From IMG/VR virus record IMGVR_UViG_3300027872_000013, positions 1 to 40,354 of that record: a DNA stretch of 40,354 nucleotides, one strand, 5' to 3'. Below are positions 1-40,354 of this stretch, piece by piece (position 1 is the stretch's first letter; the number at the start of each line of letters is the position of its first letter). The stretch is from a virus. The notes below the pieces were generated by a model. That model was not told the DNA's origin and did not search any database. It saw nothing but the letters and a program-made list of their open reading frames with translations. A program made the translations under genes and the position numbers.

Positions 1-1032
1 CCCCCCACTCTGTTTTTTTTGCTCATGGTTTGCCCCCTCGCCCCCTGTTTGGTTTCGGTTGATCGCAGCTGGCACAAATAGGTGCGTCGCCGCCTTGCGT
101 GTAGCGCGGTCAGCGCGGAAATCATATTTTGCGGTCGTGTTGAGCTCACTATGCCCCAGCATTTTGCTGACCGTGGCTAGGTCGACGTCCTGGTCGAGGA
201 GCTCGGTCGCGCAGCTGCGCCTGAGGTCGTGCGGTGAAAAATGCTCGAGATCGAGCTCAACGGCACGACGTTGGCACAAATGCCGCACGCTGCCAGGCGA
301 AATCCGCTGTTCGCTGAGCTGCCCCTTGCGTGTGGTCGAGTAGAAAAGCGGCCCAGGGCGACGCCCTCGAGCCGTAATCCATACCTCAACCGCTGCCAGG
401 GTACCCCCCACCAGGGCAACGTTGCGCTGGCGATTGCCCTTGCCAATCACGCGCAGCGTGCCCGTGGCCACGTCGACGTCGACCAGGCGGGTGCGCACGA
501 GCTCAGCGCGCCGTAGGCCACAGCCATAGAGCAGCGCCATTATGGCCACGTCGCGCAGGCCTCGAATGCCGAGGTCCGCCTGCACCCCTGAAAACAGCGC
601 GTGCACCTCGCCAGCGGGCAATGCGCGCCCTCGAGGCAAGGGTTTTGCAGATACGCTCTCGAGGTCGGTTGCTCGCTGGTAGGCGTCCGCAGGCATGAGC
701 TCGAGCCGCCAGGCCTCGCGCAAAACGCCCCGCAAGGCTGCCAGGCGCAGGTTGATCGTCGCAGGCCTGTAATCGAGCTCGACGAGCTCGGCACGTAGCG
801 CTGCGGTATCTCGATATTTGAGGCGGTGCCAGGGCAACGCCAAGGCCCCTATTTTGCCCCCGCTGGCCAGGTCGGCCAGGTGCTCGAGCGATTGCCGCAT
901 AGTGTGCTGTGAGGCACCCCGCTGCATTCGCCCCAGGTAGACAAAAACCGGGTTGCGCACGTCCTCGAGTGCACACGCCGTCAAGCCCGCGACGGCCGGC
1001 TGTCGGCCCGTAACCGCAGCCGCTTGCGTCAC
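1..1032 (-). CDS. int: Tyrosine recombinase (phage integrase), 3' end cut by window edge
   Basis: Site-specific recombinase that would integrate and excise the phage DNA. My translation from the GTG at 1032 runs open for 344 codons to base 1. All tyrosine-recombinase catalytic residues are visible: Arg174 in GCGLRRAEL, Lys198 in VIGKGN, His268 and Arg271 in HDLRR, His294 in MLGHSELN and the nucleophile Tyr303 in TTAKYD. Residues about 25-125 look like the N-terminal core-binding (SAM-like) domain. The start overlaps the stop of the preceding gene as GTGA (1029-1032), so it is the last gene of the leftward operon. If the window is circular the frame continues from base 40354 and stops at TAG 40327-40325, giving about 353 residues, a normal length for the family. 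The family call is firm; only the C-terminus is uncertain. Confidence 0.93.
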   Translation of the reverse strand, partial: MTQAAAVTGRQPAVAGLTACALEDVRNPVFVYLGRMQRGASQHTMRQSLEHLADLASGGKIGALALPWHRLKYRDTAALRAELVELDYRPATINLRLAALRGVLREAWRLELMPADAYQRATDLESVSAKPLPRGRALPAGEVHALFSGVQADLGIRGLRDVAIMALLYGCGLRRAELVRTRLVDVDVATGTLRVIGKGNRQRNVALVGGTLAAVEVWITARGRRPGPLFYSTTRKGQLSEQRISPGSVRHLCQRRAVELDLEHFSPHDLRRSCATELLDQDVDLATVSKMLGHSELNTTAKYDFRADRATRKAATHLFVPAAINRNQTGGEGANHEQKKQSGG

Positions 1033-1235
1033 CGCCTTTTGATTTCGGGCTCGGTGGTGGTCGACGTCACCGTAACGGCCGAATCCTCGCGCCGCTTGGC
1101 CGCAGCCGCCTGGGCCAAACGACCCGCGCGCACCTGCTCGGCCGCTTTCAGCCTGGCAGCCAAAACTCGGTTAGCCTCGCCCAAAGGGTGACGCGTTGCG
1201 GCTGTTTTGATTTCCTGATCGGCGTCACTAGCCAT
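1029..1235 (-). CDS. Small hypothetical protein (68 aa)
   Basis: Unrecognised 68-residue protein rich in Ala, Arg and Glu. The middle (LAARLKAAEQVRAGRLAQA) is predicted to be a long amphipathic helix, and the C-terminus is Thr-rich and basic. It overlaps the gene before it by 8 nt and the integrase after it by 4 nt (GTGA), so it is translationally embedded in the operon. Its position just upstream of int would suit a small regulatory or recombination-directionality partner, but no helix-turn-helix can be seen and no function is claimed. Confidence 0.6.
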   Translation of the reverse strand: MASDADQEIKTAATRHPLGEANRVLAARLKAAEQVRAGRLAQAAAAKRREDSAVTVTSTTTEPEIKRR

Positions 1236-1584
1236 TTTGGCCCCTTGGTGGTTTGACCCGGTGCGATTTTATCGAAAACGTTTTATCGGGGTCGTCGGCG
1301 TCAATCTCAACCGGCATTTTGCCGTTTGCGCCGTCGTGCATGGTGCTGGCAGCGACGCCGACCGCCCGGGTGCGTAGCTCGGTCAGCTGCGCGGGCATTA
1401 GGTCCGAAATAGTCGCCGGCAATCGGCCGCCTCTCAGGAGCTCGGCAGCGGCCCAAAATAGCGCCTGGGCGATATTGTCGATTGCGTAGCACTCGGTGCG
1501 CGACAGCTCGACGCCCTCGAGCTGAAAATAGCCCGCCTCGCCGTGCGGGGCCTGCAGACTGAGCAGCTCGTCGGGCAAAACCAT
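1228..1584 (-). CDS. Hypothetical early protein (118 aa)
   Basis: Acidic protein of 118 residues beginning MVLPDELLSLQ. No known family was recognised. Residues about 28-55 form a probable helix (ECYAIDNIAQALFWAAAELL). The ATG at 1584 is preferred over an ATG eight codons upstream because AGGGGATAAA immediately precedes it and the preceding gene ends at 1598. The C-terminus overlaps the next gene by 8 nt. CTC and GAG codons occur in the favoured Leu-Glu context of this genome, which supports coding in this frame. Confidence 0.65.
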   Translation of the reverse strand: MVLPDELLSLQAPHGEAGYFQLEGVELSRTECYAIDNIAQALFWAAAELLRGGRLPATISDLMPAQLTELRTRAVGVAASTMHDGANGKMPVEIDADDPDKTFSIKSHRVKPPRGQNG

Positions 1585-1597
1585 TTTATCCCCTGTT

Positions 1598-2197
1598 TTA
1601 GGCCCCAAACCGCTTTAGAAATTTGTCCCAATAGACGAAATCGGCCGCCGCCTTATGGCACCGGAAAAAGTCGCTGTGCTCGTGGTGCGCCTCGTGAAAT
1701 AGCCGCGTTAAAAACGGGCTCCAATTATTGCTAATTTTGAACGGGTCACCCTTAGACTCGACCAGCGAAAACCACCGAATCCGGTTGATAACGTAAAACC
1801 CGCCGAAGTTTTTGCGGCCTGAATCGACAGCTTCGAGCGTGAAGCGCTGAAAAATAGCCCACAGCGCCGGGTTTTGCGGGTAAAACTCAAACCATTGCTC
1901 AATTTTGATTCGCTCGCCGTCGTCGGCCAGGTCGTAATTGTAAAGCCCGCGCAGCTCGTCGCGCTCGTGCTGAGTGGATTTCGGCGCCGTTGACCCCTGG
2001 CCGAGGCCCTCGCGGTAACCCTGGCATTTGCAAAAACGCCCTTGACGCTCGACCCGGTCGCCATTTTTGGCGATGACGAGATAGGACGGGTGCCGACCTG
2101 AGCACACCGCCCAGCCTGAGCGAATCCGGCTCGAGGTCGCCGGCGCTGTCGAGTGCCAGCTTTTAACGTGCGTGCAGGTGCAAAGCGGATCGGTCAA
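1598..2197 (-). CDS. Conserved phage protein with N-terminal Cys/His (zinc-finger-like) region
   Basis: 199-residue protein. The first 65 residues hold LCTCTHVKSWHS, CSGRH and FCKCQG, a Cys/His set likely to bind zinc. Residues about 100-199 carry a pattern I have seen in conserved proteins of many phages and prophages: ENPALW-type start, FxRFTLEAVDSGRKNFGG, IRW, KGDPFKISNNW and a closing HSDFFR. That C-terminal family has no known function; from memory it may be winged-helix-like. The TTG at 2197 is chosen because it overlaps the upstream TGA as TTGA and follows GAGG by 7 nt. Extension further upstream would run through the previous gene in another frame. Confidence 0.72.
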   Translation of the reverse strand: MTDPLCTCTHVKSWHSTAPATSSRIRSGWAVCSGRHPSYLVIAKNGDRVERQGRFCKCQGYREGLGQGSTAPKSTQHERDELRGLYNYDLADDGERIKIEQWFEFYPQNPALWAIFQRFTLEAVDSGRKNFGGFYVINRIRWFSLVESKGDPFKISNNWSPFLTRLFHEAHHEHSDFFRCHKAAADFVYWDKFLKRFGA

Positions 2198-2424
2198 TCG
2201 ACCGCCTCGCCGCAAATAATCAGCCTGACGCACGCCTGCGGCGGTGGTGTTTGAAATATCATCGTATCGTCGGCGTCGAGCGTCCAGACGGTGTTTAGGT
2301 CCTCTTCGGCGTCGCGGATAGCGCGCCAGCCCAACCAAACACAAAAAAGCACCGTCAGCAATATGATGCCGAAAAATACTCGCGCGCCCAGGACGTCGTC
2401 GGCCCTCAATCGCTCGGTTTCCAT
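2194..2424 (-). CDS. Small single-pass membrane protein (76 aa)
   Basis: Short protein with one clear transmembrane helix at about residues 14-34 (FFGIILLTVLFCVWLGWRA), a short basic-acidic N-terminus and a C-terminal tail of about 40 residues. The tail contains an acidic patch and two cysteines. The ATG at 2424 lies inside the end of the preceding gene (19-nt overlap), and the stop overlaps the next start as TTGA. Function unknown; a membrane protein in an otherwise zinc-finger-rich early operon could act in superinfection exclusion or host-membrane interference, but that is inference only. Confidence 0.6.
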   Translation of the reverse strand: METERLRADDVLGARVFFGIILLTVLFCVWLGWRAIRDAEEDLNTVWTLDADDTMIFQTPPPQACVRLIICGEAVD

Positions 2425-2645
2425 TGCATGGCGCGCCGTGCGCCGCCATTTTTCGCAAAGCACGGCGGCAAATACCAGCATTTGCGGGTGGCCTTGTAAC
2501 GCATCAAAGGGTCAGCGCTAATTTCCCAGCCATTGCCAGAACTAGCCCGGCGGCAGTAGAGCTCGCAGCTCGTGCATTTCCGCACCCTGCGACCTTTCCA
2601 AAGCCCTTCGGGCTGCCAGCGGTGGCGGCGGTGGTATTCGCTCAT
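2406..2645 (-). CDS. Small Cys-containing basic protein (79 aa)
   Basis: Basic 79-residue protein with CTSCELYC at residues 24-31 and a second CWYLPPC cluster near residue 56. Together these could make a small zinc knuckle. The start ATG overlaps the upstream stop as ATGA (2642-2645). It fits the pattern of consecutive Cys-rich small proteins in this operon. No family recognised. Confidence 0.6.
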   Translation of the reverse strand: MSEYHRRHRWQPEGLWKGRRVRKCTSCELYCRRASSGNGWEISADPLMRYKATRKCWYLPPCFAKNGGARRAMQWKPSD

Positions 2646-3001
2646 GGCTTGGGCCCCTCGACGTCGACCAGTCGCGGCCTCGAGGGCGTGAAATCAATCA
2701 GCTGTACCGCCAGGGTTGCGGCAATCTCGTGCAAGGCTGGGTCGGTCGCGCGTTTGAAACTGAGCCCCAAAGGGCCGAGGTAGCGGCCCTCAAACGTGGG
2801 CTCGTTTACGAGGTCCTGCAGTAGCGCGTGCAGGTACTCGACCAGCTCGGCCGGCTCGCCACGCCCGCCACCAGCCCGCGACATGCGCAAAAGCTGTTGC
2901 GAGCGCTCGCGCGCACAGCGGCATAGCTGCTCGGTGGTGTGCCGGCGCCTGAGCTGGTGGCAATTCTGACAAACGCCCTGTGGGTCGGTTGGGCCTGTCA
3001 T
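2642..3001 (-). CDS. Cys-rich small phage protein (119 aa)
   Basis: 119-residue protein starting MTGPTDPQGVCQNCHQL. The N-terminal CQNC followed by H and CRC around residue 28 resembles the CxxC-H-CxC zinc motifs in other members of this operon. The remainder is predicted helical and ends in a basic-acidic tail. The ATG at 3001 is chosen over a distal upstream start because the upstream gene ends at 3030 and the conserved-looking Cys motif begins here. It overlaps the next gene by 4 nt. Function unknown, probably DNA- or protein-binding. Confidence 0.62.
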   Translation of the reverse strand: MTGPTDPQGVCQNCHQLRRRHTTEQLCRCARERSQQLLRMSRAGGGRGEPAELVEYLHALLQDLVNEPTFEGRYLGPLGLSFKRATDPALHEIAATLAVQLIDFTPSRPRLVDVEGPKP

Positions 3002-3029
3002 GTTTCGGCCTGCAGACGGGTTGGCTCGC

Positions 3030-3554
3030 TCAAGGCTCGGCCCTATCGTCGCTCGAGCTCGAGCCCCAAACGCCCGCAAACCAGCGCCGGAATTTGCGCG
3101 CGTGTGCGCGTGCCCTATTTAGGGCCCTCCTGACGGCCCAGGTGGTGCGGATTCGAAACCGCAGGTGGTCGACCTCGTCAGCCACCCCCCACGTCGCGAC
3201 GCCGCTACATTGATCGTGCATTTCGAGCTGAGCACAGGCCCGGGTAATGGCCTGGCTAAAATCGAGCTCGCGGTGCCGCCAGCACCGCCCGGTGCGCTCA
3301 GCCTCGGCCTGGTTTGCGATCAGGTCGCCGCAAACCGTGCAGCTCAGATACCGGGGAGCGCTGACCTCGTGGCAATTGCAGGTGCAGGAGTGCGAGGGCA
3401 GCAGGCCAAACGTCGCGACGCCGCTACATTGATCGTGCATTTCGAGCTGAGCAGAGGCCCGGGTAATGGCCTGGCTAAAATCGAGCTCGCGGGCCCCTTG
3501 CGCGGGCTCGAAAACCTGGTCAGTCGCGGCCTGGTAGCGGTCCTCGAGCGTCAC
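3030..3554 (-). CDS. Cys/His-rich protein with an internal duplication (174 aa)
   Basis: Hypothetical protein whose sequence contains the same block twice: ELDFSQAITRASAQLEMHD near residue 23 and ELDFSQAITRACAQLEMHD near residue 96, each followed by QCSGVAT. Between the copies lie CTCNCHEVS and CTVCGD, a plausible zinc-binding set. The DNA copies are almost identical (3192-3271 and 3411-3490, one mismatch by eye), so the duplication is recent and in frame (219-bp period). The C-terminus is strongly basic. The GTG start overlaps the upstream TGA as GTGA. Confidence 0.6.
   Translation of the reverse strand: MTLEDRYQAATDQVFEPAQGARELDFSQAITRASAQLEMHDQCSGVATFGLLPSHSCTCNCHEVSAPRYLSCTVCGDLIANQAEAERTGRCWRHRELDFSQAITRACAQLEMHDQCSGVATWGVADEVDHLRFRIRTTWAVRRALNRARAHARKFRRWFAGVWGSSSSDDRAEP
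3192..3271 (-). repeat. 80-bp direct repeat, copy 1
   Basis: Matches 3411-3490 with one visible mismatch (C in GCACAG against G in GCAGAG on the plus strand). It lies inside the 174-aa gene and is spaced 219 bp from its partner, so the repeat is in frame. It encodes the ELDFSQAITRA block and the following QCSGVAT. Confidence 0.92.
3411..3490 (-). repeat. 80-bp direct repeat, copy 2
   Basis: Partner of the 3192-3271 copy. The near identity contrasts with the unrelated intervening 139 bp, suggesting a recent duplication or gene-conversion event. Confidence 0.92.
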
Positions 3555-3793
3555 GAGCTCGGCCGCCGGTGCTCAGGGCTCATTAGCATTCGGTCAACCG
3601 TTAGCGAGGCGCCCAGCTTATCCAAAAGCCTGTGGATTTCCTCAGGCGTCACCTCGCGCGACGTGTAACAGCTCTCGCCTTCCCAGGCGATAATCGCCTC
3701 GAGCAGTAGGTCGCGCTCTCGCAGCGATAGCTCGAACACCAGGTCGCCGCTTGGCCGCTGCTGCGGAATTTGCGGGGGCTCTTGCTTTTTCAA
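3551..3793 (-). CDS. Small hypothetical early protein (80 aa)
   Basis: 80-residue protein, no family recognised. Residues about 20-38 are helical (LRERDLLLEAIIAWEGE), and a second helix follows after REVTPEEIHRLLDKLG. The start is a TTG overlapping the upstream stop as TTGA and preceded by the GGTGGTCAA box shared with neighbouring genes. It could be a small helical regulatory protein. Confidence 0.6.
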   Translation of the reverse strand: MKKQEPPQIPQQRPSGDLVFELSLRERDLLLEAIIAWEGESCYTSREVTPEEIHRLLDKLGASLTVDRMLMSPEHRRPSS

Positions 3794-4026
3794 TTGACCA
3801 CCTGGCGCAGCCGGCTGACGACGTCCTTAGCGTAGCCGGCCAGCCAGCCGTTTGTAAATTCGTGGTTTGTGGCCGCGAGGTTGACGCGCTCTAGCAGCAG
3901 CTCGAGCTCGCCGGGCGTCATTTTGTCACGCACCAGCACGTAAAAAAACACCACGAGGGGGTCGTTGGTGTCGACCATGCCGCTGGCTTTTCGCATATTG
4001 CGGTTGGCGGCCTCTCTGTCGCTCAA
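3790..4026 (-). CDS. Small hypothetical early protein (78 aa)
   Basis: 78-residue, mostly helical protein with a hydrophobic stretch DPLVVFFYVLV and a segment MTPGELELLLERVN. It ends RQVVN; the codons for QVVN double as the ribosome-binding box of the next gene. TTG start, overlapping the upstream stop as TTGA and preceded by GGTGCTCAA. No function assigned. Confidence 0.6.
   Translation of the reverse strand: MSDREAANRNMRKASGMVDTNDPLVVFFYVLVRDKMTPGELELLLERVNLAATNHEFTNGWLAGYAKDVVSRLRQVVN
3791..3802 (-). promoter_or_regulatory. Repeated ribosome-binding box, GGTGGTCAATTG
   Basis: AGGTGG acts as a Shine-Dalgarno-like element four bases before a TTG start. The same bases encode the upstream protein's C-terminal VVN and its stop overlaps the start as TTGA. 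Near-identical boxes occur at 4024, 4475 and 4726. Confidence 0.6.
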
Positions 4027-4187
4027 TTGAGCACCTGGCCGCTCAAATCGGTGAAATTGACCCCCTCAAAACAGCTCGTGCAGGGCCAGCCTGGGCGTGG
4101 TATCAGCGGGCAGGGCTCGCCGCAATGCATGCACCGGTGCACGGGTTTTTTGTAGTCGTGCTCGCCGACGCGCACCGTGCCGCTCAT
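4023..4187 (-). CDS. Mini zinc-ribbon protein (54 aa)
   Basis: 54-residue protein with two CxxC knuckles, CMHCGEPC and CTSC, about 16 residues apart: the layout of a single zinc ribbon. The ATG at 4187 overlaps the upstream stop as ATGA. A start further upstream would read through the previous gene in a different frame. It ends GQVLN, supplying the ribosome-binding box for the next gene. Likely a nucleic-acid- or protein-binding accessory factor; target unknown. Confidence 0.65.
   Translation of the reverse strand: MSGTVRVGEHDYKKPVHRCMHCGEPCPLIPRPGWPCTSCFEGVNFTDLSGQVLN
4024..4035 (-). promoter_or_regulatory. Repeated ribosome-binding box, GGTGCTCAATTG
   Basis: Second member of the junction box family. 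Here the wider sequence GCTCAATTGAGC is a perfect 12-bp palindrome, so a protein-binding role is also possible. Confidence 0.55.
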
Positions 4188-4477
4188 ACGCCGGCCTGCC
4201 CAAAGTCGACTTCCCGTTGTAGCTCGTCGGTCAGGTCCTCGGCCTCGCCGAGCTGCACCCAATAGGTCAGCCATTTGCAGACATTGAGCTGCGCCGCTCG
4301 GTCGCCTGGCCAATTGGTTTCGATCAGCCCAAGGCAATGCTCCAGCTCCGCCCGCTTATCCTCGACCAGCTGGTCGGTGAGCTCGTCGAGGTGAGTTCGG
4401 AAGTCGTGCGCTGCCCGCTGCAGCGAGCGGCTAAGGGCCATCTCTTTTTCGCGGCGTGCGGCCTGGTCGACGCTCAA
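4184..4477 (-). CDS. Helical hypothetical early protein (97 aa)
   Basis: 97-residue, charged, helix-rich protein (MSVDQAARREKEMALSRSL start) with heptad-like stretches such as LDELTDQLVEDKRAELEH that suggest a coiled coil or helical bundle. A TTG start at 4477 is chosen because it overlaps the preceding stop as TTGA and is preceded by GGTGGTCAA. An upstream start would lie inside the previous gene. No family recognised. Confidence 0.62.
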   Translation of the reverse strand: MSVDQAARREKEMALSRSLQRAAHDFRTHLDELTDQLVEDKRAELEHCLGLIETNWPGDRAAQLNVCKWLTYWVQLGEAEDLTDELQREVDFGQAGV

Positions 4478-4728
4478 TTGACCACCTGCGCGCTGGGCAG
4501 GGCCTTGTGCACCACCTCGACAAACTGGCTGCAGCGTTGCCCGCAGCGCTGGGCTGGAATGTCGCCCACGCATTCGGACAACACCGCCACCCGCCTACCG
4601 CCGAGGGCCTCGGCCACCTCGTGGTCGATCAAGCCCGGGTGCCACATGCGGGCATGACCGCAAAATCCGCAGGTATCGCGCCGGCTCATTTCGCTGTTTT
4701 TCCCTTTGGAATCGGCAGGCTCGCTCAC
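4474..4728 (-). CDS. Cys/His-rich small protein, first gene of the leftward operon (84 aa)
   Basis: 84-residue protein with CGFCGHARMWHPG near residue 20, a CxxCxH...H zinc-finger-like motif related to those in the 1598-2197 and 2642-3001 products, and further cysteines (CVG, CGQRC). The GTG at 4728 is preferred because GGTGCTCAAGTG matches the ribosome-binding box used by the next three genes. An alternative GTG at 4782 would add 18 residues. It ends AQVVN, which forms the next box. It is the first convincing gene downstream of the 4729-5359 control region. Confidence 0.62.
   Translation of the reverse strand: MSEPADSKGKNSEMSRRDTCGFCGHARMWHPGLIDHEVAEALGGRRVAVLSECVGDIPAQRCGQRCSQFVEVVHKALPSAQVVN
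4475..4486 (-). promoter_or_regulatory. Repeated ribosome-binding box, GGTGGTCAATTG
   Basis: Third member, identical to the 3791-3802 copy. It encodes the upstream protein's VVN and overlaps its stop with the next TTG start. Confidence 0.6.
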
Positions 4729-4737
4729 TTGAGCACC
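4726..4737 (-). promoter_or_regulatory. Repeated ribosome-binding box, GGTGCTCAAGTG
   Basis: Fourth member, before the GTG at 4728. An upstream frame ending RVVLK stops here as GTGA, so a short leader peptide could be translated before it, for example 14 codons from a TTG near 4767. The leader is only a possibility. Confidence 0.45.
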
Positions 4738-4877
4738 ACGCGGTTGCCTATAACGGGTGTTTGAGTCAATGCTCGGCGGCACCTTATCAGCGGCCGAGCG
4801 CGGAAGTCAAGGCCCAAGGGCGACCCTCCCCAAACCCGCCCCTGAGCCACGACCCCCGGTTGCCCGGCTCGCAGGGT

Positions 4878-4922
4878 CGGCGCTCGAGGTCGGGGGGGGT
4901 TGGGGGGCGACCTCGAGCGCCG
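4878..4922. repeat. 15-bp perfect inverted repeat with G-rich loop
   Basis: CGGCGCTCGAGGTCG at 4878-4892 pairs perfectly with CGACCTCGAGCGCCG at 4908-4922. The 15-nt loop is seven G, TT, six G on the plus strand. No T tract follows on either strand, so it does not look like a standard terminator. Confidence 0.9.
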
Positions 4923-5070
4923 GGTGGCCACAAATGGCGACGCCCGGGCAGCTCAAGGTGCTGGCCCGGGCGCGCCTGGTGGTGAGCTGACTACGGGCAA
5001 AAACGATAGCAGCCCAAAATCGGCAAATCGAATTTTTCGAATGTTTCGCAAATTTCGGTGCCGGCAAGGT

Positions 5071-5129
5071 AAAGTCGAATCGGCGAGCCTTCGGATTGCC
5101 GCCCCCAAAATGTTTCGGGTATTTCAGGG
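5071..5129 (+). repeat. Imperfect direct repeat in control region, copy 1
   Basis: Begins AAAGTCGAATCGGCGAGCCT and contains ATTGCC, AAAATGTTTCGG and TATTTC in the same order and spacing as the copy at 5240. About 58 bp align by eye with one gap. Confidence 0.75.
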
Positions 5130-5239
5130 CGTTTTGCCCAATGCTCGGTTGGCGAGGCTAGAATCTCGCCCTAAACAGGTGTATTTGTTACGCTTTTTCT
5201 ACTTCGAAAATGTATCCATTACCCCCAAGCGAATGGGTC

Positions 5240-5296
5240 AAAGTTGAATCGGCGGGCCTTGAATTGCCACCCAAAAAATGTATTCGATATTTGCCC
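5240..5296 (+). repeat. Imperfect direct repeat in control region, copy 2
   Basis: Begins AAAGTTGAATCGGCGGGCCT and continues ATTGCC, AAAATGTATTCG and TATTTG. It lies about 169 bp downstream of copy 1 and some 60 bp before the first rightward start. Confidence 0.75.
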
Positions 5297-5359
5297 AGCG
5301 CGGCCAATTGGGCCCCGGAAAGGCTCAAGTTTAGCCGTCACGTAGCCGTAACGGTGAGC

Positions 5360-5575
5360 ATGAGCAACGCAAAAACCCTCAAAATTACAGCTGAGCGCGA
5401 CCGCCTGACGGCCGAGCGCGTGCGCCTCGAGCGCCTGCTCAAATTCTGCCCTGACCAGGACACCCGCCAGGAGCTCGAGCGCGTCGAGTCGGCAATTGCT
5501 GGCGACCTGGGCCAATTTCGTGGCCTCGTGCAGCTCGCTCAGCCGCGCGCGCTGGTGGTCAATCATGGCCGCTAG
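5360..5575 (+). CDS. Small coiled-coil protein (71 aa)
   Basis: 71-residue protein starting MSNAKTLKITAERD. Residues 8-30 (ERDRLTAERVRLERLL) have clear heptad character, so a short coiled coil is likely. Plus-strand coding is supported by in-frame CTC-GAG pairs. A GTG six bases upstream is an equally possible start. It lies just downstream of the divergent control region, as a Cro-side or antisense-side small regulator might, but no DNA-binding motif is evident. Confidence 0.5.
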   Translation: MSNAKTLKITAERDRLTAERVRLERLLKFCPDQDTRQELERVESAIAGDLGQFRGLVQLAQPRALVVNHGR

Positions 5576-5690
5576 CCAACCGTCGGCACCCCCCGCCGAC
5601 CAGGCCGCGCGGCTCAAGGCCCTACGGGCGCGCAATCTGCAGCGCCTCGGCCTTGGGCCGCGCACCGCCGTTATCTCGCGCTCGCGATAG
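5565..5690 (+). CDS. Very small basic protein (41 aa)
   Basis: 41-codon frame, MAASQPSAPPADQAARLKA..., ending RTAVISRSR. It overlaps the end of the 71-aa gene by 11 nt and is preceded by GGTGGTCAATC, the same ribosome-binding box used in the leftward operon. It overlaps the 3' end of the convergent tail gene by 20 nt. Its size makes it tentative. Confidence 0.38.
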   Translation: MAASQPSAPPADQAARLKALRARNLQRLGLGPRTAVISRSR

Positions 5691-6273
5691 CCCGGGCGAG
5701 CGCTTTTCCAAAATTCCGCTCCCAGCGTTTCCGTACCGTCTTGTTGACCGTGTCGACAAAGCCAAACCTGGGCTCAATGCGCGCGGTCTGAATGAGCAGG
5801 TAAAGCACCTCGGCGCGTTTGCGTTTGGTGCCTCGCTTGATAATCGCGGGCACGCCCTTTTTGGTTTCGCCTCGGTAGACGTTCTTTTTTTTCAGCTGAG
5901 CCGCCGGGCGACGCCCTTTCGTCAGCACGCGCGTTTTGGCGAGCCGCGCCAGCGCCCCCACCGGCACCGCAATGGCACGGCCTCGAGGCGTCTTGACGCC
6001 GCCAGATTCCTGTAGGGCCATAAACGGGTCGCGCTGCTCAACCGAGCCCCACAGCCGGTTTTTATTTGACGGTTTGACCTGCACGCCACGCACCACCCAC
6101 GGCCGCCGCACCTTGAAACGCTTGGGCAGCTGCTCGCGCACCTCGTCTTGCGCGTCCTTCAGCGTGAGGTTGAGGCCCAGGCTGGTGGCAAAGGGCAGCT
6201 GTTTGGCCTTTAGCGTGCTGAGCGAAAACACCACCTCGGGCACGTTGACCTCGAGGTCGAATGCCGCCGCCAT
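5671..6273 (-). CDS. Minor tail protein Z-like (tail completion), displaced
   Basis: 200-residue protein resembling the lambda gpZ family of tail-completion/neck proteins. Supporting segments are LPKRFKVRRPWVVRGVQV, the RDPFMALQESGGVKTPRG motif around residue 80, a basic middle with KRxAEVLYLL, and the C-terminal RFGFVDTVNKTVRKRWERNF. In lambda, Z lies between FII and U. Here the FII-like and U-like genes abut at 32858 with no gene between, and the Z-like gene sits about 27 kb away beside early genes. It starts with ATG preceded by GGGGG and is preceded by a terminator-like hairpin. Assignment rests on remembered family pattern. Confidence 0.68.
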   Translation of the reverse strand: MAAAFDLEVNVPEVVFSLSTLKAKQLPFATSLGLNLTLKDAQDEVREQLPKRFKVRRPWVVRGVQVKPSNKNRLWGSVEQRDPFMALQESGGVKTPRGRAIAVPVGALARLAKTRVLTKGRRPAAQLKKKNVYRGETKKGVPAIIKRGTKRKRAEVLYLLIQTARIEPRFGFVDTVNKTVRKRWERNFGKALARAIASAR

Positions 6274-6284
6274 CGCGCACCCCC

Positions 6285-6323
6285 AAAAGCGAACCGGCCC
6301 GGGTTGCTGACGCCCGAGCCGGT
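6285..6323 (-). terminator. Hairpin with T4 tail, candidate terminator/attenuator
   Basis: In minus-strand RNA ACCGGCUCGGG (from 6323) pairs with CCCGGGCCGGU (to 6293), with one G-U pair and a 9-nt loop, followed after 5 nt by UUUU. It lies after the early genes that end at 6465 and only some 12 nt before the ATG at 6273. The T run is short, so efficiency is uncertain. Confidence 0.45.
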
Positions 6324-6464
6324 CAATTGCACGTTTTCGCGAACAGGGTTTTTCAAAGCGTTACGCTGCTGCATGTCTCCGAACCTGTAGAAAATGCCCC
6401 GCCGCCAGGCTGTGCGTCAACGGGATTTTTTCGCCCAGGCAAAGTCTATATTTCGATTTCGGGC

Positions 6465-6839
6465 CTAGCTGGTGATTTTCGCGCGATCTGCGCCACTTTC
6501 CCCGTGGAACGTGTCGCCCTTTTTGCGCGCTCGAGCAAACCTGAGCGCCTCGGGCACCGTCACGCGCCACCTGGGCACCGTCCCACGGCCGGCATCGAAG
6601 GCCGCTAGCGCGCCGTCCTCAATCCAACCGCGCACCGTCGCCTTGCTGACCTGCCAGCTAAAAGCCAGGTCGCCGGTGCGCAGCACCAGGCGCGTGAGCG
6701 GCTCGGCGTGCACCAGGGCCGCCTCGAGCCGGTCGGCAATGCTGTGGGCAGGCTCGTGGAAACTGTCGGGGTGTGCGCGCAGGACCTCGACGGCCTCACG
6801 CGCCACGGTGGCCAGGTCCTCGAGCGGTGTGGTGATCAT
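6465..6839 (-). CDS. Helix-turn-helix DNA-binding protein, excisionase/MerR-like
   Basis: 124-residue protein. The C-terminal half (residues about 57-108) has the winged-HTH pattern of excisionase/MerR-type domains: GDLAFSWQVSKATVRGW, then EDGALAAFDAGRGTVPRW and RVTVPEALRFAR. The N-terminal half is helical and acidic and may mediate dimerisation. Start ATG overlaps the upstream stop as ATGA. It could be the recombination directionality factor for the integrase or an early regulator; its distance from int makes the second at least as likely. Confidence 0.7.
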   Translation of the reverse strand: MITTPLEDLATVAREAVEVLRAHPDSFHEPAHSIADRLEAALVHAEPLTRLVLRTGDLAFSWQVSKATVRGWIEDGALAAFDAGRGTVPRWRVTVPEALRFARARKKGDTFHGESGADRAKITS

Positions 6840-7630
6840 GGCGCCACCTGCCGCATGGGCACCTGGCGGTAAACCTTGCCGTGCTCGCGGGTGGTCGAGC
6901 GCGCCAGCCGGATCAAATCAGCGCCGCGTGCGCTCGCAATAATGGCGTCGCCGGGCGTGCGCTCGACGTCCTGCAACAGCCCAAACCAGGCCGCCGGGTC
7001 CGCCGGCACAATGGCCGTAGCCGGCAGGGGCTCGAGCACGTCGATTGATTCCTCGGCGCCTTGGGCCATGAGCACCGGCACCCGCCTGGCCATTAGCCCG
7101 CGTTTTATCAGGGCCTCGGAAAGGGTTTTCCTCGCGCGCTTGATCGCCCACTTGACACCCGCAACGGTAAAACCACTCGCCGGCACCGGCCACAGCCCTG
7201 GGTGCTCGAGCGCGAGCTCGGCCGCCGCCTCGGCGACGTACTCAAAGCTGCGGTCGGTCAAAAGCCAGAGGCCATAAAGCACCCGGTCGCGGGTGTCGAC
7301 CTGGTCAATAGCCAGCTCGAGGTCGGCGAGCTCCACCAGGCCCGACTCGCCGGCGTGTGGGCGACGCGTGGTTTGCACCATGCCGCGCACAACGTACTCG
7401 ACCCGGCATTGCCACACCCACCCGCAGCGCTTGCACCGGTCGACGAAGCCCTGGCCTTTTTTTGCGGGCACCTCGTGGTGCTCGGTGTGGCCGCATTCGC
7501 TGCAGCTGGTCGCTGCCACGTTGCCCTTGATTAAAAACGGGTCCGAACCGCCAGCGGTTTGTTTGCGCGCGGCCAGGCGCCACCACAGCCGCACCGCATC
7601 GTCTGGCCCTTGTAAAACCGTGCGATTCAA
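6836..7630 (-). CDS. Zinc-ribbon protein, possible transcription regulator (antiterminator/sigma-like)
   Basis: 264-residue protein. Cys43, Cys46, Cys66 and Cys69 (CSECGH ... CKRCGW) form a zinc ribbon. Residues about 100-185 are helical, with a segment SFEYVAEAAAE and a later VKWAIKRARKTLSEAL that resembles a recognition helix in sigma-region-4-like or antitermination proteins. Its position downstream of the replication-like gene and upstream of the HTH gene fits a regulator that switches on later genes, but no family match is certain. TTG start overlapping the upstream TGA as TTGA. Confidence 0.55.
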   Translation of the reverse strand: MNRTVLQGPDDAVRLWWRLAARKQTAGGSDPFLIKGNVAATSCSECGHTEHHEVPAKKGQGFVDRCKRCGWVWQCRVEYVVRGMVQTTRRPHAGESGLVELADLELAIDQVDTRDRVLYGLWLLTDRSFEYVAEAAAELALEHPGLWPVPASGFTVAGVKWAIKRARKTLSEALIKRGLMARRVPVLMAQGAEESIDVLEPLPATAIVPADPAAWFGLLQDVERTPGDAIIASARGADLIRLARSTTREHGKVYRQVPMRQVAP

Positions 7631-8478
7631 CCCGCCCCCTGAGCAGCGACCTGTAGCCTACCGCCGCGAAACCCTTTCCGCTTTGCGCGCGATTCAGCGA
7701 TTGCCGCCTCGAGCTCGGCCGGGTCGGGCGGGTCGGGCGGGCTTTCGCGCACCACGTATTGAATGCCCGGACACGGCGACGGTGTCAGCCGTTTGTAATA
7801 GGGCCCGGTGAGCCACTTGTAAAACGTCCGCACCCAGTCGGCTTTTTTTTCGCCCTCGCCAATGTAGTGGTCGGTGAAACGCGCCCATTGCGCGGCCAGC
7901 TCGCGGTCGTCGAGCTCGAGGTGGCTACGGTTACGCCAGGCCTTGACCTGGTCGCGTTGGGCGTCGCTCAACTGCTCAGGGCAAACGGTTTTGGGGGTTG
8001 CTTTTCGAGCACCTGCTCGAGCTCGAGGGCGAGCGGCCGGCGGTGCCGGCGGGCTCTCTCTCTCTCCTCTCCTCTCCTCTCCTCTTTTAGCCGTAGCGAG
8101 GCCCTGTATTTCCGGCCACTTGGCGACCGTTACGACCGTCTGCAGAGAGTCTGCAGAGGCTCTGCAGGGCTCTGCAGAGAGTCTGCAGAGGTCCTGCAGC
8201 TCGAGCTCGCGCAGGATTTTGAGGCCGTGGGGGAATCGGTCACGGCGGGCGAGGTAGCAAACCGACCGCTTGGGCAGGGAAATTATGCCGGTCCTCGAGC
8301 CTGTGCGCTGCAGCATGGCGAGCAGCCGCACGTATGTCCAACACGCATCGGCGCTGCATTCGCCTAGTTTTGGATCGTCTAGAATCTCGGTTAGCAGCCG
8401 GAAATACGGCCGCCGGTCGCTCGGATATTGGCGCCTCGGCATCCCCCCCCCATCGGCGTGGCCCGTCGGCCTGGTCAA
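7627..8478 (-). CDS. Replication-initiator-like protein with intragenic repeats
   Basis: 283-residue protein. The N-terminal 110 residues (YFRLLTEILDDPKLGECS, ACWTYVRLLAMLQ, ISLPKRSVCYLARR, HGLKILRELELQ) resemble the winged-helix N-domain of phage replication proteins (O/DnaT/DnaD-like). A Pro/Arg/Ala-rich linker follows, then a C-terminal helical part (AAQWARFTDHYIGEG, WVRTFYKWLTG). The DNA for the linker contains six CTGCAG sites spaced 10-11 bp and a CTCTC tract. As in lambda O, an origin inside the initiator gene is possible. Start uncertain: TTG 8478 with GAGGAGG 15 nt upstream, or ATG 8442 immediately after a nine-G run. Confidence 0.6.
   Translation of the reverse strand: MTRPTGHADGGGMPRRQYPSDRRPYFRLLTEILDDPKLGECSADACWTYVRLLAMLQRTGSRTGIISLPKRSVCYLARRDRFPHGLKILRELELQDLCRLSAEPCRASADSLQTVVTVAKWPEIQGLATAKRGEERRGERESPPAPPAARPRARAGARKATPKTVCPEQLSDAQRDQVKAWRNRSHLELDDRELAAQWARFTDHYIGEGEKKADWVRTFYKWLTGPYYKRLTPSPCPGIQYVVRESPPDPPDPAELEAAIAESRAKRKGFRGGRLQVAAQGAG
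8054..8086. repeat. CT dinucleotide tract plus four CTCTC/CTCTT pentamers
   Basis: Simple-sequence tract inside the replication-like gene (GGAGA repeats on the coding strand, encoding GEERRGERE). The pentamer unit is not a multiple of three, so slippage would shift the frame. Confidence 0.9.
8140..8199. repeat. Six CTGCAG palindromes phased at 10-11 bp
   Basis: CTGCAG begins at 8140, 8151, 8162, 8172, 8183 and 8194, mostly as TCTGCAGAG units. The spacing is one helical turn. It lies within the replication-initiator-like gene: a candidate iteron cluster/origin. Confidence 0.9.
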
Positions 8479-8511
8479 TCAGCTGTTTTCAAACCTCCTC
8501 GGGTGCACCCG

Positions 8512-8724
8512 TTACGAGGCCGCAGCGACAGGCTCCCAGGTAATCAGCCGCTCGATACTGATTGCCCCACCCGTGTGCCGCTCAATGCGGCGTGACGCGC
8601 CAGCGCCGCACGGGTAGCGGCCACGCACCAGCTGGGAAATGAACCCCTCGCTGTATCCCACCAGGGCAGCAAACTGTTTTTGGGTCAGGCCATGGTCGCG
8701 GCAGTATTGTGAAATCGGGTGCAC
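8512..8724 (-). CDS. Cro/YdaS-like helix-turn-helix repressor
   Basis: 70-residue DNA-binding protein. The fold signature runs HPISQYCRDHGLTQKQF, AALVGYSEGFISQLVRG (turn and recognition helix), then ASRRIERHTGGAISIERL, the typical end of Cro/YdaS-type domains. The GTG at 8724 is chosen as start because it begins just before the domain; a TTG at 8796 would add 24 residues. An inverted repeat TTTGGG-AAA-CCCAAA lies 2 bp upstream of the start. The gene diverges from the promoter at 8855, as expected of a lysis/lysogeny switch. Confidence 0.72.
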   Translation of the reverse strand: MHPISQYCRDHGLTQKQFAALVGYSEGFISQLVRGRYPCGAGASRRIERHTGGAISIERLITWEPVAAAS

Positions 8725-8726
8725 GG

Positions 8727-8741
8727 TTTGGGTTTCCCAAA
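8727..8741. promoter_or_regulatory. Inverted repeat TTTGGG-TTT-CCCAAA, candidate operator
   Basis: Perfect 6-bp arms with a 3-bp centre, 2 bp upstream of the GTG start of the Cro-like gene. It may be an autoregulatory operator, or an RNA hairpin controlling initiation. Confidence 0.45.
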
Positions 8742-8854
8742 TTCGAGCGGCCGAGTCAAGGCGAAACTGCGCTAAATCAGCGGGCGGCGGCCACAAACCC
8801 GAGCTCGAGCTCGCAGGCCCGCCTGGTTTAATTTAGACATTCCTCATTTATCCG

Positions 8855-8884
8855 TTGACACCCGGGCGAGTGCCGGCTTATGGT
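8855..8884 (+). promoter_or_regulatory. Sigma-70-type promoter (TTGACA - 18 bp - TATGGT)
   Basis: Perfect -35 hexamer TTGACA at 8855-8860, 18-bp spacer and TATGGT at 8879-8884. The direction and place fit the rightward operon that starts at 8894 or 9287 and diverge from the Cro-like gene. It is the best promoter match found in the window. Confidence 0.65.
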
Positions 8885-8893
8885 GCGCACGCA

Positions 8894-9277
8894 ATGGTGC
8901 CGCTGACCGCCTGCATCGAAACGGGAGCGCTCGCATTCTCCTGGCGCATCCTGGGCCCCACGCTCGCGGTCGGTATGGTGCTGGGTGCCCTACTCTACCG
9001 TCGTTTTGCACCAGGCCAGGACCGTGGCCTGGTGGTGAGCGCCGGCGAGCTCGGGCGCGTGCATGGTGTGGCGGGATCGACCCGCCCCGGTGCCGCCGTG
9101 CGGAATGACCCGCAGGTGATTGCGGCGGCAAATCGGCGGCCCGCGTGCGACGGCGTGCGCGGGTCGCTAGTACAGCCCTCGAGGCCCTGGCCTCGGATTT
9201 CCAATAGGCGCGTCGGGTGCGACCAGGCAATTTTTGCCCGGGCGTCGACCACGCCCGACGCGCCCGCCAGCCAATAG
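8894..9277 (+). CDS. Doubtful membrane protein at start of rightward operon (127 aa)
   Basis: Frame beginning MVPLTACIETGALAFSW with one transmembrane helix (LAVGMVLGALLYR). The N-terminal half has normal codon use, but the C-terminal half is Arg/Pro/Ser-rich and breaks the genome's in-frame CTC-GAG habit. Near 9109-9207 another frame reads ASTALEALASDFQ, which looks better. A frameshift, a shorter gene or no gene are all possible. The ATG lies only about 3 nt after the predicted transcription start. Confidence 0.35.
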   Translation: MVPLTACIETGALAFSWRILGPTLAVGMVLGALLYRRFAPGQDRGLVVSAGELGRVHGVAGSTRPGAAVRNDPQVIAAANRRPACDGVRGSLVQPSRPWPRISNRRVGCDQAIFARASTTPDAPASQ

Positions 9278-9286
9278 GGGGTAACG

Positions 9287-9667
9287 GTGGCAATTGACAC
9301 GCCCGAATTTGAGCAGCTCGAGCTCGCCAATGTCGGCGAGGGAAAACTCGAGCTGCAATTTCAGGAGGCCGTGCTGCAGGCGTATGCGATTTTTCAGGAA
9401 AGCACCGACGGTGGGCGCTACGAAATCGGCGCCGGTGGTAACCTCGTCTGCAGCATCGACATGCAAGTTTCGCTCGACCTCGACCTTGAATCGCGCACGC
9501 TGACCGTGGGCAGCCGCGTGTCGAAATTCTCGCCGCCGAAACGGAAGCGGATTTATCGGCAGGGCTACATGCGATCCGGCACCGTGCTGGTCGAGCGCGC
9601 CGTGCAGGACGACCTACCCCTGGCCGGCAACGTGCGGCCGATCAGCGCCGAGGAGGGCGCGAGCTAA
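9287..9667 (+). CDS. Conserved-looking early phage protein (126 aa)
   Basis: 126-residue acidic protein starting MAIDTPEFEQLELANVG, no family recognised. The GTG start is preceded by AGGGGGTAAC. It overlaps the DUF2303 gene by one base (TAATG), so the two are probably co-translated. The alternating pattern CSIDMQVSLDLDLESRTLTV suggests a beta-rich middle, and a basic strand SPPKRKRIYRQGY follows. It may act with the DUF2303 protein in early DNA metabolism; this is inferred from adjacency only. Confidence 0.7.
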   Translation: MAIDTPEFEQLELANVGEGKLELQFQEAVLQAYAIFQESTDGGRYEIGAGGNLVCSIDMQVSLDLDLESRTLTVGSRVSKFSPPKRKRIYRQGYMRSGTVLVERAVQDDLPLAGNVRPISAEEGAS

Positions 9668-10509
9668 TGGCGGAAACCGAAACCCCCGACCGCACCGCAC
9701 CGGTTGGATATGCCAGCCAGGTGGTCAATCAGGCACCCGAGGCCTGCGCCGATCTCGTCGACATGGCCGCGCCCAACGGCAAAGGCGCGTTTGTCGCGCT
9801 GCACCAGGATTACAAGCTAGAAAGGCTGCCCGGGCAGCTCCACGGCCGGCGTGGTCACGTTTTCGACGACCTGAGCAGCTTTGCGGCCTGGCTTAATCGC
9901 CACGCGAAACCCGAGCAGGCCGAGGTGTTGCTCGAGGTCGACCGCTGCAAGGCCGTGCTCGACCAGGCGAGCGAAAAGCCCGAAATTGTCAGCTGTGAGC
10001 TCAAGCGGCACCCGACATTTGCCGCCTGGTCGGCGGCCTGGTCTGACGGCCCGCTGACGCAAAAGGCCTTTCACGAGCTCGTGCGAGGCTTTCGGCAATC
10101 GGTTGGCGAATCCGACGAGCTCCTCGCCGCGCTGCGGGTGCTCACGCTGACACGTAAAGGCGAGCTGACCGTAAACATTGACGAAACCGGCACCACGCGA
10201 CTGTACGCGACCACCGAAAAGGCCGACCTGACGGCCAAGCTGCCGCCCGAATTTGTGGTTACCTGCCCGGTTTACCAGGGCATACTCGGCACCGACGGCG
10301 ATTCGCGCCTGTACCGTTTCGAGGTTTTGCTTTCGATTGACGTTGACGGCGCCGCCCCTACGTTTTCGATTGCCTGCCCAGGGCTCGAGGTCGTCACGCA
10401 CGAGGCTCGCCGCGACGCTGCCGCAATGCTCGAGCGCGAGCTCGACGATGGTTTCGAGGTTGGCCTGGGTGCCTTAGAGCACACCACCCGCGAGGTGGTC
10501 GTCGAGTAG
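9667..10509 (+). CDS. DUF2303 family early phage protein
   Basis: 280-residue protein matching my memory of the DUF2303 (YfdQ-like) family: N-terminal region with APNGKGAFVALHQDYKLE, the FDDLSSFAAWLNRHAKPE segment around residue 70, HPTFAAWSAAWSDGPLTQKA, and a C-terminal beta-rich domain ending in conserved LERELDDGF. Members occur in early regions of temperate phages and their role is not established. Second gene of the rightward operon; start overlaps the preceding stop (TAATG). Confidence 0.8.
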   Translation: MAETETPDRTAPVGYASQVVNQAPEACADLVDMAAPNGKGAFVALHQDYKLERLPGQLHGRRGHVFDDLSSFAAWLNRHAKPEQAEVLLEVDRCKAVLDQASEKPEIVSCELKRHPTFAAWSAAWSDGPLTQKAFHELVRGFRQSVGESDELLAALRVLTLTRKGELTVNIDETGTTRLYATTEKADLTAKLPPEFVVTCPVYQGILGTDGDSRLYRFEVLLSIDVDGAAPTFSIACPGLEVVTHEARRDAAAMLERELDDGFEVGLGALEHTTREVVVE

Positions 10510-10514
10510 CTACA

Positions 10515-10551
10515 ATTAAAAAGGCCTCCCCAAAAAAGAGGAGCCAACACC
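10515..10551 (+). promoter_or_regulatory. Leader with a small hairpin over the ribosome binding site
   Basis: GGCCTCC pairs imperfectly with GAGGAGCC across an A-rich loop just before the ATG at 10552, so the Shine-Dalgarno GAGGAG could be partly masked. Short stem; weak evidence. Confidence 0.3.
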
Positions 10552-11067
10552 ATGCGCAGCCTGATTTTTTTCCTCGTGCTATTCGCGGCCGTCGCCGCCC
10601 AGGCCCAAACGTCGCCGCCCTTTCCTGACGTGCCGCTGCGCGCGAGCGCGGGGGTTTTCCCGTTTGCGTGTATGATGCCGGGCGACCTCGACCTGGCCAA
10701 GCTGTGCGCGGTGCGCACCGACCTGGGCGACCCGCTCGAGCTGGGCTGTGTTGAGGCAACCGAGCCAAACAAGGCCGCCGCGCTCGAGGTCACGCTCGAA
10801 ACCACGCCCAGCGCCAACGCTGAAATCCGCTGCTATGCGGTCGACACCGCCGAGAACAAAAGCGACATATCGCCCAATGCGGGCATCGCTGATTTTACGC
10901 CACCCGGCGCGCCAACCGTGATTGACACGCTCTCGATTGCCTGGTGCACCGTGCCCGAGCTCGAGCCGTTGCACCTCGGCCCCGCAGGCGTGCAGGTGGC
11001 GCTAAATCAAATTCGCCTGCGGGCACCCGCGCAGGCCAAGCACCTGGTGCTTGAGGTCATGCCTTGA
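10552..11067 (+). CDS. Secreted Cys-containing protein, possibly fibronectin-III/Ig-like
   Basis: 171-residue protein with a classic Sec signal peptide (MRSLIFFLVLFAAVAAQAQ, cleavage after about residue 19). The mature part has five or so cysteines (FACMMPG, KLCAVR, LGCVEA, IRCYAVD, AWCTVP), consistent with periplasmic disulfides. ALEVTLETT ... IRCYAVDTAENKSDIS ... TPPGAPTV is reminiscent of a fibronectin-III or Ig strand pattern (inference). RBS GAGGAG, 7-8 nt from the ATG. An unusual gene for a phage early operon; it may alter the lysogen's envelope. Confidence 0.7.
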   Translation: MRSLIFFLVLFAAVAAQAQTSPPFPDVPLRASAGVFPFACMMPGDLDLAKLCAVRTDLGDPLELGCVEATEPNKAAALEVTLETTPSANAEIRCYAVDTAENKSDISPNAGIADFTPPGAPTVIDTLSIAWCTVPELEPLHLGPAGVQVALNQIRLRAPAQAKHLVLEVMP

Positions 11068-11396
11068 AACGCCGCGAGATAATCGAGCGCGCAATCCTGT
11101 CGGGGTGCCTCGTCGCCACGCTGGCCTGCATCGTCTACACCGCACACCTACGCGAGCGGCTCGCCGACGCCGAGCGCGCCGTAACGCTCACGCCAGGAGC
11201 CCAGCGGGTAGTTGAGAGCACCTGCAAGGCGGTGAGGCTTTTTCGTCGCGTGCCGGCAGCGTCATGGAATCTCGACCGCTGCGCCGACGAGCTCATAGGC
11301 CGAGGCGGTTACAATATGCTCGAGGACGGCGGCCTAGAGTATTTCAGGCCCTACCGGCGCGGGCGGCCAAGCACCGTTACGCACCGAAATTTGTGA
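11064..11396 (+). CDS. Membrane-anchored small protein (110 aa)
   Basis: N-terminal transmembrane segment (residues about 8-28, AILSGCLVATLACIVYTAHL) followed by a short coiled stretch (LRERLADAERAV) and a soluble domain with conserved-looking Cys pairs. Topology suggests a periplasmic C-terminus. TTG start overlapping the upstream stop as TTGA, so its production is coupled to the secreted protein before it. Organisation resembles an i-spanin, but the true spanin candidates lie elsewhere; function unknown. Confidence 0.65.
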   Translation: MKRREIIERAILSGCLVATLACIVYTAHLRERLADAERAVTLTPGAQRVVESTCKAVRLFRRVPAASWNLDRCADELIGRGGYNMLEDGGLEYFRPYRRGRPSTVTHRNL

Positions 11397-11425
11397 TTGA
11401 CACCCAAAACCAGGAGGTCGGAAAA

Positions 11426-11797
11426 ATGAAAACGTTTGCATTTTTTCTAATGGCTGTCGCTCTGCTGGCATTTGCGCCGGTGGTGGCGACCGCAACACAG
11501 CTCGGCCACGAGGTCGAGGCGGTCGATTCGTTTCCCATACCGACAGCCTACGCGGGTAGCGTAGGCGTCGACGTCGGCGCCATGCTCGAGCTCGAGCCGG
11601 TGCCCGAGCCGGTGGTGGTGGCCCTTCTCCCGCTCGACCGATTGATTTCAGCCGTGGCTGATTTTTTGGGCCTTGACATCAAGGGCTCACGCCGGCGGTC
11701 GTGCGTAGACTCAAAAGGACGCGCGCGCGCGTGTGGCGACGCCCCAGGGCGCAGCGGTGACGCGCCGGGCCACCACAAGGGCGACCCGACCTCCTAG
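11426..11797 (+). CDS. Secreted small protein with basic, Cys-containing C-terminus (123 aa)
   Basis: Sec signal peptide at residues 1-22 (MKTFAFFLMAVALLAFAPVV). The mature chain has a Pro/Glu/Val stretch (LELEPVPEPVVVALLP) and a basic C-terminus with CVDSKGRARACGD and Gly/His/Asp-rich end. The ATG at 11426 follows a perfect AGGAGGT. No family recognised. Third consecutive gene whose product leaves the cytoplasm. Confidence 0.68.
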   Translation: MKTFAFFLMAVALLAFAPVVATATQLGHEVEAVDSFPIPTAYAGSVGVDVGAMLELEPVPEPVVVALLPLDRLISAVADFLGLDIKGSRRRSCVDSKGRARACGDAPGRSGDAPGHHKGDPTS

Positions 11798-11800
11798 CGC

Positions 11801-11995
11801 GTGGCCTGGGCCGACCTGCTCGACAGCGCGCTATGGCTTTTCGAATTCCTCGCGACGACGGCTGCAATTGTCGCGGCCGTGCTGACGTGGGGGCTGGTGG
11901 TGCGCTGGCTCGGTGCGGAAACACGCCGCGCTGACCTGCAGGCCGACGCCCTCGAGGTGGCCCTCAAACCCCACAAAACAAAACCGCCCGGGTAG
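11801..11995 (+). CDS. Small single-pass membrane protein (64 aa)
   Basis: One transmembrane helix (residues about 13-37, FEFLATTAAIVAAVLTWGLV) followed by an amphipathic, charged tail. GTG start 3 nt after the upstream stop. Its stop codon lies within the left arm of the terminator that closes the operon. Size and topology are those of small holin-like or regulatory membrane proteins; no specific role can be assigned. Confidence 0.6.
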   Translation: MAWADLLDSALWLFEFLATTAAIVAAVLTWGLVVRWLGAETRRADLQADALEVALKPHKTKPPG

Positions 11996-12017
11996 TCGAG
12001 CCACCCGGGCGGTTTTT
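11980..12017. terminator. Strong bidirectional rho-independent terminator
   Basis: AAAACCGCCCGGGT (11980-11993) and ACCCGGGCGGTTTT (12003-12016) form a perfect 14-bp stem with a 9-nt loop, ending in T5 on the plus strand and a matching T run on the minus strand. It separates the rightward operon (ends 11995) from the leftward gene ending at 12035. Confidence 0.9.
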
Positions 12018-12034
12018 GCTGCGCTGCGGCGACC

Positions 12035-12424
12035 CTAGCGCGGTTTGCGGTTGCACTCGCGGACGATCAAGCGAATCAGCGCCGACACCCGCGCACCGTG
12101 GCCCCTGGCGCGCAGCTGGTTTTTCAATTCCTGGGCCGTGTGCAGGTCCTCCTCGACGTCGTCGGCGTAACTCACGACCATTCGCCGCAACCGCGCGAGG
12201 TCCTCCTCGAGCTCGTGGAGCTCGCGCACCTCCTCGAGCTCGCCGTCGACCTCGACCGCGTCGAGCTCCTCGGGCGTTGCCGCTGCGACCGCGCGCTGGG
12301 CCCGCAACCGGGCTGCGCTAACCAGCGAGGCCCTGCCCAGGCAATCGTCAGCACGGCGCTGTCTGATATTGCGCGCGCTTTGCGCGTTTTCCTCGGCCCG
12401 CTCGATTCGATCCTCGAGCGTCAT
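12035..12424 (-). CDS. Acidic coiled-coil protein (129 aa)
   Basis: 129 residues, highly charged. Residues about 55-100 (EELDAVEVDGELEEVREL, HELEEDLARLRRMV) form an acidic long helix or coiled coil, and the C-terminus is basic (ARVSALIRLIVRECNRK). The start overlaps the upstream gene as ATGA. No family recognised. The pair 12035-12714 is a separate leftward unit that ends at the strong terminator. Confidence 0.65.
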   Translation of the reverse strand: MTLEDRIERAEENAQSARNIRQRRADDCLGRASLVSAARLRAQRAVAAATPEELDAVEVDGELEEVRELHELEEDLARLRRMVVSYADDVEEDLHTAQELKNQLRARGHGARVSALIRLIVRECNRKPR

Positions 12425-12714
12425 TCGGGCACCGAAACGATGAGCTCGACCAGGTCGTCAATGGGGGGGGTTTCGAGGTCCACGCGTGCGGCAATCCGCA
12501 GGACCCGGTGCATCGACTCGAAGGCGTTGACGTCGCCACGCTCGTGGCAGGCCGCCGCGTCGTCGAATTTGTCGCCCGCGTGGTACAGGTTGCCGGCCTT
12601 GTGGAAAATATCCGCAGCCAGCCCAGGCTCGCCGCACGCCTCAAATAGGCGCGCCTGGCTGCGCACCTTGCGCGCGTGCTCGGCCATTGCTTTTTTGTCG
12701 GTTACGATTTGCAT
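12421..12714 (-). CDS. Small helical protein with TPR-like pattern (97 aa)
   Basis: 97-residue protein. Residues about 25-60 (RLFEACGEPGLAADIFHKAG, NLYHAGDKFDDAAACHERG) show the helix-turn-helix spacing of tetratricopeptide-type repeats, in which Ala/Gly positions recur. The C-terminus is acidic. ATG start with AAGGA about 10 nt upstream. First gene of a two-gene leftward unit; promoter presumably in 12715-12833. TPR-like is an impression, not a certain family. Confidence 0.62.
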   Translation of the reverse strand: MQIVTDKKAMAEHARKVRSQARLFEACGEPGLAADIFHKAGNLYHAGDKFDDAAACHERGDVNAFESMHRVLRIAARVDLETPPIDDLVELIVSVPE

Positions 12715-12833
12715 TTTCGAGTTTCCTTTTTGGGTTGGTTTTCCCCCTCAACGGTCGCTCGCGGCGTCCGCTTTAGGGGATTTTCCACCCAATCGAGCAG
12801 GCCCTCGAGGCCCTAGCGCGCTACCGTGCGGCC

Positions 12834-13145
12834 ATGATTGAGCTGCGGCCAGGTGTAAAAATCCGCGTGTACGGCTACACTAATTCCGGCCGGCTGCACG
12901 TTGAGGGCGACGCGCACCTGGTCAAGCCTGACCGCACGTTTGACCGCCACCAGGGCCCGCTCGAGCTGCGCGACAATCAAAGCCTGATAAGGCGCGACCT
13001 GCGCCGGCCTGCACTCAAGCCACAGCGCGGGCCTTTCCTGCGCTGGCTGGTGCGATTCGAAGGCCAGGAAAACCGGCGGGCTATTTCGCGCTGGGTGCGT
13101 GCGCGTGACGTGCTGGCCGAGCGGACACTCGAGCCGCCGGATTGA
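12834..13145 (+). CDS. Lone rightward gene, basic hypothetical protein (103 aa)
   Basis: 103-residue basic protein, MIELRPGVKIRVYGYTN start, with a beta-rich N-terminal half and a basic helical C-terminal half (RRAISRWVRARDVLAERTL). Coding on the plus strand is supported by CTC-GAG pairs in frame, whereas the antisense frame lacks them. It faces the lysis genes convergently and has its own short upstream region, so it behaves as an independent unit (moron-like). No family recognised. Confidence 0.6.
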   Translation: MIELRPGVKIRVYGYTNSGRLHVEGDAHLVKPDRTFDRHQGPLELRDNQSLIRRDLRRPALKPQRGPFLRWLVRFEGQENRRAISRWVRARDVLAERTLEPPD

Positions 13146-13195
13146 CAATTTTCTAAATACTGGAATTGACCACCGCCCAGGACGGGCAGCGGTTG

Positions 13196-13531
13196 CTAGG
13201 TGGCGAGGAAAACCACCAGGTGCACCAGGCCAAGCGAAATTGGCGGGCCTAGCGCGTGGTGCAGGGTGTCGAGCAAGCGGTCGCGCAGGTGCAGTTTGTC
13301 GGCCACGGGTTTGTCGCTTTTCAAAAACTGCACGAGCTCGCGCAGCGCGCCACCGGTGAGCGCGAGCAGCTCGGCAAGCGACCAGGTCAGCCAGGCCGGC
13401 CAGTCGAGCAGGACCCCCGGCACCATGGCCGGCAGCGAATAGGCCGCGCCAAGGCCGGCGTGGCCGAGCACGTCGAGCGCGTAGCGCCAGCCGGAAACCT
13501 CGCCCGATAGCACCTTTTCAATGCGAGCCAC
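13196..13531 (-). CDS. Membrane protein at the end of the lysis cassette (111 aa)
   Basis: 111-residue protein with hydrophobic stretches at about residues 27-55 (GLGAAYSLPAMVPGVLLDW and WLTWSLAELLALT) and at the C-terminus (ISLGLVHLVVFLAT). Three membrane segments are likely, with a cytoplasmic-type basic loop between them (KSDKPVADKLHLRDR). Last gene of the leftward lysis group. Candidate holin-related or accessory membrane protein; no definite family. Confidence 0.55.
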   Translation of the reverse strand: MARIEKVLSGEVSGWRYALDVLGHAGLGAAYSLPAMVPGVLLDWPAWLTWSLAELLALTGGALRELVQFLKSDKPVADKLHLRDRLLDTLHHALGPPISLGLVHLVVFLAT

Positions 13532-13532
13532 G

Positions 13533-13817
13533 CTAGTGGTGCGCCTTGCGATTGTTTACGCGTATGGTTTTGTCGGCCGACATCGTCCACGCGCACCAGG
13601 CGGGTGCCATTGCCAGCTTGGGCGGTTCCTCGCGGGTCGGGGCCACGCACACCACGTCAAACTCGGTTAGCCGCTTGGTGCTGCCCTCGGCGTCGTTTTC
13701 CATGTCGACAAACGCCGCGCCGAGGTCAGGAATGACGACGTACTTTAGCCCACATGCGGGCAGACCAGCTAGCAGCATCACCGACAGGCTCAGCCCGAAT
13801 TTTTGCAGCTTCCGCAT
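13533..13817 (-). CDS. Outer-membrane lipoprotein, candidate o-spanin (Rz1-like)
   Basis: 94 residues with a lipoprotein signal: basic MRKLQK, hydrophobic core FGLSLSVMLLAG and a lipobox LPAC placing the acylated Cys at about residue 22. The gene begins inside the end of the preceding single-TM gene in another frame (overlap 13726-13817), the hallmark of overlapping Rz/Rz1 spanin pairs. The mature part (about 70 residues) is longer than in lambda and contains two more cysteines. Spanins fuse inner and outer membrane at lysis. The role is inferred from architecture. Confidence 0.6.
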   Translation of the reverse strand: MRKLQKFGLSLSVMLLAGLPACGLKYVVIPDLGAAFVDMENDAEGSTKRLTEFDVVCVAPTREEPPKLAMAPAWCAWTMSADKTIRVNNRKAHH

Positions 13818-13956
13818 TGCTTTCCCCCTGCTCGAGTACCACGCCGAGCTCGCCCTCGGCGCGCCCGCGCTTCCTGACGTTGCGAAACACTAGCACCGCG
13901 ATACCCAGAACAATCAGCACCAGAGCACCGGCACCAGCCCACGGCCACGCCCCCAC
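13726..13956 (-). CDS. Inner-membrane protein, candidate i-spanin (Rz-like)
   Basis: 76 residues. N-terminal transmembrane helix (AGAGALVLIVLGIAVLVF, residues about 7-24), a basic stop-transfer (RNVRKRGR) and a helical tail (LEQGESNAEAAKIRAEP). The GTG start abuts the upstream TAG. Its 3' third overlaps the lipoprotein gene in another frame. The RNVRKRGR charge would predict the tail to be cytoplasmic, which disagrees with a normal i-spanin orientation, so the spanin call is tentative. Confidence 0.5.
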   Translation of the reverse strand: MGAWPWAGAGALVLIVLGIAVLVFRNVRKRGRAEGELGVVLEQGESNAEAAKIRAEPVGDAASWSARMWAKVRRHS

Positions 13957-14241
13957 CTATTTGCCCCACGTCTGCACGTCGGGGTCGTTTCGGGCCTTGC
14001 CCCAATTGATCGCAAACGCGTCCACGATTCGCATAACCTTGTTTCCCGACGGGAAAATAGCCGTCAGGACGCCCGCGAGCATGACCAAGCGTGGCAGCCA
14101 AACCGTCAGATAGGATTCGATGCGCGCGCCCCAATCGACCACCGGCTCGAGGCCAACCGCGTCGACGACCTGGCCGCTAGCAAGGCTCGCGAATGCCGCG
14201 AGCATGAGCAAAACCAGCATTTCACCTATTCGAAACTGCAT
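13957..14241 (-). CDS. Small membrane protein, holin candidate (94 aa)
   Basis: Two hydrophobic segments: residues about 7-23 (EMLVLLMLAAFASLASG, signal-anchor or signal-peptide-like) and about 45-63 (TVWLPRLVMLAGVLTAIF), followed by a soluble tail FAINWGKARNDP of a type I recall from phage membrane proteins near lysis genes. ATG preceded by AGGGGGTCAACAAA. Located directly after the endolysin gene. Two-TM size fits a class II holin, but this is inference. Confidence 0.55.
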   Translation of the reverse strand: MQFRIGEMLVLLMLAAFASLASGQVVDAVGLEPVVDWGARIESYLTVWLPRLVMLAGVLTAIFPSGNKVMRIVDAFAINWGKARNDPDVQTWGK

Positions 14242-14253
14242 TTTGTTGACCCC

Positions 14254-14766
14254 CTATTTCCGGCCACCGTGCCGAATTGACAAATGGTTTCCGTCACTAA
14301 AACGACCGCCCCAATACGCCAGCGGGTGCAGGGTTTCCCAGTAATCGCCGAGGCCCTGATACTGTGGGGTTTTCGTCAGGTACTCGCCGGCCGCAGTAAA
14401 CAGGCCGTAGTCGCCGGCCAGGCGTATGCGGTGCAGGCTGCGCACAATCCCAATCGGCCGAAATTTGTGGTGCCCGGGTGCCGCTGGGTGGTGCGCGCCG
14501 TGGCTCTTGTGCTTTTTGCATACCCGACAATGCGAGGCGTTGTAACGCGCCACCGCCTCGCTGCGTTGAAACTCAAAAAGCCTGAGCTCGAGGTCCTCCT
14601 CGGCGCGAACGTGCAAAATAACTAGCGGCTGCAGCGCAGCAAATAGCGATTGCTTACGACCTAGCGGGCCTTTTTCGGTAACGCGCCAGCGTCGCAGCGC
14701 CGCCAGGTAATCGCCCTCGAGCTCGACCAGGGCGCGCCTGGCCGCGTCACGTGCTGCGGTATTCAT
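14254..14766 (-). CDS. Endolysin, M15-type peptidoglycan peptidase
   Basis: 170-residue cell-wall peptidase, probably cleaving peptide cross-links like L-Ala-D-Glu or D-Ala endopeptidases of the M15 fold. The C-terminal domain shows the phage M15 signature: Ser110-x-His112 in IVRSLHRIRLAGD, Asp119, LFTAAGEYLTK, WETLHPLAYWGGRF and the final zinc ligand His161 in DGNHLS. Residues 67-80 (FQRSEAVARYNASHC) match the usual RS-x-x-A segment. There is an unusual CRVCKKHKSHGAHH insertion. ATG overlaps the upstream stop as ATGA. No signal peptide, so export depends on a holin. Confidence 0.78.
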   Translation of the reverse strand: MNTAARDAARRALVELEGDYLAALRRWRVTEKGPLGRKQSLFAALQPLVILHVRAEEDLELRLFEFQRSEAVARYNASHCRVCKKHKSHGAHHPAAPGHHKFRPIGIVRSLHRIRLAGDYGLFTAAGEYLTKTPQYQGLGDYWETLHPLAYWGGRFSDGNHLSIRHGGRK

Positions 14767-15068
14767 GGGAGCTCGACCCCCACCGACGCGCACTTTTCGC
14801 GGTCCTTTAGCTGGCGGCCCAGGCATAGCGACCGCAGCGTTTCACGCTTGGCCTCGGTCGCGGCGTCCTCTGCCTCGGCCCGGTCGGCCAGGCCGACGGT
14901 GAGCTCGACCACGCGCGCAATTGCGTCCTCATTGATTTTTATTTGCCCCTCGCCGTCCGAGGCGCGGGCGTAGTGCCCCACCTGAAACGTTGCAAACGCG
15001 ATAATCCCAGCCGCAGCGACCACGCCGGCGACGGTGATTCCGATGCTTGCCAAGGTTTTGCGCGTCAT
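14763..15068 (-). CDS. Membrane-anchored lysis-cassette protein (101 aa)
   Basis: N-terminal transmembrane helix (residues about 8-28, SIGITVAGVVAAAGIIAFAT) followed by a charged helical region (RAEAEDAATEAKRETLRSL) with two cysteines near the C-terminus (LCLGRQ, EKCASV). Directly upstream of and overlapping the endolysin gene. Topology resembles an i-spanin or a membrane-tethered accessory; which of the two single-TM proteins here is the true spanin partner is unclear. ATG preceded by AGGGGGCAACCT. Confidence 0.6.
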   Translation of the reverse strand: MTRKTLASIGITVAGVVAAAGIIAFATFQVGHYARASDGEGQIKINEDAIARVVELTVGLADRAEAEDAATEAKRETLRSLCLGRQLKDREKCASVGVELP

Positions 15069-15079
15069 AGGTTGCCCCC

Positions 15080-15385
15080 TTACGGGTAAACGGCCCTAAA
15101 AACTAGCGTGATAACACCGCCTAACATGATTGCCGCACCCGTCGCCCAGGCTATGCGCGTGGTTAGCGCGCTCAGCTTGTCGTTGATTTCGTCGAGTGTG
15201 TCGGCGGTTTTTTCGTTTAGGGTGTCCTGTTGTTGCCGGCGTATGTCGGCCTCGCCACCGTGCTGCGCAATCCACGCTCTGACCTCGTCAAGCGTTTTCG
15301 GTCGGTGCTTTCCGTTTGACAATGAAACGCCCTCCAGATCGTCTGCCAGCGTGTAGCCGTCTGCGCCTAGCACCTGGTCGACCAC
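15080..15385 (-). CDS. XhlA-like holin/haemolysin-type membrane protein (101 aa)
   Basis: 101 residues. An amphipathic central coiled coil (TLNEKTADTLDEINDKLSAL) precedes one C-terminal transmembrane helix (AWATGAAIMLGGVITLVFRA). This order, helical N-domain then C-terminal TM, is that of XhlA-type holins. It lies at the head of the lysis cassette. In established systems such proteins permeabilise the inner membrane with a partner holin. Family by topology, not by clear sequence identity. Confidence 0.58.
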   Translation of the reverse strand: MVDQVLGADGYTLADDLEGVSLSNGKHRPKTLDEVRAWIAQHGGEADIRRQQQDTLNEKTADTLDEINDKLSALTTRIAWATGAAIMLGGVITLVFRAVYP

Positions 15386-15389
15386 GCCG

Positions 15390-15593
15390 TCAATCCTTAT
15401 AGCGGTAAATCAACCGAACGGCCTTCGAAATTTCGTCCTCGACGTTTTGGCTCACGACCAGCACCAGGTCGAGGTCGCCGTTGCCGTCGACGACCAGGTC
15501 TATCAGCTCGGCGGCCTTTGCGGAGCGGTCGCGCACGGTGTGGATATGCCGCTGAATTTCGAGCAGCGGAAACTTTGTCGGTGTGCCGGGCAT
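15390..15593 (-). CDS. Small hypothetical protein (67 aa)
   Basis: 67-residue soluble protein starting MPGTPTKFPLLEIQRHIH, with an acidic-hydrophobic stretch VVDGNGDLDLVLVV. The ATG at 15593 has GAGGGGGG 4-9 nt upstream and is preferred over an upstream frame start. It lies 5 nt before the XhlA-like gene. No family recognised; possibly a lysis accessory. Confidence 0.6.
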   Translation of the reverse strand: MPGTPTKFPLLEIQRHIHTVRDRSAKAAELIDLVVDGNGDLDLVLVVSQNVEDEISKAVRLIYRYKD

Positions 15594-15646
15594 TTTCCCC
15601 CCTCGTGCATCATTTCGAAACCGTTGCGACGTCACCTTGCTGACGC

Positions 15647-15955
15647 TTACGGGATTGTGCCCGTAGCGGCACCCATGTCGGCCTTGATTGTAGACTCCGA
15701 GGCTGCGACCTGGTCACGTGCGGAAAGTTTTTGCTGTTTGCTGTCGAGGTCCACCATACCCCTCTGCATAAACCGGGTGGCGCAAATGTTTGCCGACCAG
15801 TCGGCTGGGTTGCCGAGCCGTACCTCGAGCATCGGGCAAAGTCGCGCAAAATGGGCGGTTTGATTTCCGGTAATGACCCTGCATGTATAGTCATCGTCAG
15901 CGGTTGCAATCGAAGCGACCAAAAACAGGGCGATGATTAGCGCTAGTTTTTTCAT
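15647..15955 (-). CDS. Secreted small Cys-rich protein (102 aa)
   Basis: Signal peptide MKKLALIIALFLVASIATA, then a mature domain of about 83 residues with cysteines at YTCRV, RLCPML and NICATR. The ATG at 15955 follows GAGGTG; an ATG four codons upstream overlaps the previous stop as ATGA and is an alternative. The acidic-basic C-terminus is helical. No known family. One of several exported products around the fibre region, either periplasmic or released at lysis. Confidence 0.65.
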   Translation of the reverse strand: MKKLALIIALFLVASIATADDDYTCRVITGNQTAHFARLCPMLEVRLGNPADWSANICATRFMQRGMVDLDSKQQKLSARDQVAASESTIKADMGAATGTIP

Positions 15956-15963
15956 GCCGCACC

Positions 15964-16590
15964 TCATTGTATAATCAAATAAACGGGTTTCGTGGTCGGC
16001 GACGCTGTGGGCGTTGCGGTTGGCGTTGCGGTTGGCGTGGGCGTGGCGGCAGATTCAGCGGCGCGCCATTCTATCGCGTCAATGTTACAAGTCTGCCGCG
16101 CGCCAGGCGAGCCGCCCGACTTGTGGCAGGTAATTTTTACGCAAACGTCGGCTGCAGCGCTGATTAGGTTAGACGTCCAGGCCTCAACGTGAATTGCGCC
16201 GGGCTCGTCGGGCACGTCGATTTCGGGCCCGCCCTCGTGCAGGTCCGCACAATCGGTGCCGTCGTAAATGTCAATCTCAAACGTCGCGGTGCCGGTTTGT
16301 CCTGAGTCAAACTCGCTGGTAAAAATCGCTATTTCCTGGGCGTTGGCGCCATCGTCCAATGCCCCGGCCGCTGACGTGAATTGCAGCATATAGACAGGGT
16401 TAACGTTATTGCTGTCTGCGGTGCACCAGTCGCCACCTGGCGAGTCGGGGTCGTCGTCGAGGGTTTCGTGCGCGGTTGGGGTGCCGTCGCAATCGTTAGC
16501 GGTCGACGTGATTGTGCCGTTTGGGGTTTCTACCGTCAGGGCCCACGCGGGGGTCGCCAGTAGTAAAAGGACCAGCGGCAGCCAGCGCAC
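15964..16590 (-). CDS. Secreted protein with Thr-Pro repeat tail (208 aa)
   Basis: Signal peptide (MRWLPLVLLLLATPAWA), then a beta-rich domain of about 150 residues with spaced cysteines (DCDGTP, WCTADS, TDCADL, VCVKITCHKSG, QTCNID) and a low-complexity PTPTATPTATPTASPTT linker near the C-terminus ending in KPVYLIIQ. This is the layout of a cell-surface or extracellular protein with a Thr/Pro stalk. Acidic DDDPDSPGG segment may bind Ca. GTG start shares its G with the stop of the giant fibre gene, so both belong to one transcript. No cytoplasmic role expected. Confidence 0.65.
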   Translation of the reverse strand: MRWLPLVLLLLATPAWALTVETPNGTITSTANDCDGTPTAHETLDDDPDSPGGDWCTADSNNVNPVYMLQFTSAAGALDDGANAQEIAIFTSEFDSGQTGTATFEIDIYDGTDCADLHEGGPEIDVPDEPGAIHVEAWTSNLISAAADVCVKITCHKSGGSPGARQTCNIDAIEWRAAESAATPTPTATPTATPTASPTTKPVYLIIQ

Positions 16591-19500
16591 TAATCCACCT
16601 CAACCGTTAGCACAATTGAAAGCTGGTCGACGTTGCCAGACTCCGACACCAGCACCACCGAAAGTTTATCATAGGCCACAAACCCGGTTGCGTTTAACGC
16701 GTCGTCGTCCGAGGGCGAGGTGGTACACGTGAGCGTCGTCGAGGCCACCGCGTCGAGGATTGACGTCGTGCAGGTATCGTCGCCGAGGTCCTCGCCATCG
16801 CATATATTGATAATAACGTTAGTTCCACCGAAGGCCTCGCAGCGAACCTTGGTCATTGTGCCCGTGAAAGGCGGCAGCACAATTAAAAACTCATCGTTAG
16901 TCGGGTTGGGCGACGGCACGAGAAGCTGAAACCCTGTCCTGGTGTCGAGGCTGGCGTGCACGTCGGCAGCCACGAGGCTATCGGCGTCGATTCCGGCGCT
17001 GCCGTGTGTGTGTAGGGCGTCGGCATTGCTGGCATCGGTCAGCGTGTCGAGCTCGGGCCCGGTGCCCGTGGTGTCGCTGTGCGAGGCCACGGTGTGCGCC
17101 TCGGCGTGCAGGTCGGTGAGCTCGGCCCATTTCGTCGCGTCAATGGTGACCACGTCGGTGGTCAGGTCGAAATCGGCCGCCGCGAGCGACACCAGGCGCA
17201 GGTCGACGCCCACCTTGGGGGTGGCTGCCGTTATGGCCAGGCCGCCGCCATCGCTCGAGTGCGTGTTGCTTTCGCCACCCGCTACACCGCACGCGCCGCC
17301 GGCGCCGATTATATCGCCGTTTACGTCAAACTCCGCACACTGGCCAGTCGTCGCCGTGCCGGTAATCAGCTTTAGGTCGATGCCAGACTTAATCGCCGTC
17401 GCGACCTCGGTTATAGCGTCGATATGGTCAGCCACCACCGGGTGCCCGGTGTCGGTGTGAACGTGTAAGGCGTCGGCGTTGCTGGCATCGGTCAGCGTGT
17501 CGAGCTCGGGCCCGGTGCCTGTGGTGTCCGAATGCGAGGCCACGGTGTGCGCGTCGGCGTGGTGGGCGCTGCCGCTGTGTGAGGCGTTTACGGTCATAGA
17601 CTGGTATGTGCCGCCGAGCTCGCCAGTCATTGCAGCCGATTTGAAAAAGAACGGGTCCATAGCGCGGTTTGGGGTGAAGGCGTTAATCTCGGACGTCGTC
17701 CCGATTTCCATCGTGCCTCGAGCGATTACTGTCGCAGCGTCGACATTGAGACCCGACAGCGTGCCGGTAACGTCGGTTTCCAAATCAATAGGGTGCAGGT
17801 CGCCGATTTCCTGCTGCACAAACGCGGTCGAGGCGGCCGAGGTGTCGCTATCGTCTGGCGCCGCCGTTGCGACGTCGGCCGTGCCGCTCGTAAAATCGCT
17901 GGCACCTGTGAAATTATTATCCCCGGTTATTGTGTTATCGGAATTGAGGCCGACTTTGACCGCGTCGGAAAATGTTTCGAGGCCGTGCAAGCGCCAGCGG
18001 TCGTCGGTCCTATCCAATACCCATTCCGACGGGTAGTCCTCGAGGGTCGCCACGTCGACGTCGCCGCAAATTAGGTGCGGCGTATTGACCACCAGAAAGT
18101 CGCTGAAAGCGTCGCAATTCCCGTTGCTGCCGGCGGTGGTGTCCTCAACGCAATTGCCGCCAGGCGTGCCGCAGGTCTGAAATACGTCGGTGCAAACCGT
18201 CGTGCAATCAAAAATTAGATGATTGAGCAGGGTCGACCCGTCGGAGTCGCACAGGCCGTTTGGGTTTCCGGTATTTTCAGGCGGGCCGCCGGCGTTGAAT
18301 AAATCGGTGCAGCCCTCGTCGGTCGAGGTCACCACCTTGATAACCTGGCCGTCCTGGCCACCGTAGAAATTTAGAATCGTTACCGGGGCAATCGTCGCGT
18401 GTGGAAACGACGTTGTCCCGTCGGCGTCGCAGAATGTATCGGCTGCCCCGACCCGCTGCGGCAGGGCAGCTGTCGACGTCGACCCGTCAAAATCGCAAAA
18501 CCCGTTGGAGCTGCCCGAGCACTCGAAATTGCCGTCGGTGCAAGGGCTGCCAAAGCGGCTGTTGAAAACGTCAACACAGTGTGCATCGAAAGCATCGTTG
18601 CACTCAAACGAATAAAATAGCTGGCCCTGTGCGACGTTAGGCGTCGGGTCAGCCTCGGGGAAATACTCAGGCTCGCCTAAGCCTAGAAACCCGCGTGTAA
18701 TAATATCGTCGGCGTGCGTTACGCCGAAAATCCTGGGGTTGATCTCGTGCAAAAAATTGCCGTCGTAATGCTCATCGTTTTTTTGAATGCCCGTCATTTG
18801 CCACAGCACGCCCGGGTTTTCGCCGCCACCCGTTACGCTTTGCCGGCTCGTAAACTCGATCCAGTCTTGATTAGACAGCGAAATGTTAGCCGTGCCGCAG
18901 ACCAGCTCGGTGGACGTGGAGCAATGAAAAACAGTCGTCGCCCTTATGTCGATGCTGATAACCTGCCCGAACTCGTCCGCGTTGGCGTTGGTCGTCCCGT
19001 CGGAGTCGCAAAGGTTATCATGGCACGGCGCCGAGGCTGCGCACGAGGTTTGCGGCGGCCCGCCGGTATCCCAAAAATCGTCGCAGCCCCAGGAAAAATC
19101 ATCATAGTTAGCCGTAATCGACGACGGCCCCACGAAACGCGACCCGCCCTTGACGTCGGGGGCTCCGTTGGCGAGCGGTAGGACCCGAACGCGATTCCAA
19201 ACCGAATTGGCGTCGGACTGGTCGGTTACCCATGTCTCGGTAATGTCGAAGGTGTCAGCGGTGACCGCCTGCACCACCTCGGCGCCGTTGTAGTTGATTG
19301 TGCCGCGTATAACCAGGTCCTCGCCTACAGCTAGCCCGTGAGCAGTAGACGTCATGGTAATGTCGAGGCCGTTCTGCACCATTAGCGTAATTAGCGCGGG
19401 TGCAGCTTCCCCGTGGCGGCGCCCCTCAACCGCAAAATCGCCAGGCTGTTTTAGCTCGCCACCGGTGAGCGGTAGGTATCCGGTGAGCCCTGCCGTGTGA

Positions 19501-21776
19501 TCGTGGGAATCGTCCGCGACCTCGCCGGCAGCGTCGAGGTCGGCCGCGTTGCTGAAATCGGTAATCAGCCCGGCCGAGTCGGCGTCGGCAATGTAGTGGT
19601 GCGCCTCGGTGGCTGTCGCGTCGCAGTATTCGAGCACGTCGAAATTGCTTACCGCCATCCTGCCGAACGTGCTTGCGCCGCAGGTAAGCGGCCCGCCGCC
19701 GATACTGTCGATAAATCCCGCTTCATCGCTTTCGGTGTTGATTGTGCCGCCGGTAACCGATAGGCCGTCGCCGACGTCGGCCTCGAGCAGCACGTCGGCG
19801 GCCAGCTTTGACGAGGCGATATTGGCACCGCCGGCCACGTCGGCGTCGACGATGCCCGAAATCCCAGCGCTCGCGTGCACGTGCAGGCCGTCCGAGTTGC
19901 TCGTATCGGTCAGGGTGTCGAGCTCGGGCCCGGTGCCCGTGGTGTCCGAATGCGAGGCCACGGTGTGCGCCTCGGCGTGGTGGGCGGTGCCGCCGTGCGT
20001 GGCGTTTACTGTAGGGGTGTCAATATCGCCGCCGAGCTCGCCGCCGGCCAGGGCGTAATTGCCCAGCTTGAGCGGCGTCACCGCGCGGGCGTCGTCGAGG
20101 CCGGCGTCGGTTTCGGGCTGGGTGGCGAGCTCGAGAATCCCCGCGACCAGCTCGGTGGCTGCCGCCTCGTCGGCGTGGTGGGCGGTGCCGCTGTGCGTTG
20201 CGGCCACCGTGGGGGTGTCAATATCGCCGGCGAGCTCGCCACCGACCAGGGCGTAATTGCCCAGCTTGAGCGCGGTCACCGCGCGGGCGTCGTCGGCCCC
20301 GGCGTCGGTTTCGGGCTGGGTCGCGAGCTCGAGGACGCCCGCGACCGACTCGCTGGCTGCCGCCTCGTCGGCGTGGTGGGCGGTGCCGCTGTGGTTGCTT
20401 TCGACCACCGTAACGGCAAAGGTGCCGGTGACGTCGCCTAAAAGAGGTTTACGGTGGAGCGTAAAAGGCACAACAACGTCGGACGTTTCGGCGCCGGCGT
20501 CGACCTCCGCCTGGGTCGCGAGAGTGGAAACGCCAGCGGCGCCAATGGTCGCGATTGTCACGCTCGAGCCGGGAAGCGTGCCGGAAACATCGGCGCCGAG
20601 GTCCACCTGTGTGCTGTGCGAGGCAATGGTGTGCGTTTCGGGGTGCAGGTCGGTGAGCTCGGCCCATTTTGTCGCGTCAATGGTGACCACGTCGGCGGCC
20701 AGGTCGAAATCAGCCGCCGCCAGCGACACCAGGCGCAGGTCGGCGAGCACCTTAGGGGTGGCCGCTGTAATGGCCAGGCCGACGCCATCGCTCGAGTGCG
20801 TGTTGACCTCGCCGCCGCTGGGTGCGTCAACCCAACTAGCGTTACCCTCTCCGTCGGTCTGGAAAAGCTGTAGGTTGGTGCCTTTGTTGTTTGGGAGCGT
20901 TAAAAACCAGTCTGTAAAAACCTCGTCTGGCACATCGACCTGAACAAAACTCCCAACGCCGGTGTCGTCATTTAGCCGTAACGCCCCGTCGGTGGGCGAG
21001 CCTATGCCGACGTCGCGGCCGATATTGACGAGCGCCGAACCCGTTTGCTGGCCGTGCACCAGTATGCTGTTATCGGTGGTGAAATTTCGGTTAATGTCAA
21101 ACAACGCGCAGCGCTGACCGTTACAGGAAACCGACACGCCGCCGTCGCCGGGCACCGCCTGATAAAATCCGGTGTTAAGGTCTGACGACCAGACGAGGCT
21201 CGGCGCGCCGAACGTGCCGTCAGGTAGCTGCACTTGGGTGGTAAAAATGCTATCCGAATGCGAGGCCACCGTGTGCGTTTCGAGGTGCAGGTCGGTGAGC
21301 TCGGCCCACTTTGTCGCGTCAATGGTAATCACGTCGGCGGCCAGGTCGAAATCAGCCGCCGCCAGCGACACCAGCCGCAGGTCGATGCCCACCTTGGGCA
21401 GGGCGGCCGTAATGGCCAGGCCGCCGCCATCGCTCGAGTGCGTGTTGGTTTCGCCAGCACCGCCGGCAACGCCGCCCGAGTCGGGTATCCAAGCGGCGGC
21501 CAACGCCGACCACCTGCAGACATTCTCGCCACCGCCCAGGCCGGCATCGCCCAGGTTTCCGCATTCGGTGGGTGTGGCGGCGTCGATAATCACAATGCGC
21601 ACGCCGTTGAGCTCGGGCGAGCAGACTAGCGAAATCACTTCGGCAACCGTGCACTCGACGGGTGCCCGAATGCCAGGTGTCGAGGGCCCTGGTGGTGCAA
21701 AGGGCTGCGCAAAGGTGGTCAGCGGTGCGAGGAATAGGGCAGCGACCAGCGCGAGGACCGCACCGGCTCGGGTCAT
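16590..21776 (-). CDS. Giant repetitive fibre/adhesin with N-terminal Sec signal (1728 aa)
   Basis: Largest protein in the window, in the tail-fibre position. Phage-fibre repeats are evident: LATQPETDAGADDARAVT and THSGTAHHADEAAA blocks, HTVASHSDTTGTGPELDTL units (at least three), and three modules NTHSSDGGGLAITAA ... TIDATKWAELTDLH. Residues about 890-1240 instead form a Cys-rich zone with CDSDGTT, CDFDGST, CDADGTT and CDSDGST, suggestive of disulfides and Ca binding. The N-terminus MTRAGAVLALVAALFLAPL is a clear signal peptide, odd for a virion protein assembled in the cytoplasm. ATG overlaps the upstream stop as ATGA. Either a tail fibre with an unusual leader or a lysogen surface adhesin. 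Confidence 0.75.
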   Translation of the reverse strand: MTRAGAVLALVAALFLAPLTTFAQPFAPPGPSTPGIRAPVECTVAEVISLVCSPELNGVRIVIIDAATPTECGNLGDAGLGGGENVCRWSALAAAWIPDSGGVAGGAGETNTHSSDGGGLAITAALPKVGIDLRLVSLAAADFDLAADVITIDATKWAELTDLHLETHTVASHSDSIFTTQVQLPDGTFGAPSLVWSSDLNTGFYQAVPGDGGVSVSCNGQRCALFDINRNFTTDNSILVHGQQTGSALVNIGRDVGIGSPTDGALRLNDDTGVGSFVQVDVPDEVFTDWFLTLPNNKGTNLQLFQTDGEGNASWVDAPSGGEVNTHSSDGVGLAITAATPKVLADLRLVSLAAADFDLAADVVTIDATKWAELTDLHPETHTIASHSTQVDLGADVSGTLPGSSVTIATIGAAGVSTLATQAEVDAGAETSDVVVPFTLHRKPLLGDVTGTFAVTVVESNHSGTAHHADEAAASESVAGVLELATQPETDAGADDARAVTALKLGNYALVGGELAGDIDTPTVAATHSGTAHHADEAAATELVAGILELATQPETDAGLDDARAVTPLKLGNYALAGGELGGDIDTPTVNATHGGTAHHAEAHTVASHSDTTGTGPELDTLTDTSNSDGLHVHASAGISGIVDADVAGGANIASSKLAADVLLEADVGDGLSVTGGTINTESDEAGFIDSIGGGPLTCGASTFGRMAVSNFDVLEYCDATATEAHHYIADADSAGLITDFSNAADLDAAGEVADDSHDHTAGLTGYLPLTGGELKQPGDFAVEGRRHGEAAPALITLMVQNGLDITMTSTAHGLAVGEDLVIRGTINYNGAEVVQAVTADTFDITETWVTDQSDANSVWNRVRVLPLANGAPDVKGGSRFVGPSSITANYDDFSWGCDDFWDTGGPPQTSCAASAPCHDNLCDSDGTTNANADEFGQVISIDIRATTVFHCSTSTELVCGTANISLSNQDWIEFTSRQSVTGGGENPGVLWQMTGIQKNDEHYDGNFLHEINPRIFGVTHADDIITRGFLGLGEPEYFPEADPTPNVAQGQLFYSFECNDAFDAHCVDVFNSRFGSPCTDGNFECSGSSNGFCDFDGSTSTAALPQRVGAADTFCDADGTTSFPHATIAPVTILNFYGGQDGQVIKVVTSTDEGCTDLFNAGGPPENTGNPNGLCDSDGSTLLNHLIFDCTTVCTDVFQTCGTPGGNCVEDTTAGSNGNCDAFSDFLVVNTPHLICGDVDVATLEDYPSEWVLDRTDDRWRLHGLETFSDAVKVGLNSDNTITGDNNFTGASDFTSGTADVATAAPDDSDTSAASTAFVQQEIGDLHPIDLETDVTGTLSGLNVDAATVIARGTMEIGTTSEINAFTPNRAMDPFFFKSAAMTGELGGTYQSMTVNASHSGSAHHADAHTVASHSDTTGTGPELDTLTDASNADALHVHTDTGHPVVADHIDAITEVATAIKSGIDLKLITGTATTGQCAEFDVNGDIIGAGGACGVAGGESNTHSSDGGGLAITAATPKVGVDLRLVSLAAADFDLTTDVVTIDATKWAELTDLHAEAHTVASHSDTTGTGPELDTLTDASNADALHTHGSAGIDADSLVAADVHASLDTRTGFQLLVPSPNPTNDEFLIVLPPFTGTMTKVRCEAFGGTNVIINICDGEDLGDDTCTTSILDAVASTTLTCTTSPSDDDALNATGFVAYDKLSVVLVSESGNVDQLSIVLTVEVD
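17121..17268 (-). repeat. Fibre-gene 148-bp repeat, copy A
   Basis: Starts CTCGGCCCATTTCGTCGC and ends CGAGTGCGTGTTG on the plus strand. Mostly identical to 20658-20805 and 21300-21447 and of equal length. It encodes the module ending in TIDATKWAEL. Confidence 0.9.
20019..20414 (-). repeat. Tandem 198-bp repeat in fibre gene (two units)
   Basis: GTCAATATCGCCG begins a unit at 20019 and again at 20217 (198 bp, 66 codons). Each encodes the DIDTPTV ... ALKLGNY module. The units are highly similar by eye. Confidence 0.85.
20658..20805 (-). repeat. Fibre-gene 148-bp repeat, copy B
   Basis: Second copy, differing from A and C by scattered substitutions but no length change. Confidence 0.9.
21300..21447 (-). 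repeat. Fibre-gene 148-bp repeat, copy C
   Basis: Third copy, close to the N-terminal signal-peptide end of the gene. High DNA identity among copies points to recombination between them. Confidence 0.9.
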
Positions 21777-22105
21777 GGCCGCGACGCTGCCGCGACCCAC
21801 AGGCCGGCGACTCCGTCTGGATAGGTGGCCTCGACCCTTCGAAACGTATTGTTATACCGGTGCGGGTTGAATTTTCCCACCGGCACGTTGTCACCTGCGG
21901 CAATGGTGACGGTCGAGCTGTCATGCTGCACCTGGGCGTAGCTGCAGGCCCGCTGTTCGGTCAAGGTCACGCGCAGCGGCACGCCAGACTGATTAAAAAC
22001 AATCAGCTTGCTGTCGCCGTCTTTGTTATCAAACTCGTCGCCGAGGACGTCGGCCGGCACCTGCACCACCGGGTCGTTTGGGCCGAGCAGGTCTAGGATT
22101 GCCAC
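21773..22105 (-). CDS. Small beta-rich tail-region protein (110 aa)
   Basis: 110 residues, no signal peptide, MAILDLLGPNDPVVQVPADV start. Hydrophobic-polar alternation (SKLIVFNQSGVPLRVTL, VTIAAGDNVPVGKFNPH) suggests a beta sandwich. It lies between the fibre-like 339-aa gene and the giant protein, with the giant gene starting on its stop (ATGA). Likely a fibre-attachment or decoration subunit by position only. Confidence 0.62.
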   Translation of the reverse strand: MAILDLLGPNDPVVQVPADVLGDEFDNKDGDSKLIVFNQSGVPLRVTLTEQRACSYAQVQHDSSTVTIAAGDNVPVGKFNPHRYNNTFRRVEATYPDGVAGLWVAAASRP

Positions 22106-22108
22106 GCG

Positions 22109-23128
22109 TCACCTCGGCCCGAAAATGTCGCGGTAGCCACGAATGATAAAAAACGCGTCAAACAGATTCCTGGTTATCCCGTAGGAAATGGCTGGCGTTG
22201 CCGGTGTGGTAATGGGAATCTCGCCGTTTATTGCGTAAGGCGCCGAATCCTGCGACCCGTGAATCCGGCAATAAAGCAAAGCATCGTCGACAATCGAGGG
22301 GTCAGTCGCGCCCAATGTCAGGGTGCCAGTCGCTCCGTCGATTCCCAATACCACCATGCCGTTGGCCGTCGTGCCCCTGCCGGCCATATTGACAACCGCT
22401 GCAAATGCGGTTGCGGGCAGGTTAATGGGCAGGTTTGACCAGGTCGTTTTATCTTCCAAATCGGTGAGGGTCAGCTCGAATCGCAATCCCGCGTCGGGGC
22501 TTTTGAAAATGACCAGGCCGCCGGGCAGATATTGCGCCGGCGTAAAATTCTGGGCGCCGTTATTCCAGACGGAACCCACGTTGCGTCGCGTCACGTCGGC
22601 AGTTTTGTAACCGGCCTTTGTGCCGTCGGGCGGGTCGGGTGCGGTGGTCGAAATTTGCACGTCGAGAACGCCGGCGTTGTTCCGAACGTACAAATAAAGC
22701 GGCTGGTCGGGCGCCTCGGTGCCGTCGAGGTCGGTTGCCATGTCCCAAACAATTGGCCCGGCGTGATTAAAAAACACGTCGTCGATACCCACCTGCACGT
22801 CGGTGCCGTGCAGGGGTTGCAACTCAATAGTGCCGTTACCCGTAATCTCGAGGTGACCGCGCAGGGTGCCCTCGGGCAGCCCGAGCCCCACCACAACGTT
22901 GATTGCCGTTAGCAGGTCATTGTCACCACCGGGGCCCTTTGTTGGTGTGACGCTGCCGGCGTCAATGACCGCGCGCAAAATCGCTTGCAGGTCGTTGAGG
23001 AAATCGGGCGAAATAATGGTTGCCGGGTCACCACCGCCAGGGTTGCCAATCGTCCACCACCCTTCAGCGCCCGCCGCTATAATGGCGTCGCGGGTAGCCT
23101 TCGCGCTGGCGTTGTCAATCTTAATCAT
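22109..23128 (-). CDS. Putative tail fibre protein (339 aa)
   Basis: 339 residues. N-terminal helical region (KIDNASAKATRDAIIAAG; NDLQAILRAVIDAG) then a beta-rich body (LRGHLEITGNGTIELQPL, VDDALLYCRIHGS) and a terminal domain FDAFFIIRGYRDIFG. In Mu-type phages the first gene after gp48 is the fibre gene, and position supports this role. No receptor-binding domain could be named. Immediately upstream of the 110-aa gene with a 3-nt gap. Confidence 0.68.
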   Translation of the reverse strand: MIKIDNASAKATRDAIIAAGAEGWWTIGNPGGGDPATIISPDFLNDLQAILRAVIDAGSVTPTKGPGGDNDLLTAINVVVGLGLPEGTLRGHLEITGNGTIELQPLHGTDVQVGIDDVFFNHAGPIVWDMATDLDGTEAPDQPLYLYVRNNAGVLDVQISTTAPDPPDGTKAGYKTADVTRRNVGSVWNNGAQNFTPAQYLPGGLVIFKSPDAGLRFELTLTDLEDKTTWSNLPINLPATAFAAVVNMAGRGTTANGMVVLGIDGATGTLTLGATDPSIVDDALLYCRIHGSQDSAPYAINGEIPITTPATPAISYGITRNLFDAFFIIRGYRDIFGPR

Positions 23129-23140
23129 GCCGGGCCCTCG

Positions 23141-23734
23141 CTAGGTGTATAGAAACAGCAGGTGGATATGCGCCTGTTTGAAATCCTCGAGCACGCATTC
23201 GAGCAGGTCGTTGCCAAAAAAGGCCAGCGGGTCGCCAGCTGCAGACTGGCCCACCCGGGCAAACTGCACCGTTTCAAGCGCTGCGTTAATGCCCAGCACA
23301 AACCACCATTCTAAATCCCAGGCCGGCTCGCCCGCCGGGTCACCGGGTGCGCTCGGCGTGTATTCGGTTATCGTAATTGTGAACCCGACCGAAGCGGCCA
23401 GGTCGATATAATCCTGCGGCAGATACCCGCCCGCGTCGGTGATTTTGGCGGTTAGCGCTGAGCGCCGCAGGCCAATGGTTTGGCCGAGCTCAAGGCACGC
23501 GCCTGGCAGGTCGGCGTCAAACTCCCAGTCGGCTAGCAGCTCGGTGGTGGTCCTCGGGTCGGCCTCCTCGAGTAGCGCCTGGGCGCGCGATTCGACACGC
23601 GCGAGCTCGTCGCCCCAGGCCCACAGCAGATTTTTGAGCGTTGACGAAAGCGCCCGGCGAGGCCACGCAGGGCCGCGCGGCAGCAGATTGCTTAGCGCGT
23701 CGCGGTAATCCTCGGCGGAAAACACGTTAAACAA
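23141..23734 (-). CDS. Baseplate protein gp48-like (Mu gp48/YmfQ family)
   Basis: 197 residues matching the Mu gp48/DUF2313 family of baseplate wedge or fibre-linking proteins: YRDALSNLLPRGPAWPRR near the N-terminus, LLWAWGDELARVESRAQALL, EADPRTTTELLADWE, then a C-terminal domain with GYLPQDY. Follows the gp47-like gene with an 8-nt overlap, as in Mu-like genomes. Length normal. Confidence 0.82.
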   Translation of the reverse strand: MFNVFSAEDYRDALSNLLPRGPAWPRRALSSTLKNLLWAWGDELARVESRAQALLEEADPRTTTELLADWEFDADLPGACLELGQTIGLRRSALTAKITDAGGYLPQDYIDLAASVGFTITITEYTPSAPGDPAGEPAWDLEWWFVLGINAALETVQFARVGQSAAGDPLAFFGNDLLECVLEDFKQAHIHLLFLYT

Positions 23735-24812
23735 AGGTTACCGTGCCTCGCGTCGACAGCTCATCGGTGGCCGAAACCACGTCGGCGGCAGGCACCGTTA
23801 CCGCGTTGTCAAACTCGCCTGCCGCGTTGGAAACCGCCTCGCGGATTCGCGACAGGAAAAGCGTACCGCCCGGTGTGGCCTCGCGCGCGTGCAGGTCGTC
23901 GAGCTCGGCCTCAACCGCGAGGCGTATCTCGGCCGTGTCGGGTGTTATGGTTATGGTGTAGGCCTGCGCCAGTAACGTGGGCGCAGCCACAATCATGTCG
24001 GCGGTGGCGGGTCGGCCGACGGTTTGCCCGCTCTCAGGGTCAACGTGGCTATTGAGGTAGGCAATCATGGCGGTGATTTCGCCGGCGTCGGGGAGTATCG
24101 AAACCGGGTCACCGTCCTGCACAAACAGCACCGTCACCTGTCCGATGCCCGGCATTTCGCCAAACGCCCACGCCCGCGTCGTGCCCGCGACCTCGAGCGC
24201 CCACGCGATATAATCAGACTCGTGACCCCCTCGAGGCGGCCGGCGTATCCGCAGCAGCACGCGCTCGCGCAGGGCGTCGTCGGTTTCCTCGTCAGAGCCG
24301 CCAATCAGGCCCCCCGTGGCCACCGTGCAGGTCGGGTCAACGCCCGGCGCTGGGCTGATAAACGTCAAGGTGACGCCCACCACGCTATTGGCATCGAAAC
24401 CCACGTCTGTGCTGTCAAATGTCGCCACCGCCGTGCCGCCTGAAATCACGACCGTGCTCTGCACGGCAAACTCGACACCGTCGCCTCGGATAGCGAGCGC
24501 GCCGGCTGTGATTTCGGCGCCGTTAGTACCCGTGCAATCAACCGGCCCCGTCGCGACCGTGCCCGCCAGCCTCGCCACACCGCGCAGCGACGCGTGCCGC
24601 GCCAGGTGCTCGGTGTCGGCCTGGTCGACCAGGATTTGCCTCGAAATATAAACCTGGTGGCCATAGAGGCCGTGCACCGCGCCCGCGTTGACCACCGCGA
24701 GCACCCGCAGCACCGCGCGCCGCATGAGCGCGTCCGCGCCAGCAATGCGTGAGTTAATGTCGGCAATTGCGCGGTCGATCAGCTCGCTAAGGGTCGGTCG
24801 GCTAAAGGCCAC
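23727..24812 (-). CDS. Baseplate J-like protein (Mu gp47-like)
   Basis: 361-residue baseplate wedge protein of the Mu gp47/P2 gpJ family. Typical features: RPTLSELIDRAIADINSR start, ADALMRRAVLRVLAVVNAG, AVHGLYGHQVYISRQIL, residues about 180-250 with SDEETDDALRERVLLRIR and RPPRGGHESDYIAWALEV, which is the diagnostic J-family segment. Forms the hexagonal baseplate rim that triggers sheath contraction. Overlaps gp46-like by 11 nt. Confidence 0.88.
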   Translation of the reverse strand: MAFSRPTLSELIDRAIADINSRIAGADALMRRAVLRVLAVVNAGAVHGLYGHQVYISRQILVDQADTEHLARHASLRGVARLAGTVATGPVDCTGTNGAEITAGALAIRGDGVEFAVQSTVVISGGTAVATFDSTDVGFDANSVVGVTLTFISPAPGVDPTCTVATGGLIGGSDEETDDALRERVLLRIRRPPRGGHESDYIAWALEVAGTTRAWAFGEMPGIGQVTVLFVQDGDPVSILPDAGEITAMIAYLNSHVDPESGQTVGRPATADMIVAAPTLLAQAYTITITPDTAEIRLAVEAELDDLHAREATPGGTLFLSRIREAVSNAAGEFDNAVTVPAADVVSATDELSTRGTVTFV

Positions 24813-25263
24813 TCTCGACGCCCTCCCAAACGAATGCGTGCTGGAACTCGACGCGCGCGGCGTCGGGCCGCACGATAATTACCTGCAAATTTAGCCGGTC
24901 GGGTTTTATGATTTCCGAGGTGACGTCAATTCCGGCCGCAATTCCATCCTCGACCAGCCACTCGAGCGAGCGCGCGACCTCGCGCTCGATTCGGGCCTGC
25001 AGCTGGGTCGTCAGCTTTTGGCGCTGCAACAGCCACAGCAGCGAGCCTATTTGATCGCCCTCAACCGGTGCAAAGGTATCGCCCCACCACCCGCGCCGGT
25101 CGCTATTTTCACTCGGCAGCCGCTCGTCGCGGCTCGCGCGGGCGTCGGTAAATAGCGAAATTGAAATTGCGGTGTTGAGGCCCTCCTCGGATTTCAGGTC
25201 GGCGCCCTCAAGCACCAGGTCAAACTCGCGCTCGGCCGCGCCGAAAACTAGCGCCACGTCCAC
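24802..25263 (-). CDS. Baseplate wedge protein gp46-like
   Basis: 153 residues of the Mu gp46 family (gp25-like wedge). Motifs seen: LKSEEGLNTAISISLFTD near residue 25, RRGWWGDTF around residue 57, IGSLLWLLQRQKLT, and helical REVARSLEWLVEDGIA. Ends with a beta strand pair. Genes order 45-46-47-48 is the Mu order. Function: baseplate wedge assembly. Confidence 0.88.
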   Translation of the reverse strand: MDVALVFGAAEREFDLVLEGADLKSEEGLNTAISISLFTDARASRDERLPSENSDRRGWWGDTFAPVEGDQIGSLLWLLQRQKLTTQLQARIEREVARSLEWLVEDGIAAGIDVTSEIIKPDRLNLQVIIVRPDAARVEFQHAFVWEGVESGL

Positions 25264-25278
25264 AGCGAACCCCCTTGG

Positions 25279-25884
25279 TTAATTCGCAAAAACTTTAGAT
25301 GAGCCGCCGGTAATGGTGGCGCCACCGCTGACCGCGTCGCCGATACGTGCCACCGCTGGGCCGCCGGCGCCGCCGAGGTTGACCAGGCCGCTGGCATTTA
25401 GCTGCACGTTGCCACCGTTGGCGGTTACCGCCACGCTGCCGTCGGCGGTTACCGAGGCGTCGACGTCGGCGTGCACCACCGCGTCGCCGCCGGCGTTTAC
25501 CGTCACGTCGCCCGGCGTGTCGATAACAATTCCCGCGCGCGCGAGGTGCACCTTTTGGCCGAGGTCGTCATGTATCGCGACCTCGCCCTGGGCTAGCGTG
25601 ATTTTCACCGTGCGGTCGGCTGTCGCAATCAACACTTGGTGGTCGTCGACGCCGCCGCAACTTATGGAAATGCCCTCGCAGCTGTCGGGTATCGGGTGCG
25701 AGGCAAACCCGTAATGCGAAAACATTTCCGCCGCTTGGGTCGTCGCACCACGTCGGCCAGTAAACTGTGCCGTGCGCAGCTTTTTGGATTCGTCGACGCG
25801 GGTAACCACCACCCGCGTAATCAGCGATTGAATAAAACCCCTGATCGGCTCGAGCGCCCGGTTGATTTCGTGAATTACAGCCAA
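25279..25884 (-). CDS. Baseplate/spike protein gp45-like
   Basis: 201 residues of the Mu gp45 (gpV-like) spike family. N-terminal OB-like region (VTRVDESKKLRTAQFTGR, FSHYGFASHPIPDSCEG, VLIATADRTVKI) followed by a beta-helix with repeated VT/VH patterns (PGDVTVNAGGDAVVHAD, DGSVAVTANGGNVQLNAS). In Mu it forms the trimeric membrane-piercing tip. TTG start at 25884. About 90 bp upstream, between this gene and the gpP-like stop, is non-coding. Confidence 0.87.
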   Translation of the reverse strand: MAVIHEINRALEPIRGFIQSLITRVVVTRVDESKKLRTAQFTGRRGATTQAAEMFSHYGFASHPIPDSCEGISISCGGVDDHQVLIATADRTVKITLAQGEVAIHDDLGQKVHLARAGIVIDTPGDVTVNAGGDAVVHADVDASVTADGSVAVTANGGNVQLNASGLVNLGGAGGPAVARIGDAVSGGATITGGSSKVFAN

Positions 25885-25973
25885 GGCGCCACCTCCGCGC
25901 GTTTTGGGGTGTGGCTACCGGTCGGACCTCGTCGCGTTTTTGCAGCTGGTGCGATCCTCGAGCGCCGGTTTGG

Positions 25974-27038
25974 TCAAATTTCCGAGGTAATCCAGAGCTC
26001 GGGCCCGGCGGTGGTTTTTTCGGGAATCGCGAGCACGTCGAAAGCCTCCGGTCGGCCCAGGGTCAACCGAGCGCGGCGGCCGTTGCTGTCGCTTTGATAG
26101 TTGACACCGACCAGGAGCAACTCGCCGTCGACCTCGAGGAAATCGTCGACCACCCGCACCAGCGTGTTGGGTCGCCAGAGTGAGCCCTTGCTATTGCGCC
26201 AGTCGCGTACCGTGATAACCGGCCGGTGCGCCTGGCCGGCACGGCGGGCAGCTTCCCAACGCGCGCGCTCGCGCAGGGTTGAGTCGGTGCCCTGGGTTTC
26301 GGCCATTGCCACACGCGGCCGAAACCGCGTAACCAGCGGGTCGGTGGCCTCGCCCTGCGGCTCAGCCGCCTGGGTTGGCGCGAGCGTATCGCTGCCCTGT
26401 TGCTGGCCCTTGAAGCGGTACAGCGAAAACCGTTCGGTGCCCGAATCGGAAACGCCGGCCTGCAGGGCCTCGGTGCCCAGGACCACCGCCAGCGGCTCGC
26501 GCTCGCTCTTGGCCCGGGTTATCAGCACGTCGCCGTTGGGCTCGGAGACCAGCAGCACACCACGCTGCCGCGCCAAGCGCTCAAGGGCCGAAAATACCGT
26601 TTCCGAGGCCTTGATTGAGAATGTCGGGAACGGCTCGCTGACGTCAACGTCGGCCTTTACAGTGACCCCAAAGGGCGCCGCGAGCTCGGCTGCAATTTGC
26701 AAAATCGTGCGGCCCTGCCATTCGCCGGGCTCGTGGGTTGCCGAACAGTCGACCAGGTCCGCGGCCAGGCTGCGGCCCTTGACGCTTACTTCGTGTTGCA
26801 TGGCGTCATGGCTGCGCACCACGTCGTCGACGTAGCCTTTTAGCACCAGCTCGCCCTCGAGCCACACCTCGCAGGCGTCGCCTCGCCTGGCCCGGCGGGC
26901 CAGCACGTCGTCGGGGTGTCGCTCGCTGGCTGTGAATTGAAACGACCCGGCCAGGCCCTCAATCGAGCGGTTGACGGAAACGCTTTTCCAGCCGCTAAAG
27001 GGCAGCCCGTCGACGTGGAGCTCTGCGCGCTCAGCCAT
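25974..27038 (-). CDS. Baseplate hub protein gpP-like (Mu gp44)
   Basis: 354 residues, Mu gpP/gp44 family hub. N-terminal GWKSVSVNRSIEGLAGSF and ARRGDACEVWLEGELVLKG match the family; middle region holds SATHEPGEWQGRTILQIA and a FSIKASETVFSALERLARQ segment that recurs in hub proteins (gpD-like). C-terminal TLVRVVDDFLEVDGELL. It links the tail tube to the baseplate. Overlaps the gpN-like gene by 8 nt. Confidence 0.87.
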   Translation of the reverse strand: MAERAELHVDGLPFSGWKSVSVNRSIEGLAGSFQFTASERHPDDVLARRARRGDACEVWLEGELVLKGYVDDVVRSHDAMQHEVSVKGRSLAADLVDCSATHEPGEWQGRTILQIAAELAAPFGVTVKADVDVSEPFPTFSIKASETVFSALERLARQRGVLLVSEPNGDVLITRAKSEREPLAVVLGTEALQAGVSDSGTERFSLYRFKGQQQGSDTLAPTQAAEPQGEATDPLVTRFRPRVAMAETQGTDSTLRERARWEAARRAGQAHRPVITVRDWRNSKGSLWRPNTLVRVVDDFLEVDGELLLVGVNYQSDSNGRRARLTLGRPEAFDVLAIPEKTTAGPELWITSEI

Positions 27039-28233
27039 CGGTCAAAACGTCAAAGGCGCCGGCTCCTGACAAAAACAGCGGGTGCACCACCTGGTTGCGG
27101 TCGATAATCTCGCCGGCGCGCTCGGCGTCGGCATAGAGTCGATAGGCAAAAACCTCGGCCGGCTCGGTTTGATCCGGCGACACCGTGATAACCCGCGCCG
27201 CCGTGGCGCCCTTGGCCTTGATACTTTCCGAGCTCACAGCCAGTAGCGCGCGCAGCTCTCTAAAGGCGTCGTCATCGCCGGCGACGCTCGCGGCCTCGAG
27301 CTCGGCGTCGATCAGCTCGAGCAGCAGGTCGCGGGTTTCGGCCGCCTCGCGGTCGCTCACAAAAGCAATTTCACCGGCCGCCCGGGCTGCCTCAACCGCC
27401 CCCGCCCGGCGCGCCAGGCTGGCGAGCGCGTCCTGGTTTCGAGCGGCGCGGATACGGTTTACGGTAGAGCTCGAGGTGGACTGCAACGCGCGGTCGACGT
27501 CCGACACCTCGAGCATACGCTCAAACCGTAGTTTGGGGTCGGGCTCTAGCACGGCCAGGGCGCCGGTAACCGCGACCAGGCGCGGGCCGAGCTCCGAGGA
27601 CGTCCGCACCAGGCGCGCCGACTCGCCGATAATGGCGCGCAGCTCGAGCTGCACCTCGCTGGCTCCGCCGATAGCCTCGACCCGGTCGGCCACCCGGTCG
27701 AGCACGTCTACCACACCGCCCAGCACGAGCTCGCCCTCGGTTTGCAAAAACGAATTTCCCGTCAGGGTGTCAAACCCGAGGGTAAAGGCCTCCTCGATTG
27801 CCGAAATGACCGACTCGAGCACCGGGCCGAGCACCGGCACGTTGCCCCGTATCGGCGCCGGCACCACGTTAGAGCCGGCCTCGGCAAACTCGAGGTCGAA
27901 ACGAGCAAACGCGCCCTCGCGCATGTTTTCGGTCAGGCGGAATTGCTCACAAATTACCTGGCGGGTGCCGAGCCACCGGTCGACGTACTCGCCGGGCCCG
28001 GCTCGCTCGCAGGCGTCGAGCAGCGCGTCGCGGCGGGTGGTGTAATCGTCGCCAATCACAAACGCGCGCACCGAAAAACGGCGTGCCTTGCGGCCCAGGT
28101 CCTCGGTAAAGGGCACGTCGCGGCGTGGGTACTCGTGCACCACAGCGCGGCGGCCGGTGGCAAACCCGCGCTCGATAACGCCGAATTGGACGCCCCTGAA
28201 ACTGGCTTCCTCGAGCGTATCGCGCCAGCCCAC
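27031..28233 (-). CDS. DNA circularisation/tail protein gpN-like
   Basis: 400 residues, Mu gpN family (often named DNA circularisation protein). The N-terminal domain MGWRDTLEEASFRGVQFGV, RAVVHEYPRRDVPFTEDLG and FSVRAFVIGDDY is diagnostic, followed by the LLDACERAGPGEYVDRWLG segment. The C-terminal 250 residues are helical. In Mu it is a tail/baseplate component at the end of the tape measure. Directly follows the tape measure gene (2-nt gap). Confidence 0.88.
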   Translation of the reverse strand: MGWRDTLEEASFRGVQFGVIERGFATGRRAVVHEYPRRDVPFTEDLGRKARRFSVRAFVIGDDYTTRRDALLDACERAGPGEYVDRWLGTRQVICEQFRLTENMREGAFARFDLEFAEAGSNVVPAPIRGNVPVLGPVLESVISAIEEAFTLGFDTLTGNSFLQTEGELVLGGVVDVLDRVADRVEAIGGASEVQLELRAIIGESARLVRTSSELGPRLVAVTGALAVLEPDPKLRFERMLEVSDVDRALQSTSSSTVNRIRAARNQDALASLARRAGAVEAARAAGEIAFVSDREAAETRDLLLELIDAELEAASVAGDDDAFRELRALLAVSSESIKAKGATAARVITVSPDQTEPAEVFAYRLYADAERAGEIIDRNQVVHPLFLSGAGAFDVLTDG

Positions 28234-28235
28234 GG

Positions 28236-29705
28236 TTAAAAACCAGCGCCAGGCGCGAGCGTGAGCCCAGTCGATACGTCGAGCTCGAGGTTGCCTGCCG
28301 TGCTTTCCGCGCGCTCGACGCGTGGCGCGCGATCCTGCGCAATCGACACCTCGAGCCGGCCCGACAGGTTGCCACCCGCACCACCAGGTGCGAGGGCAGC
28401 CGCAGCACCAGGTGCCCGAGCGCCTAGCGCGGTGCCCGCTGTCGCCGCCACACCGGGCGGCGCAGCGGTATCGAACCCGAGCCGGGTTTTAATGAAATCC
28501 GGCAGCGCGTCGGCAAAGCCTGAAATGCCGCGCTTGAGGCTCGACCAAAATTCCTCAAACCAGAGTTTTAGCGGTTCCCAGCTTTTGCGCAGCTGATTCG
28601 CAGCCAGGCCCAAAATGGTCACGCCCGCAATGACCAGCCCTAGCGGTGTCAACAAAAACGCCGCCGCCAAGGCCAACACCGAAATAACCAGCTTGGTGGC
28701 AATGACCGCCGCGACGATTTTGATAACCCCCGCCATGCCGCCCAAAACCTCGGCGGTTTTTTCTATCCGAGGCAGCAGGTCGCGCACGACCGAGGCCGTG
28801 GTTTTAATTCCATCGACCAGCTTATTGAGCCCGTCGAGAAAATCCTTTTTGATTACCTCGCGGTTGACCAGCGACCACTTAAGGAAAGCCTGTGACGTTT
28901 CCAAAATCTCGGGCAACAGGTCGCCACCGATAGACAGCGCCAAGCCCTTAAACACCGCGCCAATATCGGTAAAAACGTCCTTTGTGATTTCGCCCTTGCG
29001 CACCGTTTCCTCGTCGAGCACAAACCCGAGCTCACGCGCGCGCTTTCGCATCTGGTCGAAAGGCTCGAGGCCGTCCTTTACCGCGTTGGCCATCAGCTGG
29101 CCGGTGCGCCCAAAGGCCGCGTTGGCCAGCGCTGCGCGGTCCATTGTATTTTCGGTTTCGGCCAGCTTCGTAATCAGCAAATCAAATGCCTCGGTGGCAT
29201 TGTCAGCGTTGACGAGCTGCGTCAAAAATTCCGTGTTGGTTTTTTGCAGGATGGTAAATAGCGTGCCGCTGCCAGCGCGCAGCTCGCCTATGGTTTTGCC
29301 GAGTTTGATTAGGCCCTTGTCGGTTTTTTCTTGAGACACGCCCGCGCGGTCGAATGCGAAACGGTACTCCTGCAAGGCCTCAACGCCGATGCCCGCAAAG
29401 TCGGCAGTTTTCGCGATTTCGTCGGTAGCGTCGACAAAGTTTTTGATAGCCGCCCCCCCTGCAGCGACCAGGGCGGTGCCGAGCAGCGCGGCGGTGCGTG
29501 TCAGGTTGGCCAGCTGGCGGCCGACGCCGAGTGCGGCAGCGCGCAGGCGCTTGAAACCCGAAACGCGGTCGAGGGTCCGCAGCCGCGCGGTCACCTGGCG
29601 TATTGGCTTTTGCATTTTGTCGATTCGCCGCGAAATCCTGGTCACCGGTGCGCTGATTTTATCAACGCCCGCCAGTACCAGTTTGAGCGGCTTTAGTCGC
29701 GGCAT
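28236..29705 (-). CDS. Tail tape measure protein (489 aa)
   Basis: 489 residues. The N-terminal part is basic and helical (KISAPVTRISRRIDKMQKPI). A hydrophobic segment AALLGTALVAAGGAAIKNF around residues 74-92, the FAGIGVEALQEYRFAFD and AFGRTGQLMANAV motifs, and a membrane-like cluster at about 335-375 (VAAVIATKLVISVLALAAAF) are typical of tape measure proteins. Its short length predicts a short tail, on the order of 70-75 nm by the usual 0.15 nm per residue. It overlaps the frameshift gene's 3' end by 44 nt. Confidence 0.88.
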   Translation of the reverse strand: MPRLKPLKLVLAGVDKISAPVTRISRRIDKMQKPIRQVTARLRTLDRVSGFKRLRAAALGVGRQLANLTRTAALLGTALVAAGGAAIKNFVDATDEIAKTADFAGIGVEALQEYRFAFDRAGVSQEKTDKGLIKLGKTIGELRAGSGTLFTILQKTNTEFLTQLVNADNATEAFDLLITKLAETENTMDRAALANAAFGRTGQLMANAVKDGLEPFDQMRKRARELGFVLDEETVRKGEITKDVFTDIGAVFKGLALSIGGDLLPEILETSQAFLKWSLVNREVIKKDFLDGLNKLVDGIKTTASVVRDLLPRIEKTAEVLGGMAGVIKIVAAVIATKLVISVLALAAAFLLTPLGLVIAGVTILGLAANQLRKSWEPLKLWFEEFWSSLKRGISGFADALPDFIKTRLGFDTAAPPGVAATAGTALGARAPGAAAALAPGGAGGNLSGRLEVSIAQDRAPRVERAESTAGNLELDVSTGLTLAPGAGF

Positions 29706-30152
29706 GGCTTATCCGGTCCGCCTGTCGACACCAGCGCAGGAAATCGCCCGGCGTCAATCCCCAAATTTCGCTTGGCTGTATATGAAAAAATGCCGCCAGC
29801 TCGGCGGCGGCTTCCCAAAGGTCCGCAGGCGCTAACCTGGCGGCCCATCCTCCGTCAAGAAGTCGCCAAAAAAAACCTCGGCGACCCCCTGGCACCTAAT
29901 GAAATCGCGCGGGTGCATTTTGTGCACGTCGGCAGGGGATAGGTTGGTCATACGAGACACCAGGGCGATGCTTTTCGCGACGTCGCCCTTGTGTTGGTCC
30001 ATGACCTTGAGCATTGCGACGGTAGGCTCGACAAACTCGAGCCGCTCGACCAGCTCGCCGTCGGGTCGGCCAATCGGCCGCGCGAGCGTAAACCCGGCCT
30101 CTCTCCATTCGAGCTCGAGCTCATTGGTTGCGGTGGGTGTTTCTTCTTCCAC
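29662..30152 (-). CDS. Tail assembly chaperone, -1 frameshift product (GT-like, 163 aa)
   Basis: Extended form of the 106-aa chaperone. At GAG GTT TTT TTT GGC (eight T on the coding strand, 29868-29875) a -1 slip leads directly into an open frame reading WRLLDGGWAARLAPADLW and on to HIQPSEIWGLTPGDFLRWC, ending 43 nt inside the tape measure gene. The joined product is 95 + 68 residues. Both frames are conserved-looking and placed exactly where lambda G/GT, P2 E/E' and Mu gp41/42 lie: between tube and tape measure. Established role: chaperones coat the tape measure during tail assembly. Slippage itself is inferred. Confidence 0.75.
29832..30152 (-). CDS. Tail assembly chaperone, zero-frame product (G-like, 106 aa)
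   Basis: 106 residues: an N-terminal beta-rich region (LEWREAGFTLARPIGRPDGE), FVEPTVAMLKVMDQHKGDV and a conserved-looking LVSRMTNLSPADVHKMHP motif seen in phage tail chaperones (Mu gp41-like/gpE type). GTG start preceded by AGGGGGATAC. It ends with TAG 11 codons after the slippery T run. Confidence 0.82.
   Translation of the reverse strand: MEEETPTATNELELEWREAGFTLARPIGRPDGELVERLEFVEPTVAMLKVMDQHKGDVAKSIALVSRMTNLSPADVHKMHPRDFIRCQGVAEVFFGDFLTEDGPPG
29868..29877 (-). promoter_or_regulatory. Slippery sequence, T8 run for -1 frameshift
   Basis: Coding strand GGTTTTTTTT; the zero-frame codons GTT TTT TTT contain the T TTT TTT heptamer, a known -1 slippery type. No obvious pseudoknot was identified downstream, but GC-rich pairing segments are present. 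Confidence 0.75.
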
Positions 30153-30170
30153 GTATCCCCCTGTCGGCCG

Positions 30171-30542
30171 TTATGCGGCCAGGATTTCCTCGGCACTATC
30201 GCCCACAAATCGGGTTTCGATAGTGCCCTCCTCGCTGCCCGAGGTTGCCGGCGAGGCCTGCGAAGCCTTGCGCAACACCACCGCCTTGCCGTTGGCGAGC
30301 TCGGCCACCACCGTGGCGTCGTTTACCTGGGCGAGGGCCTGCGTGTCGAGGTCGCCCCGGTCGCGTATTTCGAGCTCCATTAGCGACGTGCCAGGCGTGA
30401 CCTTGAAACCGTGAAACCGATCCGCGCCGATGAGCTCCTCGAGAATATCCTCGCCCAGCGAATAGGCGATATTTCCCACCACGTCGAAACGGATTCCGTC
30501 GATTGTCAGCGCGAGCAAACCCGCGCGCCTGAGCGATGCCAT
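30171..30542 (-). CDS. Tail tube protein (gpM-like)
   Basis: 123 residues of the Mu gpM/tail-tube family: MASLRRAGLLALTIDGI, FDVVGNIAYSLGEDILEEL, then ADRFHGFKVTPGTSLMELEI and DATVVAELANGKAVVL, the beta-barrel core. The ATG at 30542 is chosen because GAGGGGGG lies 8 nt upstream; an upstream frame would read into the intergenic DNA. Follows the sheath gene, the normal order. Confidence 0.88.
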   Translation of the reverse strand: MASLRRAGLLALTIDGIRFDVVGNIAYSLGEDILEELIGADRFHGFKVTPGTSLMELEIRDRGDLDTQALAQVNDATVVAELANGKAVVLRKASQASPATSGSEEGTIETRFVGDSAEEILAA

Positions 30543-30586
30543 GTCTGTGCCCCCCTCGAGGCGCGCACGCGCGCCGGGTTTTTGGT

Positions 30587-32053
30587 TTAGAGTCGGAACT
30601 GCAGCAGCGTGCCGACCTGCCGCAGCTGATTGACCAGGTCGGGCGGCAGCAAAATGTCGAGCCGGTCGGGGTTGGTGGTGTTGCGCTCGACGATCAGGTC
30701 GGCTTTGAATTGCGACACGTTTTCGACATAGCCGGCCTGTTCCCAATCGCGGAAAATCGCGATTGCCTCGGACCTCGCGAGCTGCGGCGTAACGACCGCC
30801 TGGCCGCTGCCGATTTCCGCGTCATCGCCGGCCAGCTTGTGCCGGCCAAACTTCGTCGAAAACCTCGAGCGGAATTGAGCGCGCAGCAGCGAAAGCGTCA
30901 GCTTGGTGTTCAGGTTGAGGTAGGCGGTGTCAGGATTCGATGCCGGGTCGGTCTGGTAGGTGGTGATAAGCCTTTGAATCCGCATGACGCCGGCTTCGTC
31001 GGCCTCGAGGGTCGAAATGCCGTTGTGCAGCAGCGTGTCGAGCTCCGAAAGCGTCGGCCGGTCCTCCTGCCGAGGTGCCAGGATGCCCGCCAGCGGCAGC
31101 GTTTGAAACGGCCGCGCCGGGTCCTGGTTTCCCTTGTCTGCGACCTGGCCGAGTACCGCACCCACCAGCGAGGCCGCGAGGGCCTCGACGGCGGTGCCGC
31201 CGACAATGACCGACTGTTCGGAATTGCGCGCGCCCCCTAGGGTGACGCTGTCGGTAATGTTTTGGTTTGTGGCCGCCACCACCGTGCCGTCGTTTTGGCG
31301 AATCGGGCCCCACCGGTCGACCAGCTCGACCTCGAGCGCGGCCACCTCGACGGGGTCGCGGTGCGGAAAACCGATCAGGTGGTATTGGGTTTCGCCCAGG
31401 CCCGCCAGCAACGTGCTGACCGCATAGGTGCCCACGCCGGGCGTGGTGGCCGCAAACGCGCCAATGGTGATACCCGCGGGCAGCTCCTCGCCCTGGTGGA
31501 AATTGATTCGCACCGGCATATCGTCGCCGTCGACGCCAGCCCATTTGACCGTCAGGCTGAGCAGCCCGGCGACGTTGGCCGCCGTCACCGGTAGCGTGCT
31601 GTCGGCGTTTACTGCCAACACCACCGCCGCCGCAACTTCGGTTTCGGTATCGCCCGAGGCCACGTTGACCGCGATTCGCTCGCCGTCGACATAGAGGAAA
31701 ACCGTCCCGGCTGCCGTGGCGGTGCCCACAAACGTAGCTGCGATAATGGCCGCCGTGCCGCTCGAATCCCACGGTACCGCCCACACCTCCGTGAAGCGGT
31801 TATTGGCGCGAAATTTCCGGTACATGCGTGTCAGCTGACCGCCAGCGCCAAACAAAAGCTCGGCCTGGGCCTGGTTTGTGAGCAGCAGCGGCACGGCCTC
31901 GGTAGCGCTGCCGGCCACGGTGGCGTTGACGCCCATCAGCAACACTTTGAAGGGCACCACGTCGAGGCCCTGCACCGCGCGCGACGGGTCAAATTCGACG
32001 TGCACGCCCGGCGTGCGCAGCGTTACGGGAAAACTCGAAAATGAAATTGGCAT
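30587..32053 (-). CDS. Contractile tail sheath protein (gpL-like)
   Basis: 488 residues, Mu gpL-type sheath. MPISFSSFPVTLRTPGVHVE and VPFKVLLMGVNATVAGSA at the N-terminus, then a variable domain and the C-terminal family segment ATNQNITDSVTLG, IGSGQAVVTPQLARSEAIAI, FRDWEQAGYVENV and FKADLIVERN that forms the interlocking sheath core. It defines the virus as a myovirus. RBS GGAGGGGT. Confidence 0.93.
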   Translation of the reverse strand: MPISFSSFPVTLRTPGVHVEFDPSRAVQGLDVVPFKVLLMGVNATVAGSATEAVPLLLTNQAQAELLFGAGGQLTRMYRKFRANNRFTEVWAVPWDSSGTAAIIAATFVGTATAAGTVFLYVDGERIAVNVASGDTETEVAAAVVLAVNADSTLPVTAANVAGLLSLTVKWAGVDGDDMPVRINFHQGEELPAGITIGAFAATTPGVGTYAVSTLLAGLGETQYHLIGFPHRDPVEVAALEVELVDRWGPIRQNDGTVVAATNQNITDSVTLGGARNSEQSVIVGGTAVEALAASLVGAVLGQVADKGNQDPARPFQTLPLAGILAPRQEDRPTLSELDTLLHNGISTLEADEAGVMRIQRLITTYQTDPASNPDTAYLNLNTKLTLSLLRAQFRSRFSTKFGRHKLAGDDAEIGSGQAVVTPQLARSEAIAIFRDWEQAGYVENVSQFKADLIVERNTTNPDRLDILLPPDLVNQLRQVGTLLQFRL

Positions 32054-32056
32054 TGC

Positions 32057-32263
32057 TTACCCCTCCTGTGTCGCGGCGGCGCCGCGCTTGGCCCGTGCAG
32101 GCTTTGCCTTTGCCGGGTCGGTAATAGTCAAATCGCCGTCAGCCGCTCGGCGAATCCAATAAATTGATTCGTTTACCTCGCAGCCCTCCTCGGGCACGCG
32201 TCGGCTAGAGCTCGCAAACACTGGCCGTTTGCCGGGTTTCGGTTTTACGAAAATGCGCCGCAT
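32057..32263 (-). CDS. DUF2635 protein (Mu gp38-like)
   Basis: 68-residue protein with the DUF2635 pattern: FVKPKPGKRPVF, RRVPEEGCEV, SIYWIRRAADGDL, then a Lys/Ala-rich tail. Found directly upstream of the sheath gene in Mu-like phages; role unknown but linked to tail assembly by position. Confidence 0.82.
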   Translation of the reverse strand: MRRIFVKPKPGKRPVFASSSRRVPEEGCEVNESIYWIRRAADGDLTITDPAKAKPARAKRGAAATQEG

Positions 32264-32273
32264 TCGGCCCCCC

Positions 32274-32858
32274 TCAAGGTGCTGTTAGGTCGACAGTATC
32301 GACCGCGTCGACGGTGTCGGCGGTGTCCTCGACCAGGTCGTAGGTAACCTGTAGCGTGTCGAGGTCAGGCACCAAAATAGAATCATCCTGCTGAGTGTGG
32401 TAAATCGCATCCCACCGCATACGCAAAGCGCCCAGCGTTATGGCACCGTCGCGCACCGGCTCGGTGCGCTCGACAAACCCCAGCTCGAGGTCCTCGAGCC
32501 GCTCGCCCAGGCGGTCGTCGATCTCGACCAGGCTTTCGACCTCGGCCGAAATCACGTCGAGCACGTCGTCGAAATCCTCGCGGACCTGGGCGACGAGCTC
32601 GACCCAAATTTGCAGCGTGCGCCGGGTTTCGGGCGGCGCAGCATTGAAAGCCTCGAGCTCCTCGTCGCCCGAATAAATCAGGATTGCCGGCAACACGTCC
32701 TGGCGCAGCGTGCCGTCGGCGTCGTGCATGGCCAGGGGGAAAATCCGCGAGCGGTAAACCCGCTGGCCTGCCAGGGTCGCGCCCTTGATTGCCTGCTCGA
32801 ATCCGCGTCGGATTTCAATTCGGGCCAGGGCACCTAGAAAGGGCGGCAGGTCGGCCAT
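32274..32858 (-). CDS. Tail terminator protein, gpU-like
   Basis: 194 residues. RRGFEQAIKGATLAGQRVYR, PAILIYSGDEELEAFN and LQIWVELVAQVREDFDD resemble lambda gpU-type terminators that cap the tube and set its end. The C-terminus is Asp/Thr/Val-rich. It directly follows the FII-like gene (1-nt overlap at 32858) with no Z-like gene between. Confidence 0.7.
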   Translation of the reverse strand: MADLPPFLGALARIEIRRGFEQAIKGATLAGQRVYRSRIFPLAMHDADGTLRQDVLPAILIYSGDEELEAFNAAPPETRRTLQIWVELVAQVREDFDDVLDVISAEVESLVEIDDRLGERLEDLELGFVERTEPVRDGAITLGALRMRWDAIYHTQQDDSILVPDLDTLQVTYDLVEDTADTVDAVDTVDLTAP

Positions 32859-33193
32859 CAGCGCAGCTGCTCGAGCTCGAGCCGCGCGCCGCCGTCGCCG
32901 TCAGGCTGCACGCTGCGCACCACGTAAACCAGCGCCCCCACCGAAATCTCGGCGTCCTGTAGCGGCAGCGCACCGACCACGTCGGTAAAATCCTGCAGGC
33001 GAACCCCTACAGCGGGCACGGTGGTGTCAACTGGTACCCCCGTGTCGAGGTCAACCGCGGCGTGCTCCGCGTCAAAAATGGCGCGGATTGCAAACGCGGT
33101 AGGCGACCCGGGCGGCGTATAGGTAACGTCGCCGTGGTCGAAAACCTCGACAGCGGGCACTAGCGCGCAATCGGCGAGCTCTGGCCAGGCCAT
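32858..33193 (-). CDS. Head-tail joining protein, FII-like
   Basis: 111 residues. Beta-rich: ELADCALVPAVEVFDHGDV, VDTTVPAVGVRLQDF, LVYVVRSVQPDGDGGAR, as in lambda gpFII/phage attachment proteins that bind the portal vertex. The ATG at 33193 (TCGAGGTTTTCC before it) is preferred to an ATG 36 nt upstream. Confidence 0.7.
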   Translation of the reverse strand: MAWPELADCALVPAVEVFDHGDVTYTPPGSPTAFAIRAIFDAEHAAVDLDTGVPVDTTVPAVGVRLQDFTDVVGALPLQDAEISVGALVYVVRSVQPDGDGGARLELEQLR

Positions 33194-33244
33194 CGGAAAA
33201 CCTCGAGGCCGGCGTGCAGCGGGTGCCACACGCCGGCCAGGGGG

Positions 33245-33586
33245 TTAGAGGTCAATTCCCATGCCTGTCAAGACCACGTCGACCACCAGCACGCCGTTTC
33301 CGGCGGCAATGGTCGCAAAACCGACCAGCTTGTGCGTGCTGGCGATGAGCGTCAACCGGTCGTTTCCGTCGTCCCAATAGAGCAGGGCGCCAGGTGTAAC
33401 CACGTCGGTGGTCAGTTTGGGCAAGGTCCACACACCTGTGCGTTTCACTTGCAGGTCGGCACCGCTCAGCACCGTGCTGAGTGCCACGCCGAAAAGTTTT
33501 CCGACCAGCACACCGTCACCGGTGGTTTTGTCGGCCGGCGCGATGAGCTCGAGCACGTCGCCCTTTTGCACGAAATTGTCAGCCAT
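33245..33586 (-). CDS. Capsid cement/decoration protein (DUF2190)
   Basis: 113-residue DUF2190 family protein: MADNFVQKGDVLELIAPADK start, DGVLVGKLFGVAL, TGVWTLPKLTTDVVTPGALL, YWDDGNDRLT and terminal VVDVVLTG. The family stabilises expanded capsids, and it follows the capsid gene in many phages. Firm assignment. Confidence 0.88.
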   Translation of the reverse strand: MADNFVQKGDVLELIAPADKTTGDGVLVGKLFGVALSTVLSGADLQVKRTGVWTLPKLTTDVVTPGALLYWDDGNDRLTLIASTHKLVGFATIAAGNGVLVVDVVLTGMGIDL

Positions 33587-33694
33587 TGCTTTGGTTCTCC
33601 CGTGATCGCTGCGCGCAATGGTGCAGCAAACGAAATGCCGCCGGCATGGTCAGCCCAGGCCGGCGGCGGTGTCAATCAATCAGGCGCGTTTTTT

Positions 33695-35992
33695 CTACGG
33701 GCCGTCGTTTTTGTAGAGGCCCCTGTGGTCGATAGCCTTCACGCCGAAATCGAGCCGTGCCTTGAGCTCGACACCGTCGACCTCAAAGCCCTGCCGCGAT
33801 TCCGTCATTAGGCCCTCTTCGCCCTCGAGGAACGCATACTCGACGGTGTCGATTGCCGCCGGATCGCCCGACAGATACCAGGCGGTCGGGGAATCCGCGT
33901 CGAGCCGTGGTTCGGCGATGGGCTCGAGCGTGCCCGCAAACGGGTTTGTGTCCGTCGTGGCACCTGGCCGCAGCATCGACTCCGAAATGGGCGCCACCGT
34001 TTGCTGTGCGACGGTTTCGAGTGCCGCCGGCACGATCAGGAAACGAGGCGCGATATTCAGGATTGAATCGGTATTGAGCCCCGTCTGCAGCCGCATGAGC
34101 GCCCGCGCGACCCCCAGGCTGGCAATCGAAATCGCCGTCCCCGGGCCCGTGGTCAGGTTGCCGTGTGCGGCAGCGAACAACGCCACACCGTCGGCCATAT
34201 TGGCGTTTGCGGTAACTACCGCATACACCAGCGTGCTCTCGAGGTCGGCCGAGGCCCTGCCGAAAATGGCCGGCTGGCGGGCGAGCGCGTCCATGTCGTC
34301 GTTGACGATAAGCTGACGCGTCAGCCCGACAATCAGGCCATACGTTACCAGGGCGTAAACCTCGGCTGAATCGGCGACCTCGGCGTAACGAAACTCACCG
34401 TGCTCGCCGACCTCGACCAGCGGCGACGCCTGGCCGAACTGCACCCGGCTGGCCGGCTTGAAATCGGGCAACGTTGCCCGACGGCACCAGGCCGTAAACG
34501 TCCTGGGTGCACCGGTGTAGGCGTCGCGCAGGCTCTTGTTTGCGACGTTGGCCACGACGTTGGGCAGGTCGGAACCGCCAACCGTGATTGCCCGGCCCAC
34601 CATTTCCATTTTGGACATGCCGCGCGCGGTTTCACCCGTGCGCTCGAGGCAAGCCCTTGAGATTTCCACCAGCGACATGCCGACGAAATCGCGGCCCGGC
34701 TCGGTCATTTCGTAGCGCCCCGGGTCGTGGCGGTGCAGCAGCGCGGCCGTCATCGCCTCGCGCCGTGTTACGTCCTCCTCGAGGCCCCCGCGAGGCATGA
34801 GCCCCGCGCTACGTGCCGGCAGCGCGTCAGACGCGCTCGCCAGCTGCTCGAGGACCTCGGCGCGTGCGGCGTCGAGGGTCAGGTCGGCCCTGGCCACCAT
34901 TTCGTCGCCCACGCTGACCTCGAGCCCCGCCTGCCTTACGGCCGTGCGGATACCCCCTGCCCTGGCCCGCTCGGCCTCGGCGCCCGCGTTGCGTGCGGCG
35001 TCGACGTCGGCCTGGGTCGGCCCTGCCGGTGCCGGCGCTGCCGGCTCCACCTCGAGCCCAGCGGCGCGGACGGCCTCGCGGCCGGCATCGTCGAGGAGCT
35101 CGTGCAGGGTGTATTTGTAATCGAGCGCGCGGATTTCTTCCGTCGCCCCGGTGCTGCGGATTTTGACGCGGATCATGGTTACCCCCTCCCGGGTTTGTTG
35201 AGGCGCGAGACTCGCCGCGCGTGAAATTGGCACACTGACCAGGCACCGCGTGGGTGCCCTGTCATGGTTTCGAACCGTGGCCCCAGCGTCGGCGCCAACG
35301 GGCGTCGAGCTGACCTCTAGCGGCGTCCAATGGCGCGCCACGTAGAGCGGTGCGTCGAGGTCGAGCTCGCGGCCCTCGTCGCTGCGGTCGTCGATTCGCT
35401 CGTAATGCTGGACGGAATAGCCGACCGAAACCTGGCGCAAAATGCCGTCGGCGACGTCGCGCTCGATAGGCGCGACGTCCTCGCGCTGTGAAAACCGCGC
35501 TTTGGCAATCCCCGCCCAGGCCTTTGGTTTGCCGTCCTCGGCCCGGGCCAGGTAGCCAGGCAGCGCCCGGCCGGCGTTCTCGTCGAGCTCCTCGAGCCAG
35601 CCTTTTTCAATCACGCCCAGCACGTCGCCAACCGACCAGCGCGAGTGGCTATTGAGGAAAGGCGCCCCCTCGAGGCGCGACAGGTCGACCGCCTCGGGCG
35701 TAACGTCGAGCTCCTCGTAGTAATCGCCGTCCCAACCGCGCCGCATGACCCGCGCGCCGGTGGTAAACGTAACCTCGACCGTGTGCCGGTCGCCGTCGTA
35801 GCTCGAGCCGATAACCGGCGCCTCGCGGACCATTGCGCCGAGGTCGAGCTGCTGCTGCGCCACCAGGCCGCCGCGCCGGCCGTAGTGCAGGTGCGCCTCG
35901 CGTCGGGTCAGCAGCACGCGGTGCAGGCGGGCGTCAAATTCGCCCTCGGTAATTTCGCGAATGTCGCCGCCGAGTATTAGCTGCACGAGCAT
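33695..35992 (-). CDS. Prohead protease / major capsid protein fusion (765 aa)
   Basis: Fusion of an S78-type prohead protease (residues about 50-240) with scaffold-like coiled-coil (about 300-400) and a Mu gpT-like HK97-fold capsid protein (about 420-765). Protease: His116 in FLNSHSRW and Ser189 in RQVSVGYSV are the likely catalytic pair. Capsid: DLPNVVANVANKSLRDAY, ESTLVYAVVTANANMADG and ILNIAPRFLIVPA. A strong ribosome binding site and in-frame ATG at 35176 (MIRVKIRSTGATEE) lie between the domains, so a separate 493-aa scaffold-capsid protein could be made. This family fusion is known in other phages. Confidence 0.88.
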   Translation of the reverse strand: MLVQLILGGDIREITEGEFDARLHRVLLTRREAHLHYGRRGGLVAQQQLDLGAMVREAPVIGSSYDGDRHTVEVTFTTGARVMRRGWDGDYYEELDVTPEAVDLSRLEGAPFLNSHSRWSVGDVLGVIEKGWLEELDENAGRALPGYLARAEDGKPKAWAGIAKARFSQREDVAPIERDVADGILRQVSVGYSVQHYERIDDRSDEGRELDLDAPLYVARHWTPLEVSSTPVGADAGATVRNHDRAPTRCLVSVPISRAASLAPQQTREGVTMIRVKIRSTGATEEIRALDYKYTLHELLDDAGREAVRAAGLEVEPAAPAPAGPTQADVDAARNAGAEAERARAGGIRTAVRQAGLEVSVGDEMVARADLTLDAARAEVLEQLASASDALPARSAGLMPRGGLEEDVTRREAMTAALLHRHDPGRYEMTEPGRDFVGMSLVEISRACLERTGETARGMSKMEMVGRAITVGGSDLPNVVANVANKSLRDAYTGAPRTFTAWCRRATLPDFKPASRVQFGQASPLVEVGEHGEFRYAEVADSAEVYALVTYGLIVGLTRQLIVNDDMDALARQPAIFGRASADLESTLVYAVVTANANMADGVALFAAAHGNLTTGPGTAISIASLGVARALMRLQTGLNTDSILNIAPRFLIVPAALETVAQQTVAPISESMLRPGATTDTNPFAGTLEPIAEPRLDADSPTAWYLSGDPAAIDTVEYAFLEGEEGLMTESRQGFEVDGVELKARLDFGVKAIDHRGLYKNDGP
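35174..35190 (-). promoter_or_regulatory. Internal ribosome binding site and ATG within the protease-capsid frame
   Basis: Coding strand GGGAGGGGGTAACCATG; the ATG (35176) is in frame with the upstream gene, codon 273. Such an AGGGGGTAAC box precedes other genes in this genome. Confidence 0.7.
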
Positions 35993-35995
35993 GTT

Positions 35996-37579
35996 TTAAC
36001 CCTCCGATGGCTCGGCCGGCTCGCTGGTGCCGCCGTCCGAATCAATTTCCGTTTGCATCATCCCGGCCCGTGTGGTTTTTCGCGGGTCGGTGTCGAGCGT
36101 CAGCCCGAGCCGGTCGAGCTCGCCGGCAAACTCCGCGAGCTCGGCCAGCTGGTCGTCGCTGTTGTGGCCGTACCGGTTGATAATCTGCTGCATACTTTCA
36201 AAGCCCGAGCGCGCCAGCAAAATATCGGCCTGCGCGTCCTTTAGCGGCTCGATAAACGGCCACCGTTGCGCGGTCCACTCCGCGCCAATCGAGCCCTGCC
36301 CGAGCGTGCCGCTGACCTGGGCGAGTAGCATTGCCCGCCGCCAAATAGGCCGGTTAAACCCACCGTTGACAACGTGGGCCTGCACGGCCTGGGCCCAGCG
36401 TCGAAATTCCTGCATCCCGGCGCGCAGGCTCGAAAAATTGACCCCCGACAGGTCGCTGGTGAGCTGCTCGTAGGTAACATTGGCCCCGGCCGCTGCGCCG
36501 CGTAGCTCGGTCTGCATGTAGGGTTGATAAGCGCCCGAGTCGGGCGGTCGGCCAAACTCGACACCCTCGCCCTGGTATAAATATTCAATCATGCCCGGCT
36601 CAATTGCGTCGGTACGCACGCCGTCGGTGGTGGTTTTTGCAACGCCAATCGGCGAGCCGGTCGCACCCTCGGGTCGGGTAACAAAGGCCGCAAAGCACGC
36701 CGCGACCTTTTTACGCCACAGCTCGGCGTCGGCGTACTCGTCGAGGTCACGCATTCGCAGCATAATTGACGCCAGCCAAGGCACGCCACGCACCTGGGCG
36801 GGTCGGGTTTTCCTAAAAACGTGGATGATATTTCGAGCTGAAAACCGTTTCGAGACAAACTGCCCACCGCCGCCTAGCGACTGGTCGCCTGGGTGCGTGG
36901 GAAATAGCCAGTACGCAATGCGCCGGCCCATGCTGTCAAACTCGACACCGTTTAGAATCACGCCGCCGTTATTGACGCGCTGGATTTTATTGGTGTCGAT
37001 ATGGTCAGGCTCTAAAATCTGCAGCTGTAGCGGTATCGGCAGGCCAGCCGCCGGGCGGCGATTGCGCAAGAGCACCAGACACTCGCCGGCCTCGGCGGTA
37101 GTCCTCATAGCGAGGGCCTGCAGGCCCGCAAAATCCAGCTGCCCGTCGGCGTCACAGACCGCCGACCAGTCGAGCCAAAGGGCATCGGCGGCCTTATTGC
37201 GCGCGTCGTCGCCGGTTTTCGCGCGCGGCATAATGCCGGTGCCGATGATATTCGAAACCAGCTTTTCAATCGCGCTCGAGGCATACCCGTTATTGCGCAC
37301 CATGTCGCGGCTACGCGCGCGCAGCTTCGCGAGCGCCGGGCCAATTTCAGCGTTGGCCGACGCGCCTGTGGCGTGCCACCCGGCGGTGCGCCTCGATACC
37401 GAAGCGCCCTCGTAGGAGCGCTGCAAAATTTGCGATTGCGCGCGTGCCTGCAATCGAGCCACGCCGCGACCCGGCGAAAAATAACCCACCACTTTGTCGA
37501 GTGCGTTTTGCTTGAGCTCGACGGGCGCCAAAATGGCCGAGCTCCTGGTGCCGCCGTCGCCTCGCCGGGGGTAGTCCAT
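35996..37579 (-). CDS. Portal protein (lambda gpB-like)
   Basis: 527 residues, lambda-type portal family. NALDKVVGYFSPGRGVARL, RDMVRNNGYASSAIEKLVSN, GTGIMPRAK, then LWLDWSAVCDADGQLDFA and the GLPIPLQLQILEPDHID core, followed by YEQLTSDLSGVNFSSLRAG and FRRWAQAVQAHVV. It makes the dodecameric DNA channel and binds terminase. Located between gpW-like and protease genes as in lambda. Confidence 0.93.
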   Translation of the reverse strand: MDYPRRGDGGTRSSAILAPVELKQNALDKVVGYFSPGRGVARLQARAQSQILQRSYEGASVSRRTAGWHATGASANAEIGPALAKLRARSRDMVRNNGYASSAIEKLVSNIIGTGIMPRAKTGDDARNKAADALWLDWSAVCDADGQLDFAGLQALAMRTTAEAGECLVLLRNRRPAAGLPIPLQLQILEPDHIDTNKIQRVNNGGVILNGVEFDSMGRRIAYWLFPTHPGDQSLGGGGQFVSKRFSARNIIHVFRKTRPAQVRGVPWLASIMLRMRDLDEYADAELWRKKVAACFAAFVTRPEGATGSPIGVAKTTTDGVRTDAIEPGMIEYLYQGEGVEFGRPPDSGAYQPYMQTELRGAAAGANVTYEQLTSDLSGVNFSSLRAGMQEFRRWAQAVQAHVVNGGFNRPIWRRAMLLAQVSGTLGQGSIGAEWTAQRWPFIEPLKDAQADILLARSGFESMQQIINRYGHNSDDQLAELAEFAGELDRLGLTLDTDPRKTTRAGMMQTEIDSDGGTSEPAEPSEG

Positions 37580-37780
37580 TTAGAGGCCCTTCGAAAATTC
37601 GGTCAGGCCGGCACCGGTGCCGACGGTGCCCGCGAGGCTTTCCGACATACGCGCGCGCAGCGAAAGCATTTCGTCAATGTCGCGAAAAACCGTCGTTTTG
37701 CCGTCATAGGAAATCGACCGCGCGCCGGTGCTGATCGCCTTGTCGAGGGCGTCGAGCTGGGCCTGGGTAAATTGAGCCAC
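37580..37780 (-). CDS. Head completion protein gpW-like
   Basis: 66 residues: MAQFTQAQLDALDKAISTGA, then SISYDGKTTVFRDIDEML and a helical tail. This is the length and pattern of lambda gpW, which fills the portal vertex after packaging. Located between terminase large and portal genes, exactly as in lambda; the start abuts the upstream stop closely. Confidence 0.85.
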   Translation of the reverse strand: MAQFTQAQLDALDKAISTGARSISYDGKTTVFRDIDEMLSLRARMSESLAGTVGTGAGLTEFSKGL

Positions 37781-37783
37781 GCG

Positions 37784-39787
37784 CTAGCGCCTCCTCTGCC
37801 AATAGTCAGACCGCGATTTAAGGCGCCGGCCTTCGCGTGGTTTCCGTGCGCTCGCAGCTGCGAGTGCCTGCGCTGCGCTGGCCTTGGCCTCGCGCTTGGC
37901 GGCCGGTGTCGCGAGGAGCTCGCCGAGCGCGTCCACCTCGGCGTTGAGGTCTAGCCCGTGCATGTTTCGCAGGCCGCAGAGCGCGGAATACGCGTACACC
38001 TCGAGGTCGAAAGCCTCGTTTCGAGGCCGAATCTGACGCCAAACCCGCTTTGCGTAGCCCCTCACGTAGCGGGTTTGTGGCCGCTCGCTGGTGAGCTGTT
38101 TGCAAAACTCGAGGTCAAAAAGCAGCGACAAATGCAACGACCCGGCACCGGGTGGCAGCTGGCCGATGCGCTTATAAACGACGTCCCGGGCAGCGTCAAC
38201 GCCAATTGCAAACAGGTCTATTTTGCCCAGGTTTTTGCGGCTCGCGCGGCGTGGCCACACCGGGCGACCGCCACCGCCGACGCCCTTGATTGCCCAAATC
38301 CGCCGGCCGAGCCGGTCGCGGCAAAAATCGTAGGCCGCCTGGGTGTGGCCCTTTTTGCCGCCGGTATCGACGCAGACCGCGGCAATGTGGATTTCGAGGC
38401 CGCTCGCGTGCTCGCGTGGTGCGGCCAGGAGCTCGTCGAGCTGCTGCCACACCTTCGGGCCGCCTGGGTCACCGCGCAAAACGTGGTGCTCGCAGGCCCA
38501 GCTTTCCTCTCCGCGGCCCCAGGCTTTAACGTAGAGCTCGAGCCAGGATTTTTGGACGTCGACGCTCGCCGTCAGCAGGGCCGCCTCGGCAGGCACCTTG
38601 GGCCCGTAGTTTTCGCGGCGGTTATAAATTGCGTTGGGGTCGAGCTCCTGCTCGGCCCGATCTTCCCAGGTTTCGCCCAACACGGTATTGACGAAAACCT
38701 GCAACAACGTGGGGTCGTGCTTGGCCTCTAAAAAGGCGGCGGCAATGTCCTCGAGGCTGGCCCAAGGTGAATAAATTTCTGATACGTGAAACCCGGCGAT
38801 CCCCCTCGAGGGTTTTGTCGCCCGCCATTGGCCCCACCGAATCGACGCGCGCCGCTCGCCGTCTGTCCACTCGCCCGCGCAATGCTCGCAGACGTACCAA
38901 GCCCGGACCACGGCCGGCGTGGAATCGCCCGCGTCGGGCTCGGTTTGTTCCCATTTCACACCAAAGGCCGCGTCGGGACCGCCCCATTTCAAGCGTTGAA
39001 ACGCACCGCAGCGCGGGCAGGGCACCTCAAAAAACCGCTGGTCGCTGCGGGCAAAAGCCTTTTCGATTCGCGACAGGCCCTTTATCGTCGGCGTCGAAAT
39101 CAAAACAATTTTGCGGGTGCGCCGAAAGGTGGTCGTCCGCTTTCGGGCCAGCGCAACCGGGTCGCCCTCGCTGCCGGCGCTGGCAGGAAAACCGTCGACG
39201 TCGTCGCAGGCCACGACCCGCATCGGCCGGCCACGCAATGACCTGGCGGAATTGGCGCCGCCGATGGTAATTCGGCCGCCTGGGTAGCGCTTCTCGCGTA
39301 TCCGGTTGCCGCTATCGCGCGATTTTGGGTCGGAAACTTTATCGCGCAGCACCGGGCTATCGCGAATCATGGTCGACAGCCTGGCCTTACTCCACTCGTC
39401 GACGAGCTCGAGACTGGGCTGCACGACCAAAATCGGCGCCGGGTCCTGGTCCATGTGGAAACCGCACAGGTTGAGCAACACCTCGGTGCCGCCGACCTGG
39501 GCGGATTTTTGCAACACCACCTCGTCAATCGAGCGGTCGGTGCAGCAGTCCATGATTTCGCGCAGGTATTCGGCCCGGGCGGTCAGCCAGGGCCCGGGCT
39601 CAGCGCTTGCCTCGTCGCTTAGAAACCGGTTTTGATCGGCCCACAGGCTCAGACTTAGCCTTGGTGGCGGTCGCAGCCTTGCGCTTTTGCTTTGCGCCAG
39701 GCCCTCGCGCAGCCTTTCGAGCGTGGCCGACAGCGACTCGAGCGGCGCGTGGGGGTCCTGGTCCGTCGCCGTCGCCGGTGCCGCCAC
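37784..39787 (-). CDS. terL: Terminase large subunit, GpA family
   Basis: 667-residue packaging motor of the lambda gpA type. ATPase: Walker-A-like QKSAQVGGTE at about 93-102, Walker B VVACDDVDGF at 191-200, then the motif VLISTPTIKGLS. Two CxxC pairs (CPRCGAF, CEHCAGEW) form the zinc ribbon seen in the family. Nuclease domain with acidic residues in TASVDVQ and VCVDTGGKKG. The GTG at 39787 is the best start; it lies inside the small-subunit gene, giving a 188-nt overlap. The lambda gpA N-terminus (LRxxLRxxRPxPxxxxxWAD) has its counterpart within the overlap, so at least most of it is real coding. Confidence 0.93.
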   Translation of the reverse strand: MAAPATATDQDPHAPLESLSATLERLREGLAQSKSARLRPPPRLSLSLWADQNRFLSDEASAEPGPWLTARAEYLREIMDCCTDRSIDEVVLQKSAQVGGTEVLLNLCGFHMDQDPAPILVVQPSLELVDEWSKARLSTMIRDSPVLRDKVSDPKSRDSGNRIREKRYPGGRITIGGANSARSLRGRPMRVVACDDVDGFPASAGSEGDPVALARKRTTTFRRTRKIVLISTPTIKGLSRIEKAFARSDQRFFEVPCPRCGAFQRLKWGGPDAAFGVKWEQTEPDAGDSTPAVVRAWYVCEHCAGEWTDGERRASIRWGQWRATKPSRGIAGFHVSEIYSPWASLEDIAAAFLEAKHDPTLLQVFVNTVLGETWEDRAEQELDPNAIYNRRENYGPKVPAEAALLTASVDVQKSWLELYVKAWGRGEESWACEHHVLRGDPGGPKVWQQLDELLAAPREHASGLEIHIAAVCVDTGGKKGHTQAAYDFCRDRLGRRIWAIKGVGGGGRPVWPRRASRKNLGKIDLFAIGVDAARDVVYKRIGQLPPGAGSLHLSLLFDLEFCKQLTSERPQTRYVRGYAKRVWRQIRPRNEAFDLEVYAYSALCGLRNMHGLDLNAEVDALGELLATPAAKREAKASAAQALAAASARKPREGRRLKSRSDYWQRRR

Positions 39788-40265
39788 CCGATAGCCCCCG
39801 CAACACGTCGTCGACCACCCGCTCGAGCTCGGCAATAATGGCCGGCTCGGTGGCCCCGTTGGTGACCTGGGCCCACAGCTCGGCACCAATGCGCGGCGGA
39901 ATTGAGGTCAACGCACGCCGTACCGAATCGTAGTCGGCGCCGACAATCTCGAGCACGTCGTCGACACGTAAAACCTCGCCGCGCAGCTCTGCAAGCCTCA
40001 ACTCTGCCAGCTCGAGGCTGACCTGGGCCTGGCGGCGCTCGATTGCCTGCAGGGTGCTGGGTTTGACGCCCTCGCGGCCCGCGATTTCCGCGCGCTCGAG
40101 CAGCCAGGCCAGCACCGGCGGAATTGTGAAAGCCCACGCGGTGCCTCGGCTTTTCCCTTCCTCGCGCTCGGCAGGGCAACCGTCCTTGGCCCAGCGCGAA
40201 ACCGTGCCCCGGTCGACGCCGAAATGGTGGCTTAGCTCCGTTGCGCTGTAGGTTTTCGCTGCCAC
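39600..40265 (-). CDS. terS: Terminase small subunit, Nu1-like
   Basis: 221-residue DNA-binding subunit of the packaging complex. Winged-HTH N-terminus (MAAKTYSATELSHHFGVDRG, TVSRWAKDGCPAERE) then FTIPPVLAWLLER, oligomerisation helices (LELAELRLAELRGEVLRV), SIPPRIGAELWAQVTNG typical of Nu1-type proteins, and a very basic Lys/Arg/Ala tail. The tail overlaps the TerL N-terminus in another frame. GTG start with a weak AAGG. It is the first structural gene of the leftward late cluster. Confidence 0.88.
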   Translation of the reverse strand: MAAKTYSATELSHHFGVDRGTVSRWAKDGCPAEREEGKSRGTAWAFTIPPVLAWLLERAEIAGREGVKPSTLQAIERRQAQVSLELAELRLAELRGEVLRVDDVLEIVGADYDSVRRALTSIPPRIGAELWAQVTNGATEPAIIAELERVVDDVLRGLSGGGTGDGDGPGPPRAARVAVGHARKAARGPGAKQKRKAATATKAKSEPVGRSKPVSKRRGKR

Positions 40266-40272
40266 GCGTGCC

Positions 40273-40354
40273 TTACTTGGCCCTCGGTTGCTGCTGCAGG
40301 GCTACCCCCACATGTTCACTAACACTAACGAAACGTTGCGCCTCCGGCGTTACC
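40273..40354 (-). CDS. C-terminal piece of a 35-codon ORF spanning the window ends
   Basis: If base 40354 joins base 1, ATG at 26 (minus strand, SD CGAGGGGGCAAACC) reads MSKKNRVGGVTPEAQRFVSV and SEHVGVALQQQPRAK, stopping at 40275-40273, only 7 nt before the TerS start. Inside the window only the C-terminal 26 codons are continuous. Length and composition look natural, but the size is minimal and the circular join is an inference. Confidence 0.4.
   Translation of the reverse strand, partial: VTPEAQRFVSVSEHVGVALQQQPRAK

Follow-up and report, generated by a model that had tools for sequence, protein, structure and literature searches.

Phased CTGCAG palindromes inside a probable replication initiator gene as a candidate origin of an uncultured phage

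Genes and features of the locus

The window (the whole stretch of DNA analysed here) is an entire IMG/VR virus record of 40,354 bp. It carries genes for terminase, portal, head protein with protease, tail sheath, tape measure, baseplate and integrase, a gene content by which it is probably a temperate myovirus. A viral locus whose terminase is 92% identical (L004) spans the two ends of the window, with ~265 bp lying between them (L004 6398-6664), and the record is therefore nearly complete, its ends reflecting a circular join or a permuted genome. The match of L004 to the window ends at position 6949, 680 bp before the gene of interest is reached.

That gene, a probable replication initiator gene, lies on the minus strand at 7627..8442 and encodes 271 aa from an ATG; its frame is open to 8478. 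Upstream on the same strand is a gene for a Cro/CI-type helix-turn-helix regulator (8512..8796), and downstream is a gene without a recognised family (6836-7630). Neither a helicase nor a loader gene could be recognised next to the initiator gene, and the phage may use the helicase or loader of its host instead. Inside the initiator gene, six CTGCAG palindromes occupy 8140..8199; with a sense-strand unit of approximately CTGCAGANNCT (11 bp), and with no strand assigned to the array as a whole, they are candidate initiator-binding iterons. A minus-strand purine tract of 36 nt (8054..8089), GA-rich and 97% purine on the sense strand, is a candidate unwinding region.

Also in the early/replication part of the genome, and apart from the other tail genes, 5671-6273 encodes a protein matching the minor tail protein PHROG 1924 (E 2.6e-29).

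The initiator protein and its relatives

The initiator protein has no significant match of its own in Pfam, NCBIfam or PHROG, and at E 0.001 it does not match the group profiles of PHROG 3926/186/678. Its C-terminal part gave weak matches to PHROG 1408 and 3992 only (replication initiation and primosomal proteins). BLASTP against the protein of locus L023 gave E 8e-10 (the E-value of a single comparison); L023 and a second locus, L024, match the N-terminal part of the window protein, and through L024 further viral loci were reached (29 in the scan, some of them repeated). Aligned by hhalign with a profile of 23 relatives, the window protein scored E 8e-8 over 93 columns, and the motif EILDDPK is invariant between it and them. 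Most relatives match PHROG families annotated as replication initiation protein or DnaD-like helicase loader; the PHROG named replication initiation protein is matched by 20 of the 25 aligned proteins, at a cut-off where the window protein has no match. The relative's gene is adjoined by one for a DnaB or a DnaC-like ATPase in L023, L024 and Pseudomonas phage YMC11/07/P54, with DnaB helicase and DnaC-like ATPase lying downstream of it in the first two. By these sequence comparisons, the window protein is a relative of the PHROG 3926/186/678 group and not a member of those profiles. Searches of phages, plasmids and genome contigs found no close relative, nor did searches with the C-terminal part as query. 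One further candidate relative (L003) was rejected, its match being short and on the strand opposite to the apparent genes.

A structure model of the window protein was built from 25 sequences, an AlphaFold model from 3 sequences having been set aside (pLDDT 40). The 25-sequence model shows the winged helix with confidence, with block means of 82-97 over residues 21-110, and the boundaries that follow, all on the minus strand, are taken from it. The winged-helix domain comprises residues 13-114 (8101..8406). Within it the wing hairpin, residues 86-106 (8125..8187), overlaps the array and has its strands modelled at residues 86-92 and 100-106. An interdomain linker of approximately residues 115-158 (7969..8100) contains the purine tract and leads to a helical C-terminal domain of approximately residues 159-219 (7786..7968).

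Among solved structures the model resembles 4pt7, 4pql and 5kbj (Z 8.0-8.9 over 95-101 residues), whose titles name initiator or Rep proteins and which we take to be RepA_N proteins. Winged helices of other function reach similar scores, so these matches support the fold and not the function. Among viral predicted structures (BFVD), the model's top matches include entries named lambda O N-terminal domain and replisome organizer. On sequence and model, we regard the product as a winged-helix protein related to DnaD-like and O-like phage initiators, and as a probable initiator itself. An earlier note on this DNA had called the protein initiator-like, and that description is borne out by the profile and BLASTP matches to relatives together with the winged-helix model.

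The array and the phasing of sites in related genes

An exact word search of the whole window places the array's CTGCAG copies at 8140, 8151, 8162, 8172, 8183 and 8194, confirming the six palindromes and the start-to-start spacings of 11, 11, 10, 11 and 11 bp (mean, 10.8 bp) given in the earlier note. No 6-mer in the window forms a longer chain at 9-13 bp spacing; the next-longest chain, excluding words that overlap the array, has 3 copies, and 3 was also the maximum among the ten highest chains listed for 60 first-order Markov genomes. The array is the sole one of its kind in the genome and was absent from all other loci retrieved. The word itself is in excess throughout the window (32 copies versus 10.8 +/- 3.2 expected, 26 of them outside the array), an excess by which the phased cluster is not explained.

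Nor can the repeats be put down to the protein sequence. The copies fall in frames 0, 2, 1, 2, 1 and 0 of the minus-strand gene (7627-8442), where they are translated as LQ, LCR, SAE, PCR, SAD and LQ, and this use of different frames rules out a repeat in the protein as their source. Among 5000 synonymous-codon shuffles of the gene, the array span held at most 4 CTGCAG and never 6. Amino-acid conservation alone, which the earlier note had set against its own reading, is therefore not the cause.

The same note had the repeats in the linker of the protein, which is wrong by the model: what the array encodes (residues 82-101) is the DNA-binding domain's wing. This wing is ~10 residues longer than in relatives, and Tandem Repeats Finder reports for the array, besides the 11-bp unit, a 32-bp unit in 1.9 copies at 93% identity, which points to duplication as the source of part of the array. 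Taken together, the 32-bp repeat and the longer wing indicate that duplication probably shaped the array. Neutral expansion, in which slippage or the 32-bp duplication multiplied the 11-bp unit without any function in the DNA, could draw on these facts and on the array's position in a hairpin where insertions may be tolerated. We nevertheless judge it unlikely, since all six copies preserve the palindrome between spacers that vary, a comparable chain is absent from every other gene of the window, and relatives with other words hold 11-bp phasing in the same gene. Expansion is, moreover, compatible with function: Stx phages have two extra iterons along with 13 extra residues in O (PMC7466680).

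The phasing in relatives was measured over 25 of their genes, in which the word GNAACG or its complement CGTTNC recurs 280-480 nt from the gene start. The words are often fused as GNAACGTTNC, and many of the sites are not full palindromes. The gene of L047 has eight CGTTGC-type sites in a chain, ~11 bp apart and in all frames; the series in L043, L040, L053 and L028 are similar. Pooled distances between same-strand sites peak at 11, 22, 33, 44 and 55 bp. Pairs at exactly 11 bp number 25 versus 2.7 in synonymous shuffles (maximum, 8), counts for which the words were picked after viewing these genes, a choice that biases the number of sites and does not build in the periodicity. In-phase pairs (11, 22, 33 and 44 bp) number 90 versus 11.9 expected (shuffle maximum, 24) and out-of-phase pairs 17 versus 4.6 expected, pooled figures that are not to be read as independent trials, since relatives may share ancestry. 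Leaving out L047 gives 20 pairs at 11 bp, 70 in phase and 17 out of phase. A pair 10-12 bp apart is present in the genes of 16 of the 25 relatives, and chain tests on single genes were significant in some only.

Recurring every 11 bp in many divergent initiator genes, GNAACG/CGTTNC looks, from the sequence, like a family-wide origin signature; in the openly licensed literature we found no description of 11-bp phasing across these EILDDPK relatives. The earlier note had offered conservation of phasing in relatives as a test of its reading. The 11-bp spacing is indeed kept in distant relatives, but the word differs, being GNAACG/CGTTNC in place of CTGCAG. The window for its part lacks a GNAACG/CGTTNC series, keeping the 11-bp spacing with CTGCAG as the word; a word search found in the gene a single GTAACG, at 8128..8133 on the minus strand, 12 bp (start to start) past the array's final CTGCAG in the sense direction, which may be a relict site or chance. 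The positions also differ. Relative to the RQ motif, where the coding part for the winged helix ends, the relatives' sites peak 50-100 nt past and few come earlier, whereas the window's array runs from 96 to 36 nt ahead of it, and by this alignment the two are not strictly equivalent.

Any dimeric DNA-binding protein would suit phased palindromes, and the Cro/CI-type regulator gene directly upstream (8512-8796) supplies a candidate, for which the array could be an operator or silencer; a partition or packaging site would likewise make it another protein's array. We hold this to be less probable still than neutral expansion. The array is ~240 bp inside the coding region and not at a promoter; the only promoter-like site in 7500-9400 is at 8855, with none beside the array; the terminase is distant (37784-39889); and the phased sites of relatives lie specifically within initiator genes. 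That the signal consists of hairpins in single-stranded DNA or RNA (e.g. a single-strand initiation site) and not of duplex iterons is very improbable, for the tendency of one strand of 8130-8210 to fold more stably than its shuffles (DNA parameters, z -4.5) is expected of tandem palindromes in general, and the one-turn spacing of the relatives' sites, many of them imperfect palindromes, is a property of duplex DNA.

Reading as an intragenic origin

From the sequence, and by analogy with known systems, the array is likely to be the initiator-binding part of a lambda-type intragenic replication origin. The purine tract fits this arrangement by its place: read along the sense strand, it lies 50 nt 3' of the final CTGCAG of the array. 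Among relatives, 15 of 21 have their most purine-rich 36 nt downstream of the sites, where uniform placement would give 3.5, and the window shows the same order of array, then purine tract; in lambda O this measure gives nt 427, where the annotated iterons end. The tract is the weaker evidence, for it is 50% A+T, not A+T-rich, and its purine content can be attained by synonymous shuffles. Near the sites in the initiator genes of L027-L054 (nt 280-480), the purine tracts are of low complexity and encode TDTDTD, SQSQSQ or EGEGEG runs.

Several systems invite comparison. The lambda ori in gene O likewise has iterons in an initiator gene followed by a purine-rich unwinding tract, but its iterons are of 18 bp at 20-24 bp spacing and lie ~100 nt further into the gene, its tract is A+T-rich, and gene P comes after O. 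Gene 18 of Salmonella phage L (DNA replication protein O) contains six imprecise 11-bp repeats, unlike the lambda and P22 repeats in sequence, as a putative origin (PMC8022706). The likeness lies in six repeats of an 11-bp unit inside an initiator gene (MW013502 31649-31725); in phage L, whose origin is itself predicted, the unit is TGTCCAACGGA, the repeats form two blocks further 3' in the gene (from nt 396), and a DnaB-like helicase gene adjoins. The RepA_N initiators of pSK41 type share the winged-helix N-domain fold and have origin boxes inside the rep gene, but the four boxes of this Staphylococcus plasmid encode a dispensable central linker and not the wing (PMC5703833). Sequence similarity of the window protein to them was not detected, with no Pfam or plasmid match, and the likeness seen is one of fold only. 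The EILDDPK initiators (L023-L054, Acinetobacter phage Silvergun and Pseudomonas phage YMC11/07/P54) have a related N-domain, the 11-bp site spacing in many members, and a purine tract 3' of the sites; they differ in having GNAACG/CGTTNC after the winged helix, whereas CTGCAG in the window falls within the sequence coding for the wing. The kind of arrangement is thus already known from phage L and lambda, and new here are CTGCAG as iteron word and the wing position, which with the GA-rich, non-A+T-rich tract are the unusual points of the window.

By analogy with lambda O (PMC7466680) and pSK41 Rep (PMC5703833), we infer that the initiator binds the sites, that the tract opens and that replication starts here. 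In the proposed mechanism, winged-helix domains of the initiator would bind the six CTGCAG on one face of the DNA, producing a nucleoprotein array; strain on the adjoining 36-bp GA-rich tract would help strand opening; and the C-terminal helical domain would recruit the host helicase or its loader. GC skew, suggested in the earlier note as a way of locating the origin, lends no support, showing no switch at the array (8.1 kb) and mostly tracking gene direction.

As the array encodes the wing expected to read it, a change of site would also be a change of reader, and we raise the possibility, tentatively and with some doubt, that iteron word and reader co-evolve in one stretch of DNA. If so, the window and its relatives would make up a wide class of phage initiators that keep the one-turn phasing and let the iteron word drift. 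In practical terms, a likely origin is located in an uncultured, probably temperate myovirus, and the case suggests that origins of this kind in metagenomes can be found from sequence alone, as words phased at one turn in initiator genes beyond what synonymous recoding gives. The common 11-bp spacing also links many poorly classified phage initiators and gives testable iteron words for each.

Other repeats were seen elsewhere in the window. GTAACG is over-represented (29 versus 16.6 expected), and at 5332-5353 an 11-bp unit, TAGCCGTAACG, which contains this iteron word of the relatives, occurs twice in tandem. A 198-bp tandem repeat (2.2 copies, 90%) lies at 19972-20398 within a 1736-aa open frame (16590-21800), and a 24-bp tandem repeat (~4 copies, 72%) at 25415-25512.

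Follow-up and report, generated by a model that had tools for sequence, protein, structure and literature searches.

Why would a tailed phage, the textbook assembly of which is cytoplasmic, place signal peptides on a tail fibre and on the products of the genes next to it? The question is raised by three consecutive late genes of the window, i.e. the whole stretch of 40,354 bases analysed here, which makes up a single IMG/VR virus record. The minus strand of the window encodes a terminase, a portal, a fused protease/major head protein, a sheath, a tube, a tape measure and a Mu-type baseplate, and a family search gives an integrase match at one end. As read from these genes, the phage is temperate, since it has this integrase match, and has a contractile tail of the Mu type. 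Among isolates, it is closest to phages of proteobacteria: its gp47 has a 47% match in Bordetella phages, and its terminase one of 47% in phages of Acidithiobacillus and Roseobacter. The GC content of the window is 0.61–0.66 (63.6% given for the phage). Bacteroidota hosts use few Shine-Dalgarno sites; as Shine-Dalgarno cores precede 11 of the 29 gene starts of the window, against 13% of random positions, a typical Bacteroidota host is unlikely.

The genes of the baseplate wedge (23141–24812, minus strand like the other features of the late region given below), assigned to the Mu gp48/gp47 type by family matches, are followed in the order gp47, gp48 by those of a 339-aa ordinary fibre or anchor protein (22109–23128; phrog_34307, 5e-6; phrog_1858, tail fiber, 1e-4), a 110-aa protein (21773–22105), a 1728-aa fibre (16590–21776), a 208-aa protein (15964–16590) and a 106-aa protein (15647–15967). 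The ATG of the 1728-aa fibre gene overlaps, as ATGA, the stop of the 110-aa gene, which lies between both fibre genes and is translationally coupled to the exported one; the 208-aa gene starts at a GTG in a TAGTG overlap and the 106-aa gene in another ATGA overlap. A chimera generated by assembly was considered and rejected because the signal and the fibre motif share a single open frame, which an overlap couples to the late gene upstream of it.

The three predicted signals are MTRAGAVLALVAALFLAPLTTFA for the fibre (21708–21776; cleavage TFA/QP), MRWLPLVLLLLATPAWA for the 208-aa protein (16540–16590; AWA/LT) and MRCGMKKLALIIALFLVASIATA for the 106-aa protein (15899–15967; ATA/DD). Each consists of a short positive n-region, a hydrophobic core of 9–16 residues and an AXA-type site, which is the n-h-c organization of a Sec/signal peptidase I substrate. 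They were scored with a simple predictor of our own, the weights of which come from 18 E. coli signals and which places 13 of these 18 controls above 9 in leave-one-out; the fibre scores 13.6, the 208-aa protein 11.3 and the 106-aa protein 11.8. Only two other late genes of the window, both of membrane/lysis type, score above 7, and none of the genes for the head, tail or baseplate has a signal-like score; the 110-aa and 339-aa proteins are likewise unsignalled. Scores of 9 or more are reached by 14 of 2181 complete ORFs of related phage loci (0.64%) and by a single one of the 558 ORFs with a length of at least 300 aa, so that about 8e-6 runs of three signalled genes would be expected among 31 late genes if genes were independent. 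A second, less strict rule recovers all 18 controls, along with 2.2% of background ORFs, and picks out the same three genes together with a membrane protein and a lipoprotein of the probable lysis region. Thus, both rules agree with the first-pass annotation, which had noted signal peptides on three consecutive genes including that of the 1728-residue fibre. The Thr-Pro stalk that it had reported in the 208-aa product is also seen, at residues 182–200 (15991–16047; ATPTPTATPTATPTASPTT). Export of the three proteins is strongly supported.

The 1728-aa protein matches PHROG tail-fibre families (2e-13), including phrog_910/972, and T4-type gp34 structures (5e-10). These matches are carried by ELATQxETDAG repeats, and the gp34-like region with its ELATQPETDAG repeats (residues 414–597; 19986–20537) is homologous to the repeat region of the solved T4 gp34, the proximal subunit of the long tail fibre (PDB 9x3r, 9f4a). 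A second repeat (NTHSSDGGGLAIT...IDATKW) is present three times, at residues 109–161 (21294–21452; ETNTHSSDGGGLAITAA...IDATKW), 323–375 (20652–20810) and 1502–1570 (17067–17273), as delineated from the sequence and from comparison with a signalled fibre of another IMG/VR locus, L185, to which the first copy is homologous (57% over 53 aa, 2e-11). The homology to known fibre repeats and the position of the gene directly after gp47/gp48-type and fibre genes identify the product, at the sequence level, as a real tail fibre that differs from the usual one by the presence of a signal. It is probably an addition to the ordinary fibre of the phage, because the phage also has the unsignalled fibre-like protein encoded at 22109–23128. 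Searches with the whole fibre, its N-terminus, its C-terminus and gp48 gave no useful homologue. No relatives were detected by homologue searches for the 208-aa protein (pLDDT 44 for a single-sequence AlphaFold model) or by family search for the 106-aa protein.

The mature fibre contains 34 cysteines, with a cysteine-rich segment showing CDxDG-type motifs at residues 892–1240 (18057–19103), and the mature 208-aa protein contains six. Altogether, cysteine accounts for 43 of the 1979 residues (2.2%) of the mature exported proteins versus 45 of the 6867 residues (0.66%) of the remaining late proteins (Fisher p 4e-8, residues not being independent); 16 of these 45 belong to the terminase, and the sheath, the tube and the tape measure have none. 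This richness fits oxidative folding outside the cytoplasm, and access of the 34-cysteine fibre to an oxidising compartment is a plausible reason for export in this phage.

The first-pass annotation had considered export unexpected for phage fibres, and the surveys bear this out. Assembly of T4 fibres is cytoplasmic, and none of the 78 complete IMG/VR ORFs that carry the gp34-type motif is signalled, unlike the window fibre. Mu-type phages and prophages (Bordetella PY223, Pseudomonas DVM-2008, Mu gp47-48) share the baseplate genes of the window and have an ordinary fibre gene after gp48, but their fibres are unsignalled: no signal on the fibres after gp48 and no exported cassette were found in the five isolates with the nearest baseplates, and neither a signalled fibre gene nor an exported cassette was found in 18 Pseudomonadota prophage stretches located downstream of the baseplate protein, two of which are short (contig ends). 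The baseplate protein of the window was found in 17 of 399 Pseudomonadota genomes; the fibre search of the same genomes gave only two motif matches, both unsignalled, and the gp47 search of genome contigs gave four distant prophages. In the open-access literature, no description of Sec-exported fibres of tailed phages was found. Phage proteins diversified by diversity-generating retroelements have been stated to lack signal peptides (PMC6199706). Such a retroelement (Avd, reverse transcriptase) lies beside a fibre-region gene in a relative by baseplate, Chromohalobacter phage YPCBV-1 (L159, 14291–17070).

The signalled fibre is nevertheless neither an artefact nor unique. Cellulophaga phages phi10:1 and phi18:3 carry four (gp091-094) and three (gp085-087) consecutive signalled genes, respectively, and gp08 of phiSM is also signalled. 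All of these bear the GenBank note 'experimental MS/MS proteomics analysis', which says nothing on signal removal or stoichiometry and is compatible with co-purified secreted protein or vesicles. In four Cellulophaga phages, five of the 45 MS-listed proteins scored are signalled, the three of phi18:3 being extra. Signalled virion proteins are not universal in Cellulophaga phages, and the portions of phi40:1, phi46:1 and phi14:2 that were scored contain no signalled MS-listed protein. Like the genes of the window, those of phi10:1 and phi18:3 (PHROGs 17619, 11548/37350, 16053/21199) form signalled runs at the end of the late region that encodes tail fibres, and one product, phi10:1 gp094, belongs to a PHROG tail fiber family (6e-120); gp093 is pectate-lyase-like. 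The Cellulophaga products are recorded by MS/MS as structural. They differ from those of the window in that they occur in Bacteroidota hosts, on other virion types, and are not cysteine-rich. Disulphides are therefore not a general reason for export. Neither phi10:1 nor phi18:3 appears among the matches of the window fibre and the 208-aa protein in the phage collection.

When fifteen head, tail and cassette proteins of phi10:1 were compared with 44 kb (27.6–71.4 kb) of phi18:3, only gp092-094 had homologues there, with conserved N-termini (83% identity for gp093, 59% for gp094). The signalled cassette thus seems to travel between phages whose virions are unrelated in other respects. In phiSM, a gp48-type gene is followed by those of unsignalled, MS-listed fibre-position proteins (gp29, gp30), and the signalled protein is encoded separately, so that this phage, like that of the window, has ordinary fibre-position proteins plus a separate exported one. 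Two further cassette proteins, phi10:1 gp095 (L178, 47388–48878) and phiSM gp09 (L180, 7154–10438), are signalled, pectate-lyase-like and homologous to each other (30% over 479 aa), and are not MS-marked as virion proteins. The cassette precedes the lysis genes in phiSM, in phi18:3 and probably in the window, where the three consecutive signalled genes, including that of the fibre, lie between the tail genes and a probable lysis region (13196–15635) delineated by inspection of the sequence (membrane proteins, an M15-like endolysin motif and, at 13533–13817, a lipobox protein; a weak holin-like match of 0.016 and no firm family match). This order is weak evidence for an encounter with the particles at lysis, as fibre genes often neighbour lysis genes in tailed phages anyway.

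Two other groups of loci show signalled fibres. L185 (IMG/VR 3300011431_000001), the only IMG/VR relative of the IDATKW repeat, encodes a signalled fibre of 1552 aa immediately after its tail genes. Next come two further genes with a signal-like N-terminus each, and those of a small lipoprotein and of a subtilisin-like protease with a lipobox. L185 resembles the window by the signalled fibre, the repeat, the two signal-like genes that come next and the position after tail genes, but it has 37% GC, tape-measure-type tail genes and one cysteine in the fibre, and the homology is restricted to the repeat of about 53 aa. The protease of L185 (15530–17668; 712 aa; phrog_3677, 6e-48), located after the signalled cassette, is possibly a co-carried surface protease. 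In a second family of large fibres (L053-L059/L161-L175), all from one metagenome and encoded among baseplate genes, the signal is kept in 15 of 15 loci. The N-terminus always reads MK[KR]...A-Q[FY][ST]PSNNLNYVKLLK or a close variant, with a small insertion ahead of Q in L171, and the first 60 or so residues are conserved while the C-terminal parts diverge. In a subset of eight sequences, pN/pS is 0.33 for the signal, 0.30 for mature residues 1–45 and 0.73 beyond; purifying selection acts on the signal as on the mature residues next to it. The middle domain of the L053-L059 fibres is also found in unsignalled proteins of Flavobacterium phage 11b and Stenotrophomonas phage DLP6, so that the check proposed at first pass, a search for homologues with and without signals, returned both kinds. 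At L173 (9192–9757), two small signal-like genes come right after the signalled fibre, mirroring the three-gene layout of the window.

Taken together, the three genes of the window can be viewed, with moderate confidence, as a Sec-exported appendage cassette whose products are added to the particle within the envelope or once the cell has lysed, which is the most likely of three readings. The process would be as follows. The three genes would be co-translated with the late tail genes, and their products would pass through SecYEG and have their signals cut by signal peptidase I. They would then fold outside the cytoplasm, probably with disulphides, and be kept in the periplasm or at the surface of the cell, while cytoplasmic assembly would produce the tail with its ordinary 339-aa fibre. 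Contact of the exported fibre and both small proteins with the particle would take place during lysis, in the periplasm, or later in the medium, and the three would serve as an extra adhesive appendage. Signal cleavage, disulphides and attachment to the particle are all deduced here for the window proteins. Late attachment is feasible because lysates allow the fibres and tailspikes of T4 and P22 to be added to particles that are already complete. Among the options listed at first pass, action after lysis or an unknown assembly route fits best, because similarly organised, non-homologous signalled proteins are MS/MS-listed in virions of phi10:1, phi18:3 and phiSM; coating of the host cell survives as a rival.

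According to this rival, which is rather unlikely, the exported proteins would stay on the surface of the infected cell or lysogen as an adhesin or receptor mask, causing superinfection exclusion or changed adhesion, and would not be virion parts. The signals and the Thr-Pro stalk would suit such a role, as would the temperate nature of the phage, and none of the three Sec-exported proteins has a known virion docking domain. However, neither the fibre nor the 208-aa protein matches any Pfam family at E<=1, hence none for the C-terminal membrane anchor of a trimeric autotransporter or outer-membrane-anchored adhesin, and all three genes lack the lipobox of superinfection-exclusion lipoproteins of the Llp/Cor type. 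Moreover, coupling ties the three genes to those of the late tail, with no promoter-like site found on the coding strand, the fibre has virion-fibre repeats of the gp34 type, and comparable signalled proteins are recorded from virions.

It is less probable still that the signals feed a free secreted pool before or at lysis (a decoy, a matrix or polysaccharide-binding proteins) that sticks to particles non-specifically. The cassette is common to phages whose other virion proteins are unrelated, so that a dedicated docking site may be unneeded, and several of its members are pectate-lyase-like; nevertheless, conserved mature N-terminal regions combined with diverging C-termini correspond to the usual pattern of a docking end and a receptor end. 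Finally, wrong starts or hydrophobic ends with another function are very improbable, for although the signals are known from prediction, two of the three starts lack a Shine-Dalgarno core and the third is a GTG, the starts are fixed by ATGA/TAGTG overlaps, the three n-h-c signals with AXA-type sites are independent and the signal of another fibre family is under purifying selection.

More generally, part of the adhesive apparatus of some tailed phages may follow an extracytoplasmic, Sec-dependent route, by means of a cassette that matures outside the cytoplasm (in some cases with disulphides), joins the particle during lysis or later and can be passed between phages whose virions are otherwise unrelated. 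This generalization is put forward tentatively, as somewhat short of probable; the window would apparently be a case outside Bacteroidota, its phage having 63.6% GC and a Mu-type tail. If a class of fibres does pass through SecYEG and is joined outside, this would change how host-range proteins fold (disulphides), when they attach and how they are transferred between phages, and a signal peptide would be no ground for excluding a protein as a virion component. The two Cellulophaga phages phi10:1 and phi18:3, which are in culture, lend themselves to a direct test of this question.

Two other genes of the window deserve mention. At 14254–14826, a likely M15-type endolysin, for which neither PHROG nor Pfam gives a match, is recognized by its motif (SLHRIRLAGDYGLF ... 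GGRFSDGNHLS); its gene overlaps a membrane-protein gene (14763–15068). At 5671–6273, distant from the structural block, lies a gene whose product matches a minor tail family (phrog_1924, 3e-29).
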